Positions 1 through 64,000 of a stretch of DNA of 64,000 nucleotides are shown here, piece by piece; position 1 is the first letter of the stretch; each line of letters begins with the position of its first letter. This stretch comes from Aequorivita sublithincola DSM 14238 (GTDB lineage: Bacteria; Bacteroidota; Bacteroidia; Flavobacteriales; Flavobacteriaceae), in contig NC_018013.1 of the NCBI RefSeq assembly GCF_000265385.1, positions 3,082,501-3,146,500 on the forward strand, given 5' to 3'. Below the pieces are notes generated by a model. That model saw only the letters and a program-made list of their open reading frames with translations, made no database searches and was not told where the DNA came from. The translations under genes and the position numbers were made by a program.

Positions 1-255
1 AATCCGATTTCGCTCGCCGCTACTATCGGAATCACTATTGTTTTCTCTTCCTCCGGGTACTTAGATGTTTCAGTTCCCCGGGTTTGCCTCCTTGCGGATA
101 ATACATCTTCAATGTACTGGGTTGCCCCATTCGGATACCTGCGGATCAATTTGTATGTGCCAATCCCCGCAGCTTTTCGCAGCTTATCACGTCCTTCTTC
201 GCCTCTGAGAGCCTAGGCATTCCCCATACGCCCTTATTTTGCTTATTGTACTTTT
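1..255 (-). rRNA. rrl: 23S ribosomal RNA, 5' end (partial)
   Basis: This is the 5' end of a 23S rRNA read on the minus strand and cut by the window edge. The minus strand near 195-250 reads AATAAGGGCGTATGGGGAATG followed by CCTAGGCTCTCAGAGGCG, the conserved start of 23S rRNA. It is the last gene of the operon that begins with the 16S gene to its right. The exact 5' end is approximate. Confidence 0.93.
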
Positions 256-281
256 TGCTCTTTTAATGAGTTATTCAAATT

Positions 282-356
282 TTCAGTATTCAGTATTCAG
301 TGGTCAGTATTCAGTTTAAAAACTGCGTACTAATTACTTCGTACTGCGTACTTCTT
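282..356. repeat. Two heptamer arrays in the rRNA spacer
   Basis: Two adjacent tandem arrays lie in the spacer between tRNA-Ala and 23S. Positions 282-316 hold five 7-bp units of the TTCAGTA type. Positions 322-356 hold five units of the ACTGCGT/ACTTCGT type. Units differ by substitutions but the 7-bp phase is exact. The rest of the spacer (357-478) shows nothing I recognise. Confidence 0.8.
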
Positions 357-478
357 TAATTATTACTTTTCTCGTATTCTTTGTTTCCAATATGTCAATG
401 AACTGTCTGGACCTCCGCAATATTCACCGCAAGTATTATGAAATAACTCTTTGGTACTCGTATGTTGGATTCTGTCCG

Positions 479-555
479 TGGTGGAGAATATCGGAGTCGA
501 ACCGATGACCTCCTGCGTGCAAGGCAGGCGCTCTAGCCAGCTGAGCTAATCCCCC
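479..555 (-). tRNA. tRNA-Ala (TGC)
   Basis: The minus strand folds as a full cloverleaf with acceptor arms GGGGGAT and ATTCTCC, D-arm AGCTCAGCTGG, anticodon loop with TGC, and T-arm with GGTTCGACTCC. The 3' CCA is encoded (TGG at 479-481 on the plus strand). It lies in the 16S-23S spacer, the usual place for tRNA-Ala in bacterial rRNA operons. Confidence 0.97.
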
Positions 556-562
556 ATTTCTT

Positions 563-597
563 TAGTTATGAGTTATTAGTTATGAGTTATGAGTATT
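563..597. repeat. Heptamer array (GAGTTAT)
   Basis: Five exact 7-bp units (TAGTTAT, GAGTTAT, TAGTTAT, GAGTTAT, GAGTATT) lie between the two spacer tRNA genes. They will be part of the precursor rRNA transcript. Confidence 0.8.
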
Positions 598-734
598 TAA
601 ACTCGCAACAAACCCAACTTCTAAAATTTCCTTCAATATGTATTTAATGAACGTGTTTTGAATGTTTAAAGTGTAATGATTAATGTATAATACTGCTATT
701 ATTCATTCGACATTATTCCTTATTCATTCTTTTG

Positions 735-808
735 TAGTCCCAGGCAGACTCGAACTGCCGACCTCTACATTATCAGTGTAGCGCTCTAACCAGCTGAGCT
801 ATGGGACT
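735..808 (-). tRNA. tRNA-Ile (GAT)
   Basis: The minus strand gives a complete cloverleaf: acceptor AGTCCCA/TGGGACT, D-arm AGCTCAGCTGG, anticodon stem CTACA/TGTAG with GAT in the loop, and T-arm GGCAGTTCGAGTCTGCC. Unlike the neighbouring tRNA-Ala, the CCA end is not encoded (the DNA continues CAA), so CCA must be added after transcription. The order 16S-Ile-Ala-23S is the standard spacer arrangement. Confidence 0.97.
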
Positions 809-824
809 CTGTGAAAGTCTCCAA

Positions 825-845
825 TGTTCAGTGTTCAGTAATCAG
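825..845. repeat. Short heptamer array (TGTTCAG)
   Basis: Three 7-bp units, TGTTCAG, TGTTCAG and TAATCAG, lie between 16S and tRNA-Ile. The word is related to the TTCAGTA array at 282-316. Confidence 0.6.
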
Positions 846-972
846 TTTTGATATACCGAAGACTTAACCTGTTGACCATAATATTATAAAATTGACAGCT
901 AAACCAAGCAAGACTCCTTTAATCCTTTATAAGAGTCTTCTCTTTGTTGAATATTCGGTCGTCTTTCTCTAG

Positions 973-2497
<1,525 letters not shown>

Positions 2498-2679
2498 TAA
2501 TCTTCAATAATATTGCGACCATACTTCAGTAAGAGCTCGACTCCCTCAAAAAAATCTCAGAAAATCTTACTTAGTTTAGTTTCTTTGTTGATCAACATTC
2601 TTTCGAATGTTAATCTACGCTGTCAATTTCAATATCTCAATGAACTTTTCCCTATACTAATACAGAGAGTCAATTTGTC

Positions 2680-2721
2680 GGTGCTACGGACTCGAACCGC
2701 TTCTATCACTACCATTTCACC
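2680..2721 (-). other. tRNA-like relic in the 16S leader
   Basis: The minus strand here reads GGTG at its start, then AAATGGTAG like a D-loop, then GCGGTTCGAGTCCGT like a T-arm, and closes with CACC, which pairs with the starting GGTG. The anticodon arm is missing, so it is not a working tRNA. It may be a remnant of a deleted tRNA gene (tRNA-Leu-like D-arm) or a leader RNA structure that resembles one. The resemblance could be chance. Confidence 0.3.
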
Positions 2722-2754
2722 ATTTTTATGAACGCGCCTATCGCTAAGCGGGTG

Positions 2755-2784
2755 CAAATATAAAACTCTTTTTTAATCCCACAA
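2755..2784 (-). promoter_or_regulatory. rRNA promoter P2 (proximal)
   Basis: On the minus strand a TTG (2782-2784) is followed after 19 bp by TATATTTG (2755-2762). This matches the Bacteroidota primary sigma consensus, TTG at -33 and TAnnTTTG at -7. Transcription should start near 2748 and run through a leader of about 250 nt into 16S. Confidence 0.8.
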
Positions 2785-2868
2785 TACTTTTTGTGAAAAT
2801 AATTGAAAATAATTTTAAAAGAACTTTTTCGCTTCCCTACAAACCATAGCTCGTATTCTAAGCGGGTG

Positions 2869-2898
2869 CAAATATAGAACCCTTTTCTATTCCAACAA
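2869..2898 (-). promoter_or_regulatory. rRNA promoter P1 (distal)
   Basis: This is a second copy of the same promoter, with TTG (2896-2898), a 19-bp spacer and TATATTTG (2869-2876). The 19 bp CTAAGCGGGTGCAAATATA (plus strand) are identical in the two promoters, covering the -7 box and the initiation region. Tandem promoters are usual for bacterial rRNA operons. The stretch from 2899 to 3135 is AT-rich and shows no gene. Confidence 0.8.
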
Positions 2899-3135
2899 AC
2901 TTAATTTGAAGTTTTTTTCGTTGGATGTTATCAACACTAAAAAAATCAAAGTGAGTTGCTTTATTACCAGTAAAATAAGCTGAAAAAAATATTTAAAGCA
3001 GCTTTTACTTTTTGACTAAGCAATGAGTAAAGCTAAGCCTACAGTATATTAAGCATTTCAATAAATATTCTAGAAAATAAAAGAGCGAACTACAAACATA
3101 CCATGTTTTGAACTACTCTGCAATAGAATTCGAAC

Positions 3136-3837
3136 TTAGTTATTAACACGTTTCTTATTCCAACGGGCAACTAAGTCTAAATAATTAATTGGAGATGCAG
3201 GCGCTTGACGCTCAAGAATGTTGTCACGAAAGGATCTTTCAAGGATATCCTCTATTAAATAGTCTTCTATCACCTCAAAAGGTTTGTATTCTTCTTTCAA
3301 TGAAATTTCAAAAAGACTGGCGGTAGTGTTGTACCAAAAGGCGCGCCAACCAGTACGTAGTTCCTTTACCAAGTCATAAGTTGTGCGACCAGTTTGCCTA
3401 TCTATAAGTTTTACTAATATTTGACCTTCAGTATGGGTTAACTTTTTCAGCTTTTCAGAAAATTCTCCTTCAATATAGTTTTGTACTAATTTGGTATATC
3501 TTCTTTTATCACTATTCTTCTCTATGGTTTTCAATCTTTCGGTCATTGTCGTCAATCTTTCAGCAGCAAGTTTGGCGTATGGATAAACTTTACGGGTTTT
3601 TCGGCGAAGTATTAAATAACGGCGCTGATCCTCTTCCGTCATAAACTTTACTTTCTTCATCAAATAAACTTCGTCCAGATTTATCATTTCGCGCGCAATG
3701 GTATCGCCTTCAACAATATAATACATAATTTGGGTGGAGTCTTTTTGCTTTTCCAAAGATCCAGTTTCTACTTGACCATAAATTGCGGCGCTACTAAATA
3801 GTAAGACGCCTATATATATAGGTATGATAATTTTCAT
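3136..3837 (-). CDS. DUF4294 domain-containing secreted protein
   Basis: A 233-residue protein of the DUF4294 family, which is common in Bacteroidota and has no known function. Residues 1-22 form a signal peptide ending in a typical YGQ cleavage site, so it should be exported. The DUF4294 core follows: YIVEGDTIAREMINLDEVYL near residues 40-60, then RRYLILRRKTRKVYPYAKLAAERL near 72-95, and a charged helical region up to about 190. The C-terminus is basic (RWNKKRVNN). It is divergent from the M42 peptidase gene across a 215-bp gap. No catalytic motif is visible. Confidence 0.85.
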   Translation of the reverse strand: MKIIIPIYIGVLLFSSAAIYGQVETGSLEKQKDSTQIMYYIVEGDTIAREMINLDEVYLMKKVKFMTEEDQRRYLILRRKTRKVYPYAKLAAERLTTMTERLKTIEKNSDKRRYTKLVQNYIEGEFSEKLKKLTHTEGQILVKLIDRQTGRTTYDLVKELRTGWRAFWYNTTASLFEISLKEEYKPFEVIEDYLIEDILERSFRDNILERQAPASPINYLDLVARWNKKRVNN

Positions 3838-4052
3838 TAGGCTACTATTTGTTTTCTAAAGTTCAAACGGAACATCATAGTGATCTGGTTACTTTCTTAA
3901 AAAATAATTGTGGATGTTTCATTAAAATGATTTATTTAAAGAAAGTTATCCATTATCCAAAAAACGTTCCAAAAATAAGCAAATTGCCTTGTTAGGCTTA
4001 ATAAGAAATTGCTAATTTTACCGAACATATATCTTTTCAAAATAAATAATTT

Positions 4053-5138
4053 ATGACTACTTCAATTCTGACTGACAATTCCCTTAAATTTTTAGAAGAA
4101 TACTTAAACAACGCCTCTCCTACTGGCTACGAATGGGACGGACAAAAATTGTGGATGAATTATCTGAAGCCTTACGTTGATGAGTTTTTCACAGATACCT
4201 ACGGAACCGCAGTAGGTGTTATAAATCCCAAAGCCAAATTTAAGGTTGTAATTGAAGGTCACGCAGATGAAATTTCCTGGTACGTAAACTATATCTGCGA
4301 CAGCGGACTGCTTTACGTTATTAGAAACGGAGGAAGCGATCACCAAATTGCTCCTTCAAAAATTGTGAATATTCATACCAAAAATGGTATTATAAAAGGT
4401 GTTTTTGGATGGCCGGCGATTCACACCCGTAATAAAGCAAAGGAAGAAGCTCCAAAACCCGATAACATTTTTATAGATGTGGGCGCGAAGGATAAAGAAG
4501 AAGTGGAAAAAATGGGCATACACGTGGGTTGTGTAATTACCTATCCAGATCAATTCCATATTTTGAACGGTGATAAATTTGTGTGCCGAGCATTAGACAA
4601 CAGAATGGGTGGGTTTATGATTGCTGAAGTTGCACGATTGCTTCACGAAAACAAAACAAAACTTCCTTTTGGACTTTATATTACGAATTCGGTTCAAGAA
4701 GAAATCGGACTTCGTGGTGCCGAAATGATTGCCGAACGCATAAAGCCAAACGTTGCAATCGTTACGGACGTTACCCACGATACCACAACGCCAATGATTG
4801 ATAAAAAGAAACAAGGACTGGCAGAAATTGGCTGTGGCCCTGTAATTGCCTACGCTCCAGCAGTACAACAAAAACTTCGCGATTTGATAGTTAATACTGC
4901 TGAAAAGAAACTGATTCCATTCCAAAGAGCGGCACTTTCTAGAGCTACTGGTACGGATACAGATGCTTTTGCTTATAGTAACGGTGGCGTAGCAAGCGCC
5001 TTAATTTCGCTACCATTAAGATATATGCACACTACTGTGGAAATGGTTCATCGTGATGATGTGGAAAATGTAATAAAACTTATTTATGAAACGCTTTTAA
5101 ACATAAAAGACGGAGAAACTTTCAGTTATTTCGATTAA
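4053..5138 (+). CDS. M42 family metallopeptidase (glutamyl aminopeptidase/endoglucanase type)
   Basis: A 361-residue cytoplasmic aminopeptidase of the M42 (TET/FrvX) family, which usually forms dodecamers and trims N-terminal residues from peptides. The expected two-zinc site is present: His70 (GHADE), Asp182 (ALDNR), Glu216/Glu217 (QEEIGLRG), Asp239 (TDVTHD) and His326 (YMHTTVE). Length is normal for the family and there is no signal peptide. The ATG at 4053 agrees with the family N-terminus. The gene stands alone and ends in a strong hairpin terminator. Substrate specificity cannot be read from the sequence. Confidence 0.93.
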   Translation: MTTSILTDNSLKFLEEYLNNASPTGYEWDGQKLWMNYLKPYVDEFFTDTYGTAVGVINPKAKFKVVIEGHADEISWYVNYICDSGLLYVIRNGGSDHQIAPSKIVNIHTKNGIIKGVFGWPAIHTRNKAKEEAPKPDNIFIDVGAKDKEEVEKMGIHVGCVITYPDQFHILNGDKFVCRALDNRMGGFMIAEVARLLHENKTKLPFGLYITNSVQEEIGLRGAEMIAERIKPNVAIVTDVTHDTTTPMIDKKKQGLAEIGCGPVIAYAPAVQQKLRDLIVNTAEKKLIPFQRAALSRATGTDTDAFAYSNGGVASALISLPLRYMHTTVEMVHRDDVENVIKLIYETLLNIKDGETFSYFD

Positions 5139-5161
5139 TAAAAAATTCGTTTCTTTTTAAT

Positions 5162-5206
5162 AACAAACCTTTACAATTCTTGAATTGTAAAGGTTTGTTT
5201 TTTGTT
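5162..5206 (+). terminator. Hairpin terminator after the M42 peptidase
   Basis: Arms AACAAACCTTTACAATT (5162-5178) and AATTGTAAAGGTTTGTT (5183-5199) pair perfectly over 17 bp with a 4-base loop and are followed by a T run. This is a classic intrinsic terminator 24 bp after the stop codon. Confidence 0.9.
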
Positions 5207-5301
5207 ATGTTCGCCTAAAAATCTAGCATTCTCTGTTATTCAGCACCTTTTTCTTTGGATTGTTTCTTCTCATTAGCTTCCTAAAATATTGGGGTGTCAG
5301 G

Positions 5302-5450
5302 TTTGAAATTTATGACGACTTTTCGAGTTAATCAGACATTGCAATTGGTACCGCACAGCCTTTGGGTTTTAAGCTTAAGGAGAATTTCAACATACCTTAT
5401 TTAGCTAAAATATTACAGATTTTTTGGCAACGCAGGTACATTAAACTCAA
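5302..5450 (+). pseudogene. Remnant of an MBOAT (AlgI-like) O-acyltransferase
   Basis: Translation of the plus strand in the frame starting at 5302 reads FEIYDDFSS, a stop at 5329-5331, then SDIAIGTAQPLGFKLKENF, then NIPYLAKILQIFWQRRYIKL. This follows the well-known AlgI/MBOAT core: F-x-IYFDFSGYSDIAIG, then GFKL.ENFN.PYLA, then FWRRWHISL. The TAA stands where the family has the Tyr of FSGYSD. The catalytic-His region (WRRWHISL) has become WQRRYIKL. There is no start codon and the reading frame is not continued on either side. I see a decayed gene fragment; the identification comes from recall of the family motif, not a search. Confidence 0.6.
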
Positions 5451-5486
5451 CTCTAGTGAAGGTTTAATGAGAATTTTTATTTCCAT

Positions 5487-6866
5487 CTATAATTTCTCTC
5501 TCTTCAACTTTTCAAAATAAATCTTCGCTTCCTTTATAACTTTTGGTGCTAAAAGAATGGTCGCTGTCATCGTAGGAATGGCCATTAGCGCAAAGAAAGT
5601 ATCTATCAAATTAATCATCATACTAAGTGAAGTTGTTGCTCCAACAATAATACTGGCGATATAAAAATAATTATAGATTCCTTTGTTTTTTGCGCCAAAT
5701 AGAAACGACATACACTTACTGCCGTAATACGAATAGGAAAACAACGAAGAAATACTGAAAACGGCGATACAAACCAATAAGCCATATTTTCCATACACTG
5801 GAATACTTTCCTCAAAAGCTGAAGCTGTCAAGCTCACACCATTTGCATCGCTACTTTGCCAAACGCCCGTAACCAAAATTGCCAAAGCCGTGAGCGTACA
5901 AATTATCAAAGTATCAATTGCTGGCCCCAACATTGCCACAAGCCCTTCACGAATAGGTTCGTTAGTTTTTGCTGCGCCGTGAGCCATAGGCGCCGTGCCT
6001 ATCCCCGCTTCGTTGGAAAAAGCACCACGACGAATTCCCAAAAGAATTATTCCGCCAATTGCACCGCCTAAGAAAGCATCACCTTTATAAAAATTTGCGG
6101 AGAAAGCATCTGTAAAAATCATTCCCAGATATTTTGGAACTACATCAATATGAGTTCCTAATATAATCAAAACCAAAACGAAATAAAGCGCCACCATTCC
6201 AGGAACCATTTTGGAAGCCGTTTTACTAATGCGTCCCAAACCGCCCAAAATAACTATTGATGTGATTACAGCTAAAATCAAACCGATTACTAAATCTGTT
6301 TTAAAACCGTAGTACATTCCAGCCGGTTTTAGAAGTATATCGTTTATTGCCTGCGTAAGTTGGTTTACATTGAAAACTGGTAAAGCACCCACCAATCCAG
6401 CAACACTAAACATAATTGCCAAAGGCATCCATTTTTTGCCCAAGCCTTCGGTTATAAAATACATTGGTCCACCCTGAATTTTTCCTTCGGAATCTTTTCC
6501 TCTGTAAAGAATTGCTAAAGTTGCTGTGAAAAACTTGGTAGACATTCCAATAACGGCGCTCACCCACATCCAAAAAACGGCGCCTGGACCACCAATGGCT
6601 ATGGCTACGGCTACTCCCGCAATATTCCCCATTCCAACTGTCGCTGAAAGCGCGGTGGTTAAAGCTTGAAAGTGTGTGATTTCGCCAGCATCGCTTTCGT
6701 TATCATATTTTCCGCGAAGTACTGCAAGGGCGTGACCTAAATAACGAAAAGGTAAAAATTTAATTCGGATTAAAAGATACAATCCACCGCCAATCAAAAG
6801 TATCAAAAGCGGTAAACCCCAAGCTACGGAGGCCATTGCTGCAATAAATTTATCTACTTTTTCCAA
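5487..6866 (-). CDS. Alanine/sodium symporter family protein (AGCS)
   Basis: A 459-residue inner-membrane transporter of the alanine or glycine:cation symporter family, which couples amino-acid uptake to Na+ (or H+). About ten hydrophobic helices are visible. Family signatures include GGxxQGGPMYFI near 135, TVGMGNIAGVAVAIAIGGPG near 75-95, and RRGAFSNEAGIGTAP near 280-295. Length is normal. The start places a short polar N-terminus before the first helix, as usual. No partner gene is adjacent. The specific amino acid is not certain. Confidence 0.92.
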   Translation of the reverse strand: MEKVDKFIAAMASVAWGLPLLILLIGGGLYLLIRIKFLPFRYLGHALAVLRGKYDNESDAGEITHFQALTTALSATVGMGNIAGVAVAIAIGGPGAVFWMWVSAVIGMSTKFFTATLAILYRGKDSEGKIQGGPMYFITEGLGKKWMPLAIMFSVAGLVGALPVFNVNQLTQAINDILLKPAGMYYGFKTDLVIGLILAVITSIVILGGLGRISKTASKMVPGMVALYFVLVLIILGTHIDVVPKYLGMIFTDAFSANFYKGDAFLGGAIGGIILLGIRRGAFSNEAGIGTAPMAHGAAKTNEPIREGLVAMLGPAIDTLIICTLTALAILVTGVWQSSDANGVSLTASAFEESIPVYGKYGLLVCIAVFSISSLFSYSYYGSKCMSFLFGAKNKGIYNYFYIASIIVGATTSLSMMINLIDTFFALMAIPTMTATILLAPKVIKEAKIYFEKLKREKL

Positions 6867-6945
6867 GTTTAGTTTTTAAAAGTTTATAATAAATGTAGAC
6901 AAGTCAAAATCATATTTAGCTAAAAAGGGTGTTACGTTATTTTTC

Positions 6946-7017
6946 GCCACGAATTCACGAGTCCAGAAAAACCATTGGTTTTTCAATTAAAAAATTAAAC
7001 ATTCGTGAATTCGTGGC
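6946..7017. repeat. 15-bp inverted repeat in a divergent gap
   Basis: GCCACGAATTCACGA (6946-6960) and its exact reverse complement (7003-7017) flank about 42 bp in the gap between the symporter and the first PagL-like gene. No T run follows, so it is not a clear terminator. Confidence 0.7.
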
Positions 7018-7109
7018 AACAATCATAAAAATAAATTTATGCGTTTGCCTTACGAATGTAGTGTTAAAATTTTTAAAATTAACAGGGAAATTGTTACTTG
7101 CAACACCAA

Positions 7110-8372
7110 ATGAAAAAACAACTAACCATTTTCTTTCTTTTTGTGTCGTTTTTAAGTTTTGCCCAGTCAGAGCGAGAGTGGAAAAAAAGCGCGCTTACAT
7201 TTACTCCTGAAATTCTTTTAGGTAAAACGATGGAGGCTAATGGAGGCTTTCCTGAAACGAAACTTCAAAAGCAACTTCTTTTTAATATTGGTCGTTATCA
7301 CACCAACAATCCACAGGAATGGGCGCAGCGTTTGAAAGGACCAAAAACCGGACTTACCATTGGTGTCACCGATTTTGGAAGTTTGGACAGTTTGGGACTC
7401 GGTATTACCGCAATGCCTTTTATTGAATTTCAAGCTTTTGGAAGCCATCGTTGGAAAGTATTGTCGGGGTTGGGCGCTTCCTATTTTACCAAAAAATATG
7501 ACGAAATATCGAATCCAAGAAACCAAGCGGTAACTACAGATGTAACTTGGGCCTTTAGAACCTATCTCTATTACCAATTTCTTTCAACAAAAAATATCGA
7601 TTGGCGAGCTGGTTTGGGTTATTCGCACCATTCTAATGGTCATACGCATTTGCTGAACCAGGGTTATAATTCATTTTTGGTAAGTGTTTCCGCAGATATA
7701 AAAAATCCTTTAAAACGTGCCGAAATTGTTTCAGATGGAACGATTCCGCAGTATAAAAGAACAGTTTACGATTATTATGCAATTCGCGGCGGACTTGGGC
7801 AAAATGTATTTGCCCTGGCATTCAACGATCGAAAAAATGTTTACACCATTGCCGGGGAATACGGACGGGTTTACAACAATACTTTTAAAGTTGGACTTGG
7901 GTTTTATTACCGATTTTACCAGCATTACTACGATTATATTAAAAGAAATGAATCCTTAGTTCAGGACGAAAGAGAGTTTGATTATTTTAAGGAGAATCCG
8001 TGGTCCAACGCTACCAATTTTGGAGTTAGTCTTCACGGCGAAGTGTTTTTGAACCACGTTGGTATTGATTTGCAAGTGGGCTATAACTTTCACAAACCTG
8101 CTTACAAAATGGAGTGGCGCATAAATGAAGGCTGGGACAATACTCCAAAAGATATTCCAGATTATTGGATGCTTGGCGAACTAGATTCAAGTTATAAAAA
8201 GAAGAACCGCATTTCTACACGATTGGGTATAAAATATTATTTAATTGGAATGGAAAACGCGCCCAAAAATAATATTTACTTGGGTGCTAACCTCAACTCT
8301 AACTTGGGTCAAGCAGATTTTACAGAGCTTAGTATTGGTTATGTTCACAGATTTAAAAAACGTGATAGATAG
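7110..8372 (+). CDS. Acyloxyacyl hydrolase, PagL-like (lipid A 3-O-deacylase family), copy 1
   Basis: A 420-residue outer-membrane protein of the PagL/acyloxyacyl hydrolase family, whose members remove an acyl chain from lipid A. I chose the ATG at 7110, which starts a good signal peptide (residues 1-19, ending SFAQ), over a TTG 12 bp upstream. The PagL motif H-x-S-N is present as HHSNG at about residues 173-177. The third catalytic residue of Pseudomonas PagL, a Glu 12 residues after the Ser, is Asn here. The protein is longer than PagL (about 170 residues) and the rest is beta-rich, fitting a barrel. The next gene is a paralogue 60 bp downstream. Confidence 0.8.
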   Translation: MKKQLTIFFLFVSFLSFAQSEREWKKSALTFTPEILLGKTMEANGGFPETKLQKQLLFNIGRYHTNNPQEWAQRLKGPKTGLTIGVTDFGSLDSLGLGITAMPFIEFQAFGSHRWKVLSGLGASYFTKKYDEISNPRNQAVTTDVTWAFRTYLYYQFLSTKNIDWRAGLGYSHHSNGHTHLLNQGYNSFLVSVSADIKNPLKRAEIVSDGTIPQYKRTVYDYYAIRGGLGQNVFALAFNDRKNVYTIAGEYGRVYNNTFKVGLGFYYRFYQHYYDYIKRNESLVQDEREFDYFKENPWSNATNFGVSLHGEVFLNHVGIDLQVGYNFHKPAYKMEWRINEGWDNTPKDIPDYWMLGELDSSYKKKNRISTRLGIKYYLIGMENAPKNNIYLGANLNSNLGQADFTELSIGYVHRFKKRDR

Positions 8373-8431
8373 TGAAAAGAATGAATTTAAACTTTTATAA
8401 ATAGTATGCATATTGACAATTACTGAACCAA

Positions 8432-9694
8432 ATGAAATTACTTTTTGGTTCTTTATTTATGCTGTGTACGTTACTTTCACAAGGTCAAACTATAAATTGG
8501 GTGGAAGATGCGCTTCTCTTCAATCCTGAAATTCTGATTGGAAAAACACTAGAAGCCAACGTTAATTTTCCACAGACAAAACCTCAAAAGCAGCTTATTT
8601 TTAATATTGGAAGGTATCAATCCTCAAACAAACAGGAATGGGCGATGCGATTAAAAAGCCCAAAAACAGGGTATTCTTTTGGGATTACAGATTTTGGAAA
8701 TATAGATAGCTTGGGGCTGGCTTTTTCGCTTATGCCTTTTATAGAATTTAAAGCGTTTAGAAGTAACAGATTCAGTATACTCGCTGGAATGGGGGCTTCA
8801 TTCGTTACCAAAACATATAATGCTAAAACAAACCCAAGAAATCAAGCTGTAACTACGCACATTACTTGGGCGACTAGAACTTACTTATATTACCAATTTC
8901 TTTCCACGAAAAATATAGATTTGCGTTTGGGAGTTGGTTATTCTCATCATTCCAATGGGCACACTCGTTTGCATAACAAGGGCTATAATTCATATTTGTT
9001 AAGTTTATCGACAGCTATTAAAAATCCTCAAAATAATCGAGAAATAAAAGATAGCGTAGCTCTTACTGAACCACCAAAAAGTGTTTTTACATACTTTTCA
9101 GCACGCGCGGGATTAGGGCAAAATTCGTTTTCCACAGCATTTAACAAAACCAAAGGAGTTTACAGTATTTCAGGGGAATATGGCAAGGTTTATAACAATA
9201 CCTTAAAAATTGGCTTTGGATTTTACTTTCGATATTACGATCATTATTACGATTATATAAAAGGAAAGGAATGGATGGTGCGAAATGGAAAGGAGTTTGA
9301 TTATTTCAAAAGTGCGCCAGTTTATTATTCCACAAATCTTGGCGTTAATTTTAATGCTGAAGTGCTAATGAACCACGTTAGCATTGATTTACAAATCGGT
9401 TTAAATCTTCACAAACCAGCGTATAAACTTGATTGGCGTATAAATACTGGCTGGGAAAACACTCCAAAAGAAATTCCAGCTGATTGGGTAATGGGGGAAT
9501 ATAATAGACCCTATAAAATAAAACAACTCATTTCAGGACGGTTGGGATTAAAATATTATCTGTTAGGTTTAGAGAAAAAACCTAAAAACAATTTTTACGT
9601 CGGTGCTCACATAAATTCAAATGCCGGGCAAGCTGATTTCTCTGAGATTAGTTTGGGATATGTTCACAGCTTTAATTTTCGGGAACGGATATAA
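8432..9694 (+). CDS. Acyloxyacyl hydrolase, PagL-like, copy 2
   Basis: A 420-residue paralogue of the preceding protein, clearly from a tandem duplication. Most landmarks align without gaps: EILIGKTLEAN near 33, NPRNQAVTT near 135, YYQFLSTKNID near 155, and the HHSNGHTRL catalytic motif near 174. It has its own signal peptide (residues 1-19, ending SQGQ). As in copy 1, the position of the PagL catalytic Glu holds Asn, so both share an altered triad or use another residue. It is convergent with the giant beta-helix gene across a shared hairpin. Confidence 0.8.
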   Translation: MKLLFGSLFMLCTLLSQGQTINWVEDALLFNPEILIGKTLEANVNFPQTKPQKQLIFNIGRYQSSNKQEWAMRLKSPKTGYSFGITDFGNIDSLGLAFSLMPFIEFKAFRSNRFSILAGMGASFVTKTYNAKTNPRNQAVTTHITWATRTYLYYQFLSTKNIDLRLGVGYSHHSNGHTRLHNKGYNSYLLSLSTAIKNPQNNREIKDSVALTEPPKSVFTYFSARAGLGQNSFSTAFNKTKGVYSISGEYGKVYNNTLKIGFGFYFRYYDHYYDYIKGKEWMVRNGKEFDYFKSAPVYYSTNLGVNFNAEVLMNHVSIDLQIGLNLHKPAYKLDWRINTGWENTPKEIPADWVMGEYNRPYKIKQLISGRLGLKYYLLGLEKKPKNNFYVGAHINSNAGQADFSEISLGYVHSFNFRERI

Positions 9695-9695
9695 A

Positions 9696-9721
9696 AAAAC
9701 CCCTTCCGAAGAAGAGGTTTT
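9696..9721 (-). terminator. Bidirectional hairpin between convergent genes
   Basis: AAAACCCCTTC (9696-9706), loop CGAA, GAAGAGGTTTT (9711-9721). The single non-pair is C-A on the plus strand but G-U on the minus strand, so the stem is stronger for the minus-strand giant gene. T runs exist on both sides. Confidence 0.75.
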
Positions 9722-9746
9722 AGCATTTAGAATTATTTCCGGAGAA

Positions 9747-12700
9747 TTATTTCGCCAAAATCAACCTATGAGTTGAACTTGAAATTTCAGAAACTATTTT
9801 GATAACATAAACTCCGTTAGAATAACTGCTGAAGTCCATATCGTTTTCGCCATTTGTGGCTCTGTAATTACGAACTATTTTCCCTGAACCTAATTCAATA
9901 ATCGTTATTTGCAGATCGTTTCCAAAAGTTTCAGGAATCTTTGCTGTTGCAAAACCTCTTGATGGGTTTGGATAGATTACAATTCCGCTTCCACCTTCCG
10001 TAATATCATCAATTGATAATAAAATGGTTTGTGCTTCATAAGCTCCAATGTCGCGAATTCCTTCAAAAACAGCTTGTTCAATTTGATCGTTAAACAAATC
10101 TGTAGGATCTCCAGCATTGTATGCTAATGAGCCAAATAAAAGTTCGTGAGTTTCAGTTACACCTCCGTTATTTTGAAGTGGCCCAACTATTGGATCTACT
10201 CCTTCAATATCATTAGCTTGCACTGGGAAAGCGTTTGCATCATCATTACCTATTAAATTATAATTGTTTGACGCAAAATTTCCGTTTACATCTGTACCAA
10301 TACTTCCTGAGTTTACGGCAACTAGCGTGTTTTTCAGTGAAGTACTTGTCATACTTTCAATACCGCCACCTGTAGCTAAAGCATCGTTCATTACAACTGT
10401 AACAGCGTTTAAATCAAAACTTGCTCCGTTGTTGTAAATTCCTCCACCAGCACCGTTGGCTGTATTTGTGGAAATAGTACTTCTCAGAACAGTTACATCA
10501 CCGCCTGCAGCATTGTGGATTCCTCCTCCTGAACTAGTTGCACCACTAGATGTATTGTTTGAAATAGTTGAAGTAAGAACTTCTAACATTCCACCATTGT
10601 TGAAAATACCAGCACCACCATCGTCGGCTGCACTTCCAAAAGAACTATTACCATCAATGGTCGAAGAGTCAATACTCATAACCGTTCCGCTTTGGTTCCA
10701 TAGTCCACCACCTTCTCGGGCAGCTTCATTTCCTGAAACTATACTTCCTGAAATAGTAATCAAACCACTGTTTCCAGTTACGTGAAGACCACCACCGTTT
10801 CCTGGAGCAGCTGTTCCAGCTGTTCCATTTACATCGTTATTAGTCATATCAGAATTTGTAAAAGTAAACGTACCATCAATCAATTCAATAGCTCCACCTG
10901 CTCTGTTTGCAGAATTTCCATTCAATGAAGAATCTGTAATTGTAACATCACCCGCAGTACTCAACAAACCACCACCAGAACCTGAAGCTCCAGTTGAAAG
11001 ATTGTTTGTGATTGAAGTTCCGTTTACAACATTTAATGTTCCGCCATTATTGAAAACTCCACCTCCACCGTTATCGGCAGCGGCTCCTTGTGCTGTGTTT
11101 CCATCTATCGTCATTCCATCTAATGTCATGATTCCAGCACCATTCCAAAGCGCACCACCTTCAGCAGCAGCAATGTTTCCTGTTGCAGAACCACCTGTGA
11201 TGTTTGAATCACCAGCGCCAGTAATGTGAAGTCCTCCTCCGTTTCCTGGAGCTGCGGAAGTTGTATTTGAAGTGAAAATTACATTAGTAAGATTCAACTC
11301 ACTTCCTGCAATTGAATTTTCTTCAATCGCACCACCAGCTCTCATTGACGTGTTTCCAGTTAAATCAGAATCTGAAACAGTTAATGAACCAAGATTATTC
11401 AAAATACCTCCACCAGAACCAGAAGCTCCATCAGCCGTGTTATTCAAAATGGTAGCATTCATAACAACTAATGTTCCCATTTCGTTAAAAATACCTCCAC
11501 CACCTTGATCAGCATCAACGCCACTTGCATTGTTCCCATCAACGGTTGTTCCGTCAATAGTCATCGTTCCTGCGCCATTCCAATATGCACCACCTTCAGC
11601 TGAAGCAGTATTTCCACTTGCAGTTCCACCAGTTATATTCGAATCTCCAGCACCTGAAATGTGAAGTCCACCTCCGTTTCCAGGAGCAGAAGCTGTGCTG
11701 TTGTTCATCAGATTAACATTTGTCAAAGTCAAAAGACTTCCTGCAACTGATTTTTCTTCAATAGCACCACCGGCACGCATTGAAGTGTTTCCAGTTAAAT
11801 CTGAATCTGTAACGGTAAGAGTTCCTTCATTGTTAAAAATTCCACCACCAGAACCAGCGGCTCCGTCAGCGATGTTATTCGAAATTATAGCATTTAATAC
11901 ATTTAAAGTACCACCATTGTTGAAAACTCCTGCACCACCATCATCGGCCAAAGGTCCACTAGCAATGTTAGCATCTATTGTAGTTCCATCAACTGTCATA
12001 ACTCCGGCACCGTTCCAAAGTCCACCACCTTCTCTGGATGCAGTGTTTCCACTTACGTTTCCACCAGTAATGTTTGAATCACCAGCACCAGATATGTGAA
12101 GTCCACCACCGTTTCCTGGAGCGGAAGCTGTGCTGTTATTCATTAAATCAGTATTGATTAAAGAAAGAAGGCTTCCTGCAATTGAATTTTCTTCAATAGC
12201 ACCACCTGCTCTCATTGACGTATTTCCTGATAATTCAGAATCGGTAACCGTCAAAGTTCCGAGGTTATTCAAAATAGCGCCTCCAGAACCCGAAGTTCCG
12301 TTTGCAATGTTATTGCTTATTGTGGTTCCGTTTTGAACTATTAAAGTTCCGCCTTCATTAAAAATACCACCACCACCTTGGTCTGCATCATTTCCGCTTG
12401 CGGTGTTTCCATCTATTGTAACATTATCAACGGTCATTGTTCCGCCGCCGTTCCACAAACCTCCACCTTCTGCTATGGCTGTATTTCCGTTTACGGTACC
12501 ATTTGTTAATGTGGCAATTCCAGGACCTGTTATATGAAATCCACCACCGTTTCCAGGGGCATTTCCAACAGTATTGTTATCTAAGTTTGTATTCAAAAGT
12601 GTAACAGTTCCAGGAGTTACTGAAGAATTGTCTTCAATACCACCACCTGCTCTTTTAGCTGAATTATTCGAAATATTAGAATCGTTCACAGTTAAAGAAC

Positions 12701-15700
12701 CTCCATCTACATTTTGAATTCCACCACCAGAACCAGCAGTTCCAGTTGCAACATTGTTAGATATAGTTGAAGTATTCTGAACTATTAATGTACCTCCATT
12801 ATTAAAGATACCTCCACCACCATTTGTGGCGTCATTACCTCTAGCGTTATTACTATCTAATAAAGTACCATCAACAGTCATTGTACTTCCTACTTGGTTC
12901 CAAAGACCTCCACCTTCGCTTGCTGCGTCGTTATTAGTTATGGTGCTTCCAGAGATATTTACTGTTGCAACAGCCGTAACGTGTACTCCACCACCGTTTC
13001 CAGGGTTTGGTGTACCAGCGGCAATATCTGCTTTGTTTCCAATTAAGGAAGCATTTGTCATATTTAGCGTTCCAGCAACTATTTCAAAACCTCCACCAGC
13101 GCGGTTTGCTGCATTGGCATTGATCATTGTACCTGAAACAGTAACAGTACCATCGGTAGTTAAAATTCCACCCCCAGATCCTGATACTCCATTTGCAAGG
13201 TTGCTTTGAATGGTTCCATCAGTAACATTTAGATCGCCACCATTGTTGTAAATTCCTCCACCACCTGTTCCGTTGATTGCTTTGTTCAAATCAACCATAG
13301 AATTTGTAACATTCATCGTACTTCCGGCTTGATTCCAAAGACCTCCACCTTGATTGAATGCTGTATTTGCAGAAACCGTCGCATTAATAATAGTTGTATT
13401 TGTTACTCCTGAAATGTGAATTCCACCACCACTTCCTGGATTGGGAGTTCCTGCAGTTCCATTTACATCATTGAAAGCTAAAATAGATCCGTTTAAATTT
13501 AAGGCGCCATCAATTACTTCAATTGCACCTCCTGCGCGATTTGCGTAGTTTTGGGTTATAGAAATTGCAGCGATAGTTACAGTTCCTGCAGTAGATAATA
13601 TTCCACCACCAGAACCTGAAGTTCCGTTGGCCATATTATTCTTAATAGAAGTTCCTGCTAAAATATCCAAAGTTCCACCGTCATTATAAATTCCACCACC
13701 ACCATTGTCGGCATTTGCGCCGCTAGCGATGTTATTGGTAACTGGCACTCCATCGACAGTCATAATTCCACCGCCATTCCAAAGACCACCACCTTCGGCA
13801 GCTGCAATGTTTGAGTCAACAGTTCCACCAGTAATAGTTGCATTTCCGGTTCCACCAACGTGAAGTCCACCACCGTTTCCGGGGGCAGCAACTGCTGGGG
13901 CAACACCTGCATTGTTAGTATCTAAAGTCGTTCCTGACATTGTTAGTGTTCCAGCAGCAATTTCAATTCCACCACCAGCACGGTTTGCTATATTGGTTGT
14001 GATAATTGCATCGGTTACGGTTACGTCACCTCCAGTGCTGTGAATTCCACCACCAGAACCAACGGCTCCGTCGGCTTTGTTGTTTGTTATTTCTGTTCCA
14101 GCAAGAACATTCATAGTTCCTCCGTTGTTGAACAATGCGCCTCCACCATCATCGGCTAGAGCTCCGCTTGCTGAATTTCCAGACAAAACGGTTGCTTCAA
14201 CTGTCATAATTCCAGCACTGTTCCAAAGTCCACCACCTTCTTCGGCAGCTTTGTTATTTTGAATTGTAGAGTTTGAAATAACAGCATTTGTAGTTCCTGA
14301 AAGGTGAATAGCTCCCCCATTTCCTGGATTTGCCATAGTTCCCAATCCAATATTTACACCTGCTGAATTTCCGCTTAAAGTAACACCATCTAATGTTAAG
14401 GTATTTCCTGAAGCGTCTTCAATAGCACCACCAGCGCGACTTGCATAGTTTCCAGAAATAGTACTTCCTGTTGCAACATTCAATGTTCCTCCTGTATTAT
14501 TGAACAAAGCACCACCACGGCCTCCGGGAGTAGCTCCCATTGCAACGTTAGATGTAAGATTCGTAGCAGCATCAACATTTAGAGTTCCTCCATTATTGAA
14601 AATTCCACCACCACCAGTTGCATCACCAGTTGCTTTGTTTCCTGTGATTGTAGTTCCAGAAACGTTCATTATTCCTGAGCCATTCCAAAGTCCGCCACCT
14701 TCAAAGGCGATGTTATTGGTAACACTACCACCGTTATAATTTACATTTCCTGGACCGCTAATGTGAAGTCCTCCTCCATTACCTGGAGCTGGTGCATTAG
14801 CTACGTTTAGATTCATTATTACATCATTGAATGCATAAGTTTCACCCATAGCAGAATTCAATTCAATTGCACCACCTGCTCTATTCGCTGTGTTTTCTTC
14901 AAAATTAACACCATCAACAACTAATGTTCCTGGAGTAAGATTAAAAATTCCACCACCAGAACCAGCAGTTCCACTTGCTACATTTCGCAATACTTGAGTT
15001 CCTGGAGCAAGAATAAGTGTTCCTCCGTTATTGAAAACTCCACCACCACCGTTGTCAGAAGCATCTCCTGCGGCAGTATTAAAATCTATAAAAGTATCTG
15101 CAAAAATTACATCTCCAGCTTGAACTGTCATTGTTCCACCGTTATTCCACAATCCACCACCTTCAGAAGCGGCTGCATTCAAAAATACAATTCCACTTAA
15201 AGTTACGTTTGCGGCATTACCAGTTACGTGAAGGCCACCCCCATTTCCTGGGTTTGGAGTTCCACCTGTAGCAGTTCCGTTTACATCGTTAAAAATTAAT
15301 TGTAGATCAACAAGGTTTGCTGTTCCATCAATAATTTCAATTCCTCCACCAGCGCGGTTTGCACCGTTTGAAGTAAGTGCTGCTGAATTGATATTCAATG
15401 TTCCCGAAGTACTCAAAATAGCACCACCAGAACCGGAAGTTCCCGTTGCTATATTGCTGAAAATATCAGCAAACGAGTCAATATTCATCGTTCCACCATC
15501 ATTGTAAAGAGCTCCACCACCTTGATTTGCATCATTTCCTGTAGCTTCGTTTTCGCTTAATTCTGTATTACTTCCTGTAACTGTCATAATTCCAGTGCCA
15601 TTCCAAAGTCCACCGCCTTCAACGGCTGTGTTATTTTGTACAATACAGTTTGTAAACGCAGAATTTCCACCGCCACTTATATGGTAAGCTCCACCATTTC

Positions 15701-17234
15701 CTGGCGCAGTTGCTCCCGTTGAAGTATTATTTCGAAAAGTTACATTTGAAAAGCTGTATAATTCACCCGGTGCTGAAAGTACTTCAATACCTCCACCAGC
15801 TCTGTTGGCTGTGTTTCCTGTAATATTAATTCCATTTATATTTAAAGTTCCAGGAGTAAGGCTAAAAATACCACCTCCAGAACCAGCCATTCCATCTGCT
15901 GTATTGTTTGATATTGTAGTTGAAGAAACCATTAATGATCCTCCATTATTGAAAATACCTCCACCACCGTCATCAGCCATATTTCCTGAAGCCATATTTC
16001 CTGAAATGGTTGATCCTGTTATAGTCATCATTCCTGCGCTATTCCAAAGACCTCCACCTTCTTGTGCGGCTTGGTTATTTCTTATTGTACTGTTCACAAT
16101 GGTAACCGAAGTAGTTCCAGATAAATGCAAAGCACCTCCGTTTCCAGGATTTGCCATAGAACCTAAACCGATATCAGAACCTGCGGAATTACCTTCTAAA
16201 GTGATTCCTGTTAGTGATAAAGATCCGCCTGAAGCATCTTCAATAGCACCGCCAGCTCTACTTGCATAGTTTCCATTTATAGTAAGACCGGAAGCCAAAG
16301 TAAGCGTTCCGCCAGTATTGTTGAAGATTGCACCACCACGACCACCAGGAGTTGTTCCCTTTGCTATGTTTTGTGAAAGTGTTGTTGCTGAATTTACAGA
16401 AAGAGTTCCTCCATTATTAAAAAGTGCGCCACCGCCTGTATTCGATCCAAGTGCCGAATTATTCATAAAAGTAACTCCATTAACAGTCATCGTTCCAGTA
16501 CCATTCCAAAATGCTCCACCTTCATTAGCGGCGGAATTATTAGTAACCATACCGTTAGAAATAGTAGCATTTGCATTTCCAGTAATGTGAAAAGCACCAC
16601 CATTACCCGGAGGTCCTGTCACAGAATTATCTGTAAAATTGGTATCGTTAAATGTTACTTGACCTGACGATTGCGTTTCTATAGCGCCACCTGCACGAGT
16701 TGCAGTATTGTTGTTAAAAATACAAGATTCAATATCCAAAGGATCAATTCCTTCTATATAAATAGCTCCACCACTTCCGGGAGCACCCATTGCTGTATTA
16801 TTAGAATAGGTACTATTAAGTAAAAACAATGCCATTGAAGAAGCTCTTATAGCTCCTCCGTCTGTGGCTGATGTATTATTAATAAAATTGAGATTGTCAA
16901 TACTTAAGGTTTGTGGTAATGAAGTACCAACTGCAGTAATTGCTCTTTCAGAGTTTAATGCTCCATCTACAGTACTTCCGTTACCAAAAATAAAAATTGT
17001 ACTAGTTACATCTAAAGTTCCATCAGTTAAGGTTATCGTTAAACCAGGATCTACCGTGATAAATGAGAGTCCTATAAAATTTGCATTTGCATCTTCAATA
17101 GCTGCTCTTAAACTACCAGACGGAGCTGGTGTGCCGTCTGTACCGTTGGTAACGGTAAATTGGCCGTAAGAAATAATACTCACCAGAACAAAGGAAAGGG
17201 TAAGTATGAGTTTTCGCGTAAATGTGTTTCTCAT
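9747..17234 (-). CDS. Giant secreted beta-helix repeat protein with T9SS sorting domain
   Basis: A 2495-residue surface or secreted protein. Residues 1-25 form a signal peptide. From about 80 to 2290 it is a parallel beta-helix of the polymorphic-outer-membrane-protein type, with rungs of about 25-35 residues centred on GNGGG, EGGGLWN, GGGGIFNNGG, GSGGGI and NRAGGAIE. These five rung classes repeat in fixed order as a super-module of about 150 residues; I count 14 EGG(G/A)(L/F/Y)WN-type rungs. A choice-of-anchor-Q-like segment follows (DPIVGPLQNNGGVTETH), and the last 80 or so residues are a type A T9SS sorting tail (YPNPSRGFATAK to VIKIVS). The likely role is adhesion or surface display. The antisense strand is open and proline-rich only because of the Gly/Asn codons. 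Confidence 0.9.
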   Translation of the reverse strand: MRNTFTRKLILTLSFVLVSIISYGQFTVTNGTDGTPAPSGSLRAAIEDANANFIGLSFITVDPGLTITLTDGTLDVTSTIFIFGNGSTVDGALNSERAITAVGTSLPQTLSIDNLNFINNTSATDGGAIRASSMALFLLNSTYSNNTAMGAPGSGGAIYIEGIDPLDIESCIFNNNTATRAGGAIETQSSGQVTFNDTNFTDNSVTGPPGNGGAFHITGNANATISNGMVTNNSAANEGGAFWNGTGTMTVNGVTFMNNSALGSNTGGGALFNNGGTLSVNSATTLSQNIAKGTTPGGRGGAIFNNTGGTLTLASGLTINGNYASRAGGAIEDASGGSLSLTGITLEGNSAGSDIGLGSMANPGNGGALHLSGTTSVTIVNSTIRNNQAAQEGGGLWNSAGMMTITGSTISGNMASGNMADDGGGGIFNNGGSLMVSSTTISNNTADGMAGSGGGIFSLTPGTLNINGINITGNTANRAGGGIEVLSAPGELYSFSNVTFRNNTSTGATAPGNGGAYHISGGGNSAFTNCIVQNNTAVEGGGLWNGTGIMTVTGSNTELSENEATGNDANQGGGALYNDGGTMNIDSFADIFSNIATGTSGSGGAILSTSGTLNINSAALTSNGANRAGGGIEIIDGTANLVDLQLIFNDVNGTATGGTPNPGNGGGLHVTGNAANVTLSGIVFLNAAASEGGGLWNNGGTMTVQAGDVIFADTFIDFNTAAGDASDNGGGGVFNNGGTLILAPGTQVLRNVASGTAGSGGGIFNLTPGTLVVDGVNFEENTANRAGGAIELNSAMGETYAFNDVIMNLNVANAPAPGNGGGLHISGPGNVNYNGGSVTNNIAFEGGGLWNGSGIMNVSGTTITGNKATGDATGGGGIFNNGGTLNVDAATNLTSNVAMGATPGGRGGALFNNTGGTLNVATGSTISGNYASRAGGAIEDASGNTLTLDGVTLSGNSAGVNIGLGTMANPGNGGAIHLSGTTNAVISNSTIQNNKAAEEGGGLWNSAGIMTVEATVLSGNSASGALADDGGGALFNNGGTMNVLAGTEITNNKADGAVGSGGGIHSTGGDVTVTDAIITTNIANRAGGGIEIAAGTLTMSGTTLDTNNAGVAPAVAAPGNGGGLHVGGTGNATITGGTVDSNIAAAEGGGLWNGGGIMTVDGVPVTNNIASGANADNGGGGIYNDGGTLDILAGTSIKNNMANGTSGSGGGILSTAGTVTIAAISITQNYANRAGGAIEVIDGALNLNGSILAFNDVNGTAGTPNPGSGGGIHISGVTNTTIINATVSANTAFNQGGGLWNQAGSTMNVTNSMVDLNKAINGTGGGGIYNNGGDLNVTDGTIQSNLANGVSGSGGGILTTDGTVTVSGTMINANAANRAGGGFEIVAGTLNMTNASLIGNKADIAAGTPNPGNGGGVHVTAVATVNISGSTITNNDAASEGGGLWNQVGSTMTVDGTLLDSNNARGNDATNGGGGIFNNGGTLIVQNTSTISNNVATGTAGSGGGIQNVDGGSLTVNDSNISNNSAKRAGGGIEDNSSVTPGTVTLLNTNLDNNTVGNAPGNGGGFHITGPGIATLTNGTVNGNTAIAEGGGLWNGGGTMTVDNVTIDGNTASGNDADQGGGGIFNEGGTLIVQNGTTISNNIANGTSGSGGAILNNLGTLTVTDSELSGNTSMRAGGAIEENSIAGSLLSLINTDLMNNSTASAPGNGGGLHISGAGDSNITGGNVSGNTASREGGGLWNGAGVMTVDGTTIDANIASGPLADDGGAGVFNNGGTLNVLNAIISNNIADGAAGSGGGIFNNEGTLTVTDSDLTGNTSMRAGGAIEEKSVAGSLLTLTNVNLMNNSTASAPGNGGGLHISGAGDSNITGGTASGNTASAEGGAYWNGAGTMTIDGTTVDGNNASGVDADQGGGGIFNEMGTLVVMNATILNNTADGASGSGGGILNNLGSLTVSDSDLTGNTSMRAGGAIEENSIAGSELNLTNVIFTSNTTSAAPGNGGGLHITGAGDSNITGGSATGNIAAAEGGALWNGAGIMTLDGMTIDGNTAQGAAADNGGGGVFNNGGTLNVVNGTSITNNLSTGASGSGGGLLSTAGDVTITDSSLNGNSANRAGGAIELIDGTFTFTNSDMTNNDVNGTAGTAAPGNGGGLHVTGNSGLITISGSIVSGNEAAREGGGLWNQSGTVMSIDSSTIDGNSSFGSAADDGGAGIFNNGGMLEVLTSTISNNTSSGATSSGGGIHNAAGGDVTVLRSTISTNTANGAGGGIYNNGASFDLNAVTVVMNDALATGGGIESMTSTSLKNTLVAVNSGSIGTDVNGNFASNNYNLIGNDDANAFPVQANDIEGVDPIVGPLQNNGGVTETHELLFGSLAYNAGDPTDLFNDQIEQAVFEGIRDIGAYEAQTILLSIDDITEGGSGIVIYPNPSRGFATAKIPETFGNDLQITIIELGSGKIVRNYRATNGENDMDFSSYSNGVYVIKIVSEISSSTHRLILAK

Positions 17235-17281
17235 AATTTTGAATTTTGGGTTAGTAATGATTTTTGAATTTTATGAAAACT

Positions 17282-17364
17282 ACTTTACGTCAAAAAATAA
17301 AACGTGCAACAGGCCGAAGCTTTGTGCACGTTTATATGATTGCTATGAAATTTCTACGTAAAGT
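17282..17364 (-). promoter_or_regulatory. Nested inverted repeats upstream of the giant gene
   Basis: Outer arms ACTTTACGT (17282-17290) and ACGTAAAGT (17356-17364) enclose inner arms AAACGTGCA (17300-17308) and TGCACGTTT (17325-17333). All four arms pair perfectly. The structure lies 48-130 bp upstream of the giant gene and could be an operator pair or a leader RNA fold. I do not recognise it as a known riboswitch. The remainder of the gap (17365-17584) shows nothing clear. Confidence 0.5.
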
Positions 17365-17587
17365 TGTCTCCATCTAATTCTGATTAATTAAAAGAATCCC
17401 ATCGATTATTCTTTGGGACTTACATTACATACGAGGGAAAAGATGGTCTGGTTTTATTTATGTATCAATTAAGCAGTTAAAGCAATTAATCTAAATCATA
17501 TGTCTATTAGATTCAAGGGGTGAGATTGAAAAATGAATTTAGAAAATAATAAATATTCCTCCTGTTGAATTGACTTTGATCCAAAAA

Positions 17588-17613
17588 AAAAAGTCTCTGA
17601 GAAGAGACTTTTT
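17588..17613 (-). terminator. Terminator downstream of purC
   Basis: GTCTCT (17593-17598) and AGAGAC (17603-17608) close a GAGA loop and are flanked by A and T runs, giving an intrinsic terminator usable on both strands. It lies 26 bp after the purC stop. Confidence 0.85.
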
Positions 17614-17638
17614 TAGATCGTGAAACAATAATTTCAGT

Positions 17639-18598
17639 TTACTTAAAATATTTCAATACATTTTTTTCAATACGTTCGTGAATGTTTGAAACATCTGCTT
17701 TTACAAATTTTTCACCCGTAATGTTTTCGTAAAGCTCAATATATCTTTCTGAAACGGTTTCAATATATTCATCGCTCATAAAAGGAACTTTCTGGCCTTC
17801 CAAACCTTGAAAATCATTCTGAATTAACCATTGGCGTACAAATTCTTTTGAAAGTTGTTTTTGTGGCTCGTTGTTGTTTTGGCGTGTTTCATAACCTTCA
17901 GCATAAAAATAACGTGAGGAATCTGGCGTATGGATTTCGTCTATAAGCACTATTTTACCTCCCGAAGTTTCGGGATTCGTTTTTCCGAATTCATATTTAG
18001 TATCAACTAATATAAGTCCTCTTTCCGATGCTATCTCGCTTCCACGCTGAAAAAGCTTTCTAGTGTAATCTTCTAATTGAAGATAATCTTCTTCAGAAAC
18101 GATTCCTCTTTTCAGAATATCTTCACGCGAAATATCTTCATCGTGATCTCCCATTTCTGCTTTTGTAGCTGGTGTAATTATCGGTTTTGGGAATTTATCG
18201 TTTTCCTTCATTCCGTCTGGCATCGCAACACCGCAGAGCATTCGTTTTCCAGCTTTATATTCGCGGGCAGCGTGACCACTCATATAACCGCGGATTACCA
18301 TTTCAACTTTAAAAGGTTCGCAGGCCTCGCCTATGGCAACGTTTGGATCTGGAGTGGCTATTAACCAATTTGGCACCAAATCCTCAGTGTCAAGCATCAT
18401 TTTAGTTGCAATCTGGTTTAAGATTTGACCTTTATATGGAATTCCTTTCGGCATCACGACATCAAAAGCGCTTAGCCTGTCAGTGGCTACCATTAAAAGC
18501 AAGTTGTTTTCTAAAGTATAAACTTCGCGGACTTTTCCGTGGTAAACATTTTTTTGTCCAGGGAATTTGAAATCTGTTGAAATTATTGTGTTTGGCAT
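17639..18598 (-). CDS. purC: Phosphoribosylaminoimidazole-succinocarboxamide synthase (SAICAR synthetase)
   Basis: A 319-residue enzyme of de novo purine synthesis that joins CAIR and aspartate using ATP to give SAICAR. Family motifs in order are HGKVREVY near 19, [20 protein letters not shown] near 37-56, [15 protein letters not shown] near 127, [16 protein letters not shown] near 198, and [11 protein letters not shown] near 219. Length is that of the longer eukaryote-like/Bacteroidota form. It is read in the same direction as the PhoH-family gene upstream, across 130 bp that holds short repeats and a palindrome. Confidence 0.97.
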
Positions 18599-18600
18599 TT

Positions 18601-18658
18601 GGATTCGTTAATTCGGGATTGGTTAATTTGTTAATTCGGGTCCCGATAGCTATTGGGA
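18601..18658. repeat. TTAATTCG-type array ending in an 18-bp palindrome
   Basis: A mixed 7/8-bp array (TTAATTCG, TTAATTTG, TTAATTCG) runs into TCCCGATAGCTATTGGGA (18641-18658), a copy of the palindrome TCCCGATAGCTATCGGGA with one mismatch. Confidence 0.7.
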
Positions 18659-18682
18659 CGGGATTTGTTAATTTGAAAAATG

Positions 18683-18724
18683 TGCCGTATTTACTGCATA
18701 CTGCTATTGAACACTGAATACTCT
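18683..18724. repeat. Heptamer array (TACTG type)
   Basis: Six consecutive 7-bp units: TGCCGTA, TTTACTG, CATACTG, CTATTGA, ACACTGA, ATACTCT. They sit directly after the stop codon end of the PhoH-family gene. Confidence 0.65.
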
Positions 18725-18728
18725 TTTC

Positions 18729-19682
18729 TTAATCTACGTTTTCAATATTCTTATAAGCCGCTATAACTTCTTTCACCAAACGGTGACGGATTACGTCTTT
18801 GTCGTCAAGATAGATCATTCCAACACCTTTTACGTCTTTTAAAACGAGTAAAGCTTCCTTCAAACCAGAAGTTACACGGCGTGGAAGGTCAATTTGTCCA
18901 GGATCTCCAGTAATCATAAACTTGGCGTTTTTTCCCATACGGGTTAAAAACATTTTCATTTGGGCGTGGGTTGTGTTTTGGGCTTCATCAAGAATTACGA
19001 AAGCGTTGTCCAAAGTTCGGCCACGCATAAATGCCAAAGGTGCAATTTGAATCACACCAGTTTCAATATGTGAAGCAAGCTTTTCCGCAGGAATCATATC
19101 GCGTAGAGCATCGTATAAAGGTTGCATATATGGGTCGAGCTTTTCTTTTAAATCGCCTGGAAGAAATCCTAAATTTTCGCCAGCTTCTACCGCAGGTCTT
19201 GTTAAGATGATCTTCTTTACTTCTTTTTCTTTCAGCGCTTTAACTGCAAGCGCAACACCAGTATATGTTTTTCCAGTTCCAGCTGGACCAACGGCAAAAA
19301 CCATATCGTTTTTAGCCATTAATGAAACCAATTTTCTTTGGTTAGCTGTCTGTGCTTTTATGGGTTTTCCGCTAACGCCGTGAACTATTGTTTCGCCACT
19401 TCCGTGAGGAGTTTCGTATTCTTCTTTGTTTCGGCTTGTGAGAACGCGCTCAATTACGTTTTCGTCAATTTTGTTATATTTTATGTATTGATCCAACAAC
19501 ATAGTAAGTCGTCTATCAAATTCCTCCAACACATCTTCATCGCCATAAGCCTTGATTTTATTGCCCCGAGCAACGATTTTTAGTTTGGGAAAATATTTTT
19601 TAAGAAGATCAATATTAGCATTTTCAAGTCCGAAAAAATCTCTAGGACTAATATCTGTAAGTTCGATTATAAGTTCGTTCAA
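18729..19682 (-). CDS. PhoH family ATPase
   Basis: A 317-residue cytoplasmic P-loop ATPase of the PhoH/YbeZ family. An N-terminal KH-like domain (about residues 1-95) is followed by the PhoH domain with Walker A GPAGTGKT at 132-139 and Walker B VILDEAQN near 229-236. The conserved GRTLDNAFVILDEAQN and GDPGQIDLPR segments are present. The YbeZ type is linked to RNA metabolism and ribosome maturation, although its exact reaction is not settled. Length is normal. purC follows in the same direction. Confidence 0.93.
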   Translation of the reverse strand: MNELIIELTDISPRDFFGLENANIDLLKKYFPKLKIVARGNKIKAYGDEDVLEEFDRRLTMLLDQYIKYNKIDENVIERVLTSRNKEEYETPHGSGETIVHGVSGKPIKAQTANQRKLVSLMAKNDMVFAVGPAGTGKTYTGVALAVKALKEKEVKKIILTRPAVEAGENLGFLPGDLKEKLDPYMQPLYDALRDMIPAEKLASHIETGVIQIAPLAFMRGRTLDNAFVILDEAQNTTHAQMKMFLTRMGKNAKFMITGDPGQIDLPRRVTSGLKEALLVLKDVKGVGMIYLDDKDVIRHRLVKEVIAAYKNIENVD

Positions 19683-19694
19683 AAGGCGTTGTTT

Positions 19695-19729
19695 TAGACG
19701 TTAGGTTTTAGACGTGAGACGTTAGATTT
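19695..19729. repeat. Heptamer array (TAGACGT)
   Basis: Five exact 7-bp units (TAGACGT, TAGGTTT, TAGACGT, GAGACGT, TAGATTT) lie just upstream of the PhoH-family gene, in the divergent gap. Confidence 0.8.
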
Positions 19730-19860
19730 CAAAAGTGAAAATTATCACTTTATTGGTAATTTTTATTGGAAATACAATTCCAAATCTTTTCTAAATAGTT
19801 TCAAAAAATGTCTAATTAAATACTGTTCGCAAATTGTACTTTATTAATGAATAAATAGTT

Positions 19861-19889
19861 TTGCTACTAACAAAAGTAACTTATTTTTG
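19861..19889 (+). promoter_or_regulatory. Promoter for the SAM hydrolase operon
   Basis: TTG (19861-19863), an 18-bp spacer, and TATTTTTG (19882-19889) match the Bacteroidota -33/-7 consensus. The predicted start lies about 30 nt before the ATG at 19926. Confidence 0.65.
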
Positions 19890-19925
19890 TGGGAACTCTT
19901 TTAAGAAAATATCAACAATCCATTT

Positions 19926-20759
19926 ATGCCAATAATTACACTTACTACTGACTTCGGAGAGAAGGATCACTTTGCAGGCGCAGTAAAAGGAGCTATTTAT
20001 TCTGAAATGGAAGATGCAAAAATTGTTGATATCTCGCATTCCGTTTCGCCATTTCATCTTCATGAAGCTGCTTACATAATTCAAAATGCATACAAGAGTT
20101 TTCCATCTGGAACCATTCATGTTATCGGTGTAGATTCTGAGTTAAATCCTGAAAATAAACACATTGCAGTACTGATGGATGGTCATTATTTTGTATGTGC
20201 AGACAATGGGATTATCTCTATGCTCACTTCAGAAATACGGCCAGAAAAAATTGTTGAAATAAATATTCACGATAGAGTTACGAGTAATTTTCCTGTTCTC
20301 GATGTTTTTGTGAAGGTTGCGGGCCACATTGCTCGCGGTGGAACGCTAGACGTAATTGGTAAAAACATTACTGAAATCAAGGAGTTAACTGGCATTCGTC
20401 CAGCAGTAAGCAATAAAGACAGTACAATAAGTGGCACCGTGATTTATATTGACAATTACGGAAATGTGATTAGCAACATTACAAAGAAACTATTTGAAGA
20501 AGTGGGTCGCGGAAGAGATTTCGTTATAAACGCTAGAAGACACGAATTCAATAAAATACATACCCATTATAGTGACGCTATTAACTTTGACAATAGTCCG
20601 GATAAAAGAGAGGAAGACGGAAAAAGACTGGCGCTTTGGAACTCTTCCAACTATCTGGAACTAGCCATTTATAAGAGCAGCTCCAAAACGGTTGGTAGCG
20701 CGGCTTCATTGTTCGGCTTGGATTATCGCGATACTATAATGGTTAATTTTACACCATAA
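19926..20759 (+). CDS. SAM hydrolase / SAM-dependent halogenase-fold protein (DUF62)
   Basis: A 277-residue protein of the S-adenosyl-L-methionine hydroxide adenosyltransferase family (DUF62), which splits SAM into adenosine and methionine using water. The N-terminal motif LTTDFGEKDHFAGAVKG and the IHVIGVDSELNP and FVCADNGIISML segments are typical, and a C-terminal beta domain contains YIDNYGNVISNI near 176-187. The biological purpose of these enzymes is unclear. A monooxygenase-like ORF starts 2 bp after its stop and the gldFG genes follow closely, so these probably form one transcript. Confidence 0.9.
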   Translation: MPIITLTTDFGEKDHFAGAVKGAIYSEMEDAKIVDISHSVSPFHLHEAAYIIQNAYKSFPSGTIHVIGVDSELNPENKHIAVLMDGHYFVCADNGIISMLTSEIRPEKIVEINIHDRVTSNFPVLDVFVKVAGHIARGGTLDVIGKNITEIKELTGIRPAVSNKDSTISGTVIYIDNYGNVISNITKKLFEEVGRGRDFVINARRHEFNKIHTHYSDAINFDNSPDKREEDGKRLALWNSSNYLELAIYKSSSKTVGSAASLFGLDYRDTIMVNFTP

Positions 20760-20761
20760 TT

Positions 20762-21058
20762 ATGTTTACAAGAATTGTCAAGATGGAATTTGAAAAGAAG
20801 AATATCCCTACTTTTCTGGCTAATTTTGAATTTGTAAAAGAAAAGATCCGCAATTTTCCAGGATGTAACTTTTTGGAACTTTACAGAGATAAAAATGATG
20901 AAACAATCTTTTTCACTTACAGCCGTTGGAATGATGAAGAAGATTTGGAAAACTATAGAACCAGCGAACTTTTCCGAAATGTTTGGAGTGAAACAAAGCC
21001 TATGTTTAAATCAAAAGCTGAAGCTTGGAGTGTTGATACGCTTCACAGTTTAAATTAA
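20762..21058 (+). CDS. Antibiotic biosynthesis monooxygenase-like (ABM) small protein
   Basis: A 98-residue protein with the ferredoxin-like ABM fold: an N-terminal strand (FTRIVKMEFE), a helix, GCNFLELYRDK, then FFTYSRWNDEEDLENYRTSELF. The family includes quinol monooxygenases and haem-degrading enzymes, but many members are uncharacterised. It lies between the SAM hydrolase (2 bp gap) and gldF (10 bp gap). No substrate can be inferred. Confidence 0.85.
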   Translation: MFTRIVKMEFEKKNIPTFLANFEFVKEKIRNFPGCNFLELYRDKNDETIFFTYSRWNDEEDLENYRTSELFRNVWSETKPMFKSKAEAWSVDTLHSLN

Positions 21059-21068
21059 TTAGATCATA

Positions 21069-21776
21069 ATGCTAACAATCATAAAACGCGAAATAAACTC
21101 CTTCTTTTCAAGTACCATAGGGTATTTGGTGATTGCTGTATTTTTGGTGATAAATGGTTTGTTTCTTTGGGTTTTTAGCGGAAACTACAACATTCTCGAT
21201 TCAGGTTTTGCAGACCTTTCACCCTTTTTTGAACTTGCGCCTTGGGTTTTGCTATTTTTAATTCCAGCCGTTTGTATGCGTGCTTTTAGCGATGAAATGA
21301 AGATGGGTACCTTGGAGCTTTTACTCACCAAACCTATTTCGTTAAAACAAATAGTTTTGGGGAAATATTTTGGAGCGGTCATACTTATTATTATAGCGCT
21401 AATTCCAACAGTTTTATACGTTTTCACAATTTCTGAATTGGGCAATCCTTCAGGAAACTGGGATGTCGGTAGTACAATTGGTTCGTATATTGGCTTGTTG
21501 TTTTTGGTTTTTGCATATACTTCCATCGGCATATTTTCATCCACACTTTCGCAGAATCAAATTGTGGCTTTTATAATCGCAGTCTTTTTGTGTTTTGCGC
21601 TTTATTATGGTTTTGATGGCTTGTCTTCTTCAACTTTTAATATTTCAAGTTTGGGAATGAAGGCACACTTTGATAGCGTTGCTCGTGGGGTTTTGGACAC
21701 TAGAGATTTGATTTACTTTTTAAGTATTACAGTGTTTTTTATTGCGTTAACGGTTTTTAAATTGATGAAGCAATGA
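21069..21776 (+). CDS. gldF: Gliding motility ABC transporter permease GldF
   Basis: A 235-residue inner-membrane permease with about six helices. The N-terminus IIKREINSFFSSTIGYLVI and the motif MRAFSDEMKMGTLELLLTKPIS near 75-96 are characteristic of GldF and related ABC-2 permeases. In Flavobacterium johnsoniae GldF works with GldG and the ATPase GldA and is needed for gliding. The stop overlaps the gldG start by 4 bp (ATGA), which indicates translational coupling. No gldA lies in this window. Confidence 0.92.
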   Translation: MLTIIKREINSFFSSTIGYLVIAVFLVINGLFLWVFSGNYNILDSGFADLSPFFELAPWVLLFLIPAVCMRAFSDEMKMGTLELLLTKPISLKQIVLGKYFGAVILIIIALIPTVLYVFTISELGNPSGNWDVGSTIGSYIGLLFLVFAYTSIGIFSSTLSQNQIVAFIIAVFLCFALYYGFDGLSSSTFNISSLGMKAHFDSVARGVLDTRDLIYFLSITVFFIALTVFKLMKQ

Positions 21777-23470
21777 TGAAGTCTTCAATAAAAAAACAAA
21801 GCGTTTCTCTGGTAATTTTAGTTGTGGGATTAATTCTGTTGAATCTACTCGGAAACTATGTTTATAAACGCTTCGACCTTACGCAGGATAAGCGTTTCAC
21901 CCTTTCTGAAGAAGCTAAGGAAATTATAGATCCTATTAATTCTCCCGTAATTGTAGATGTTTTTCTAAAAGGAAACTTTCCGCCAGAATTTCAAAGGCTT
22001 CAAAGTGAAACTGAGCAACTTTTGGATGAATTTTCGGCTTACAATTCAAACATTAAATTTGAATTTATAAATCCTACTGAAAAAGGCAACGAAGAATTTC
22101 AGTCTCAATTTGAAAAATTTGGATTAACTCCTGCCCAAGTTTCCGTCACTGAAAACGGCAAACAAAGCACCGAACTCGTTTATCCGTGGGCACTTGCGCA
22201 TCATGATGGTAAATCCGTAAAAATTGGATTGCTGAAAAATCAACTTGGCGCTACTTCAGAAGAAAGAGTGAACAGCTCCCTTCAAAATCTGCAATATGCT
22301 TTTGCGGATAGTTTTAAAAAATTAGCATCCCAAAAATCAAAGAAAATAGCAGTATTAAAAGGCAATGGCGAATATGACGACCGTTACATTGCCGATTTCT
22401 TTTCAACTTTAAAAGATTATTATTTTATTGCCCCATTCACGTTGGATTCTGTTGCTTCTTATTCAGAAAAAACCTTAAAGGACTTGGAAGGTTTTGACTT
22501 AATAGTTGCCGCCCAACCTACAGAAGCTTTTAGTGATTCCGAAAAATATGTGTTGGATCAATACATTATGAACGGTGGAAAATCGCTTTGGTTACTAGAC
22601 GCAACACAAATGCGAACTGATAGTATTTCAGGAATAACTTATGCTTTAGGAACGGATTTGAATTTGAATGATTTCTTCTTTAAATATGGAATTCGCATCA
22701 ATCCAAATTTAGTGAAAGATGTATATTCTGCTCCAATCGTTTTGGCAAATGGAGACGAGCGCGAGTCACAGTACAACCGCTATCCGTGGTTTTTTAGTCC
22801 GCTAAGTAGTAGCGCGAACAATCATCCTATAGTTTCAAATATTGAAGCTGTAAAGTTTGATTATGCAAGCGCGATTGACACGCTTCCTAACAACATTAAA
22901 AAAACTGTTTTACTTTCTACTTCACCTATAAGTAAAATCGTGGGACTCCCCTTCCCTATTGATTTTGATGTGGAAATTCCGAAGAATTTACAAGTAGTGA
23001 ACGAAGGTCCAAACCCAAACGAATATAACGCAGGAGAAATACCGCTAGCTGTTTTGTTGGAAGGTAACTTCACTTCGGCTTTTAAAAACCGTGTAAAGCC
23101 ATTAAAACTAACTGGAGAACTTAAAGGTATTGACGATGGAAAGCCTTCAAAAATGGTTGTTATAAGCGATGGCGACATTATTAAAAATCAAATGCAAGGC
23201 AACCGTCCGCTGGAATTAGGCTTCGATAAAATGACCAACCAATTCTACGGAAATAAGGAATTTTTGCTGAATACAGTCAATTACCTACTAGACGACAGCG
23301 GACTTATAAACATTAGAACACGGCAAATTGCAGTGCCATTTCTTGATCCACAAAAAACTTTAGAACAACGTTCCAAGTGGCAAGCGCTTAACTTATTGTT
23401 GCCGTTGGGATTACTGGCACTTTTCGGAATAGCCTTCACATTCTACCGCAAACGCAAATACACGCGTTAA
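21773..23470 (+). CDS. gldG: Gliding motility ABC transporter substrate-binding protein GldG
   Basis: A 565-residue protein with an N-terminal membrane anchor (about residues 12-32), a large periplasmic domain of the ABC-transporter auxiliary type, and a C-terminal helix (about 538-560) followed by a basic tail. The motif YKRFDLTQDKRFTLSEEAKEI near 31-51 is diagnostic of GldG. It belongs to the GldAFG complex. Length matches known GldG proteins. It overlaps gldF and is followed by dnaN, a gene order I recall as common in flavobacteria. Confidence 0.92.
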   Translation: MMKSSIKKQSVSLVILVVGLILLNLLGNYVYKRFDLTQDKRFTLSEEAKEIIDPINSPVIVDVFLKGNFPPEFQRLQSETEQLLDEFSAYNSNIKFEFINPTEKGNEEFQSQFEKFGLTPAQVSVTENGKQSTELVYPWALAHHDGKSVKIGLLKNQLGATSEERVNSSLQNLQYAFADSFKKLASQKSKKIAVLKGNGEYDDRYIADFFSTLKDYYFIAPFTLDSVASYSEKTLKDLEGFDLIVAAQPTEAFSDSEKYVLDQYIMNGGKSLWLLDATQMRTDSISGITYALGTDLNLNDFFFKYGIRINPNLVKDVYSAPIVLANGDERESQYNRYPWFFSPLSSSANNHPIVSNIEAVKFDYASAIDTLPNNIKKTVLLSTSPISKIVGLPFPIDFDVEIPKNLQVVNEGPNPNEYNAGEIPLAVLLEGNFTSAFKNRVKPLKLTGELKGIDDGKPSKMVVISDGDIIKNQMQGNRPLELGFDKMTNQFYGNKEFLLNTVNYLLDDSGLINIRTRQIAVPFLDPQKTLEQRSKWQALNLLLPLGLLALFGIAFTFYRKRKYTR

Positions 23471-23482
23471 ATGTTGATAAGT

Positions 23483-23517
23483 TTGTTTTAGCAAACACTT
23501 CATTTGAAATATATTTG
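23483..23517 (+). promoter_or_regulatory. Putative dnaN promoter
   Basis: TATATTTG (23510-23517) is a perfect -7 box. The nearest TTG (23483-23485) is 24 bp away, one beyond the usual spacing range. Transcription would begin near 23524, about 50 nt before the dnaN ATG. Confidence 0.5.
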
Positions 23518-23574
23518 TAGGTATGCTAATTACAAAGCATTTATCATAATTCAGATCAAAAAAATAAATATTCA

Positions 23575-24693
23575 ATGAAATTCATCGTATCGAGTTCGTA
23601 TTTATTAAAACAACTTCAAGTTTTGGGCGGTATTATCAACAATAACAATACCCTGCCTATTTTAGATAATTTTCTGTTCAATTTGGACAATAAAAGTCTA
23701 ACCGTTTCAGCTTCAGATTTGGAAACTACTATTTCATCAAAATTAGAAGTAGAAAGTACTGAAAAAGGAATGATTTGTGTTCCCGCAAGACTTCTATTGG
23801 AAACACTGAAAACCTTTCCAGAGCAACCATTAACGTTTACTGTTGAAGATAACAATACTATAGAAATCAGTTCCAACCACGGTAAATATGCCCTTGCTTA
23901 TGCCAGTGGTGAAGAATTTCCAAACGCGGTGGAATTGAAGGATCCTTCTTCAACCGTTGTTCAAGGTGATGTTTTGGCAACAGCAATCAGCAAAACTATT
24001 TTTGCTTCAGGAAATGATGATTTAAGACCTGTAATGAGCGGTGTTTTCTTTCAGTTTTCAACAGACAATTTGGTTTTTGTAGCTACCGATGCTCACAAAT
24101 TAGTAAAATATACCCGTGATGATATTAGCGCTTCACAAACGGCTGAATTCATTATGCCGAAAAAACCACTTACACTTTTAAAAAGCATTCTTGCTGGTGT
24201 TGAAGATGATGTGATTATTGAATACAACGAAAGCAACGCCAAGTTCATTTTTGAAAATACTGAAATGGTTTGCCGCTTGATTGATGGGAAATATCCAAAC
24301 TACGAGGCAGTTATTCCAAAGGAAAACCCAAACAAATTAGTTATCGACAGAAACCAGTTTTTGAATTCTGTTCGTAGGGTTTCAATATTTTCAAGCAAAA
24401 CCACACATCAAATCCGTTTGAAAATTGCGGGTGCAGAATTGAATATTTCCGCAGAAGATATAGATTACAGCAACAAAGCTGAGGAACGTCTTACTTGTGA
24501 TTACCAAGGTGATGATATGCAAATAGGTTTCAACAGCCGTTTCCTTACCGAAATGCTAAACAACCTTACAAGCGATGAAGTTTCTTTAGAAATGAGCTTA
24601 CCAAACAGAGCTGGAATTCTTACGCCAGTTGATGGCCTTGATGAAGGCGAAACCGTTACTATGCTTGTGATGCCGGTTATGTTGAACAACTAG
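23575..24693 (+). CDS. dnaN: DNA polymerase III subunit beta (sliding clamp)
   Basis: A 372-residue clamp protein that encircles DNA and tethers the replicative polymerase. The three-domain pattern is readable: MKFIVSSSYLLKQLQ at the start, SDLETTISSKLEVE near 43-56, LRPVMSGVFF near 144-153, ATDAHKLVKY near 164-173, DGKYPNYEAVIP near 240, and the C-terminal VTMLVMPVML that binds partners. Length is typical. It has its own promoter and a strong terminator. It is not beside dnaA here, so this is not an obvious origin region. Confidence 0.97.
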   Translation: MKFIVSSSYLLKQLQVLGGIINNNNTLPILDNFLFNLDNKSLTVSASDLETTISSKLEVESTEKGMICVPARLLLETLKTFPEQPLTFTVEDNNTIEISSNHGKYALAYASGEEFPNAVELKDPSSTVVQGDVLATAISKTIFASGNDDLRPVMSGVFFQFSTDNLVFVATDAHKLVKYTRDDISASQTAEFIMPKKPLTLLKSILAGVEDDVIIEYNESNAKFIFENTEMVCRLIDGKYPNYEAVIPKENPNKLVIDRNQFLNSVRRVSIFSSKTTHQIRLKIAGAELNISAEDIDYSNKAEERLTCDYQGDDMQIGFNSRFLTEMLNNLTSDEVSLEMSLPNRAGILTPVDGLDEGETVTMLVMPVMLNN

Positions 24694-24713
24694 ATTACAA
24701 ACTTTTAAAAACT

Positions 24714-24749
24714 AAAAAACCTCTTACAAAATTTTGTAAGAGGTTTTTT
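24714..24749. terminator. Perfect bidirectional terminator
   Basis: AAAAAACCTCTTACAAAA (24714-24731) is followed directly by its full reverse complement (24732-24749). The 18-bp perfect palindrome with A and T flanks serves the convergent dnaN and DUF1573 genes. Confidence 0.92.
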
Positions 24750-24769
24750 AGTTTTTAAGGATCGTGTTT

Positions 24770-25222
24770 TTATTTACCGCTTGGAGTTTCAGAAGCAGCT
24801 GGAGCATCAGCCAATACATTTCCTTTAATTTTAAGAAGAACTGTACCTTCACTTGCGTTTGAAGTAACTGTTACTGTTTTAGAAAAAGCACCAATTCGAT
24901 CGGTAGCATATTTAACGCCAATTTCCGCAGTTTCACCTGGCATAATAGCGTGGTCTGGTTTTGTAGGAACGGTGCAACCACAACTTCCTTTAACGTTTGA
25001 AATTACAATTGGAGCTGTACCCACATTTTTAAATACGAAAGCGCGAACTCCGTCTGCATTATGTGCAATGGTTCCGTAATCAATTACTGAAGATTCAAAT
25101 TTAAAAATACCTTTATCTTCTTTTGCTGCGTCCTGCGCAAATAAAGCAGTGCAAAAAAGAAAACTTGCCATAAAAAATACGTTGCGGAAAAAACTTCTTC
25201 CTTTTAATGTTGTTGTTACCAT
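24770..25222 (-). CDS. DUF1573 domain-containing secreted protein
   Basis: A 150-residue exported protein with a signal peptide up to about residue 30 (ending LFAQ) and one DUF1573 domain, an immunoglobulin-like fold common in Bacteroidota. Diagnostic features are the FVFKNVGTAPIVISNVKGSCGCTVP stretch with its CGC and the VKYATDRIGAFSKTVTV segment. The tail is Ala/Ser/Pro-rich. Its function is unknown. It stands alone, convergent with dnaN. Confidence 0.9.
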   Translation of the reverse strand: MVTTTLKGRSFFRNVFFMASFLFCTALFAQDAAKEDKGIFKFESSVIDYGTIAHNADGVRAFVFKNVGTAPIVISNVKGSCGCTVPTKPDHAIMPGETAEIGVKYATDRIGAFSKTVTVTSNASEGTVLLKIKGNVLADAPAASETPSGK

Positions 25223-25468
25223 TTTGTGTGGGTTTAATTTAGATTAACAAATTAATTTGAAAACAAATTTCCAATAAAATTTAAAAAAATCTACAACAAT
25301 TAGGGTTGAATGTGGTACTAGACCCCACTTTTTATGATAATTTTTTAAATAAGCTCCAACTAGTTATACTTAAAAACCCAAAAAAGTGCATTTACAAGTT
25401 TTGAATTTTGATGACATTCTCATTATGATTCCGATGTAATGACAATATTAATCCTTTAATCAAAAATT

Positions 25469-26497
25469 ATGAAAACAGTAGTTACTTCTTTAGTTGCCCT
25501 ATTATTTTTCGGTCTGCTTTCGGCACAGGTTACACAAATTGCCTCAGGACTTAATGAACCGCACAGATTAATTGTATATAATAATTATGTTTATTTCACA
25601 GATGCAAACAGTGTGCAAAGAGTTGATTACAACAACCCCACTGCGCCCGAATTGGTTGTGGACGGCCTAAACAATCCGTCAGGAATGGTGCTTAACGGTA
25701 ATGATCTTTATATTGCTGACTTTAACGGTGGAAGAATTGTGAAAATTGATATAACACTATCAAATCCCACAATTGAAAATTTGATTACAGGTTTAAATAC
25801 CCCAAATGGTATTGCTATAAGTGGAAATTATTTATACTACTCAGATAATAATTCTGATATAATTGCAAAAGTAGATATTACCAATAGTAATCCGACTGCT
25901 GAGATTGTGATTCAAAATGTGGGGAGACCTGCTGGAATTGATATAAGAGGAGATTTTCTCTATTTCGCAATACCTTTTACCAAACGAATACAAAAAATAG
26001 ATATTACAATAACTAATCCAACCCCGACTTTGGTTGTAGGTAATATTGTCTACCCGCTCGGTATCAAATTCCGTGGAGACGAGCTTTACATTGCAAACCG
26101 AAATGGCAATTCAATAGTTAGATATAATGTTGTAACAGATACACGTTCCGACGCTTTAACAAATTTGAACCAACCTTTGGATGTAGCTATGAATTCTGAC
26201 ACTTTATTTTTTGTGAATAGTGGTGATAATTCAATCTATAAAGCCGAAGGAGTTTTGGGCTTAGGTCAATCTGATTTTGAAATAGCTATGAAGTTATATC
26301 CGAATCCTACGAAATCTTTTTTGAGTGTAACAAATCTTTTAGAAGAAACCTCTTATGTTATTTACAATACAAATGGTGAACAAGTTGCTACTGGAAACTA
26401 TAAGCCGGACGATTATATTTTTGTAGAGAACCTTAGCTCTGGAATATATTTATTAAAACTAATTACTGGAAAGACTTTCAAGTTTATAAAAAATTGA
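25469..26497 (+). CDS. Secreted beta-propeller protein with T9SS sorting domain
   Basis: A 342-residue exported protein. Residues 1-19 are a signal peptide (ending LSAQ). Residues 20-255 hold about five or six NHL/SMP-30-like blades, each with a pattern such as GLNNPSGMVLNGNDLYIADFNGG and KIDIT.SNPT. The last 75 residues are a type A T9SS tail (YPNPTKSFLSV, SSGIYLLKL, FKFIKN). It is therefore exported to the surface or medium by the same system as the giant beta-helix protein. Its ligand or enzyme activity is unknown. Confidence 0.88.
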   Translation: MKTVVTSLVALLFFGLLSAQVTQIASGLNEPHRLIVYNNYVYFTDANSVQRVDYNNPTAPELVVDGLNNPSGMVLNGNDLYIADFNGGRIVKIDITLSNPTIENLITGLNTPNGIAISGNYLYYSDNNSDIIAKVDITNSNPTAEIVIQNVGRPAGIDIRGDFLYFAIPFTKRIQKIDITITNPTPTLVVGNIVYPLGIKFRGDELYIANRNGNSIVRYNVVTDTRSDALTNLNQPLDVAMNSDTLFFVNSGDNSIYKAEGVLGLGQSDFEIAMKLYPNPTKSFLSVTNLLEETSYVIYNTNGEQVATGNYKPDDYIFVENLSSGIYLLKLITGKTFKFIKN

Positions 26498-26584
26498 AAA
26501 CTTTTTGATTGATTTATTTTAAAAACTGTGATGACAAAAATTATTTTCATCGATGTAACCATAATTAACCTTAATATTAAAAAA

Positions 26585-27094
26585 ATGAAAAATCTAAAAA
26601 CAATCTGCATTCTTTTCTTTTCAGTATTAATTATTTCTTGTTCCAAAAAAGATGAAGATGGTGGAGGAATTGCTCCCGAAGCAGAATTTAATGCCATAAT
26701 CAATGGAGGAGGATTTGGTAGCAATTACGCAGCTCTTATGGATTATTATTCCACTAATTACAGCAACGACAGCGGACTAGACCTTCTAATAAACGATAAA
26801 AATACCAATATTGTCCGCATTTTTTTAAACAATACTGGAGGCTTTGGAAGTGGAATCACCAAAGTTATTGGGGACGTAGCTGCAAACGGACTTATAACAA
26901 ACGTTGTAATTAGGGATCAAAATGCACAAGTTACTTATAACGCTTCTGAGGGAGAAATAAATATCACGGAAAACCGTGAAAATCCCGAAAGCGAAAATGG
27001 TCGATTAATATCCGGAAACTTTACCATTACGGCAACTTCTGGCGTAGGTCCAACAATTACTATGACCGGTAACTTTAAGAATTTTGCTTACTAA
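26585..27094 (+). CDS. Uncharacterised lipoprotein
   Basis: A 169-residue predicted lipoprotein. The ATG at 26585 starts a clean lipoprotein signal with the lipobox LIIS-C at residues 15-19; an in-frame GTG 57 bp upstream would bury it. After Cys19 there is a charged KKDEDGGG linker and a beta-rich domain without a recognised motif. It follows the T9SS propeller gene in the same direction by 87 bp and ends in a terminator. I do not recognise the family with confidence. Confidence 0.75.
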   Translation: MKNLKTICILFFSVLIISCSKKDEDGGGIAPEAEFNAIINGGGFGSNYAALMDYYSTNYSNDSGLDLLINDKNTNIVRIFLNNTGGFGSGITKVIGDVAANGLITNVVIRDQNAQVTYNASEGEINITENRENPESENGRLISGNFTITATSGVGPTITMTGNFKNFAY

Positions 27095-27116
27095 TTAAAT
27101 AACACATTTAGAGAAT

Positions 27117-27149
27117 CAAAAAAGGGTAGCATTCGTGCCACCCTTTTTT
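27117..27149 (+). terminator. Terminator after the lipoprotein gene
   Basis: AAAAAGGGT-A-GC and GC-C-ACCCTTTTT pair around an ATTCGT loop, followed by Ts. It is a standard intrinsic terminator. Confidence 0.8.
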
Positions 27150-27176
27150 ATGGCGGCATCTTTTTCATTTTTACAA

Positions 27177-27210
27177 TTGTTTAAAAGCTTACTAAAGAAT
27201 CTTACCTTTG
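27177..27210 (+). promoter_or_regulatory. mnmE promoter giving a leaderless or near-leaderless mRNA
   Basis: TTG (27177-27179), a 23-bp spacer, and TACCTTTG (27203-27210). The mnmE ATG begins at 27217, only 6 bp after the -7 box, where transcription itself should start. Confidence 0.6.
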
Positions 27211-27216
27211 CAAACT

Positions 27217-28617
27217 ATGACAAACAATGATACCATAGTTGCATTGGCAACTCCTTCAGGCGCAGGAGCGATTGCAGTTTTACGACTTTCGGGACCAGAA
27301 GCTATTAAAATAGCTTCTTCAATATTTAATTCAATTTCTGGGAAAAAACTCGGAAAACAAAAATCCCATACCGTTCATTTAGGCCACATAAAAGATGGCG
27401 AGCGCACTATAGATGAGGTGTTAGCTACTATTTTCAAAAATCCAAATAGCTATACAGGCGAAGATGTTGTTGAAATATCCTGTCATGGAAGTAATTATAT
27501 TCAACAAGAAATAATACAACTATGCCTTCGTAAAGGTTGTAGAATGGCACAAGCTGGCGAATTTACTTTACGCGCATTTCTTCACGGAAAGATGGATTTA
27601 AGTCAAGCCGAAGCTGTGGCAGACCTTATTGCGAGTGACAGTGCTGCAAGTCATCAATTGGCAATTCAGCAAATGCGTGGCGGTTTTTCTTCGGAAATAA
27701 AAAAACTTCGCGAAGAACTTTTAAACTTTGCTTCGCTAATTGAACTTGAACTGGATTTTGCCGAAGAAGATGTAGAATTCGCAAATAGAGACGATTTCCA
27801 GAAACTTATTTCAAAAATAACTACAGTTCTTAAACGCTTGATAGATTCCTTCGCCATAGGAAATGTTTTGAAAAACGGAATTCCCGTTGCCATTGTAGGC
27901 GAACCAAATGTTGGAAAATCTACATTATTAAATGTACTTTTAAACGAAGAACGCGCCATCGTTAGCGACATTGCTGGAACCACGCGAGACACTATTGAAG
28001 ACGAAATAACCATCGGTGGCATTGGTTTCCGCTTTATCGATACCGCCGGAATTCGTGATACCGTAGACGTCATTGAAGGTTTAGGTATCAAGAAAACATT
28101 CGAAAAAATTGAAGCTGCACAAGTCGTGATTTATCTTTTTGATGCTGAAAAGTTTCAAGTTTCAGGTTCTAAGTTTCAGTTAGAGATTGAAACTATTAAG
28201 AATAAATATCCGCTGAAAAATCTTGTGATTGTTGCTAATAAAATTGATAAGCTTTCAGAAGAAGAAATTACTAAATTAAAAGCTCTTCTACCAACCTCAC
28301 ACTACCAACTACAAACCATTTCAGCCAAAACCAATCAAGGCATAGAAGATCTTCAAAACAAACTTCTCGATTTTGTAAATACTGGTGCACTTCGCAACAA
28401 CGAAACCATCGTAACTAATTCCCGACATTATGATGCCCTATTGAAATCACTCGAGGAAATCATCAAAGTTCAAGACGGAATCGATTCCAACTTGAGTGGC
28501 GATCTGCTCGCCATAGACCTGCGTCAAGCACTGTATCATTTAGGTGAAATCACGGGTAGTGTTAGCAATGATGAACTTCTTGGAAATATTTTCGCTAACT
28601 TTTGCATCGGCAAATAA
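27217..28617 (+). CDS. mnmE: tRNA uridine-5-carboxymethylaminomethyl(34) synthesis GTPase MnmE
   Basis: A 466-residue GTPase that with MnmG modifies the wobble uridine of several tRNAs. The N-terminal folate-binding domain begins DTIVALATPSGAGAIAVLRLSG. The G domain has G1 GEPNVGKST at 228-236, the TTRD switch near 255, G3 DTAG at 275-278, and G4 NKID at 341-344. The C-terminal FCIGK with its conserved Cys is present. I chose the ATG at 27217 over a TTG 9 bp upstream because the TTG lies inside the -7 promoter box. Confidence 0.96.
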   Translation: MTNNDTIVALATPSGAGAIAVLRLSGPEAIKIASSIFNSISGKKLGKQKSHTVHLGHIKDGERTIDEVLATIFKNPNSYTGEDVVEISCHGSNYIQQEIIQLCLRKGCRMAQAGEFTLRAFLHGKMDLSQAEAVADLIASDSAASHQLAIQQMRGGFSSEIKKLREELLNFASLIELELDFAEEDVEFANRDDFQKLISKITTVLKRLIDSFAIGNVLKNGIPVAIVGEPNVGKSTLLNVLLNEERAIVSDIAGTTRDTIEDEITIGGIGFRFIDTAGIRDTVDVIEGLGIKKTFEKIEAAQVVIYLFDAEKFQVSGSKFQLEIETIKNKYPLKNLVIVANKIDKLSEEEITKLKALLPTSHYQLQTISAKTNQGIEDLQNKLLDFVNTGALRNNETIVTNSRHYDALLKSLEEIIKVQDGIDSNLSGDLLAIDLRQALYHLGEITGSVSNDELLGNIFANFCIGK

Positions 28618-28722
28618 ATCATCAATCCACTAAATAATTCCAAGATTTAATTTATAATAAATCTAAAATAAACTTTTCATACCTTAACATTGCTATTTCT
28701 TTTTAGTCAAAACAAAGTTATT

Positions 28723-29235
28723 ATGAAAATAAACAAAAAATTACTCGCGCTTTTTTCTGGGATAGGAATTATTACATTGGTCCTGAGTCTATATGCTTTT
28801 AAAGCTCATTCCCGAGCCGATCAGGGCTACTCACCGCAACCTCCTTGGGACAATCTGAAAGTCCTTCCGAAGGATATAACAAAGGATAGCTTAATAGGTC
28901 TAATGAAAAACTATGAAAATTCCCTTGGTGTAAAATGTAATTATTGTCATGCAACTAGCAAAGTTGACCCAACAAAATTAGATTTTCCGAATGATGATAA
29001 AATTGAGAAGGAAATTGCTCGTGGAATGATAAAAATGACCAATGAAATCAATGAGAATTATTTTAAGCCTTACTTCCCCGACCCAAAACCAGAACAAGTG
29101 CATGTTGTAAACTGCGTGTTGTGCCATCGCGGAACATCAAATCCTGAAAAGTATTTATCGCAAATGGGAAAGATGTATAAAACCTATGATCCAAATAGGG
29201 ATAATAGAAAAGAGAAAGCCATGGAAAAAGAATAA
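28723..29235 (+). CDS. c-type cytochrome with two CXXCH motifs
   Basis: A 170-residue exported protein. Residues 1-27 form an uncleaved or signal-anchor helix after a basic start. Two haem-binding motifs are present, CNYCH at 72-76 and CVLCHRG at 131-137. The layout resembles the photosynthetic reaction-centre cytochrome c subunit-like family found in many non-photosynthetic Bacteroidota. It should be a periplasmic or membrane-anchored electron carrier. The tail is highly charged. An alternative TTG 33 bp upstream would place extra residues before the signal. The redox partner is not in the window. Confidence 0.85.
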   Translation: MKINKKLLALFSGIGIITLVLSLYAFKAHSRADQGYSPQPPWDNLKVLPKDITKDSLIGLMKNYENSLGVKCNYCHATSKVDPTKLDFPNDDKIEKEIARGMIKMTNEINENYFKPYFPDPKPEQVHVVNCVLCHRGTSNPEKYLSQMGKMYKTYDPNRDNRKEKAMEKE

Positions 29236-29437
29236 TCAATAACCAATCTACTTTCCAAAATTTTTAAATGCCTCACTTGATATTTATTTATGTTGATGTT
29301 ATCTTGAAGAATATATTTGTTGATTTCTTTAGTGTAAAATAAAGAATTTTTAAGCAGTAGTCATATTTTAAAATGGTTTTTGGAAAGGCTGTAACTTTTC
29401 TTATTTAGAACTTATTTTTCAATACTGAGTTTGCTTC

Positions 29438-29962
29438 CTACGCTTCCTCTTCCAAATGTTTTAATTTGTCCAAGCGTATATGGGCTGAAAATCGATCTAA
29501 CAATAATAGCAATTTTGGATTGATAAAAGTTTTACAAAAAGGCTTTTCAGGATTTTTTTGATAATAATCTTGAATTGATTCTCTAGAAGCTTTAAATGCT
29601 TCAAAAGGAAAAACTTGGGTTATCAATTTTTGGTCGAAATCCTTCTGAAACCCTTCTAAAATAAGAGTTACGACCTTAATTTGTGTTTCATAAAAAGTAT
29701 AAATGGCAGATCTATATTTAGTTCGCATACTATGATCTGAGGTACTTTTATGAGTATGCAAATGAATTTCTATCAAAGTCTTCGACGTTATGATTTCTGA
29801 ATCAAAATGAACAATTACTGCTTCTGAAAAAGATTCGTTTTCACCACTTGATGCCACATAACCCTGCTCCACTTCTACAACTCCCTTAAGTACTTGAAAA
29901 ACAGCCTCTGTACACCAATGGCAACCACCGCCCAAGGCTATTTTTTCATTTTGACTTATCAT
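29438..29962 (-). CDS. MsrA-like peptide-methionine (S)-S-oxide reductase, divergent paralogue
   Basis: A 174-residue protein of the MsrA fold, which reduces methionine-S-sulfoxide in proteins. The active-site motif is GGGCHWCTEAVF at about 12-23, with the nucleophilic Cys in place; classic MsrA reads GCFWG.E, so Phe and Gly are replaced by His and a second Cys. GYVASSGENESFSEAV matches GY.GG....Y..V but lacks some glycines. It starts inside the stop of the DUF427 gene (ATGA overlap). A canonical msrA lies two genes upstream, so this copy may have a different substrate. Confidence 0.82.
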   Translation of the reverse strand: MISQNEKIALGGGCHWCTEAVFQVLKGVVEVEQGYVASSGENESFSEAVIVHFDSEIITSKTLIEIHLHTHKSTSDHSMRTKYRSAIYTFYETQIKVVTLILEGFQKDFDQKLITQVFPFEAFKASRESIQDYYQKNPEKPFCKTFINPKLLLLLDRFSAHIRLDKLKHLEEEA

Positions 29963-30240
29963 TTTATCACCTCCACTCCTTTCCAGAAAGCTACATGATT
30001 TTTAATTCCTTTTGCTTGCGCAGAAATTTCTGGATAATACCAAGCGGCATCTTTATTTTGTTTTCCGTCAACTTCAACGGTATAATAGGATGCTTCACCT
30101 TTCCATGGGCAGGTTGAATGAGTATCAGTACTTTTAAAATATTCTTTCTTAATGCTATCGTGCGGAAAGTAATGGTTGTTTTCTATTACAACGGTTTTAT
30201 CGCTTTCGGCTATGATTTTATTGTTCCAAATCGCTTTCAT
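29959..30240 (-). CDS. DUF427 domain-containing protein
   Basis: A 93-residue DUF427 protein starting MKAIWNNKIIAESDKTVVIENN and containing the typical YFP, STCPWKGEASYY and AAWYYPEP-like (AAWYYPEIS) segments. DUF427 proteins are small beta-rich cytoplasmic proteins of unknown function. I chose the ATG at 30240 because upstream in-frame sequence lies within the msrA 3' end and does not match the family. It sits between two Msr genes and overlaps the next gene by 4 bp, which suggests a role in oxidative stress, but that is inference. Confidence 0.88.
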   Translation of the reverse strand: MKAIWNNKIIAESDKTVVIENNHYFPHDSIKKEYFKSTDTHSTCPWKGEASYYTVEVDGKQNKDAAWYYPEISAQAKGIKNHVAFWKGVEVIK

Positions 30241-30250
30241 AATTGAATTT

Positions 30251-30745
30251 TTAAATAAAACTTGTGTCAAATCGCTCAAAATGACAAGTATAACCATCTG
30301 GTTTTTTCACCAAATAATCCTGATGTTCTGGTTCTGCTTGCCAAAATTTTGAATAAGGCTCTAAAGTAGTCATAACTTCCCCATCCCATTTTTTGGAATC
30401 ATTTACAATTTTTATTACTTCTTTAGCTTCTGCTTTTTCTTCTTCACTTTGAAAAAATATGGCAGAACGATAGCTGGAACCAATGTCGTTTCCTTGTCTG
30501 TCCACTGTTGTTGGATTGTGAATTCTAAAAAAATAATCTAAAATCTGCTTAAAAGAAGTTTCATTTGGATCGTAAGTAATTTCAATTCCTTCGGCATGAC
30601 CTGGATGGCTTCCGTAAGTTGGGTTTTCATTACTACCTCCTATATAACCTACTTCAGTATCTTTAATTCCTGGGCGAGTTCTAAAAAGGTCTTCCATTCC
30701 CCAGAAACAACCTCCTGCTATATATGCTTTTTTATTATTATTCAT
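30251..30745 (-). CDS. msrA: Peptide-methionine (S)-S-oxide reductase MsrA
   Basis: A 164-residue canonical MsrA. The catalytic motif GGCFWGMEDLF is at about 11-21, followed by GYIGGSNENPTYGSHPGHAEGIEI with the conserved Tyr, Gly and His residues, DYFFRIHNPTT, and GSSYRSAIFF. It repairs oxidised methionine in proteins in the cytoplasm, using thioredoxin. It is followed by DUF427 and the divergent MsrA-like gene and preceded by a small unknown gene, all on the minus strand with gaps of about 10 bp. Confidence 0.96.
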   Translation of the reverse strand: MNNNKKAYIAGGCFWGMEDLFRTRPGIKDTEVGYIGGSNENPTYGSHPGHAEGIEITYDPNETSFKQILDYFFRIHNPTTVDRQGNDIGSSYRSAIFFQSEEEKAEAKEVIKIVNDSKKWDGEVMTTLEPYSKFWQAEPEHQDYLVKKPDGYTCHFERFDTSFI

Positions 30746-30757
30746 TTTTCATTTTGT

Positions 30758-31006
30758 TTAAATTAATTTGTAATTGTTTATAAAATCGATGACCTTACTC
30801 TCAGACATTTCGCAGGGTTTCAGGTTTTCTCTCATATTGGTAATATAATAATTTAGGCTTACAAAATCATTACCGCCCAATTCTTCAGCATATATTTTAA
30901 TGCTTCTACCGCTGTTGAAATCGGTTCGAGTAACGCCATACTTTTTATGGTTGTAAAATACTTCTGAATACCCAAGTCGTAAATTCTGAATTTTTGAAAG
31001 TATCAT
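30758..31006 (-). CDS. Conserved small protein of unknown function
   Basis: An 82-residue soluble protein that I do not recognise by name. It contains KYGVTRTDFNSGRSIKIYAEELGG and ends CEMSESKVIDFINNYKL; the pattern looks like a small alpha/beta domain. Its start codon overlaps the GNAT stop by one base (TAATG) and it ends 12 bp before msrA, so it is part of the same operon. Confidence 0.75.
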   Translation of the reverse strand: MILSKIQNLRLGYSEVFYNHKKYGVTRTDFNSGRSIKIYAEELGGNDFVSLNYYITNMRENLKPCEMSESKVIDFINNYKLI

Positions 31007-31275
31007 TAAGCAATAATTTTACTCCACTTTTCACTGCGTTTTGCAACTGCTTTTACATAGCTGCAAACTGCAACGGCATTATATCCTTCCTCGGTTAATT
31101 TCTCGAAGGTTTTTTCAACCAAATCTTTTCCGATTCCTTGTCCGCGCAGATTATATGGTACTTCTGAATGATTCAAATACATCGTATTATCTTTCAATGT
31201 ATAATCTACTTTTGCAATTTCACCATTTATATCTAACGTAAATCTATTATTTTCTTTGTCGTGTTTTATTTCCAA
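31006..31275 (-). CDS. Small GNAT-family N-acetyltransferase (YjdJ type)
   Basis: An 89-residue minimal GNAT domain of the N-acetyltransferase_14/YjdJ group. The acetyl-CoA signature NLRGQGIGKDLVEKTFE lies near 42-58, preceded by MYLNHSEVP and followed by VAVCSYVKAVAKRSEKW with the conserved CSY. Such short members lack much of the usual substrate-binding part and their targets are unknown. It heads the five-gene run ending at the second msrA-like gene. Confidence 0.9.
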   Translation of the reverse strand: MEIKHDKENNRFTLDINGEIAKVDYTLKDNTMYLNHSEVPYNLRGQGIGKDLVEKTFEKLTEEGYNAVAVCSYVKAVAKRSEKWSKIIA

Positions 31276-31390
31276 AATTTCAGGTATTAGTTTATTAATT
31301 CATTTTTGTATATGTTCTTTATAAGAATTGCATAACTTCTTTCTGTCAATGGCTATTGTTGGAATAGCGAACATGTTTTTGTTTTTAACT

Positions 31391-31447
31391 ACAAAGCTCA
31401 AAGAGGTTTTTCGCAATGTATACAAAGAAGATTCTTTGTGAGCTTTG
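31391..31447. repeat. Inverted repeat with nested palindrome in a 300-bp gap
   Basis: ACAAAGCTCA (31391-31400) pairs with TGAGCTTTGT (31438-31447). Between them ACAAAGAA and TTCTTTGT form an inner palindrome near 31420-31437. CTTTGTGG/CTTTGCG words repeat after it up to about 31472. No gene is seen from 31276 to 31577. Confidence 0.6.
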
Positions 31448-31577
31448 TGGCTTCTTTGCGCTCTTTGTGGTGAATATTAATTATAAAATTACTTTTAAAA
31501 CCTCAATTGCACTATCAGTATTCAAATAAAAATCACTGAAAACAAAACATGAAAAAAATAATTTATACTGTTGCTTT

Positions 31578-32402
31578 TTATTTGATATGTAAATCCAACT
31601 GTGGAAAGGAGATAACAATATCATTCTCTGTAAATTTTTTATAGACAATTATTCGAATATCGCTTTTCATTTTTTCAATTCTAAAACTATCTCGACTATA
31701 AAAGAGAAGTTTAAAATCCAGTGAGGAGGCGCCAAAACCTACTAGCCTTCCCTCTAAATGTTCCCCTTCATAAATATCAGGATGATCTATAGCACATTCT
31801 TCCAAAAGTCTAATTACTTTATCTACATCACTTCCATAAGCCACGCCAACAGTTATTGAAAATCTTGTTTTTTTAGATTGATGGCTCCAGTTAATTACCT
31901 TGTTTGTAGTTATTAATGAATTTGGAATTATTATTGAAATATCATTCCGGTCTAGCCCTTTTGAAGTTCGAACACCTATAGTCTGTATTTTTACAATTTC
32001 ATTGTCAATCTCTAAAACGTCACCAACTTTTATGGATCTTTCTGAAAGTAATATAATTCCTGAAACTACGTCGTTAAAGGTTTGCTGTAAACCCAAACCA
32101 ATACCAACCAACAAAGCAGCAGAACCGGCCAAAAGCAAAGTTAACTTTACTCCAAAAGCATCTAAAATTAAGGTAAAAGAAATTACCCAAAATATATAAC
32201 TTATAATTTGGTACACCGCATAAGTTGTTCCGTGATCCACCCTTTGAGAATTATATACCTTAAAAAGTGTTTTTCTAATTAACCACAATACTAACTTGGT
32301 AACAATAATAATCAGTAAAACTGTAATAAAATTTGAGACAAGTATTTTATGATCTCCCCACTGAAATACCACTAGATTTAATAATTCCTTAAACTTATCC
32401 AT
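31578..32402 (-). CDS. Mechanosensitive ion channel family protein (MscS type)
   Basis: A 274-residue small-conductance mechanosensitive channel that releases solutes on osmotic downshock. Three helices are visible (about 18-40, 62-84, 88-115). The pore helix region GSAALLVGIGLGLQQTFNDV is near 92-111, and the beta domain with IKVGDVLEIDNEIVKIQTIGVRTS is near 125-148. An N-terminal paddle and a C-terminal alpha/beta domain complete the usual MscS length. It stands just downstream of the aldehyde dehydrogenase in the same direction (32-bp gap). Confidence 0.93.
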   Translation of the reverse strand: MDKFKELLNLVVFQWGDHKILVSNFITVLLIIIVTKLVLWLIRKTLFKVYNSQRVDHGTTYAVYQIISYIFWVISFTLILDAFGVKLTLLLAGSAALLVGIGLGLQQTFNDVVSGIILLSERSIKVGDVLEIDNEIVKIQTIGVRTSKGLDRNDISIIIPNSLITTNKVINWSHQSKKTRFSITVGVAYGSDVDKVIRLLEECAIDHPDIYEGEHLEGRLVGFGASSLDFKLLFYSRDSFRIEKMKSDIRIIVYKKFTENDIVISFPQLDLHIK

Positions 32403-32434
32403 ACCTTATTTGCAATTTAAGTTACCAATTTCAA

Positions 32435-33790
32435 TTACTTCACGTAAACAGTCTTCCTATTCATAAACTCCATCATGCCGTCTTTAGAAAGTTCACGTCC
32501 GTAACCAGAGCGTTTTTCGCCACCAAAAGGAAGTCTTGGATCGCTTTTAACCAATTCGTTTATAAAGTAGGCGCCATCACTCACTTCGCCAGCATATTCC
32601 AATGCTTTTTCAATATTCGTGGTGCAGACTGTAACGCCCAGACCATATCTTGATTGTTCTGAAAGTTCAAAGGCTTCTTCAATAGTTTTTACCTTTATCA
32701 TTGCGGCCAATGGACCGAAGGTTTCCTCACTAAAAGCAGGCATTCCAGGTTTTACGTTTCCTAAAACGGTGGGTTCGTGGTAGGCTCCATTTTGTTTTCC
32801 TCCCAAAAGAAGTTCTGCTCCCATTTCAATAGATTTTCTTACTTGCTCCTGAAGTTGGTCTGCCAAATCCTTTCGTGCCAAAGGTCCAACCTGAACACCA
32901 TCTTCTAAAGGATTGCCAGATTTTAAATTCTTCACTGCAACGGTAAATTTTGAAACAAATTCCTCATAAATATTTTCCATCAAAATAAAGCGTTTTGCAG
33001 CGATACAACTTTGTCCACAATTAAGCATTCGGGCTTTGAGTGCTGTTGCCACGGCTTTATCAATATCGGCATCGTCCCAAACGATAAAGGCGTTGTTGCC
33101 ACCTAATTCGAGCAATGTTTTTTTGATGTATTTACCTGAAATCTGCGCTACTGCCGCTCCTGCCCTTTCACTACCAGTTAGCGTTATTGCTTTTGTAGCG
33201 TCGTGTGCTATAATAGTTTCAGTCTTGTCGTGATGCACTATTAAATTCTGAAAGACGCCTTCAGGAAAACCTGATTTTTTAAAAATAGCTTCAATTTGCT
33301 CAGCACATCCAAAAACATTTGGAGCGTGTTTCAAAATTGCAACATTACCAGCAATAAGCGTTGGGGCGGCAAATCGAAATACTTGCCAAAAAGGAAAGTT
33401 CCAAGGCATAATCGCAAGCACAGCACCTATTGGGTCGTGGCGCACAAAACTTTTTCGAGCATCGGTTTCAATGATTTCATCTGCTAAAAACTTTTCTGCA
33501 TTTTTGGCGTAATAATCACAAACCGTGGCGCATTTGTTCACTTCTGCACGCGATTCTGATAATGGTTTCCCCATTTCTAAGGAAATCATTTTTGCGTATT
33601 CTTCCACATTTTCCTTTAGAATTTCTCCTGCTTTGACCATCATCTCAGCTCGTTTTTGCAACGGAACTTTTCGCCAGGATTTGAAGGCTATCTCGGCATC
33701 ATCTAACTTTTTTGAAACGCCCTCATCCGTTTCGGCAGTGTAAGTTCCAACTATTGTACCGTTGTAAGGGTTTATACTTTTAAATTCCAT
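32435..33790 (-). CDS. NAD(P)-dependent aldehyde dehydrogenase, succinate-semialdehyde type
   Basis: A 451-residue aldehyde dehydrogenase of the succinate-semialdehyde dehydrogenase group, oxidising an aldehyde to an acid with NAD(P)+. Active-site residues are Asn131 (MPWNFPFWQ), Glu228 (LELGGNNAF) and Cys262 (NCGQSCIAAKRF). MEFKSINPYNG at the N-terminus fits the short Sad/YneI-like branch. Its neighbours upstream are an ATP-grasp ligase, a PLP decarboxylase, a nitrilase and an omega-aminotransferase, which suggests it performs the last step of an amine catabolic route. The true substrate may be another semialdehyde. Confidence 0.9.
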   Translation of the reverse strand: MEFKSINPYNGTIVGTYTAETDEGVSKKLDDAEIAFKSWRKVPLQKRAEMMVKAGEILKENVEEYAKMISLEMGKPLSESRAEVNKCATVCDYYAKNAEKFLADEIIETDARKSFVRHDPIGAVLAIMPWNFPFWQVFRFAAPTLIAGNVAILKHAPNVFGCAEQIEAIFKKSGFPEGVFQNLIVHHDKTETIIAHDATKAITLTGSERAGAAVAQISGKYIKKTLLELGGNNAFIVWDDADIDKAVATALKARMLNCGQSCIAAKRFILMENIYEEFVSKFTVAVKNLKSGNPLEDGVQVGPLARKDLADQLQEQVRKSIEMGAELLLGGKQNGAYHEPTVLGNVKPGMPAFSEETFGPLAAMIKVKTIEEAFELSEQSRYGLGVTVCTTNIEKALEYAGEVSDGAYFINELVKSDPRLPFGGEKRSGYGRELSKDGMMEFMNRKTVYVK

Positions 33791-33809
33791 TAAATAAGTC
33801 TTTATTTAC

Positions 33810-33872
33810 CCGGTGTGCATTTTGACAATAATCCCTCTAGATTTTGGGTAATATTGTCAAATTGCACACCGG
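33810..33872. repeat. Long 21-bp inverted repeat before the aldehyde dehydrogenase
   Basis: Arms of 21 bp (33810-33830 and 33852-33872) beginning CCGGTGTGCA and ending TGCACACCGG pair with one mismatch around a 21-bp centre. It lies about 20 bp upstream of the dehydrogenase start. It could be an operator, a leader hairpin or a tiny mobile inverted-repeat element. Confidence 0.7.
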
Positions 33873-33896
33873 AATTTATTTTTTAATTAAACAAAC

Positions 33897-33925
33897 CTCA
33901 AAGATTTTGAAACCTTTGAGGTTTG
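33897..33925 (-). terminator. Hairpin after the ATP-grasp gene
   Basis: AACCTCAAAG and CTTTGAGGTT pair around a short loop, with A and T flanks. It sits 60 bp after the ATP-grasp stop codon and before the dehydrogenase gene, so it may reduce read-through inside the cluster. Confidence 0.6.
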
Positions 33926-33927
33926 TA

Positions 33928-33990
33928 TTTGAACCATGAATATTAAATCTTGAACCTTGTCCCGAAACTTCGGGATTGAATCTTAAATTA
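33928..33990. repeat. Heptamer array containing a TCCCGAA palindrome
   Basis: Nine 7-bp units (TTTGAAC, CATGAAT, ATTAAAT, CTTGAAC, CTTGTCC, CGAAACT, TCGGGAT, TGAATCT, TAAATTA). The palindrome TCCCGAAACTTCGGGA (33960-33975) lies inside the phase. The array reaches the stop codon of the ATP-grasp gene. Confidence 0.6.
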
Positions 33991-35598
33991 CTTAGTAAGG
34001 TGTCCAATAATTTCTGGATACTCATTTTTATCTTCCAACACGGTTGAAGTATAATTATTTTGAATAGCCGTAATCCAAGTTTTCGCTCGTTGGGTGAGAT
34101 TAAAATTATCTGTCATCATCCTACCGCGGGTTACTAAAATACCCATATCTGCACCTTCATATAAATAATCACCAGCATTAGTAATGCGTAGAAAAAACGC
34201 TTCACTTTCGCTTTCCACAGCTCTACGGTGCGTATCCATACGGTTAAACCTAATGTGACCGTTGTCAAAAATTTGCCAGATACCAGACCTCGGGGCAGCT
34301 GTTACTTGTTCAATAGTTTTTTTAGTATGTTTTATAATTAACTGACTCCAACTATCGGTGTTTTCCTGCTTGGCCCAACGTCTGTTGATGGCTTTTACGT
34401 TCAATTTATAATCAACATCCATATATTCTAACATATGAAAAAGGTGGAGCGGCGCATCTGCAAGAGCAAATACAGCGTGATTTGTAATAGAGCTAGCACC
34501 TGAAATTCGAGGGTTTAATTCTCCGAGATAGATTTCACCATTGTCTTGGTCTATCAAAAAGTCTAATTCAAAATAGCCTTTATAGCCTTCCTTTCGCAAT
34601 TGGTCTCCAAAGAGACTAGTATATTCCCGAGCTTTTTTTCTAACAGAAGGTGGAAATGATTCTGGAAAAATTTCATTTCCACACCAACCCCCTTTGTATG
34701 GCGTTAGTTCTTTAAAACCAACTAACTCGGTCATCAGCGGTGCCACAATTGTTCCGTGACGCGTAACGCAAGCTTCAATTGCAGTACCACGGCAATTGAT
34801 GCGTTTCATAATTTTTACTTCTTTTTCAGCTTCAATTTCTTCTGAATGCTCTTTGTATTCTTCTTCGTTTGAAATAAAGAAAGTGGTATGTCCAGAATCA
34901 CCAAATGGTGTTTGGATCACTAAATCATTTCCTAACTTTTTTGATATTTTTTGAAGGTGTGCGTAATCCTTCACATTCGAAAGAACGTTAGGAACACAAG
35001 CCACACCAGCCTTTTCAGCAATACGGTTTGTATTTACCTTATTGTCCAAACCAATACGCATCTTGGCGGAAGGAAACATAACTTCCAATCCAAGTTTTTT
35101 TGCTAGTTTTTCCGTTTTTTCAGTAAACATTAGGAACATTACTTTCCCGGCGTTCTTTCCTTTCTTTCTTGATTTTATATATTCCTGAACTTCTGGATGT
35201 TGAAGAAGGTAGTTGTTAATGTCTTCAATACTTTCAAATTCATCATGCGGAATTTCTTCCTTAGGTGTAAAAGAATTTGGGTGAAGCCCATCAAAACACT
35301 CTATATAGTTAATAAATTTGAATCCCTTAATCCACTCATCCGCTCCCAAAAGATTGAAATTAGTGGCGCTGATAAAATATATCGGTGTTTCGTTTTTATA
35401 AAAGAAACGTCTAATATCTGGAATTCCATTGAGCACAGGAACGGGTTTTTCAGCCTTTTTTGCAATAGTTACCTTGTCCTTGCTTTTAGCAGAAACTTTC
35501 GCTTTCGTCCCGATAGCTTTCGGGATTGGTTTCGATTTAGCTTTTTCTTTATCTTTCGATTTAGTTTTAGCTTTGGTAGTCGGCTTATCTGTACTCAT
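33988..35598 (-). CDS. ATP-grasp ligase (carboxylate-amine ligase type)
   Basis: A 536-residue protein. Residues 1-50 are a Lys/Ala/Ser-rich low-complexity tail. The rest is an ATP-grasp enzyme: a pre-ATP-grasp domain, the ATP-binding part with LVIQTPFGDSGHTTFFI near 228-244, and the Mg-binding end GYFELDFLID...GEIYLGELNPRISG near 340-368. ATP-grasp enzymes activate a carboxylate as acyl phosphate and join it to an amine or other nucleophile. It is 27 bp after the PLP decarboxylase, so it may ligate an acid to the amine made there. A palindromic element (35508-35525) lies in frame in the tail. It could be labelled biotin carboxylase-like, but no biotin domains are seen. Confidence 0.85.
   Translation of the reverse strand: MSTDKPTTKAKTKSKDKEKAKSKPIPKAIGTKAKVSAKSKDKVTIAKKAEKPVPVLNGIPDIRRFFYKNETPIYFISATNFNLLGADEWIKGFKFINYIECFDGLHPNSFTPKEEIPHDEFESIEDINNYLLQHPEVQEYIKSRKKGKNAGKVMFLMFTEKTEKLAKKLGLEVMFPSAKMRIGLDNKVNTNRIAEKAGVACVPNVLSNVKDYAHLQKISKKLGNDLVIQTPFGDSGHTTFFISNEEEYKEHSEEIEAEKEVKIMKRINCRGTAIEACVTRHGTIVAPLMTELVGFKELTPYKGGWCGNEIFPESFPPSVRKKAREYTSLFGDQLRKEGYKGYFELDFLIDQDNGEIYLGELNPRISGASSITNHAVFALADAPLHLFHMLEYMDVDYKLNVKAINRRWAKQENTDSWSQLIIKHTKKTIEQVTAAPRSGIWQIFDNGHIRFNRMDTHRRAVESESEAFFLRITNAGDYLYEGADMGILVTRGRMMTDNFNLTQRAKTWITAIQNNYTSTVLEDKNEYPEIIGHLTK
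35508..35525. repeat. Palindromic element inside coding sequence
   Basis: TCCCGATAGCTTTCGGGA is one base from the intergenic palindrome TCCCGATAGCTATCGGGA. Here it is part of the codons for PKAIGTK in the low-complexity tail of the ATP-grasp protein. Confidence 0.7.
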
Positions 35599-35625
35599 AA
35601 TTGTTTTGTTTTAATATTAATTCTA

Positions 35626-38385
35626 CTATTTTTTCTTTTTTGAATTTCCCATTCCAATACCTATACCCATTGCGCCTAGGGCGGTTGCGGTTTTCTGACG
35701 GTTTAGCACACTGTCACGGAAAATACGCAAACCGAGGTCTGCGCGGTAACCGTGAATTTCCTTTACGTCTAGCGCCAACATAAAGTTGATAATTTCTTCA
35801 CTTACAACCTGCCCTGGAACCAGTACGGGAAAACCTGGCGGATAAGGGATTACAAAAGATGAAGCTACTAAATCCCTACCCTCTGCCATTGCTTTTTTGC
35901 AATCGCGAAGCGGAAAGTATTCGTAATTTTCTTCATTATAGGCCATAAAATAGGCCTCGCGAATATTTCCTCCTGGAACATTTGGAACCGCTCTAAACGA
36001 ACTGTGAAACATACTGAAATCTGGCAAAGGCGGAACTTCATTTATAAGTGAATTGATTCGCTTTTGTGCAATCTCGTTTTCACGACTGTTCAACGAACGG
36101 AATTCTTCATCCAATTGTTCAGAAATTTTCAACAGTGCATTAGTCAAATAGGCAACGCTTCCGCGGGTAGTCCCAATATTTGTCATAAACAGCACCGTGT
36201 TTCGTGAGGTTTTGTTAATCTGAATATTAAACTGATCCATCAAATATTTATTTTTGAAGGTATCGCCATCTACTCCCGTTCTTCCTATAAATAATGTAAT
36301 TTTTGTGGGATCGAGCATAAATTCGTCCTTTTCCCAAGCAGTTTCCATCCTATTCCATCCTGTGTCTGGGGCGTAATATTCTACGAGTCCCGTTTCTTGG
36401 TATTCTGAAGGAATAAAATCTTTTACCGTCAGTACGTCAAAATACTTACTCAATTGTGGGTTATTGGTCACTTTTGCGCGAAGTACCATCGCCATTTCAA
36501 TACTTTTTTCCACCATTTCATAACCTTCAAATTCAGCTTGACGTCTTCCAACATCAAGCGAAGCAAGCATTTGGTAGTTTGGCGAAGTGGAAGTATGCGT
36601 CATATAGGCTTCCAAAAAAGTATTCTCAGATTTTTTTCTGAAATCTTCATCCCAGATATGAATCATAGATCCTTGGCGGAAACTGCTCAAAGTTTTGTGT
36701 GTACTTTGTGTGGCATAAACTCGAATGCAGACTTTATCTGGATCCGGCATCTTGGATTCTTCCCCTTTCGCGAGCTGTTTTATATGATTTTTGTATTCCT
36801 TTCTATACGCTTCACTTCTGTATTTGTCAAAAAGTTTCTTTGCGCAAAACATTGCTGTTCTTTGCTTATATATATAGGTGAAGCCCGCAAAAGCAAACCA
36901 AGCTTCATCCCAAAGGAAAATCATATCTGGCTTGATTGCCAAAACTTCTTGCATTACTTTTTCAACATTGTAAACAATACCGTCAAAAGTGCAATTGGTA
37001 AGCAACAACATTTTTACTTTATCCAACCTTCCGGCTTCCCGAAGTTGAAGTAATTTTTCTTTAATTTCTTTTAAGGGAACCGCTCCATACATAGAGTATT
37101 CCTCAATCGGGTAGGAATCTAAATAAACAGGATAGGCACCAGATAAAACCATTCCATAATGATGACTCTTATGGCAATCACGGTCAATTAGCACCAAGTC
37201 TCCAGGTTCAATAATAGCTTGTAAAACAATTTTATTTGCGGTGGAAGTTCCGTTTGTAACAAAAAATGTACGTTGCGCTCCATAAGTTTGGGCGGCCATT
37301 TCTTGTGCCTTTTTTAATGGTCCTGTTGGCTGAAGCAAAGAGTCTAATCCACCAGTTGTTGACGAAGTTTCTGCCAAAAACATATTTCTACCATAAAATT
37401 CACCAAAGTCTTTTATCCAGCGGGACTTGAAAACAGAGTTTCCACGAGAAATTGGCATCGCGTGAAATATACCAGTGGGTTTCTGACTGTATTCTTTCAG
37501 CGCACTAAAAAACGGAGTATCAAAACGTTCACGAACGCCACGAACTATTCCCAAGTGTAATTCTTGTAAATCTTCTTTTCGATAATAGATTCGGCTAAAC
37601 TGTCGTAAAGTACTGTCTTTTAAATCCGTAAGAGAAGTATCGGTAACATAATATGTGTCTAATTCTGGTCTAAACTGCCTAACCATTTCGCCTAAAAGCG
37701 GTCCCAATTCGTATTCAGGTCTATTTTCTAAATCTATTTTAAGAACATTTTGAATATAAGGTTTCAGCAATTCTGAAATATTTGTTGAAGCGTAATGTGG
37801 CGCATAACGAATAACCGCAGCCTGCAAATTTGGATTGAAGATTAACGCAATCAAAGCGTCCTGAAAGGATGGTTGCACCAAAAAATTATAAGTGAACTGT
37901 TCGTTCGGTTCTCGAATCTCATCCAATTTCTCGTGAAGGGCAACTTCATCTTTGGCAGGAAGGTCTTCTACAAAAAGAACCTCAAAATAGTTTTTCTTTT
38001 GTCCAGAGGAAAGCTCACGCATATCGTCCCCAGCGGGCTCACCATCTTCAGAATGAGTAGAAGTGGGATATTTTAAATATTCATCGCTTACTAGTTGTCT
38101 GTTTATTTCAGAAATATTGTGCGTTAAGGAAACGTATTCTTCTTTATTGAGTGCTTGGCAAAGCTTCTCAAGCCTTATTTTCCCTGGATATACAAAATAT
38201 TGTTCAATGGTTTTAATGTCCTTCAAAAAACTCTTTACTGTCTCAACATATTCTTCTTCGGACTTTGATCCTTTTTTTGATTGTGCTAGCGACGCACTTT
38301 CTCTTTTCAGATCTCGCCAAGTGGCAAGGCGTAGTTGGCCTATACTGTAATACGGAGCACTAATAGTCTTTTTTTTGTTGGACAT
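35626..38385 (-). CDS. Orn/Lys/Arg-type PLP-dependent decarboxylase
   Basis: A 919-residue fold-type I PLP enzyme of the ornithine/lysine/arginine decarboxylase family. Residues 1-300 are an unusual N-terminal region in place of the short wing domain. The catalytic core has ETSSTTGGLDSLLQPTG near 339-355, TNGTSTANK near 377-385, DRDCHKSHHYG at 401-411, DEAWF with Asp493, and the PLP lysine Lys564 in QSTHKTLSSFRQGS. A C-terminal domain has VKEIHGYRADLGLRI. The product would be an amine and CO2; the amino acid is not determined. It begins 3 bp after the VOC gene, in the same operon. Confidence 0.88.
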   Translation of the reverse strand: MSNKKKTISAPYYSIGQLRLATWRDLKRESASLAQSKKGSKSEEEYVETVKSFLKDIKTIEQYFVYPGKIRLEKLCQALNKEEYVSLTHNISEINRQLVSDEYLKYPTSTHSEDGEPAGDDMRELSSGQKKNYFEVLFVEDLPAKDEVALHEKLDEIREPNEQFTYNFLVQPSFQDALIALIFNPNLQAAVIRYAPHYASTNISELLKPYIQNVLKIDLENRPEYELGPLLGEMVRQFRPELDTYYVTDTSLTDLKDSTLRQFSRIYYRKEDLQELHLGIVRGVRERFDTPFFSALKEYSQKPTGIFHAMPISRGNSVFKSRWIKDFGEFYGRNMFLAETSSTTGGLDSLLQPTGPLKKAQEMAAQTYGAQRTFFVTNGTSTANKIVLQAIIEPGDLVLIDRDCHKSHHYGMVLSGAYPVYLDSYPIEEYSMYGAVPLKEIKEKLLQLREAGRLDKVKMLLLTNCTFDGIVYNVEKVMQEVLAIKPDMIFLWDEAWFAFAGFTYIYKQRTAMFCAKKLFDKYRSEAYRKEYKNHIKQLAKGEESKMPDPDKVCIRVYATQSTHKTLSSFRQGSMIHIWDEDFRKKSENTFLEAYMTHTSTSPNYQMLASLDVGRRQAEFEGYEMVEKSIEMAMVLRAKVTNNPQLSKYFDVLTVKDFIPSEYQETGLVEYYAPDTGWNRMETAWEKDEFMLDPTKITLFIGRTGVDGDTFKNKYLMDQFNIQINKTSRNTVLFMTNIGTTRGSVAYLTNALLKISEQLDEEFRSLNSRENEIAQKRINSLINEVPPLPDFSMFHSSFRAVPNVPGGNIREAYFMAYNEENYEYFPLRDCKKAMAEGRDLVASSFVIPYPPGFPVLVPGQVVSEEIINFMLALDVKEIHGYRADLGLRIFRDSVLNRQKTATALGAMGIGIGMGNSKKKK

Positions 38386-38388
38386 CTT

Positions 38389-38796
38389 TTATTTTTTCGA
38401 ATTAATTGCAAGCTTATTACCTTCGGAATCTGTGAAAAGAGCAAAATATCCCGCATCATCACTAATTTTCGTTTTTGGCATAATAATGCGGCCGCCAGCT
38501 TCTTCCACTTTATCGAGAATGGGCTGAAGGTTTCTCCCACCATTCAAGTAAACTAACGAACCTGTTTCACTGGGAATACAACCTTGCCCCATTACCAAAG
38601 CCCCGCCAATACCAGTTGTCACTGGAAAAATTGCCATCGCATAATCTTTTACCTCATTTGTTTTCATCTTTATACCATAAATATGGTTATAAAAGCTCGT
38701 TGCTCTTTCCATATTTAGTACTGGTATTTCGAACCAAGTGATAAAATCTTTCATCTTGCTGTTTGCTGGTTTCGGTTTTGTAGACATTGTTCCCAT
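38389..38796 (-). CDS. VOC family protein (glyoxalase/bleomycin resistance fold)
   Basis: A 135-residue protein of the vicinal-oxygen-chelate superfamily with paired beta-alpha-beta-beta-beta modules: ITWFEIPVLNMERATSFYNHIYG, GALVMGQGCIP, LVYLNGGRNLQPILDKVEEAGG, and GYFALFTDSEGNKLAI. The C-terminal SEGNKL matches the metal-ligand region. Functions vary from isomerases to binding proteins. It sits between the nitrilase and the decarboxylase with a 3-bp gap to the latter. Starts at residue 1 or 4 are both possible. Confidence 0.85.
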   Translation of the reverse strand: MGTMSTKPKPANSKMKDFITWFEIPVLNMERATSFYNHIYGIKMKTNEVKDYAMAIFPVTTGIGGALVMGQGCIPSETGSLVYLNGGRNLQPILDKVEEAGGRIIMPKTKISDDAGYFALFTDSEGNKLAINSKK

Positions 38797-38859
38797 AGTT
38801 AGTTTATTTAAGTGTTATTAAAATTTGTTTTGATTGAATTATAAAAACTTATAAGTCAT

Positions 38860-39798
38860 CTAATTATCATTGTGATCACCTTTATAACTCATTACGCTTA
38901 CGGGAAGTTCTATTTCGCTCTCCAACTTTTTGAGTTTCTCTAGTTTGTCCACCTTTGTTGGCTTAATTAGAGGTCCCAGTGAATCTAAATAGGGATGTTT
39001 GGCTCCCGGTGCGTAAATACTGAAATCGCCAAGATTGTCTCGGAAACTTTTAAGCGGTTGCCCCAAACGCATTACACCAAGTTCTCTACTTCGTTTTACG
39101 CGTTCCATATCTATTTCAATAGGAAATATCTCTTCAGTAGCACCTGCCTTATACATTATTCTTCCGTCTGGACCACAAACTGTGGAACAGCCAATACCTC
39201 CAGTTTCTAAACCATTTATGTCAAAAAAGAAACATTGGTTAACTGCCGCCATTGTTTGCGCGATGGAATGTTCTATTTCTCGATCCATTGTTCCCGTCAT
39301 TGTGGGGTGAAGAATTACTTCGGCACCCATAACAGCAAGGGTTCTGACTGTTTCTGGGAACCACATATCATAGCAAATGGAAACTCCGAAGATTCCAACA
39401 TTTGGAACTTCAAAAGTGCAGAATTCATTACCAGGAGTAATGCCTACTTCAAAAGGATAGAAGGGAAACATTTTTCTGTAACGCGTCACAATTTCTCCGT
39501 TTGGATTAATTACAGTGGCGGTATTGTAGATTTTATCGCCATCCTTCTCAAAAATTGAGCCCGGCAAAAGCCATATTGCATATTTTTTCGCCATAGCCTG
39601 CATTTCCTTTTCAAATGCCCCAGGAACTTCCTGGGCATAATATGTTAAAGGACCGTACGCACATAATTCGCTAAACATAACCATTTGCACGGACGGATAG
39701 AGGTGCATTGTAATATCTAGTTTTAATTTCATCATTTCCAGATTGCTCTGGGTGGCGGAAACTCTCATTTGGATTCCTGCAATTGTGAATGGCTTCAT
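38860..39798 (-). CDS. Carbon-nitrogen hydrolase (nitrilase superfamily)
   Basis: A 312-residue nitrilase-superfamily amidase. The catalytic triad is visible: Glu44 (MFSELCAYG), Lys109 (YRKMFPF) and Cys142 (SICYDMWFPE). Such enzymes hydrolyse amides such as N-carbamoyl amines or omega-amides. In this cluster the adjacent aminotransferase, decarboxylase and ATP-grasp ligase suggest it may cleave an amide formed by the ligase. The C-terminal 40 residues are charged. It starts 3 bp after the aminotransferase stop. Confidence 0.9.
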   Translation of the reverse strand: MKPFTIAGIQMRVSATQSNLEMMKLKLDITMHLYPSVQMVMFSELCAYGPLTYYAQEVPGAFEKEMQAMAKKYAIWLLPGSIFEKDGDKIYNTATVINPNGEIVTRYRKMFPFYPFEVGITPGNEFCTFEVPNVGIFGVSICYDMWFPETVRTLAVMGAEVILHPTMTGTMDREIEHSIAQTMAAVNQCFFFDINGLETGGIGCSTVCGPDGRIMYKAGATEEIFPIEIDMERVKRSRELGVMRLGQPLKSFRDNLGDFSIYAPGAKHPYLDSLGPLIKPTKVDKLEKLKKLESEIELPVSVMSYKGDHNDN

Positions 39799-39801
39799 AT
39801 T

Positions 39802-41115
39802 TTAGTGTTGGGTTGATTTATTTATTACGTTTTCTAGAATGTCAAGGCCTTTGTGAAGTTGTTCATCCGTAATTACTAATGGGCAAAGCACTCTAATTAT
39901 ATTTTTATAAGTTCCTGCGTTAATTATAATAAGGCCTTCTTCGGCACATTCTTTTACAATTTTGCCGCATAGCTCACCATCTGGTTGGTGTGGATCTTTG
40001 TCCTTTACAAATTCCATCGCCATCATAGCACCCATTCCACGTACATCGCCTATTTCTGGATGGTTCTGTTGCATTTTTTTAAAGCGTTCCTCTATAATAT
40101 GACCGACTTCAATACCACGTTGGTTTAGATTTTCATCTTTCATCATTTGGATGGTTGCAAGAGCTGCCGCACAACAAATTGGATTGCCTATATAAGTTCC
40201 ACCAATGGTACTTGGTCCAGCGGCATCCATTATTTCTGCTCTACCTAAAATGGCGGCAATTGGCATTCCGGAACCAAGAGATTTGGCATAAGTACTAATA
40301 TCTGGCGTTACGTTGTAATTCTGCCAACTGGACCAATTTCCTACTCTTCCGAAGCCACTTTGTATTTCATCCGCAATAAGCATAATGCCGTAAGTATCAC
40401 AGAATTTACGAAGTCCTTCAAAATATTTTTGTGGCACAGGATTAAAACCGCCTTCCCCTTGAATTGGTTCTAGAATTACAGCAGCCAAACTATTTGGATC
40501 CACTAGATTTTTTGCACTCTCACAAAGTTTTTCTAGCTCTTTAGCTACAAAAGCATCCATATCTAAAGTACCGTGATAACGATAAAAATTCGGGAATGGA
40601 AGTCTATAAACTTCTGGAGCAAATGGCCCAGAGTTAATTTTATAATCAATTTTACTGGTAAGCGTCATTGCCATTAACGTTCGGCCGTGAAACGCGTCAG
40701 TAAAACAGAGAACGCCCTGTCTTTTGGTAGCTTGGCGTGCTATTTTAATTGCGTTTTCAACAGCTTCGGCCCCTGTGCTAACGAGCATTGCTTTGGTTCG
40801 TTCACCATGAGGAAGTATCTCAACCAATTTTTCGCAAAGTTCCAAATAAGGTTCGTAAGTTACTACGTTGAAACTGGTGTGAATATATTTTGCAGCCTGT
40901 TCTTGTATTGCTTTTACAACAGGCTCGGGACAATGACCTGCATTCACTACACCTATACCTCCAGCAAAGTCAATCAGCTCGCGACCATCTTCGTCAATAA
41001 TAATTGCTCCTTTGGCCTCTCTTACAGTTGTGGTGTTGAATAATCCAACTCCGTTAGGCACTACATTTTTTCTTCTTTCCAGAAGTTCTTCAGATTTTGT
41101 CAATTGTTTTAACAT
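39802..41115 (-). CDS. Class III aminotransferase (4-aminobutyrate/omega-amino acid type)
   Basis: A 437-residue PLP enzyme of class III, similar to 4-aminobutyrate and 5-aminovalerate aminotransferases. Landmarks are STGAEAVENAIKIAR near 113-127, FHGRT near 142-146, Asp249 in LIADEIQSGFGRVG, and the PLP lysine Lys278 in TYAKSLGSGMP. It transfers an omega-amino group to 2-oxoglutarate and yields a semialdehyde, which fits the aldehyde dehydrogenase at the other end of the cluster. It heads the minus-strand operon. The gap 41116-41430 is AT-rich and shows no gene. Confidence 0.92.
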   Translation of the reverse strand: MLKQLTKSEELLERRKNVVPNGVGLFNTTTVREAKGAIIIDEDGRELIDFAGGIGVVNAGHCPEPVVKAIQEQAAKYIHTSFNVVTYEPYLELCEKLVEILPHGERTKAMLVSTGAEAVENAIKIARQATKRQGVLCFTDAFHGRTLMAMTLTSKIDYKINSGPFAPEVYRLPFPNFYRYHGTLDMDAFVAKELEKLCESAKNLVDPNSLAAVILEPIQGEGGFNPVPQKYFEGLRKFCDTYGIMLIADEIQSGFGRVGNWSSWQNYNVTPDISTYAKSLGSGMPIAAILGRAEIMDAAGPSTIGGTYIGNPICCAAALATIQMMKDENLNQRGIEVGHIIEERFKKMQQNHPEIGDVRGMGAMMAMEFVKDKDPHQPDGELCGKIVKECAEEGLIIINAGTYKNIIRVLCPLVITDEQLHKGLDILENVINKSTQH

Positions 41116-41430
41116 ATAGATTAGGAATTATTTGATAATATACTTAAAATTAAAAAAACTAATATAAGGTTTAGGAATATTTTAATAGGTTGGAAATGTA
41201 TAAAAATAAAATCTTTTAAAAAATTTATATTCAGGCAACCAAGATTTATAATTAAACACTTTACGAAATAGCAATTGATGTGAGGCCACATTCCAGTATT
41301 GATTCTTTCCACTGCCTTGATAATGAACCGCGCAAAAAATATAGGGATGAATAAAAGTGGAAATTTAAACTTGAAAAGTTTAATATTTTAGCCAAATTAA
41401 ACTAAACAAAGACGTTTATCAATTTTCACT

Positions 41431-42864
41431 TTAAAAAGTCCAGTATGTAAAATTATTTTTAACTATTGACTTTAATTTGCGTTCGTCAGGCGTTTCGTTC
41501 TTTTCAAGAATCGTAGTTATATCATCCAATAAGCTTTTAGTTTCGGCAAAATAACCATGGCCTATAAAATTAGTATCTACTTGGCTTGCGTCTATGGTTT
41601 CTATTCCTTTTGCACATACAATGTTTTCTCCTCCGTCACCAGCTCTTCGTAAGTGCTTGCGCAAGTTGCGTGAAAATCCCAAAGCTTTATCTTTGGAAGA
41701 AACATAGAGTGTAACTTGACCAGTTGTACTTCCTAAAAGCATGGGAGCAATATCGTTGATGAAAATCTGCGCATCTATATCTGGTGCGGCAAGTATAATT
41801 TGAGTGAATTTAGTTTCCTCTTTAAAATAATTTTCTTCTTGAAGTTCAACTAAAGCCCTTGTTAATGCTCGATTGCCCATGCTATGTGCAATTAAGTGTA
41901 GTTTTTTGGCCTTTGTTTCTTGCTGTAAATCTTTTAAAAATTGTAGAATGTGTTTGTGACTATATTCTACATTGTCCAAATCACTTATATAACCATCCAC
42001 GCTTGCTCTTGATGGCCAACTGTAGCATATAGGTGCACCTTTAAAACTCACATCATGGGCTATTTGTGCGGTACGCATAACGGCTTCATCAAAAGATACG
42101 TTATAGCCATGCATAAAAACAAAAGCATCTTTTTCATCTGAAGTTGCGATAGTTTCCTTAAGGCTTCTGAAAAATTTATTTCTAGCTATAATTTTCTGCT
42201 CCAATATCATTACATATTTATCAGCATTTTCGCGAAATTGCAATTTCCACCATTTAGGACGAGGTATATCCCCTAGTTTCCTATTCCTCGGAATACTAAC
42301 CGACACAGTGCCATATTTGAGAGCGCCACGCTCCACTCCAAATTTAATTTTGTTCTTTTTTAAGTATGTATTACGGTCTGTGGCAAAAAACACCAAAACA
42401 TCAAAACTACCATCATCCTTAGCTTCTGGAGGGATGCTCTTTTTATTTTGGCTACGGGTTTGCCTAGAGACTGATGGAGGCCTCTCAGCCATAGAAGGGT
42501 ACGGTATTGGTGAAGGCATTGCTTCAATATCTTTTTTGAAAATAAACGGATCTGTATATGGCTTATTTATAAATATAACCAGTTTTGTTTCGGCCGTATT
42601 GTCTTTTTTTACATTAAGAGAATATGTGCCAATATTCTCACGATCCCCTTTTCTTCTTAATTGTAATGTTGCGGTTTCATTCTGTTCAGCGGTGATAATA
42701 ATAGTTACAATTATATTCCTTTTTCCTACAATAGAATATTCCATTTCCCATTTGCTGTTCTTCTGCTTTATCCATAGCGCTTGGTCTATTTCAATATTAT
42801 CTATTGCTATTTGAACGTTCCGAATATTTGTGCAGCCCAATTCAAAAATAAGTTGAGTTTCCAT
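41431..42864 (-). CDS. DUF900 alpha/beta hydrolase with N-terminal beta domain
   Basis: A 477-residue protein in three parts. Residues 1-115 are beta-rich with no known motif. Residues 116-150 form a Pro/Ser-rich linker containing TRSQN (136-140). Residues 155-477 are an alpha/beta hydrolase of the DUF900 type: VFFATDRN near 158, FMHGYNVSF at 250-258, the nucleophile elbow AHSMG with Ser328, PDID near 361, and a candidate His436 (GHGYF). It may be a lipase or esterase. It follows the CHAT protease by 49 bp. The same TRSQN occurs in the first gene of the cassette, so the CHAT protease may cut both; that is inference. Confidence 0.85.
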   Translation of the reverse strand: METQLIFELGCTNIRNVQIAIDNIEIDQALWIKQKNSKWEMEYSIVGKRNIIVTIIITAEQNETATLQLRRKGDRENIGTYSLNVKKDNTAETKLVIFINKPYTDPFIFKKDIEAMPSPIPYPSMAERPPSVSRQTRSQNKKSIPPEAKDDGSFDVLVFFATDRNTYLKKNKIKFGVERGALKYGTVSVSIPRNRKLGDIPRPKWWKLQFRENADKYVMILEQKIIARNKFFRSLKETIATSDEKDAFVFMHGYNVSFDEAVMRTAQIAHDVSFKGAPICYSWPSRASVDGYISDLDNVEYSHKHILQFLKDLQQETKAKKLHLIAHSMGNRALTRALVELQEENYFKEETKFTQIILAAPDIDAQIFINDIAPMLLGSTTGQVTLYVSSKDKALGFSRNLRKHLRRAGDGGENIVCAKGIETIDASQVDTNFIGHGYFAETKSLLDDITTILEKNETPDERKLKSIVKNNFTYWTF

Positions 42865-42913
42865 ATCTGTATTATAAGAAATTTATAAAATGCTTAACTA
42901 ATGATGAAAAATT

Positions 42914-44938
42914 TCAATCAACCGCTCCTAGGTAGAAGAAATTTCCCCAATCACGATACTCTGGATGATTTTTTCTGGTATGTCGCTGTGCTATTTGAAA
43001 CGATTCCTTTTTACTTTTTCCTTCTTTAATTGCTGTATAAAAACTAACAAAAAAAGTTTCGCAAGACATAGTTTCAGCTTCCCATAAACTACCGATTATA
43101 GTAGCTACACCTGCCTTTAGGAAAGCTGCGGGTATACCCTGAAGATTATCCATAACATCAAACCTACCCAAGGCTGTTTCGCAAACACTTAAGGTTAACA
43201 AATCTACATTTTCAGCATTCAGATCCATCAATTGCCACGCGGGAAGCCCATCTCCATTATGTTTTGAAGATATTAAAAGTACATTTTGAAATGCGGGTGC
43301 CGTTACATTCATTTTACCATGGGCACATAAATGTATTCGTTTTGCAACAGTAAAAGCTTCTATAAAGTTAGCTTCGGTTGCATCGCCATTTTTATCTGTA
43401 AGCGCCTTATTTTTAAATATTTTAGCAACTTTTTTGGCTTCTGCAATAGCATTGGCAAGCTTTGGAATATTTAATTTTGAGGCTTTAGCATAACCAAGAC
43501 CAAAGGATGCCATTTCAACAAATTGTATGTCTGGAGTTGCGTAGTTTTGTTTTAATGTTAATAAATGTAAGTTCGGTAAGCTCGTTACTAACCATTCATC
43601 GCAAAGTAAACCGTCTTTATAAGGCAAAAGGTGAAATGGATAATAATGATACGCCCCATGTGGCTGCATCATAAGGTGAGTTTTTCCAGCCAATTTATAG
43701 GCTTCCAAATATGGAGTGATTGGTCCTAACAACATTTCGGAATCTGTGGCAAGCAGTTCTAAACCTTTTGTGGTACAGTTTTCATAGCCATAAGGTGTAT
43801 CTTGAATTTCTTTTCGCACATCAGGCACGTTAAAGGCAAGTACAGAAGTATTTGTTGTTATTCCTTCACTAGAAATTTCCACATTCCCAGCAGGCATATT
43901 TTCGTCTACGGCATAATTTGCTTTTACATCTTCTTTAGTAATTAATAAAAAATAATTTGCTGCTTTTCCAAAAGCATCTCCTGCCATAAACTGAATGCAA
44001 AGCACCGTGTCCTTACCAATGGCATCTTGTACATCTTTTAAAAAAAGCAACGGATAATCACCATGCTCAATATCTTTCAGCATATAGTTCTTTAGCCAAC
44101 GATCAAAATCAATTTGAAGGTTTTTAATTTTAGTTTCAAGACTATTTTCCTCCTGCTTTTCTTTTTCACCTAGGTAGGCGGACATCAACATTTCTTCGTC
44201 AATTGCAGGAATTACTCCTTCTTGTTGTGAGATTTCTTGTTGACTTTCAACAACTTGAATTTTCTTAAGCAGTTCTACTCCCAAACAATCGGGATTTGGT
44301 AATTCCGTGGGAAGTTTCAACATCGCACCATAAGCAAATCCCTTTAAATGCTGCAATAAAAGCAGAAGCGCTTCACTATTAACAGGCTGATTGTCCATAT
44401 AAATACGAAGAATTCCATTATATAATTGATGTTGTAATTCATTTAAAACAGAACTGCGGAAGGCTTCTAAAACAAAAGCATTGCCAGAAAGTTTAGAAAG
44501 TATAGCGTGTGCACTTTTTAAATCAAACTCGGGAATTAGGTTTATAAGTTGTAGCAATAAATTCCTTACAATTTTGTGATCCTTATTTTTAATAGCAACT
44601 TGCATTGCTTTAAGGTATTCTTCTATAGCACTTGGCGTTTGGTCTGCATTCAAAAAAGCATTCGCCGTTTTAATATGAATTAGGCTATCCTCTCGTTCTG
44701 TCTTCAACAATAAGTTTTCGTCTTCAATTTGATCTTGAATCTTTGATACTTTTGATACTAATTTCAGTAAAAAAAGAGCACGATTATAATACTCCCCCTG
44801 CTGTTGATGTCTCCAATCATCCATAATCTGCCAATTGTCTGAGTTTAACAATTGTGGATATTTAACAATAGCTTCCAATACCGAATGTTCTCCGAATTGG
44901 GGTTCTTCAATTATGCTATTGAGTATGGACGTTGTCAA
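42914..44938 (-). CDS. CHAT domain protease with helical N-terminus
   Basis: A 674-residue caspase-clan protease. The N-terminal 270 residues are helical and repeat-like, with TPR-like stretches near 88-130. The CHAT domain occupies about 400-674, with the catalytic His540 in RIHLCAHG and Cys586 in LSVCETALG, then GIPAAFLKAGVATIIGSLW and the C-terminal NPEYRDWGNFFYLG-like end (HPEYRDWGNFFYLG). CHAT proteases act in signalling and in bacterial immune systems such as gasdermin or Craspase modules. It lies between a 254-residue unknown protein (21-bp gap) and a DUF900 hydrolase, all in one operon. No sensor domain is identified. Confidence 0.9.
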   Translation of the reverse strand: MTTSILNSIIEEPQFGEHSVLEAIVKYPQLLNSDNWQIMDDWRHQQQGEYYNRALFLLKLVSKVSKIQDQIEDENLLLKTEREDSLIHIKTANAFLNADQTPSAIEEYLKAMQVAIKNKDHKIVRNLLLQLINLIPEFDLKSAHAILSKLSGNAFVLEAFRSSVLNELQHQLYNGILRIYMDNQPVNSEALLLLLQHLKGFAYGAMLKLPTELPNPDCLGVELLKKIQVVESQQEISQQEGVIPAIDEEMLMSAYLGEKEKQEENSLETKIKNLQIDFDRWLKNYMLKDIEHGDYPLLFLKDVQDAIGKDTVLCIQFMAGDAFGKAANYFLLITKEDVKANYAVDENMPAGNVEISSEGITTNTSVLAFNVPDVRKEIQDTPYGYENCTTKGLELLATDSEMLLGPITPYLEAYKLAGKTHLMMQPHGAYHYYPFHLLPYKDGLLCDEWLVTSLPNLHLLTLKQNYATPDIQFVEMASFGLGYAKASKLNIPKLANAIAEAKKVAKIFKNKALTDKNGDATEANFIEAFTVAKRIHLCAHGKMNVTAPAFQNVLLISSKHNGDGLPAWQLMDLNAENVDLLTLSVCETALGRFDVMDNLQGIPAAFLKAGVATIIGSLWEAETMSCETFFVSFYTAIKEGKSKKESFQIAQRHTRKNHPEYRDWGNFFYLGAVD

Positions 44939-44959
44939 TTTGTAGTGGCAAATAAAGTT

Positions 44960-45724
44960 TTATCGGCTATATAAATCTATTTCAGAAATATAATCCCCTA
45001 CTTTATTCTGAATTAAGGCTAAAACATCATTCCTGTTTTTCGCAAAACTCTCAATATTTAAGGTAGCTCGACGGTTTATGTATTCTAATTTGGTTTTGTC
45101 TTGGGCAAATTCAAAAAACAAAATATGCTTCATTTTGGTACTGGACGTAAGCAAGAAGGTGCCAACCTGAAGCATAACCGTATCATTTTTTTCCACAGCA
45201 GCGGCCAACTGAAAACAACTTTTCTGCAAAGGCATGCTATTTGCTTCAAAAGCAATGAGATTTTTACTTTCCTTTTTAGTTTTAAGAGCGTTTAGGGTTT
45301 TTGTTATTAACCCGATAAAACTATTGCCAAATGCACTAACTAAAATATCTATAACCACATTCTCTACCTTTAAAATACTGCCTTTGGCTTCATAAGTATT
45401 TACATCACCGCCTTCTAATACCCATCCCAAATTTGAAAGCACTTTTACATATTCTTTACACCAATTAATAGCATCCTTATCTTCCGAAGAGTATTTTTTA
45501 TTGGCTACCATCTGCGCAACTAGCGTACAATTCAAAACATCTTTCCGAGATTGTTGACTAACGCCAGCAGCAAAGGAAACTATGGTTTTATCTGCTAAAA
45601 AAGATTGCTCACTATCCGATGTCTTTGGCACATCAGAATTTTGACTTCGAGTAACTCGCGGTGCGGGAAAGGCCATTACTGGATCCTGCAATTCAAGAGA
45701 TTGAATATATTGTTTGGTTGTCAT
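44960..45724 (-). CDS. Unknown protein, first gene of the CHAT cassette
   Basis: A 254-residue protein I do not recognise. It has no signal peptide. Residues 1-40 are polar with the motif PRVTRSQN (22-29). Residues 45-90 look helical with two Cys, 95-150 hold a mixed region with hydrophobic VVIDILVSAFGNSFIGLI, and 165-235 are beta-rich with alternating hydrophobic strands (FQLAAAVEKND, VMLQVGTFLLTSS, HILFFEFAQ). That layout would fit a protein that can insert into membranes, such as a gasdermin-like effector, but I see no decisive motif. It shares TRSQN with the hydrolase of the same operon. It may be a substrate of the adjacent CHAT protease. Confidence 0.7.
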   Translation of the reverse strand: MTTKQYIQSLELQDPVMAFPAPRVTRSQNSDVPKTSDSEQSFLADKTIVSFAAGVSQQSRKDVLNCTLVAQMVANKKYSSEDKDAINWCKEYVKVLSNLGWVLEGGDVNTYEAKGSILKVENVVIDILVSAFGNSFIGLITKTLNALKTKKESKNLIAFEANSMPLQKSCFQLAAAVEKNDTVMLQVGTFLLTSSTKMKHILFFEFAQDKTKLEYINRRATLNIESFAKNRNDVLALIQNKVGDYISEIDLYSR

Positions 45725-45918
45725 AAAAATTATTTTTTGAATTCAGCCATTAAATTAATCAATATTTCTAAATATTCTTCAAATTTAAAGCAGTAAAACA
45801 AACTTCTATATAATTTAAGAAATTGGAAACCAATGAATTCTGAATAAAAAAGACGTTAATATTTCCTTAAACCACCTTATTTATCGCCCTATTTCGTGGA
45901 ATTGGGCATTGAAACCCA

Positions 45919-45926
45919 TAGTTTTG
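45919..45926 (+). promoter_or_regulatory. -7 promoter box of the FKBP gene
   Basis: TAGTTTTG fits TAnnTTTG 34 bp before the ATG. No TTG lies at the proper distance upstream (the nearest is 14 bp away), so this is a weak call. Confidence 0.4.
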
Positions 45927-45960
45927 CCACTTATTGAACAATAATTGAAAAAACAAAATT

Positions 45961-46389
45961 ATGAGTCAAGTACAAGGAAATGAAACCGTAAAACTTCATT
46001 ACACAGGAAAACTGAACGACGGACAGGTGTTCGACAGTTCAATTCAACGCGAACCACTTGAGGTAAAACTCGGTGAAGGCCGTTTAATACCTGGTTTTGA
46101 AAAAGGATTGGTGGATATGAAAGTGAATGAAAAGAAAACCATAACCATCCCTAAAGAAGAAGCTTACGGCGAAGTTCAAAAAGAGCTTTTCCAAAAAATA
46201 CCTAATGAAAACCTACCACAGGAAATAAAGCCAGAAGTAGGAATGGGACTTATGTCTAAAAACCCTGATGGCTCTGAGCGCCAACTTCGTGTTGCCGATG
46301 TAAAAGATGATTTTATAATCGTAGATGCCAATCACCCACTTGCTGGTCAGGATTTAACCTTTGAATTGGAATTGCTAGAGATAAAGTAA
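45961..46389 (+). CDS. FKBP-type peptidyl-prolyl isomerase (SlyD-like)
   Basis: A 142-residue cytoplasmic peptidyl-prolyl cis-trans isomerase with chaperone activity. The FKBP half has VKLHYTGKLNDGQVFDSS near 11-28 and GEGRLIPGFEKGLVDMK near 38-54. The insert-in-flap domain spans about 65-120, and the protein ends NHPLAGQDLTFELELLEIK, as in SlyD. The His-rich metal-binding tail of E. coli SlyD is missing. The gene stands alone between two convergent neighbours. Confidence 0.94.
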   Translation: MSQVQGNETVKLHYTGKLNDGQVFDSSIQREPLEVKLGEGRLIPGFEKGLVDMKVNEKKTITIPKEEAYGEVQKELFQKIPNENLPQEIKPEVGMGLMSKNPDGSERQLRVADVKDDFIIVDANHPLAGQDLTFELELLEIK

Positions 46390-46410
46390 TTTTTTTCAGA
46401 AGAATATATA

Positions 46411-46440
46411 TGAAGGCTGCCGAGAGGTGGCCTTTTTTTT
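46411..46440 (+). terminator. Terminator after the FKBP gene
   Basis: AAGGC and GCCTT close a hairpin followed by a run of eight Ts. It lies about 25 bp after the stop codon. Confidence 0.7.
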
Positions 46441-46552
46441 GTGAATAGGTGAATGGGTGAATGGGTGAATAGGTGAAATTAACTTCAAATGTCCTATATA
46501 TCAGATTTTAAAACTACAAACTCCCGAACTCACGAATTCACTTATTCACATA
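46441..46552. repeat. 8-bp GTGAATGG/TTCAC arrays
   Basis: Four 8-bp GTGAATRG units run from about 46441 to 46475. A second set in the opposite orientation (ACTCACGAATTCACTTATTC) lies at about 46519-46552 and reaches the stop codon of the FAD enzyme gene. Confidence 0.75.
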
Positions 46553-46553
46553 C

Positions 46554-48104
46554 TCACCTTTTATTAAAAATAGCATCCACACAATTAATCCCATCAATGG
46601 CCGCAGAAATAATACCTCCCGCATACCCAGCACCTTCGCCAGAAGGGTATAGCCCTTTTACTTCAACGTGTTCCAAAGTGTCAGGATTTCTTGGAATACT
46701 TATAGGTGAAGAAGTCCGACTCTCTGGCGCGTGTAGCACGGCTTGATTTGTATAATATCCATTCATCTTTTTTCCAAAAGCTACGAATGCTTTCTTTAAA
46801 CGTTTTGAAATAAGTGAAGGAAGCACTTCATTCAAATCTGCGGCAACAATTCCAGGTTGGTAAGATGTCTTCGGAAAATCTTCTGAAATTTTTCCTTCCA
46901 CAAAATCAATCATTCTTTGGGCAGGAACTTTTTGAGTCTTCCCTCCTGCTTCCCAACAACGTTTTTCAACTTCTTTTTGAAAATCGAGACACACAAACGG
47001 ATCTCCTTCCTTATAATTCGGCAAATCTTTCGGTTCTACGCTTACTACAATTCCTGAGTTTGCATACGGATTGTTGCGTTTACTAGGACTCCAACCGTTG
47101 GTGACCACCTCTTCCTGTTCCGTGGCGCAAGGCGCAATAATTCCGCCGGGACACATACAAAATGAATAAACTCCAAGTTCATCAACCTGTTCTACCAAAG
47201 CATAACTTGCTGGTGGGAGATATGGATTGTCATCTTCCCCATGATATTGAATATAGTTTATAAGTTCCTGCTGATGCTCCACCCTAACGCCGATAGCGAA
47301 AGGTTTGGCTTCAATTTTAATGTTTTTTTCGTGAAGTAAATAGAAAATATCACGCGCCGAATGACCCGTAGCAAGGATTACATTATCAAACTCAAGCCAT
47401 TCTTTATTATTTATTTGAATGGCTTCAATAGCATCATCTCTCAACCTTATATCTGTCATTTTCGTATTGAAATGCACTTCCCCTCCATTTTCAATAATTG
47501 TTTCTCGCATTGAAGTAATAATTTTAGGAAGTTTATTTGTACCAATGTGCGGATGCGCATCTACTAATATATCTTCATCTGCGCCAAAGTGAACAAACCA
47601 TTCCAAAGCTTTAAGCACGTTGCCACGCTTTTTTGAACGCGTATAAAGTTTTCCGTCGGAATAGGTTCCTGCACCGCCTTCGCCAAAACAATAATTGCTT
47701 TCTGGATTTACAATTTGTTCCTTGTTTATTGCAGCAAGATCTCTTCTACGTTCGCGAACGTCTTTTCCGCGTTCAAAAATGATAGGTTTCAACCCTGCTT
47801 CAATTGCTCTAAGTGCAGCATAAAGGCCCGCAGGGCCCGCACCAATGATTGCTATTTCTTTAGCAGAAGAAACATTTTGCGGAATAAACGGCGGAATGAT
47901 TTCTCGCTTTTCATCCTTCAACCATAATTCAATCTGAAGATTTAGTTTTATCGGTTTTCGTCTTGCATCAATAGATCGCTTGCGGATTCTCCAATCACTA
48001 ATTCCATCTTTACGAAGTTTTTCTTTTTCCAAAGCAATCTCCAATATATAATCTAAATCTTCCTGTTGCCGAGGTAAAACCGCTATTTGAACCAATCTAC
48101 TCAT
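46554..48104 (-). CDS. NAD(P)/FAD-dependent oxidoreductase
   Basis: A 516-residue flavoprotein of the COG2509-type FAD-dependent dehydrogenase family. An N-terminal domain of about 80 residues precedes the dinucleotide fold IGAGPAGLYAALRAIEAG (near 91-108), followed by ERGKDVRERRRDL, NYCFGEGGAGTYSDGKLYTR, ILATGHSARDIFYLL and a C-terminal FAD-contact segment GLYPSGEGAGYAGGIISA. The reaction is unknown. I chose the ATG at 48104 over a TTG 9 bp upstream, which lies within TATCTTTG, a match to the -7 promoter box. The mRNA may thus have almost no leader. Confidence 0.9.
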   Translation of the reverse strand: MSRLVQIAVLPRQQEDLDYILEIALEKEKLRKDGISDWRIRKRSIDARRKPIKLNLQIELWLKDEKREIIPPFIPQNVSSAKEIAIIGAGPAGLYAALRAIEAGLKPIIFERGKDVRERRRDLAAINKEQIVNPESNYCFGEGGAGTYSDGKLYTRSKKRGNVLKALEWFVHFGADEDILVDAHPHIGTNKLPKIITSMRETIIENGGEVHFNTKMTDIRLRDDAIEAIQINNKEWLEFDNVILATGHSARDIFYLLHEKNIKIEAKPFAIGVRVEHQQELINYIQYHGEDDNPYLPPASYALVEQVDELGVYSFCMCPGGIIAPCATEQEEVVTNGWSPSKRNNPYANSGIVVSVEPKDLPNYKEGDPFVCLDFQKEVEKRCWEAGGKTQKVPAQRMIDFVEGKISEDFPKTSYQPGIVAADLNEVLPSLISKRLKKAFVAFGKKMNGYYTNQAVLHAPESRTSSPISIPRNPDTLEHVEVKGLYPSGEGAGYAGGIISAAIDGINCVDAIFNKR

Positions 48105-48127
48105 AGAGCGCAAAGATAATTTTTTTA

Positions 48128-48439
48128 AATGGTGAATTTGTGAATGCGTGAATTTGTTAATCTGTGAATCTGTGAATTCGTAGAATTATATATGAATAAA
48201 TTCAATTTGAAACAATTAAATATTGTCCACCTACTCACAGTCCCGATAGCTATCGGGACACTTACTCACAGACTCACTTACCCACATACTCACCTACTCA
48301 CCTATTCACATACTCACCGATTCAATTACTCACCTATTCACTAACTCACCTATTCACTAACTCACCTATTCACTAACTCACCTATTCACTTACTCACCTA
48401 TTCACCTATTCACCTATTCACTAACTCACCAATTCACCT
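48128..48439. repeat. Long 8-bp TTCAC-type array with central palindrome
   Basis: Two facing blocks of 8-bp units fill this gap: GTGAATTT-type units at 48132-48180 and, in the other orientation, CTCACCTA/TTCACTAA-type units at about 48228-48439. The perfect 18-bp palindrome TCCCGATAGCTATCGGGA lies at 48241-48258. The gap (48114-48525) has no gene. Confidence 0.85.
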
Positions 48440-48525
48440 TTCCATCAAGTTAAAAATTCATTAAACTTTCTACTACTTCCCACTAATCGAATCCTTATTG
48501 GCTATTTTTAGTTCAAATTAAAATT

Positions 48526-49806
48526 ATGAAAAAATTTCTCCTATTATCTGTATTACTCTCCATCACTTTCTATTCCTGCAAATCTGAACAAAAAAAATCT
48601 CAAGCCATTGCCTCCACTCAAATAATGCAAGAAGCTGATACCGTTCAAACTGCTTTGGGACCAATTATTTTACCCAAACCTTTCGCTACAAAATCAGTCG
48701 CCAATACCAATAATATGAAGGATTGGCCAGAAGGCAAGATGCCTAACGCACCCGCAGGTTTTACAGTTACAAAATTTGCCGATGGTTTTAAAAATCCACG
48801 TTGGACGTACATTGCTCCAAATGGTGATATGTTTGTATGTGAAGCGAATACTCGTGGCAGCGCAGGTTTAATTACTTTGTTGCGCGATAAAGATGGCGAT
48901 GGAAAAGCGGAAGTGCGTGAAACATTCTTAGAAGATTTAAAACAACCTTTCGGGATGTTGGTTATTGGTAATAGCTTTTACGTTGCCAATACAGACGGAC
49001 TTTATAAATATCCATACAAAGAAGGGCAGCTTTCTCTTAAAGATTCCAAAGGTGAAAAAATTGTTGAACTTCCTGCGGGTGGTTACAATAATCATTGGAC
49101 TCGAAATATTATAATGAATCAAGCCAAAGACAAGATATATATTTCTGTAGGTTCTGCCAGTAATGTTGCGGAACACGGTATGGACGAAGAATTTCGTCGT
49201 GCGAATATTCTGGTCGTTGATCTTGACGGTAAAAACGAAAAAATATATGCTAGTGGCTTGCGAAATCCAGTGGGAATGGACTGGAATCCTATAACGGGTG
49301 AGCTTTGGACCGCTGTGAATGAACGGGACAAACTTGGCGACAATTTGGTCCCAGATTACGTTACTAGTGTTAAGGAAGGCGGATTTTACGGCTGGCCTTA
49401 TTCTTATTTTGGTCAGTTAAAAGATCCACGAATGGATGGAAAAGGTTTAGATTTAGTTGCAAAGGCAATAGTTCCTGATGTTTCCGTTGGACCGCATACA
49501 GCTTCCTTGGGATTGACTTTTTACGATGCGGAAACTTTTCCTGCCAAATATAAAAATGGTTTGTTTGTGGGGCAACATGGCTCTTGGAATCGTTCTATAC
49601 TTTCAGGTTATAAAGTTGTTTTCATTCCATTTGAAAATGGAAAACCGGCTTCACAACCTGAAGATTTCCTCACAGGATTTATAGCTGATAAAAATAAAAG
49701 TGATGTTTACGGCCGTCCAGTGGATGTAACCGTTACCCCAAAGGGTGATTTGCTGGTAAATGATGATGCTGGAAATGTTATTTGGAAAGTTAGTTATTCT
49801 AAGTAG
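48526..49806 (+). CDS. PQQ-type sugar/sorbosone dehydrogenase lipoprotein
   Basis: A 426-residue lipoprotein with a lipobox ending at Cys18 (ITFYSC). The rest is a six-bladed propeller of the sorbosone/glucose dehydrogenase family: NPRWTYIAPNGDMFVCEAN near 86, FGMLVIGNSFYVANTDG, NNHWTRNIIMNQ near 184, GLRNPVGMDWNPITGELW near 243-260, VGPHTASLGLTFY, and GLFVGQHGSWNRS near 344. These enzymes oxidise sugars or aldehydes in the periplasm with PQQ. Substrate and cofactor are not proven. A short gap with repeats separates it from the TonB receptor. Confidence 0.88.
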   Translation: MKKFLLLSVLLSITFYSCKSEQKKSQAIASTQIMQEADTVQTALGPIILPKPFATKSVANTNNMKDWPEGKMPNAPAGFTVTKFADGFKNPRWTYIAPNGDMFVCEANTRGSAGLITLLRDKDGDGKAEVRETFLEDLKQPFGMLVIGNSFYVANTDGLYKYPYKEGQLSLKDSKGEKIVELPAGGYNNHWTRNIIMNQAKDKIYISVGSASNVAEHGMDEEFRRANILVVDLDGKNEKIYASGLRNPVGMDWNPITGELWTAVNERDKLGDNLVPDYVTSVKEGGFYGWPYSYFGQLKDPRMDGKGLDLVAKAIVPDVSVGPHTASLGLTFYDAETFPAKYKNGLFVGQHGSWNRSILSGYKVVFIPFENGKPASQPEDFLTGFIADKNKSDVYGRPVDVTVTPKGDLLVNDDAGNVIWKVSYSK

Positions 49807-49905
49807 TGAATTTGTGAATCAGTGAATTTTGGAATCAGTGAATTTGTGAATTTGGGAATAAGTAAATAAGCCTTGGCTCCTGATTCTTGACTCTTCGCTT
49901 TTCGC
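49807..49905. repeat. 8-bp GTGAATTT array followed by a heptamer array
   Basis: Positions 49807-49860 hold 8-bp units (GTGAATTT, GTGAATCA, TGGAATCA). Positions 49871-49905 hold five 7-bp units (CCTTGGC, TCCTGAT, TCTTGAC, TCTTCGC, TTTTCGC). Confidence 0.8.
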
Positions 49906-49924
49906 TAAATAAAAAATAAAAAAA

Positions 49925-52216
49925 ATGAAGTTCCTTCTTCAAAAAACAATAGCGGTTATGTTTGTAACCGCTTTTTTTAATTGCTTGCAGGCACAGGTTT
50001 TACAGGGTTTTGTATTTGATTCATCAAATGAGCCTATTAATAAGGTTTGGGTTTTTGTTAATGGGAACAAAATTTCCGAAACAAATCCAGACGGAATGTT
50101 CGTTATTCACGGAAATTATAAACTGCCTCTCAAAATAAGTTTAGAACATCCAGATTTCTATGTTGGCATCTTCAATATAACTGCAAACAATATGGTGTTT
50201 GAACTTGCTCCACTTTCAAAATCTGAAAAGCTTGAGGAAGTAATTCTTTCCTCAACCTATCAAAAAGAAAGTAAGGTTATCATTCCCACGGACAAAGTAA
50301 CTGCTGAAAAGTTTGAACAATACAGCCCTATAGATATCAATTCGGCAATTAATGAAGTGCCTGGAGTTTTTATTCAAAGTGGCGCAATCAATACCAATAG
50401 AATCGTGATTCGCGGTGTAGGCTCGCGTACACTTTATGGCACTAATAAAATCCGTGCCTATTTCAACGGAATCCCAATAACCAACGGCATTGGCGAAACA
50501 GCAATCGACGTCTTTGATCCCGAAGATTTACAATCCCTTGAAATCGTAAAAGGTCCAAAAGCCACACAATACGGCACCAATTTAGGAGGTACATTATTAC
50601 TCAACTCGAAAACAGCGAAAATTGACGAAACTACTTTCAATAGTAATTTAACGGTTGGTTCTTTCGGCTTGATTAAAAATTCAATTTCTGCTGCAACTTC
50701 CACAGAAAAATTTTCCTTAAATATTAACTACGATCATCTGCAAACAGAAGGGTTTCGGGAGAATAGTGATTATAATAGAAAAACGTTTTTGTTGAACTCC
50801 AAGTATTCATTCAATCCTAAAAATGAAATAAGTCTTTTAATAAACTATGTAGATTATTTTGCGCAAATACCTAGTTCTATTGGCAAAACCGCTTTTGAGG
50901 AAGATCCTTCGCAAGCAGCTTTTACGTGGAAGGAAGCCCAAGGCTTTGAGGACAATAAACAATTATTGACAGGGCTAAGTTTTACGCATCTCTTTTCTGA
51001 AAACTTCAGTAATACAAGCTCTGTTTTCTATACCTACTTAGATCATTACGAGCCGCGACCTTTTAATATTTTAGATGAATTCACCAATGGCTACGGCGCT
51101 CGAACGGTTTTTGCTAAAGATTTCATATTTCTAAAAAACAAGGCGAACCTCAGTTTTGGTGGTGAGTTTTATAAAGATGAATACATCTGGAAAACCATTG
51201 CAAACCTATATAAGGAAAACAATGGCAACGGCAGTCTTAAAGGCGATTTGCTTAGTGATAATATTGAAAAGAGAGATAACTTGAATGTATTTGCAACTGT
51301 AACTTTACCCTTTACTGAAAAATTTAAAGCTCAGTTTGGCCTTAACTTCAACAAAACAAATTATCAGTTTAATGATGTTTTCAATCTAGGAGAAGCAAAT
51401 AAAAGCGCCAATCGAGATTTCAATCCTATCCTTGCTCCCAACGTAAATCTTAGCTATCAATTCACTGAAAATGTAATTTCATTTTTCAATTTCAGCCGTG
51501 GATTTAATTATCCATCCATCGAAGAAACTTTAACTCCAGAAGGCATTATAAATCCAGAGTTGGGACCCGAAAAAGGTTTTAATTATGAAGTGGGTAGCGA
51601 GCTATTCCTCTTTAAAAGAAAGCTTCACTTTCAAGTGAACGCCTACCTTTTAGATATTGACGATTTGCTGGTTGCAGACCGTGTGGGCGACGACCAATAT
51701 ATTGGCCGAAATGCAGGAAAAACTGAACACAAAGGAATTGAATTTCAGCTTTCCTATTTTCAACCTATTGATGAATTTATTTATATTTCACCCTACTTCA
51801 ATGCTGAATTCACCAATCATAGATTTATAGATTTTGTGGATGCAGAAGATGATTATTCAGGAAACCAACTTACCGGAGTACCTAACAAAAAGATCAATGG
51901 CGGATTCAATTTTGGTTTTAGAAATTTTAAACTCAACACCAACTTTCTTCATATTGGTGAGATTCCTCTAAACGATGCCAATCTACTATATTCAGAGAAA
52001 TACATCGTTCTAAATGCAAAAGCTTCCTATAAAAAAGAACTTTCAAAAAGACTTTCCTTAAACCTGAACGTAGGAATTAACAACTTTACAAATGAAAAAT
52101 ACGCTTCTTCAATATTGATAAACGCAACCGCCTTCGGAAACGCAGAACCACGATACTACTATCCCGGCACACCACGAAATTGGTTTGGAGGAATTAAACT
52201 CGATTATAAATTTTAA
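49925..52216 (+). CDS. TonB-dependent receptor
   Basis: A 763-residue outer-membrane receptor that imports a large ligand using TonB energy. Residues 1-23 are a signal peptide (ending LQAQ). Residues 24-100 are a carboxypeptidase-regulatory-like domain. The plug spans about 120-235, with NRIVIRGVGSRTLYG, YFNGIPITNG, and LQSLEIVKGPKATQYGTNLGGTLLL. The 22-strand barrel ends in a C-terminal aromatic (DYKF). Its length, lack of a SusD partner and FecA-like plug suggest a siderophore or metal chelate rather than a glycan, but this is inference. Confidence 0.93.
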   Translation: MKFLLQKTIAVMFVTAFFNCLQAQVLQGFVFDSSNEPINKVWVFVNGNKISETNPDGMFVIHGNYKLPLKISLEHPDFYVGIFNITANNMVFELAPLSKSEKLEEVILSSTYQKESKVIIPTDKVTAEKFEQYSPIDINSAINEVPGVFIQSGAINTNRIVIRGVGSRTLYGTNKIRAYFNGIPITNGIGETAIDVFDPEDLQSLEIVKGPKATQYGTNLGGTLLLNSKTAKIDETTFNSNLTVGSFGLIKNSISAATSTEKFSLNINYDHLQTEGFRENSDYNRKTFLLNSKYSFNPKNEISLLINYVDYFAQIPSSIGKTAFEEDPSQAAFTWKEAQGFEDNKQLLTGLSFTHLFSENFSNTSSVFYTYLDHYEPRPFNILDEFTNGYGARTVFAKDFIFLKNKANLSFGGEFYKDEYIWKTIANLYKENNGNGSLKGDLLSDNIEKRDNLNVFATVTLPFTEKFKAQFGLNFNKTNYQFNDVFNLGEANKSANRDFNPILAPNVNLSYQFTENVISFFNFSRGFNYPSIEETLTPEGIINPELGPEKGFNYEVGSELFLFKRKLHFQVNAYLLDIDDLLVADRVGDDQYIGRNAGKTEHKGIEFQLSYFQPIDEFIYISPYFNAEFTNHRFIDFVDAEDDYSGNQLTGVPNKKINGGFNFGFRNFKLNTNFLHIGEIPLNDANLLYSEKYIVLNAKASYKKELSKRLSLNLNVGINNFTNEKYASSILINATAFGNAEPRYYYPGTPRNWFGGIKLDYKF

Positions 52217-52232
52217 AATCAAACTTCAATAT

Positions 52233-52330
52233 TTCTTGTTTCGCGTTTCTTGGTTCTCTTTTCTTAGTTCTTGGTTCCTTTGTCTTTTTTCTTTTTTCTT
52301 GTTTCTTATCTCTTATTCCTAGTTACTCAT
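52233..52330. repeat. Fourteen-unit heptamer array (TTCTTGG)
   Basis: Fourteen consecutive 7-bp units starting TTCTTGT, TTCGCGT, TTCTTGG, TTCTCTT, TTCTTAG. The phase is unbroken over 98 bp, and almost all bases are pyrimidines. It lies 17 bp after the TonB receptor stop. Confidence 0.85.
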
Positions 52331-52360
52331 TACAAAATCCCGAATTAACAAACTCACACA

Positions 52361-52488
52361 TTCACAAACTCACAAACTCACAAACTCACAAACTCACAAA
52401 CTCACAAACTCACAAACTCACAAACTCACAAACTCACAAACTCACAAACTCACAAACTCACAAACTCACAAACTCACAAACTCACAAA
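52361..52488. repeat. Perfect 8-bp array (CTCACAAA)15
   Basis: Fifteen identical copies of CTCACAAA run from 52369 to 52488, preceded by one TTCACAAA. It is the most homogeneous repeat in the window and is likely to vary in copy number. There is no spacer, so it is not a CRISPR. Confidence 0.95.
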
Positions 52489-52529
52489 TTAACAAATTCA
52501 CTAACTCACAAATTCACCATTTAAAAAAT

Positions 52530-52537
52530 TACCTTTG
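52530..52537 (+). promoter_or_regulatory. -7 box of the lipoate ligase gene
   Basis: TACCTTTG matches TAnnTTTG and ends 16 bp before the ATG, so the mRNA leader would be only about 10 nt. No TTG is found at the right distance; the upstream DNA is the TTCAC array. Confidence 0.5.
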
Positions 52538-52553
52538 CTAAAACTAAAAAATC

Positions 52554-53558
52554 ATGATTTTCTTAGAAAACGAAGGCAACACCAACCCACGTCTCAACCT
52601 AGCTTTGGAAGAATATGCACTACGTAATTTTAGCGCAGAAAATGACTATCTGTTATTCTACATAAATGAACCCTCTATCATTATTGGCCGTAACCAGAAC
52701 ACTCTGGAAGAAATAAATCACGAATACGTTAATAAAAACAACATTCACGTAGTGAGAAGAGTTTCCGGCGGTGGCGCAGTCTATCACGATTTTGGGAATC
52801 TAAATTTCAGTTTCATCACCAACCACGATATAAAAAGTCTAAATAATTTTAAGAAGTTCACAGCTCCTGTAATCAAGGTTTTAAACAACCTCGGACTTAA
52901 TGCCGAACTAAAAGGTCGCAACGATATCCAAGTGGACGAAAAGAAAATTTCAGGCACAGCGCAATTTTCAACAGGAAAACGAATGGTAAGCCACGGCACA
53001 CTTTTACTAAATACAGATTTAGGCGAAGTTGTAAACGCGCTAAACGTAAAGATGAGTAAGATAGAATCCAAAGGTCACAAATCGGTTCGGAGTCGCGTTG
53101 CTAATATTTCTGAATTCCTAAAGCAGCCATTGAAGATTGAGGAATTTAGACAGCTTCTATTGGAAGGACTTTACGAAGAAAGCGAGCCTTTTGAAAGCTA
53201 TCATTTAACTGAAGAAGAATGGAAAGCCGTTCATAAGCTAAAAGAAGAGAAATATGACACTTGGGATTGGAACTTCGGGCGTTCACCCAAATTCAACATT
53301 CAACGCAGCAAACGCTTCCCTATTGGGGAAATAGATCTTCGGATTTTTGTTGAAAAAGGCCACATCAAAGAATTTAAAATATTTGGAGATTTCTTCGGAA
53401 AAGAACCCGTTGAAAATCTTGAAAAACTTTTAGAAGGAGCCCGTTATGAAAAGGAAGATGTTTCAGATTTATTAAAGGATATCGAGATAAATGAATATTT
53501 CGGCGATATCCCAAAAATAGATTTTATTGAATTAATCTATGGAGACGACGAGGCTTAA
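52554..53558 (+). CDS. lplA: Lipoate--protein ligase
   Basis: A 334-residue cytoplasmic enzyme that attaches lipoate, via lipoyl-AMP, to E2 and GcvH lysines. Typical motifs are IIIGRNQNTLEEIN near 42-55, VVRRVSGGGAVYHDFGNLNFSF near 65-86, LKGRNDIQVDEKKISGTAQ near 118-136, the catalytic Lys in KKISG, and the HGTLLLNTDL segment near 147. A C-terminal accessory domain is present, as in LplA. It begins right after a large repeat array. Confidence 0.93.
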   Translation: MIFLENEGNTNPRLNLALEEYALRNFSAENDYLLFYINEPSIIIGRNQNTLEEINHEYVNKNNIHVVRRVSGGGAVYHDFGNLNFSFITNHDIKSLNNFKKFTAPVIKVLNNLGLNAELKGRNDIQVDEKKISGTAQFSTGKRMVSHGTLLLNTDLGEVVNALNVKMSKIESKGHKSVRSRVANISEFLKQPLKIEEFRQLLLEGLYEESEPFESYHLTEEEWKAVHKLKEEKYDTWDWNFGRSPKFNIQRSKRFPIGEIDLRIFVEKGHIKEFKIFGDFFGKEPVENLEKLLEGARYEKEDVSDLLKDIEINEYFGDIPKIDFIELIYGDDEA

Positions 53559-53569
53559 ATTACCCCAAA

Positions 53570-53590
53570 CCTAATGCCTAATGCCTAATC
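53570..53590. repeat. Short heptamer array (CCTAATG)
   Basis: Three 7-bp units, CCTAATG, CCTAATG and CCTAATC, follow the lipoate ligase stop. Confidence 0.6.
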
Positions 53591-53630
53591 AAAAAAATCA
53601 AAGTCAATTTCGAATAACTAATAATTCTTA

Positions 53631-53765
53631 ATGAAAGGAAGTACAAAGATTTATCTAATGGTTGCCGCAGCAATAGTTACAATCATTGGGTTGATAACGG
53701 GATGGTATCTTTTTATATTTCTGATATTACCTCTTGGTTTTCTGTTTAAGAAAGCTAATAAATGA
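53631..53765 (+). CDS. Small membrane protein, 44 residues
   Basis: A short gene encoding a 44-residue protein that starts MKGSTKIYLMVAAAIVTIIG. It has two hydrophobic stretches (about 8-21 and 25-38) joined at GW and a basic end (FKKANK), which suggests a small inner-membrane hairpin or one long helix. The codons look natural, it has an ATG and TGA, and a terminator follows at once. I recall similar short proteins in flavobacteria but know no function. Confidence 0.65.
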   Translation: MKGSTKIYLMVAAAIVTIIGLITGWYLFIFLILPLGFLFKKANK

Positions 53766-53795
53766 AAAAAGCTACAATAAAAATTGCAGCTTTTT
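53766..53795. terminator. Hairpin between the small membrane protein gene and azurin
   Basis: AAAAAGCTACAAT (53766-53778) and ATTGCAGCTTTTT (53783-53795) pair with one mismatch and are flanked by A and T runs, so this can work in both directions. Confidence 0.75.
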
Positions 53796-53803
53796 AATTT
53801 ATT

Positions 53804-53838
53804 AGGTACTTCTTATTTCGTACCTCGTACTTCTAACC
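53804..53838. repeat. Heptamer array (TCGTACT)
   Basis: Five 7-bp units (AGGTACT, TCTTATT, TCGTACC, TCGTACT, TCTAACC) precede the stop codon end of the azurin gene. The word is close to that at 322-356. Confidence 0.75.
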
Positions 53839-53844
53839 TTACGT

Positions 53845-54354
53845 CTATTCCACAATAAACTTTCCTTGCATCAAAGCATAGTGTCCTGGAAAAGTACACA
53901 TAAATGTATAGGTTCCTGGAGCTGGAGCATCAAACTCGATAGTATCACTCTCACCACCACCTAGCATTTTTGTGTGGGCTATAAATTTATCTTTCATATC
54001 AGCAGGGATATAATCAGTGTCAGCTGCAGTTGCAGAAGCTTGTCCCACAGCGGCCATATCAGCATCTTGAGTAAGAAGTGCCCAATTGTGACCCATTACA
54101 GTTTTCTGCATTGTACCAACATGCTTTAAAGTGAGTTTTACTTTTTGACCAGCTTTAACGCGAATCTCGGTCATGTTATATTTCATCTGGTCATTACCAG
54201 TAATGTTAATGATGGCTTCCGAAGCATCAGTTGTTTGAGCTGGAGCGGCTTCTTCTACTTGAGTACCGATTTTCAACTCAGTTTTTTCTTCTTTTTTGTT
54301 GTCGCCACAGCTAATTGCCAAAACGGCTGCAAACACTAAAATCAATTTTTTCAT
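53845..54354 (-). CDS. Azurin-like blue copper lipoprotein
   Basis: A 169-residue lipoprotein with a lipobox ending at Cys16 (VLAISC), an acidic/Lys linker, and an azurin domain from about residue 45. The type 1 copper ligands are visible: His89 (VMGHNWAL), Cys153 (FMCTFPGH), His158 and Met162 (ALMQG). It carries one electron in the periplasm. Azurin in Bacteroidota is often linked to denitrification or peroxide reduction, but no such partner lies nearby. It has a good promoter. Confidence 0.95.
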   Translation of the reverse strand: MKKLILVFAAVLAISCGDNKKEEKTELKIGTQVEEAAPAQTTDASEAIINITGNDQMKYNMTEIRVKAGQKVKLTLKHVGTMQKTVMGHNWALLTQDADMAAVGQASATAADTDYIPADMKDKFIAHTKMLGGGESDTIEFDAPAPGTYTFMCTFPGHYALMQGKFIVE

Positions 54355-54388
54355 TGTTTTGTTATTTATATTAATTTTAAATTAAGGA

Positions 54389-54419
54389 CAAAATTAACCT
54401 CTATTTTCAGTATTACCAA
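54389..54419 (-). promoter_or_regulatory. Azurin promoter
   Basis: On the minus strand TTG (54417-54419) is followed after 20 bp by TAATTTTG (54389-54396), a full match to the Bacteroidota consensus. The leader would be about 25-30 nt. Confidence 0.7.
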
Positions 54420-54492
54420 ATGAAACAGCAACCATTTTTTAAAAAAGATAGGAAGACCTAAACTTTCGAGAAAATTAAAGAATAACAAAAGT

Positions 54493-55851
54493 TTAAAATG
54501 AATAGGAATATTCAATTCCACCGCCAACTACTGTACTTGAAACATTTGAAAAATCGACCCCACCCATCACTTTAAAGGTACCTAATTTTTCATTTTTATA
54601 GGCTAAAGAGCCGTAATTGTAATACGCTTTTAATTCAGGATTTAATGGTCTTCCGTAAGTACCCAAATATTTTGTATAAGTAGTTTTAAGTTGCCATTCT
54701 AGCATTTTTAATTTGCCTGCAATACCAATATGATGCGTCTTCGATCTATTGCTGATAAACCTTGAACTAATTGTGGATAATGGCAAGTTTTTGTCATACA
54801 ACATAAAAGGAATACCGATTATATTCCCTTCATAAGTCCAGCCACTTCTATAAATTGAATTACTAAAATAGTTGTCTCTCCCACTCCCAACGGAAATACC
54901 ACTTTGATCCACAGTATCTATATATTCATACAGAATTGAAGCTATGATTTTCTGATTATTAGGTTTAAAATATAGACCCCAAAGACCATCTGGAAAATTT
55001 GCAAACCGAGTCCCCGAACCGTCCTCAATATAATGATCGTGATAAATAGAAAACTCCCCGAACTTATTTTTTAATTCATAATTCATAAATAGGCTTCCCA
55101 AATGATTACCCAATTTATTGATAGTTTCATTTTCAACACCAATTTCTTCCGTATTATGGGCAAAAAAGACATTTACAAAATCCTTAAACCCACTTTTCAG
55201 TTTCCCGATTTCTGGAGAGGTGCCTCCCCATTGCGCAAAATGCTGAACCCTTAGCGTTAGCTTTTGCTTTTCATTAAAGTTGGTTATTATTCCGAGTCTT
55301 TTATAGTGAAGATTAGGGTTTTTTACATAACGGGTATCGTTTAACTGATAATGGGCAATTCCCCAATCCACAGAAAAAGTTTTTGAAATTTTAAACGGAT
55401 TGTTCGCTTCCAAAATAAGCCCAGGCAAGGGTCTTGCGTTTCCAGACCACAAAAAATTCTGATTTGTAGAGGAAAGACCGTCAAGTAAAACTGCTCGCTT
55501 TTTTGCTCCAACTGTTACTAAAAGCCAAGAATTTTCAAATTGGGCATACAAATCTCTACGTTGCACAGCATCTTCCACACCGTCTCTACCATAAACTGCT
55601 CCACCAGCATTAATTTTGAAAGAGGAAAACGTCAAGCTACCAGCAAGCTCGGCAGTTGCAGAAAAATTAGTAAGTTCGCTTACTGAGTAGTCGGTATTTG
55701 TGTGAAACCAAAAAGGATTTTCGTCTTCGTTGGCAAGAATTGTTTTTGCTTCCACTTTACCTTTTATATCCAATTCTTGTGACCAGATTAAAGTAGGTAT
55801 AAATAAAAAAAAAATAATTTTTAATGTTTTTAACTTACCAATAAATTGCAT
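54493..55851 (-). CDS. Capsule assembly Wzi family protein
   Basis: A 452-residue outer-membrane barrel protein of the Wzi family, which anchors capsule to the cell surface. A signal peptide runs to about residue 25 (LIWSQE). Typical segments are NPFWFHTNTDY near 45, GGAVYGRDG near 82, RRDLYAQFENSWLLVTVGAKKR near 98-119, and AHYQLNDTRYVKNPNLHYKRL near 160. I chose the ATG at 55851 over a TTG 27 bp upstream because it gives a standard signal peptide. It sits next to the Wzc/Wza export genes, in line with a capsule role. Confidence 0.85.
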   Translation of the reverse strand: MQFIGKLKTLKIIFFLFIPTLIWSQELDIKGKVEAKTILANEDENPFWFHTNTDYSVSELTNFSATAELAGSLTFSSFKINAGGAVYGRDGVEDAVQRRDLYAQFENSWLLVTVGAKKRAVLLDGLSSTNQNFLWSGNARPLPGLILEANNPFKISKTFSVDWGIAHYQLNDTRYVKNPNLHYKRLGIITNFNEKQKLTLRVQHFAQWGGTSPEIGKLKSGFKDFVNVFFAHNTEEIGVENETINKLGNHLGSLFMNYELKNKFGEFSIYHDHYIEDGSGTRFANFPDGLWGLYFKPNNQKIIASILYEYIDTVDQSGISVGSGRDNYFSNSIYRSGWTYEGNIIGIPFMLYDKNLPLSTISSRFISNRSKTHHIGIAGKLKMLEWQLKTTYTKYLGTYGRPLNPELKAYYNYGSLAYKNEKLGTFKVMGGVDFSNVSSTVVGGGIEYSYSF

Positions 55852-55983
55852 TTTAATAATATTTTTAAAAGTTTGCAAAACAGATATTATTGGAACACTA
55901 AAAATTAGGCGTCAAAAAATAAATTAACAAACTAACATATCTGTCATCCTGAGATTTAAGCGCACAAATTAAAAGACTCACAA

Positions 55984-56042
55984 TCCCGATAGCGATCGGG
56001 ACACAAATTCACTAACTCACTAACTCACTAACTCACTAATTA
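55984..56042. repeat. Palindrome plus 8-bp TTCACTAA array
   Basis: TCCCGATAGCGATCGGGA (55984-56001) is followed by 8-bp CTCACTAA units to about 56042. A degenerate copy of the CTGTCATNCTGAG element lies at about 55940-55952. Confidence 0.75.
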
Positions 56043-56048
56043 AAAAAC

Positions 56049-58409
56049 CTACCTATTAAAAATTTTCTGCCAAAAGCTAACTTTTTGCTGTCCGTATGTA
56101 TACCCGTATTTATTGCCATAACCAAAATTGGCCATACTTACGTTATTAAGCACAAAAGCCACATTCTTTAATTTCTTGTTGCGTTCATTTTCCAATGGGA
56201 AGCCAAGAAGTTTTTTCTCTGTATACCCCGCTCTTAGAGTGTATAGGGTTATATCAGCATATTGGTTAATAAGCAAAGTATCTGTCACCAACATCGAAGG
56301 TGCCGTATCTACTACCACATAATCAAAATCCTTTACAAGCTCTGCAAAAAGTTCGCCTGCCCTATCCTGCATCCAAAGTTCCGCCGGATTGGGAGGGATG
56401 GTTCCCGATACCATTAACCATAAATTCTTTATAGTTTTAGAAGGCTGTAAATAATTATGGATATCCGTATCCTTATAGACCAAATACTCTACAACTCCCT
56501 TATTTTCAAAACTTCCGTCAATATAACGTTGCAATTGCGGATTCCGAATATCGGCGCCCACCAAAATTACCTTCGCCCCGCTATTTGCCAATGTGATTGC
56601 GAGATTGGCAGATACAAATGTCTTTCCTTCCCCTTTTACGGTTGACGTAACAAAAATTGCCTTCCCGTTAGCTGTCTTCTCCTGCTTATTAAGAACCAAA
56701 TATTGTAAGTTTGTCCTTAAAATCCTAAAGGATTCGGCCAATACGGAGTAGTCATTCTCTTTTATCAATTCCTCGTCCTTCTTGCTCAATTCTGGAATTT
56801 CCCCAACTATCGGAATACTACCACCCTTGCGCTCCACATAAGCACGGTTTCTAATTTTATTATCAAGTAATTGCTTAATATAAATTACCAGGAAAGGAAG
56901 TATCAGTCCTAATATTAAAGCTGCCAAAAGGATAATTTGCCGTTTTGGAGATACTGGACCTCCTTGGCTATAAGCACTATCCACAACCTTTGCCTTTGGC
57001 GTGGTTACTGCAAGCGAAATTGCAGTTTCCTCCCTTTTCTGTAATAAGTAAAGATAGAGCGCCTCCTTTATTTCCTGCTGCCTGCTTATGCTTCTAAACT
57101 GTTTCTCCTTCCTTGGTATAGCAGATATTTCTCCGCCAATCCTTGCTTCCTGTCCTCGCAGTCTGCCTCTTTGTATTTGCAGCCCGTTTTTAACGTTGCT
57201 AAGGCTCGCTCTTATATTCTGGCGCATTTCGCCTATTTGTTTGTCTAATCCTATCACCAAAGGGTTTTTAGCGGTACTGCTCTGCATCAGCTTATTGCGC
57301 TCCAATATTAATTGGTTGTAATTTGCTACCTGCGATGTAAAGCCCTCTTTTTCAACTCCCAAATTGGCTGGTAATAAATCCGCCGTATTCCCATTTTTTA
57401 GATACTCTTCCATGGTATTTACCAAGGCAATTTGGGTCTCTACCTCCAGCTGCAATTTGTTGAACGTGCTTGCATCTTGTAAAAACATTTGACCCTCGGC
57501 CGTAATATCAGTAAGACGATTTTCCTCTTTAAATTCTACCTTGCCTGTTTCAACGCTATCTAACTCGCCCGTAATAATTTCCAATCGACTTTGGATAAAA
57601 TTTGCAGTATTTCTGGATACCATATTCCTATCGTTTATGGCATCCTCATTGTATTGTTGTATTAATTCGTTTAAAATAGCTCTAGCCTTTTCTGGTACTG
57701 GCGAAACTAATTGGAGCAAAATAACACTGCTTCCATTGCTTACTTGGCTCGCAGTTATACCACTTCGTAAGCTCCCTACCACGGCGTCCCGGTTCTGGAT
57801 CAATACCCTAAGTTCAGTATTTTCGAGATTTTCATTTAATACAGCTAAATTGGGGGAAACAACTATGGTTCCCCAAGGAAAATTTATAGGCTTGCCAAAG
57901 GCATAGGTTTCGCCTCGCTGCCCTTCAGATTTTAAAGTGTATTGAGTGGTGGAGATGGGCGCAATATAGAAAAACCCATTTGGCGTTCCCTTTTTGCCTG
58001 CATTTGGAATTACTTTTAAATCAAAGGGTCTATTATCGAATACTTCCGCATCGCGTATGTTTCCTACCTTATAATATCGCACTACTAAGTTAAGGTTATC
58101 AACAACTCTTTCGGTCAGTGTTTTAGAGCGTAGTATTTCCAATTCATTGTTCAGCTCAGAAGTAGAAAAACTCATTCCTAAATCTTGGAAGGCGGCAAGC
58201 TCAGATAGTTCATTGCTTTTTTCGTCTTTAATAAGGATAGTAGCCTTTACTTGGTATAGTGGAACAGTATATCGCAAATAAATATAAGCCCCTACCAACA
58301 TAACCAGCACACTAGCTACAAACCAAGGCCAATACCGTAAATAACTTTCCAACTGCTCCCGCAGTGTCAATTCCTGTTCCTCAATTTCGTTCTGTGGCAA
58401 ATCCTGCAT
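56049..58409 (-). CDS. Polysaccharide export tyrosine autokinase (Wzc-like)
   Basis: A 786-residue inner-membrane co-polymerase and tyrosine kinase that controls capsule chain export. Order: TM1 about 28-47, a periplasmic Wzz-like domain with coiled-coil helices (about 250-470), TM2 about 491-511, then the kinase with Walker A TVKGEGKT at 590-597, Walker A' ILVGADIR near 615-622, and Walker B VVVDTAPS near 698-705. The C-terminal tail has a Tyr cluster (Y764, Y768, Y770, Y772) for autophosphorylation. The Wza-like gene is upstream in the same direction. Confidence 0.94.
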   Translation of the reverse strand: MQDLPQNEIEEQELTLREQLESYLRYWPWFVASVLVMLVGAYIYLRYTVPLYQVKATILIKDEKSNELSELAAFQDLGMSFSTSELNNELEILRSKTLTERVVDNLNLVVRYYKVGNIRDAEVFDNRPFDLKVIPNAGKKGTPNGFFYIAPISTTQYTLKSEGQRGETYAFGKPINFPWGTIVVSPNLAVLNENLENTELRVLIQNRDAVVGSLRSGITASQVSNGSSVILLQLVSPVPEKARAILNELIQQYNEDAINDRNMVSRNTANFIQSRLEIITGELDSVETGKVEFKEENRLTDITAEGQMFLQDASTFNKLQLEVETQIALVNTMEEYLKNGNTADLLPANLGVEKEGFTSQVANYNQLILERNKLMQSSTAKNPLVIGLDKQIGEMRQNIRASLSNVKNGLQIQRGRLRGQEARIGGEISAIPRKEKQFRSISRQQEIKEALYLYLLQKREETAISLAVTTPKAKVVDSAYSQGGPVSPKRQIILLAALILGLILPFLVIYIKQLLDNKIRNRAYVERKGGSIPIVGEIPELSKKDEELIKENDYSVLAESFRILRTNLQYLVLNKQEKTANGKAIFVTSTVKGEGKTFVSANLAITLANSGAKVILVGADIRNPQLQRYIDGSFENKGVVEYLVYKDTDIHNYLQPSKTIKNLWLMVSGTIPPNPAELWMQDRAGELFAELVKDFDYVVVDTAPSMLVTDTLLINQYADITLYTLRAGYTEKKLLGFPLENERNKKLKNVAFVLNNVSMANFGYGNKYGYTYGQQKVSFWQKIFNR

Positions 58410-58422
58410 TCTTTATCTTTAT

Positions 58423-58526
58423 AGTTGATGGTTGTTGGTTGTTGGGTGGTAAAGCAACATATTAACAAATTCACTAATTCACTAATTCACTAATTAAAAT
58501 ACTTACAATCCCTAAATCTATCGGGA
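58423..58526. repeat. Heptamer array, TTCACTAA array and degenerate palindrome
   Basis: AGTTGAT, GGTTGTT, GGTTGTT, GGGTGGT occupy 58423-58450 with exact 7-bp phase. TTCACTAA units follow at about 58465-58495. TCCCTAAATCTATCGGGA at 58509-58526 is a degenerate copy of the 18-bp palindrome. Confidence 0.7.
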
Positions 58527-58545
58527 CAATCATTCACAAACTATC

Positions 58546-59325
58546 CTACTTAAAAGCAATAACCAAAACTGAAATCAACAAGGAAATAATACTGAAATAA
58601 AGGGTAGTATTTCTATTAAAACTACTCCCCTGAATTTGGGCATAATTTGGTTCCACATAAACAACATCATTTTGTTGTAAATAATAATAATCACTATTTA
58701 AAAAGGAAGACTCCCGTATATCCAAATACTTATAATCCTTAGTAGTTCCATTATCGCGAATAACCAACAAATTATCCCTACGACCAAATAAAGTCATATC
58801 TCCAGCTAAACCTAAGGCCTCAGGCAAGGTAAGCCGCTCTCCTTGTACATTAAAAGTTCCAGGGTTTCCAACTTCTCCGAGAACACTTACTCTAAAATTC
58901 ATTATTCTAATAGTGACAATAGGACTGATTACATATTCCGATATACGCTTTACTAAAAGATCACTCAATTCCGCACGGGTAAGTCCGGCCACTTTTATAG
59001 TGCCCAAAACGGGCATATTTATAGTACCGTCCTGCGCGGTTAAATACCCCTGTTGTGTTGAAGTTGTTGCACCGCTAGGACCGTCAGTAGGAAGACGAGA
59101 ACCACCCCCTAGATTAAAAGGGCGCACCGCGTTTAGATCGTAGGCTGAAACTTCAATGCTAAGTAAATCATCCGGCTGTATTTTAAAGGTATTCTGAACG
59201 CTATCAACAAGAGCCTTGCGTTCCTCTAAATCACGAAAATAAACAATTCTCTTTCTAGACACACAAGACGCCCCTAAAACCATAATCATTAATAACAGCA
59301 AAACTTTAGCTACAAATCCTTTCAT
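58546..59325 (-). CDS. Polysaccharide biosynthesis/export protein (Wza-like)
   Basis: A 259-residue outer-membrane lipoprotein of the polysaccharide export family. The lipobox ends at about Cys21 (LGASC). The PES/SLBB core includes FKIQPDDLLSIEVSA near 47-61, GYLTAQDGTINMPVLGTIKVAGLTRAEL near 92-119, VSVLGEVGNPGTFNV near 149-163, and LPEALGLAGDMT. A C-terminal helix (about 238-257) fits the outer-membrane alpha barrel of Wza. With the Wzc-like kinase downstream it forms the export channel of the capsule. Confidence 0.93.
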   Translation of the reverse strand: MKGFVAKVLLLLMIMVLGASCVSRKRIVYFRDLEERKALVDSVQNTFKIQPDDLLSIEVSAYDLNAVRPFNLGGGSRLPTDGPSGATTSTQQGYLTAQDGTINMPVLGTIKVAGLTRAELSDLLVKRISEYVISPIVTIRIMNFRVSVLGEVGNPGTFNVQGERLTLPEALGLAGDMTLFGRRDNLLVIRDNGTTKDYKYLDIRESSFLNSDYYYLQQNDVVYVEPNYAQIQGSSFNRNTTLYFSIISLLISVLVIAFK

Positions 59326-59461
59326 TTAGTATTTTTTTGCAAATATAAACTTTCTTCCCTAGCATTCCCAATTTCAATTTTCAATGTTTGTCATATTTGG
59401 GCTCTTTATTCTCGACTAAAATTTTCTCCCTTCCTAACCCCATCCCAAATCCCAAAACAAC

Positions 59462-59678
59462 AAATCACGAATCCCGAATTAACGAATCCCAAAACTGTCA
59501 TGCTGAGCGCAGTCGAAGCACCAATCAACAAATCCTAAAACTGTCATGCTGAGCGCAGTCGAAGCACCAATCAACATATCCCAAAACTGTCATGCTGAGC
59601 GCAGTCGAAGCACCAATCAACAAATCCCTAATCCCTAATCCCCATCGCCTAATACCCATCGCCTAATCCAAATCCATA
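59462..59678. repeat. Three 46-bp direct repeats and a heptamer array
   Basis: Units of 46 bp begin with CTGTCATGCTGAGCGCAGTC at 59495, 59541 and 59587 and are nearly identical. A heptamer array (AATCCCT, AATCCCT, AATCCCC, ATCGCCT, AATACCC, ATCGCCT, AATCCAA, ATCCATA) covers 59623-59678. Its last two units encode the final residues of the dehydratase gene. The rest of the gap from 59326 has no gene. Confidence 0.85.
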
Positions 59679-61615
59679 TAAATAGAATTCTGACTAATAA
59701 ACTCCGGCACTAACATTTTTAACTTTTTTATGATATGCTTCTTCTTCCCCACTTGGTTAATCATTATATCTAACTCGGCGAGAGCTTGGCATACAGGCTC
59801 ATATTCATATTCCACAACCCCACTCACCATTATTTTTGGGTGGTAGGTGGGCAAAGTACATTCCCCGTTATTCAACAATTCCTCATATAGCTTCTCTCCT
59901 TCCCTCAACCCGGTAATTTCAATAGGAATATCCACATAAGGTTGCAGCCCGCTCAATTTTATCATCCGCTCTGCCATATCGAGGATTCGAACAGGTTTCC
60001 CCATATCAAATACAAATATCTCGCCCCCCTTTCCCATCGTTCCAGCTTGTAGAACCAATTGGCAGGCTTCCTGTATGGTCATAAAATAACGGATTATATC
60101 TTTATGGGTCACGGTTACCGGCCCACCATCCGCTATCTGTTTTTTAAAAAATGGAATAACCGAACCATTGCTGCCCAGTACATTCCCAAAACGGGTGGTT
60201 ATAAATTTTGTGATTACCCCAGGCTTTCGTTGCAGCGCCTGCACATACATTTCAGCAGCTCTTTTCGTGGCTCCCATAACATTGCTAGGGTTCACAGCCT
60301 TGTCTGTGGAAATCATTACAAAGCGTTGGCATCCGTATTGGCAGGCCAATTCTGCCAAAATACGGGTTCCCATTATATTGTTTCGAATCCCTTCTCTGGG
60401 ATGCTTCTCTATCATCGGCACGTGTTTATACGCTGCCGCATGATATATTAAATCAAAATTAAATTTGGCAAATATACCCTCCATGCGACCCCGTTGGGTA
60501 ACGTCGGCCAGATAGCATTGATAGCTTAAGTCTGGATAATTTTTCTTTAAATAAACGTCAATTTCGTGTAGGGCACTTTCCGCGCAGTCAAGAACAATGA
60601 GCTTTTTGGGATGCCATACAGCCATCTGTCGCACCAATTCACTACCTATACTTCCAGCTCCCCCCGTTACTAATATAGTTTTACCGTAAAGGTCTTCCGC
60701 TATCAGCTTTGTATCTATCTCAATCTTATTGCGTTCCAAAAGATCCTCTATCTGCAATGGTGCAATCCGGATCTGCATATCGCTACTCTTTTTCCACTGC
60801 TCTGGCATAGCAAGGTTATAAACATCCAACCCTAGGTTAAAACAGCTTTCCGCAATGGAGTTCTTCTCAGGTACTGTAAATAAGTCGCTTACTATCAGGA
60901 TTCCGTCAATTTCAAATTGGGCATTGATCTTCTGCAAGGTGTTATCCAAAGGTCCTTCGGAATAAAGAACTGGTAAGTCAATAATCTTAAAATTCTTACG
61001 CTTTTCCTTGGAACTTAAAAACGCGACAGGTCTAAATTCGGAAGTAGTATCCATAAGCATGGCCTGCGTCAGCGAGATAGTTTGATCGTCTATCCCTAAG
61101 ATAACCACCCGTTTCTTAAAATTTGTGGACGCCGCCGCTCTCAAAAACCGATATATCTCCTTAACTGTTATCCTAAAAGCTATTAAAAGCGTCAAGGAAA
61201 AGAATGCGTAAAGCAAAAGTCCCGTCGTCAGGAAAATCCTATCCCCAGTAATAATCTGATAGATAATGTTTCCCACTATTGCAATTAATATTACAGAGCC
61301 CGTCGCCAAGGCTAACCTATAAACGTCTGTAAAGGTGCTATGTCTAATAATGCCGGAATATGTGCGGAATAAAAGAAAGCAAAGTAAATGAAGCGAGACT
61401 AGTACCAATGCTTTCTCGGTCAAGCTTAAAACATTGTAAAATTTTATAGGAGTATCCTTAAGTATAAGGAAGGCAAGTATAAAGGAAAGCAGACAGATGC
61501 TAAGGTCTATAACAACAACTGCCCATCGTGGCAAATAACGCTGCTCCAAAACGAAAAGCCGAAACTTGCCGTATGCCGAGGCAAATTTACCGATAGATTG
61601 TTTCTTACTCTTCAT
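59663..61615 (-). CDS. Membrane-bound nucleotide-sugar 4,6-dehydratase (CapD/PglF-like)
   Basis: A 650-residue enzyme of the FlaA1/CapD family. Four or five N-terminal helices (about 30-150) are followed by a first nucleotide-binding region (VVILGIDDQT near 170) and the short-chain dehydrogenase domain: TGGAGSIGSELVRQ at 317-330, AAAYKHVPMIEKHP near 393-406, and STDKAVNPSNVMGATKRAAE near 436-455. It likely converts UDP-GlcNAc or similar to a 4-keto-6-deoxy sugar for capsule or glycan. The aminotransferase 3 bp upstream would use that product. Confidence 0.94.
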   Translation of the reverse strand: MKSKKQSIGKFASAYGKFRLFVLEQRYLPRWAVVVIDLSICLLSFILAFLILKDTPIKFYNVLSLTEKALVLVSLHLLCFLLFRTYSGIIRHSTFTDVYRLALATGSVILIAIVGNIIYQIITGDRIFLTTGLLLYAFFSLTLLIAFRITVKEIYRFLRAAASTNFKKRVVILGIDDQTISLTQAMLMDTTSEFRPVAFLSSKEKRKNFKIIDLPVLYSEGPLDNTLQKINAQFEIDGILIVSDLFTVPEKNSIAESCFNLGLDVYNLAMPEQWKKSSDMQIRIAPLQIEDLLERNKIEIDTKLIAEDLYGKTILVTGGAGSIGSELVRQMAVWHPKKLIVLDCAESALHEIDVYLKKNYPDLSYQCYLADVTQRGRMEGIFAKFNFDLIYHAAAYKHVPMIEKHPREGIRNNIMGTRILAELACQYGCQRFVMISTDKAVNPSNVMGATKRAAEMYVQALQRKPGVITKFITTRFGNVLGSNGSVIPFFKKQIADGGPVTVTHKDIIRYFMTIQEACQLVLQAGTMGKGGEIFVFDMGKPVRILDMAERMIKLSGLQPYVDIPIEITGLREGEKLYEELLNNGECTLPTYHPKIMVSGVVEYEYEPVCQALAELDIMINQVGKKKHIIKKLKMLVPEFISQNSIYMDLD

Positions 61616-61618
61616 CTC

Positions 61619-62755
61619 CTAATTATTAAAATAGTGGGCTATAACGGAACGGATTCGCTCCCGATGCTTATCGTCCAAATTGCTCCCAGAAGGCAGACAT
61701 AGTCCATTTTTAAAAAGTGATTCACTCGTACCATCACCATAAAATGGAGCCGTCTTAAAAATAGGTTGCAAATGCATAGGCTTCCATAACGGGCGAGACT
61801 CTATATTATCTACCAAAAATGCTTCCCGTAGTCCATCCGCATTTTTATTGCCAGTGTTCTTATCAAAGGTGATACAGCTAAGCCAATGGTTACTATAAAA
61901 ATCAGAAGATGGTTCAGAAAACACTCCTATTCCCTGCTGCTCCGCAAAAATTTGCTTATAAAATTCATTCATCTTTCGTCTTAAGTCAACGTGGGCGTCC
62001 AGCACCTCCATCTGCCCCCTACCAATCCCTGCGCATACATTGCTAAGGCGATAGTTATATCCAATTTCGCTATGCTGATAATGAGGGGCGTCATCCCTTG
62101 CTTGGGTAGCAAGAAAAATAGCCTTGTTTCTATGGTCCGCATTTCGTGCTACCAATGCACCTCCACCTGAAGTAGTGATAATTTTATTTCCGTTAAAGGA
62201 CAATATGGAGATATCCCCAAAAGTGCCACATTTTCTTCCCTTATAGGAACTGCCCAATGCTTCGGCGCTATCTTCAATAACTGGAATGTCATATTTTTCT
62301 GATAAGGCCCTTATCTCTTCGGTCTTATATGGCATTCCGTATAAATGCACCGCTATAATCGCCTTTGGTTTTTTACCTTTTGCAATCCTATCCTTAATGG
62401 CTGTTTCTAGATGTATAGGCGAAATATTCCAGCTATCCTCTTCGCTATCCACAAATACTGGCGTCGCTCCTTGATAAACAATTGGGTTTGCAGAAGCCGA
62501 AAAAGTCATGCTTTGGCAAATCACCTCATCTCCTCTTTCCACACCCAATAAAATAAGAGCCAAGTGGAGGGCTGCAGTTCCAGAACTAAGCGCTGCCACA
62601 TATTGCTCTTCCCCCAAATACGTTTGCAAACTCTCTTCAAAATGATTAACATTTGGACCTAAAGGCGCTATCCAGTTGGCAGCAAACGCTTCCTTAACAT
62701 AAACTTCCTCTTTCCCTCCCATATGGGGCGATGATAAATAAATCTTTTCTTCCAT
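61619..62755 (-). CDS. DegT/DnrJ/EryC1 family sugar aminotransferase (PglE-like)
   Basis: A 378-residue PLP enzyme that aminates a keto-sugar nucleotide. Landmarks are SSPHMGGKEEVYVKEAF near 8-24, ALSSGTAALHLAL near 55-67, Asp162 in VIEDSAEALGSSY, the PLP Lys191 in SFNGNKIITTSGGG, and NYRLSNVCAGIGRGQME near 223-239. In the Campylobacter-type pathway the pair PglF-PglE makes UDP-bacillosamine precursors; the acetyltransferase (PglD) expected between this gene and the sugar transferase is not seen. The gap 62756-63203 is AT-rich, with no gene recognised before its end repeats. Confidence 0.93.
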   Translation of the reverse strand: MEEKIYLSSPHMGGKEEVYVKEAFAANWIAPLGPNVNHFEESLQTYLGEEQYVAALSSGTAALHLALILLGVERGDEVICQSMTFSASANPIVYQGATPVFVDSEEDSWNISPIHLETAIKDRIAKGKKPKAIIAVHLYGMPYKTEEIRALSEKYDIPVIEDSAEALGSSYKGRKCGTFGDISILSFNGNKIITTSGGGALVARNADHRNKAIFLATQARDDAPHYQHSEIGYNYRLSNVCAGIGRGQMEVLDAHVDLRRKMNEFYKQIFAEQQGIGVFSEPSSDFYSNHWLSCITFDKNTGNKNADGLREAFLVDNIESRPLWKPMHLQPIFKTAPFYGDGTSESLFKNGLCLPSGSNLDDKHRERIRSVIAHYFNN

Positions 62756-63167
62756 TCGTCCTTGGTTGCCAACAATCTAATTTTATTATATAATCGAGAT
62801 GCTAATCCGTTTAATATCAATTAAGAATAACTATGATTACACATTTTAAGCTAACTTAGTATTTCACATTAAATTCATTAGTAGCATCTAAAATGAATCA
62901 AACCCATTGGGTTGTCATTAGTATCATGTTTCTATACTATGTATTGTCTAAATTCTAGAATATGTATAATGTAAAAGAGGAGTGCAAAGCTAAAGAATAA
63001 TATAGCTAATATTGAATTTTAAGAAAAAATTAATACAAATACAACCAAATATCTTCGATAAACCGCATCGTTAATCCGATGAAAGTAGGCTAAATAGAGC
63101 GAAATGCATTAATTAATAATTAGTTATTTGCTAAATTATCAACCAAATAAATCCAAGAAATCCAAAT

Positions 63168-63233
63168 AATCCGCGTTAATCCGCGTAAATCCAATAATCC
63201 GTGTTAATCCGCGTCAATCCGCATAATCTGCGT
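63168..63233. repeat. Decamer array (AATCCGCGTT) entering a gene end
   Basis: Six or seven units of about 10 bp (AATCCGCGTT, AATCCGCGTA, AATCCGTGTT, AATCCGCGTC, AATCCGCAT, AATCTGCGTC). The right half (63204-63233) encodes the last residues and stop codon of the sugar transferase. Confidence 0.8.
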
Positions 63234-63710
63234 CCCCCTCAAAAAAGATTCAATTAAAATCTCTATATCCCCCCAAAACGACCTATTCTGATAATACTCC
63301 AAATTCATCCTAACCTTCTCCGGAAAAATCACCTCATCATTATACTTCATTGGTTCCGCTTTCTTTGCTAAAAGTGCCTCCTCATTAAAATATTTTAAAG
63401 CCGCCCTACTGCAAAGTCCCGGTTTCAATTCCAATAATTTCCTATCCTCTCCTCTTAACATATCGTAATATCCAGGCACATCCGGTCGTGGTCCCACAAA
63501 GCTCATCTGCCCCATCAAAATATTAAATAACTGCGGCAATTCATCCAATTTAGATAGTCTAAGAAAACGTCCATAACCAGATATAGCACCACAACAACTT
63601 TCCATACTGCAAATTTTATAAACTCGAAAATGCTTCCCAAACTGCCCCACTCGGGTCTGTACAAAAATTCCTTTTCCCGTATCAATAAAAGCGAAAAAAG
63701 CCAAAGGCAA
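63204..63710 (-). CDS. Initiating sugar transferase (PglC/WcaJ type), start unclear
   Basis: A phosphoglycosyl transferase that begins capsule or glycan assembly on a lipid carrier. The listed region starts at a TTG (63710), the only ordinary start codon, and gives 168 residues with QTRVGQFGKHFRVYKI, GRFLRLSKLDELPQLFNILMGQMSFVGPRPD near 46-76, and ELKPGLCSRAALKYFNEE. The family N-terminus (PIKRTFDLLLSTIGLL plus the rest of the membrane helix) is clearly encoded further upstream to about 63776 in the same frame. No ATG, GTG or TTG lies there before a stop at 63804-63806, and an ATT repeat sits where the start should be. It may be a pseudogene, an off-phase gene, or use a rare start. Confidence 0.75.
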   Translation of the reverse strand: MPLAFFAFIDTGKGIFVQTRVGQFGKHFRVYKICSMESCCGAISGYGRFLRLSKLDELPQLFNILMGQMSFVGPRPDVPGYYDMLRGEDRKLLELKPGLCSRAALKYFNEEALLAKKAEPMKYNDEVIFPEKVRMNLEYYQNRSFWGDIEILIESFLRGTQIMRIDAD

Positions 63711-63779
63711 AATAACCCACCCAACTGTGAGTAGCCCAATAGTAGAAAGAAGTAAGTCGAAAGTTCTTTTGATGGGATT

Positions 63780-63806
63780 ATTTATTATTATTATTATTAT
63801 TATTTA
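63780..63806. repeat. ATT trinucleotide tract at the sugar transferase 5' end
   Basis: About eight TTA/ATT triplets in a row lie where the sugar transferase start codon is expected. In the gene's frame they read as ATA codons, followed by two AAT codons. Confidence 0.85.
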
Positions 63807-63833
63807 TTCCCGAGTAGTTGTAACCGTGTCACC

Positions 63834-63868
63834 AATCAAAAATCGAAAATCGAAAATCGTTAATCAAC
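63834..63868. repeat. Heptamer array (AATCGAA)
   Basis: Five exact 7-bp units: AATCAAA, AATCGAA, AATCGAA, AATCGTT, AATCAAC. The remaining bases to 64000 show no gene. Confidence 0.8.
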
Positions 63869-64000
63869 CTGCTGTATGCGAAAAGGATAAAAACAAAAAC
63901 AAGAAAAGTAGTTTTTTCAATATTTCTTACATTTTCTTAGACAATTAATAAACATAGAAATTCGCCAAGAACTTCAAAAAAGGAACTTTGCTACAATCAA

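What the first reader, a model, noticed from the sequence alone, without database searches (positions are those of the whole stretch)
41431..45724. CHAT protease cassette with a shared TRSQN motif in both partner proteins
Seen: three minus-strand genes with gaps of 21 and 49 bp encode a 254-residue unknown protein, a CHAT protease (His540, Cys586) and a DUF900 alpha/beta hydrolase. The pentamer TRSQN occurs in both non-protease proteins (residues 25-29 at 45638-45652; residues 136-140 at 42445-42459), each time in a disordered-looking linker. The codons are ACT CGA AGT CAA AAT and ACC CGT AGC CAA AAT, so three of five differ and the match is at protein level. Known: CHAT proteases are clan CD enzymes that activate nearby effectors by cutting at specific sites (bacterial gasdermins, Craspase). 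Inference: this is a protease-effector system in which CHAT cuts after the Arg of TRSQN, freeing the hydrolase from its N-terminal domain and trimming the 254-residue protein, perhaps as anti-phage immunity.
Basis: partly seen in the sequence, partly recalled or inferred. Interest (0 to 1): 0.85.

Follow-up and report, generated by a model that had tools for sequence, protein, structure and literature searches.

The report
Protease-activated cytolysin and hydrolase cassette
A small accessory three-gene cassette appears to pair a caspase-like protease with a toxin-fold protein and a hydrolase that carry the same conserved cut-site-like motif, which would make it a bacterial counterpart of gasdermin-type cell death built on a different pore-forming fold.

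Summary
The three genes, gaps, residues and both TRSQN copies are as described. TRSQN itself is weak evidence (a shared 5-mer has P=0.09). Its core is not: R-x-T-R is invariant in both linkers, in 7 of 7 cassette-clade homologues of each protein, while most of the linker varies. Nine more distant DUF900 relatives lack it.

The 254-residue protein (U) has a recognisable fold: its model (pLDDT 78) matches Cyt delta-endotoxin, volvatoxin and Evf, well above unrelated folds. Its only stretch below pLDDT 50 (residues 21-34) holds the motif, where Cyt toxins have their propeptide. U relatives occur in seven phyla; in 19 of 28 single-copy loci a CHAT, caspase-like or trypsin-like peptidase gene lies beside U or one small ORF away. 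Some loci add nSTAND, SIR2 or amidase genes. Four congeners show the empty site, so the cassette is an accessory insert.

Best reading: CHAT cuts after R-x-T-R, removing the propeptide of a pro-cytolysin and the N-terminal domain of an alpha/beta hydrolase, so that both damage the cell's own membrane, probably as abortive defence. Fold, motif conservation and linkage are computed here; cleavage, activation, membrane target and phage trigger are inferred.

The parts
44960..45724 (-). U: 254-aa protein with Cyt/Evf (cytolysin) fold, putative pro-effector
   Evidence: ORF; model pLDDT 78.3, pTM 0.81; structure matches
45647..45724 (-). U residues 1-26, putative N-terminal propeptide (helix 3-9 and linker up to the putative cut)
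   Evidence: model secondary structure; position of the Cyt1Aa propeptide (PMC7052140 passages); cut is inferred
45647..45658 (-). R-V-T-R (U residues 23-26), putative CHAT recognition/cut site
   Evidence: R23, T25 and R26 are the only invariant columns of U 21-38 in 7 sequences
45623..45664 (-). U residues 21-34, the only segment with pLDDT under 50
42914..44938 (-). CHAT protease (PF12770 at residues 402-671), unnamed N-terminal half
43319..43321 (-). His540 of CHAT, putative catalytic
   Evidence: invariant in 6 sequences; sequence read
43181..43183 (-). Cys586 of CHAT, putative catalytic
   Evidence: invariant in 6 sequences; sequence read
41431..42864 (-). H: DUF900 alpha/beta hydrolase with N-terminal domain and linker
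42454..42465 (-). R-Q-T-R (H residues 134-137), putative CHAT recognition/cut site
   Evidence: R134, T136 and R137 invariant in 7 sequences; in H 106-155 only P123 and K141 are also invariant
42400..42549 (-). H residues 106-155, variable linker between N-terminal domain and hydrolase
41188..45850 (.). approximate extent of the inserted cassette
   Evidence: flank matches of four cassette-free congeners stop at 41187-41228 and resume at 45845-45948

Best explanation
The locus is an accessory protease-effector cassette. The CHAT protease, switched on by an unknown signal probably sensed through its unnamed N-terminal half, cuts after the second Arg of R-x-T-R in both partners. In the Cyt/Evf-fold protein U this removes a 26-residue N-terminal propeptide and turns a held pro-cytolysin into a membrane-damaging one. 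In the DUF900 protein it frees the alpha/beta hydrolase from its N-terminal domain. Both products attack the cell's own membrane and stop an infection by killing or arresting the cell. Shown here by computation: gene order, fold, flexible site, motif conservation in both partners, family-wide linkage to peptidases, accessory insertion. Inferred: cleavage, that it activates, membrane target, phage trigger.
Confidence: 0.6

Rival explanations
1. R-x-T-R is a docking motif: CHAT, or its N-terminal half, holds both partners through it, and cutting happens elsewhere or not at all.
For: Short conserved islands in variable linkers are also typical of docking motifs (general knowledge). Nothing here distinguishes binding from cutting.
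Against: The island lies between a conserved N-terminal helix and the U fold, and between the two domains of H, where a cut would separate parts. P1 basic residues recur at this column in 15 of 19 peptidase-linked U rows of several peptidase types.
Confidence: 0.2
2. U is mainly an exported toxin (like Evf or Cyt) against other organisms; the CHAT protease matures it before or after release, and H assists. The system serves attack, not self-directed defence.
For: The nearest folds are insecticidal or virulence proteins; some U relatives are tandem copies without a peptidase hit (17 loci).
Against: Relatives lie with nSTAND1, SIR2_2, caspase-like and trypsin-like genes, typical of intracellular conflict systems; L145 lies near a gene annotated ABC-three component system. 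No signal peptide is apparent by eye in U or H; no predictor was run.
Confidence: 0.14
3. Chance similarity: the two linkers share letters by accident and the genes only happen to be neighbours.
For: The pentamer itself is near chance: 9.4% of shuffles, 98 of 741 ORF pairs.
Against: R-x-T-R is invariant in both partners across the clade; column shuffles rarely give it (149 and 1,283 of 200,000). The three genes stay together in L060 and sit as one insert.
Confidence: 0.06

Closest known systems
Bacterial gasdermins with adjacent proteases (Johnson et al. 2022, not held; seen through passages of the review PMC9612521)
   Same: Small membrane-attacking protein encoded beside caspase-like and other proteases, held inactive by a short terminal peptide and cut after Leu or Arg; amidase and trypsin are among the abbreviations of its gene-neighbourhood figure.
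   Different: U has a Cyt/Evf fold, not seen to match gasdermin in these searches; the putative peptide is N-terminal, not about 20 residues at the C-terminus; a second putative substrate (hydrolase) shares the site.
Cyt delta-endotoxins, volvatoxin A2 and Evf
   Same: Fold of U; N-terminal propeptide (Cyt1Aa: 37 N-terminal and 7 C-terminal residues removed; PMC7052140 passages).
   Different: No sequence-family match; encoded with a CHAT protease in an accessory cassette instead of relying on host gut enzymes.
canu and Hachiman/AVAST nuclease-protease pairs (PMC12799240 passages)
   Same: A pro-effector gated by flexible segments and unlocked by an adjacent trypsin-like or caspase protease.
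   Different: The effector there is an MBL-fold nuclease; here a cytolysin fold and an alpha/beta hydrolase.
VMAP ternary systems (Kaur et al. 2020, PMC7159879 passages)
   Same: A caspase-superfamily domain always accompanied by a neighbouring alpha/beta hydrolase.
   Different: No MoxR or vWA gene directly beside the window cassette, whose neighbours are an aminotransferase and an FKBP gene.
Craspase (Csx29-Cas7-11)
   Same: CHAT protease with weak sequence similarity over the catalytic part.
   Different: No CRISPR effector directly beside it; far under the Csx29 model cut-off (31 of 300 bits).

Membership tests
CHAT proteases (PF12770) | CHAT domain over the curated cut-off | tested here: met
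   114.4 bits, cut-off 24
CHAT proteases (PF12770) | conserved His and Cys | tested here: met
   H540 and C586 invariant in 6 sequences; both stretches align with a solved TPR-CHAT
CHAT proteases (PF12770) | protease activity | not testable with these tools
   needs a bench assay
Cyt/Evf fold group | overall fold | tested here: met
Cyt toxins (sequence family) | match to a Cyt Pfam model | tested here: not met
   no Cyt model among families matched at E <= 0.1 by any of 54 members
Cyt toxins (sequence family) | membrane permeabilisation | not testable with these tools
   needs a liposome or cell assay
Bacterial gasdermins | gasdermin fold | tested here: inconclusive
   no gasdermin row in the listed matches; Pfam finds no family in U
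Bacterial gasdermins | cut near the C-terminus | tested here: inconclusive
   the conserved motif is at residues 23-26; where U is cut, if at all, is unknown
Bacterial gasdermins | adjacent caspase-like/CHAT/trypsin-like protease | tested here: met
   window CHAT; 19 of 28 single-copy relatives
Craspase (type III-E) | Csx29 model over cut-off and Cas7-11 beside it | tested here: not met
   31 of 300 bits; direct neighbours are an aminotransferase and an FKBP gene
VMAP ternary systems | MoxR and vWA genes | not tested
   only direct neighbours were identified, by reading ORFs; no model search for MoxR or vWA was run
PADLOC-listed defence systems (2023) | model match of the three window proteins | tested here: not met
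   0 matches at E <= 1; peptidases beside U in L008 and L020 match its 'caspase' and 'chat' models
Anti-phage defence | protection against phage | not testable with these tools
   needs a plaque or growth assay

The most novel reading that the evidence does not exclude
Cyt/Evf-fold proteins form a second class of protease-gated membrane effectors in bacterial immunity, parallel to gasdermins and served by the same interchangeable proteases (CHAT, caspase-like, trypsin-like). In this clade one CHAT protease fires two effectors, a cytolysin and an alpha/beta hydrolase, through one shared R-x-T-R site, which would also explain why caspases and alpha/beta hydrolases co-occur in conflict systems.
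Probability: 0.5. Interest if true: 0.92.

Novelty: new variant of a known kind. Interest (0 to 1): 0.82.

Why it matters
If true, gasdermins are not the only membrane-attacking proteins that bacteria hold in check with a short peptide and release with a caspase-like protease: a fold known from insecticidal cytolysins does the same job inside the cell. It gives a defined candidate motif for a CHAT protease with two natural substrates, a rare handle on CHAT specificity, and a testable reason for the reported caspase/alpha-beta-hydrolase pairing.

Tried and rejected
TRSQN as the recognition unit: rejected, since Q and N vary and the pentamer is near chance. Other TRSQN in the genome: a degenerate DNA pattern gave 11 places including the pair; by codon reading two others could spell TRSQN, and neither does so in the ORFs of 60 aa or more listed there.

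A further R-x-T-R in CHAT itself (RHTRK, residue 652) was considered as a self-cut site and dropped: in the 5 homologues the first Arg is not kept and one has A-R.

Rows left out: alignment A4 dropped P0005 (N-terminal extension in the record), L020 and L038 (truncated), L051 (near-copy) and the second and third tandem copies; L020 is therefore not in the 19-row count. Of the 23 non-own H loci, 8 were fetched with wider flanks. The seven H rows called the cassette clade include P0014 and P0015, whose contexts are unknown, as is that of U relative P0001. The peptidase profiles were each grown from one seed inside the fetched loci; Pfam checked 8 genes.

Full report
Anatomy. Three minus-strand genes, U (44960-45724, 254 aa), CHAT (42914-44938, 674 aa) and H (41431-42864, 477 aa), follow each other with gaps of 21 and 49 bp. 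CHAT matches PF12770 at residues 402-671 and H matches DUF900 at 233-446; U matches no Pfam family. None of the three matches PADLOC at E <= 1. CHAT has weak similarity to Csx29 (31 bits, cut-off 300). H540 and C586 are invariant in the window's CHAT and five homologues, and both stretches align with a solved TPR-CHAT (E 0.00036).

The shared motif. A shared pentamer between U and H is not remarkable: 9.4% of 20,000 shuffles give one and 98 of 741 ORF pairs in the window share one. Homologues tell more. A search of about 5.8 billion proteins, sensitive to relatives sharing short exact words, found 12 U relatives and many H relatives. Among U and its six nearest relatives (P0001-P0006), 7 of 7 have R-[VI]-T-R at the same place; P0007 has RVLR; P0010 and P0011 have LTRS; P0008, P0009 and P0012 have K in the aligned column. 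Among H and its six nearest relatives (P0014-P0019), 7 of 7 have R-[QE]-T-R; the other 9 of the 16 rows, including P0020 at 52% identity, have none. In U residues 21-38 the only invariant columns are R23, T25 and R26; in H residues 106-155 they are P123, R134, T136, R137 and K141. The residue after the motif is S, S, G, D, G, G, R in U and S (6) or G (1) in H. Shuffling columns gives an invariant R-x-T-R in 149 (H) and 1,283 (U) of 200,000 shuffles; this ignores relatedness. Within 39 ORFs of 150 aa or more in the window, R.TR[SG] occurs only in these two linkers.

Linked pairs. In the window and in L060 (a 3,682,614-bp contig of the same genus, the length listed for Aequorivita sp. H23M31) the U-CHAT-H order and both motifs were read from DNA. 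P0003/P0016, P0004/P0017 and P0006/P0019 are inferred to share contigs from equal contig lengths; all carry R-x-T-R in both. As a control, 8 H relatives from other genomes, read with 14-16 kb of context, had 0 of 8 R-x-T-R, 0 of 8 a U or CHAT neighbour by these profiles, and 1 of 8 (L116) C14-like genes in the stretch.

The wider family. A scan of one genome for each of 84,980 species returned 45 loci with U relatives in Bacteroidota, Pseudomonadota, Actinomycetota, Planctomycetota, Nitrospirota, Spirochaetota and a cyanobacterium (phyla assigned by me from organism names). Profiles made here for CHAT, caspase-like C14 and trypsin-like peptidases, run over ORFs of these loci, place a peptidase gene next to U, or one small ORF away (L009), in 19 of 28 single-copy loci (L008-L016, L018-L021, L023, L030-L032, L037, L039; eight are Dyadobacter). 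No such hit: L017, L022, L024, L027-L029, L035, L038, L040, of which L027 and L035 begin at a contig end. In the other 17 loci U is in two or three tandem copies with no peptidase hit. Pfam confirmed C14 in L008 and L018, CHAT in L020 and L023 and Trypsin_2 in L031 and L058, and gave a subtilase near U in L059; L058 and L059 come from the family search of 397 genomes and are outside the 28. L018's caspase is fused to an alpha/beta-hydrolase-like domain (DUF7379, with weak Abhydrolase_6). L020 reads SIR2_2, nSTAND1, CHAT, U, with U linker TQTRSAE. nSTAND1 genes also lie in L010, L018 and L023. A distant U (26% identity) on a conjugative Sinorhizobium plasmid is followed by an amidase and a serine protease, as in L058 (amidase, then trypsin-like). 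At the column of R26, 15 of 19 peptidase-linked rows (window included) have R or K, against 5 of 24 other locus rows, and 11 of 11 P rows of mostly unknown context; relatedness and gap placement are not controlled, and outside the cassette clade the motif is not R-x-T-R.

Mobility. U is in 2 of 28 genomes of the genus and 3 of 397 sampled genomes of the family. The FKBP gene beside it is in 25 of 28 genus genomes. In four of these (L124, L127, L129, L137) the aminotransferase lies beside the FKBP with no cassette: flanks match the window up to 41187-41228 and resume at 45845-45948; most others have different genes there. L060 matches the window over 41433-46406 at 68% DNA identity, cassette plus FKBP but not the aminotransferase side.

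Mechanism. I commit to proteolytic release: CHAT cuts after the second Arg of R-x-T-R in U and H, yielding a mature cytolysin and a free hydrolase that damage the cell's own membrane, most likely as abortive defence. The fold, flexible site, conservation, linkage and insertion are computed; the cut, its activating effect, membrane action and trigger are inference. The logic is established elsewhere: bacterial gasdermins lie beside caspase-like and other proteases and are cut after Leu or Arg (PMC9612521, passages), and pro-nucleases are unlocked by adjacent trypsin-like or caspase proteases (PMC12799240, passages). Kaur et al. report that in VMAP systems a caspase domain always has a neighbouring alpha/beta hydrolase (PMC7159879, passage); a shared site would explain such a pair. 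The main rival, a docking motif, cannot be excluded here.

Novelty. The kind (protease plus gated effector) is known. A Cyt/Evf-fold effector family linked to these proteases, and one site shared by two partners, I did not find in the searches made (listings, with passages read in five papers). The library lacks most subscription papers, so absence is weak evidence.

Noticed in passing
L025, L026, L033, L034, L036, L041-L052: U relatives occur as two or three tandem paralogues in Streptomyces, Cupriavidus and Pseudomonas, with no peptidase hit: perhaps a multi-component membrane-active protein.
   Followed up: no
45961-46389: The FKBP gene beside the cassette has different neighbours in different congeners, and an FKBP gene also lies a few kb from U in L058: possibly a variable site.
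   Followed up: partly
L009-L016, L019, L058, L145: U often lies beside an N-acetylmuramoyl-L-alanine amidase, fused to a caspase-like domain (L009-L016, L019) or as a separate gene followed by a trypsin-like or serine protease gene (L058, L145).
   Followed up: partly
window genome (G000): The genome has five CHAT matches, including the window's; the others were not studied.
   Followed up: no
H relatives (P0034, P0040, P0075, P0101, P0111, P0124): By their precomputed Pfam accessions, DUF900 hydrolases also occur with other domains N-terminal or nearby (names recalled: kinase, FHA, TIR, ankyrin, HU, cold-shock), so the partner domain seems often exchanged.
   Followed up: no
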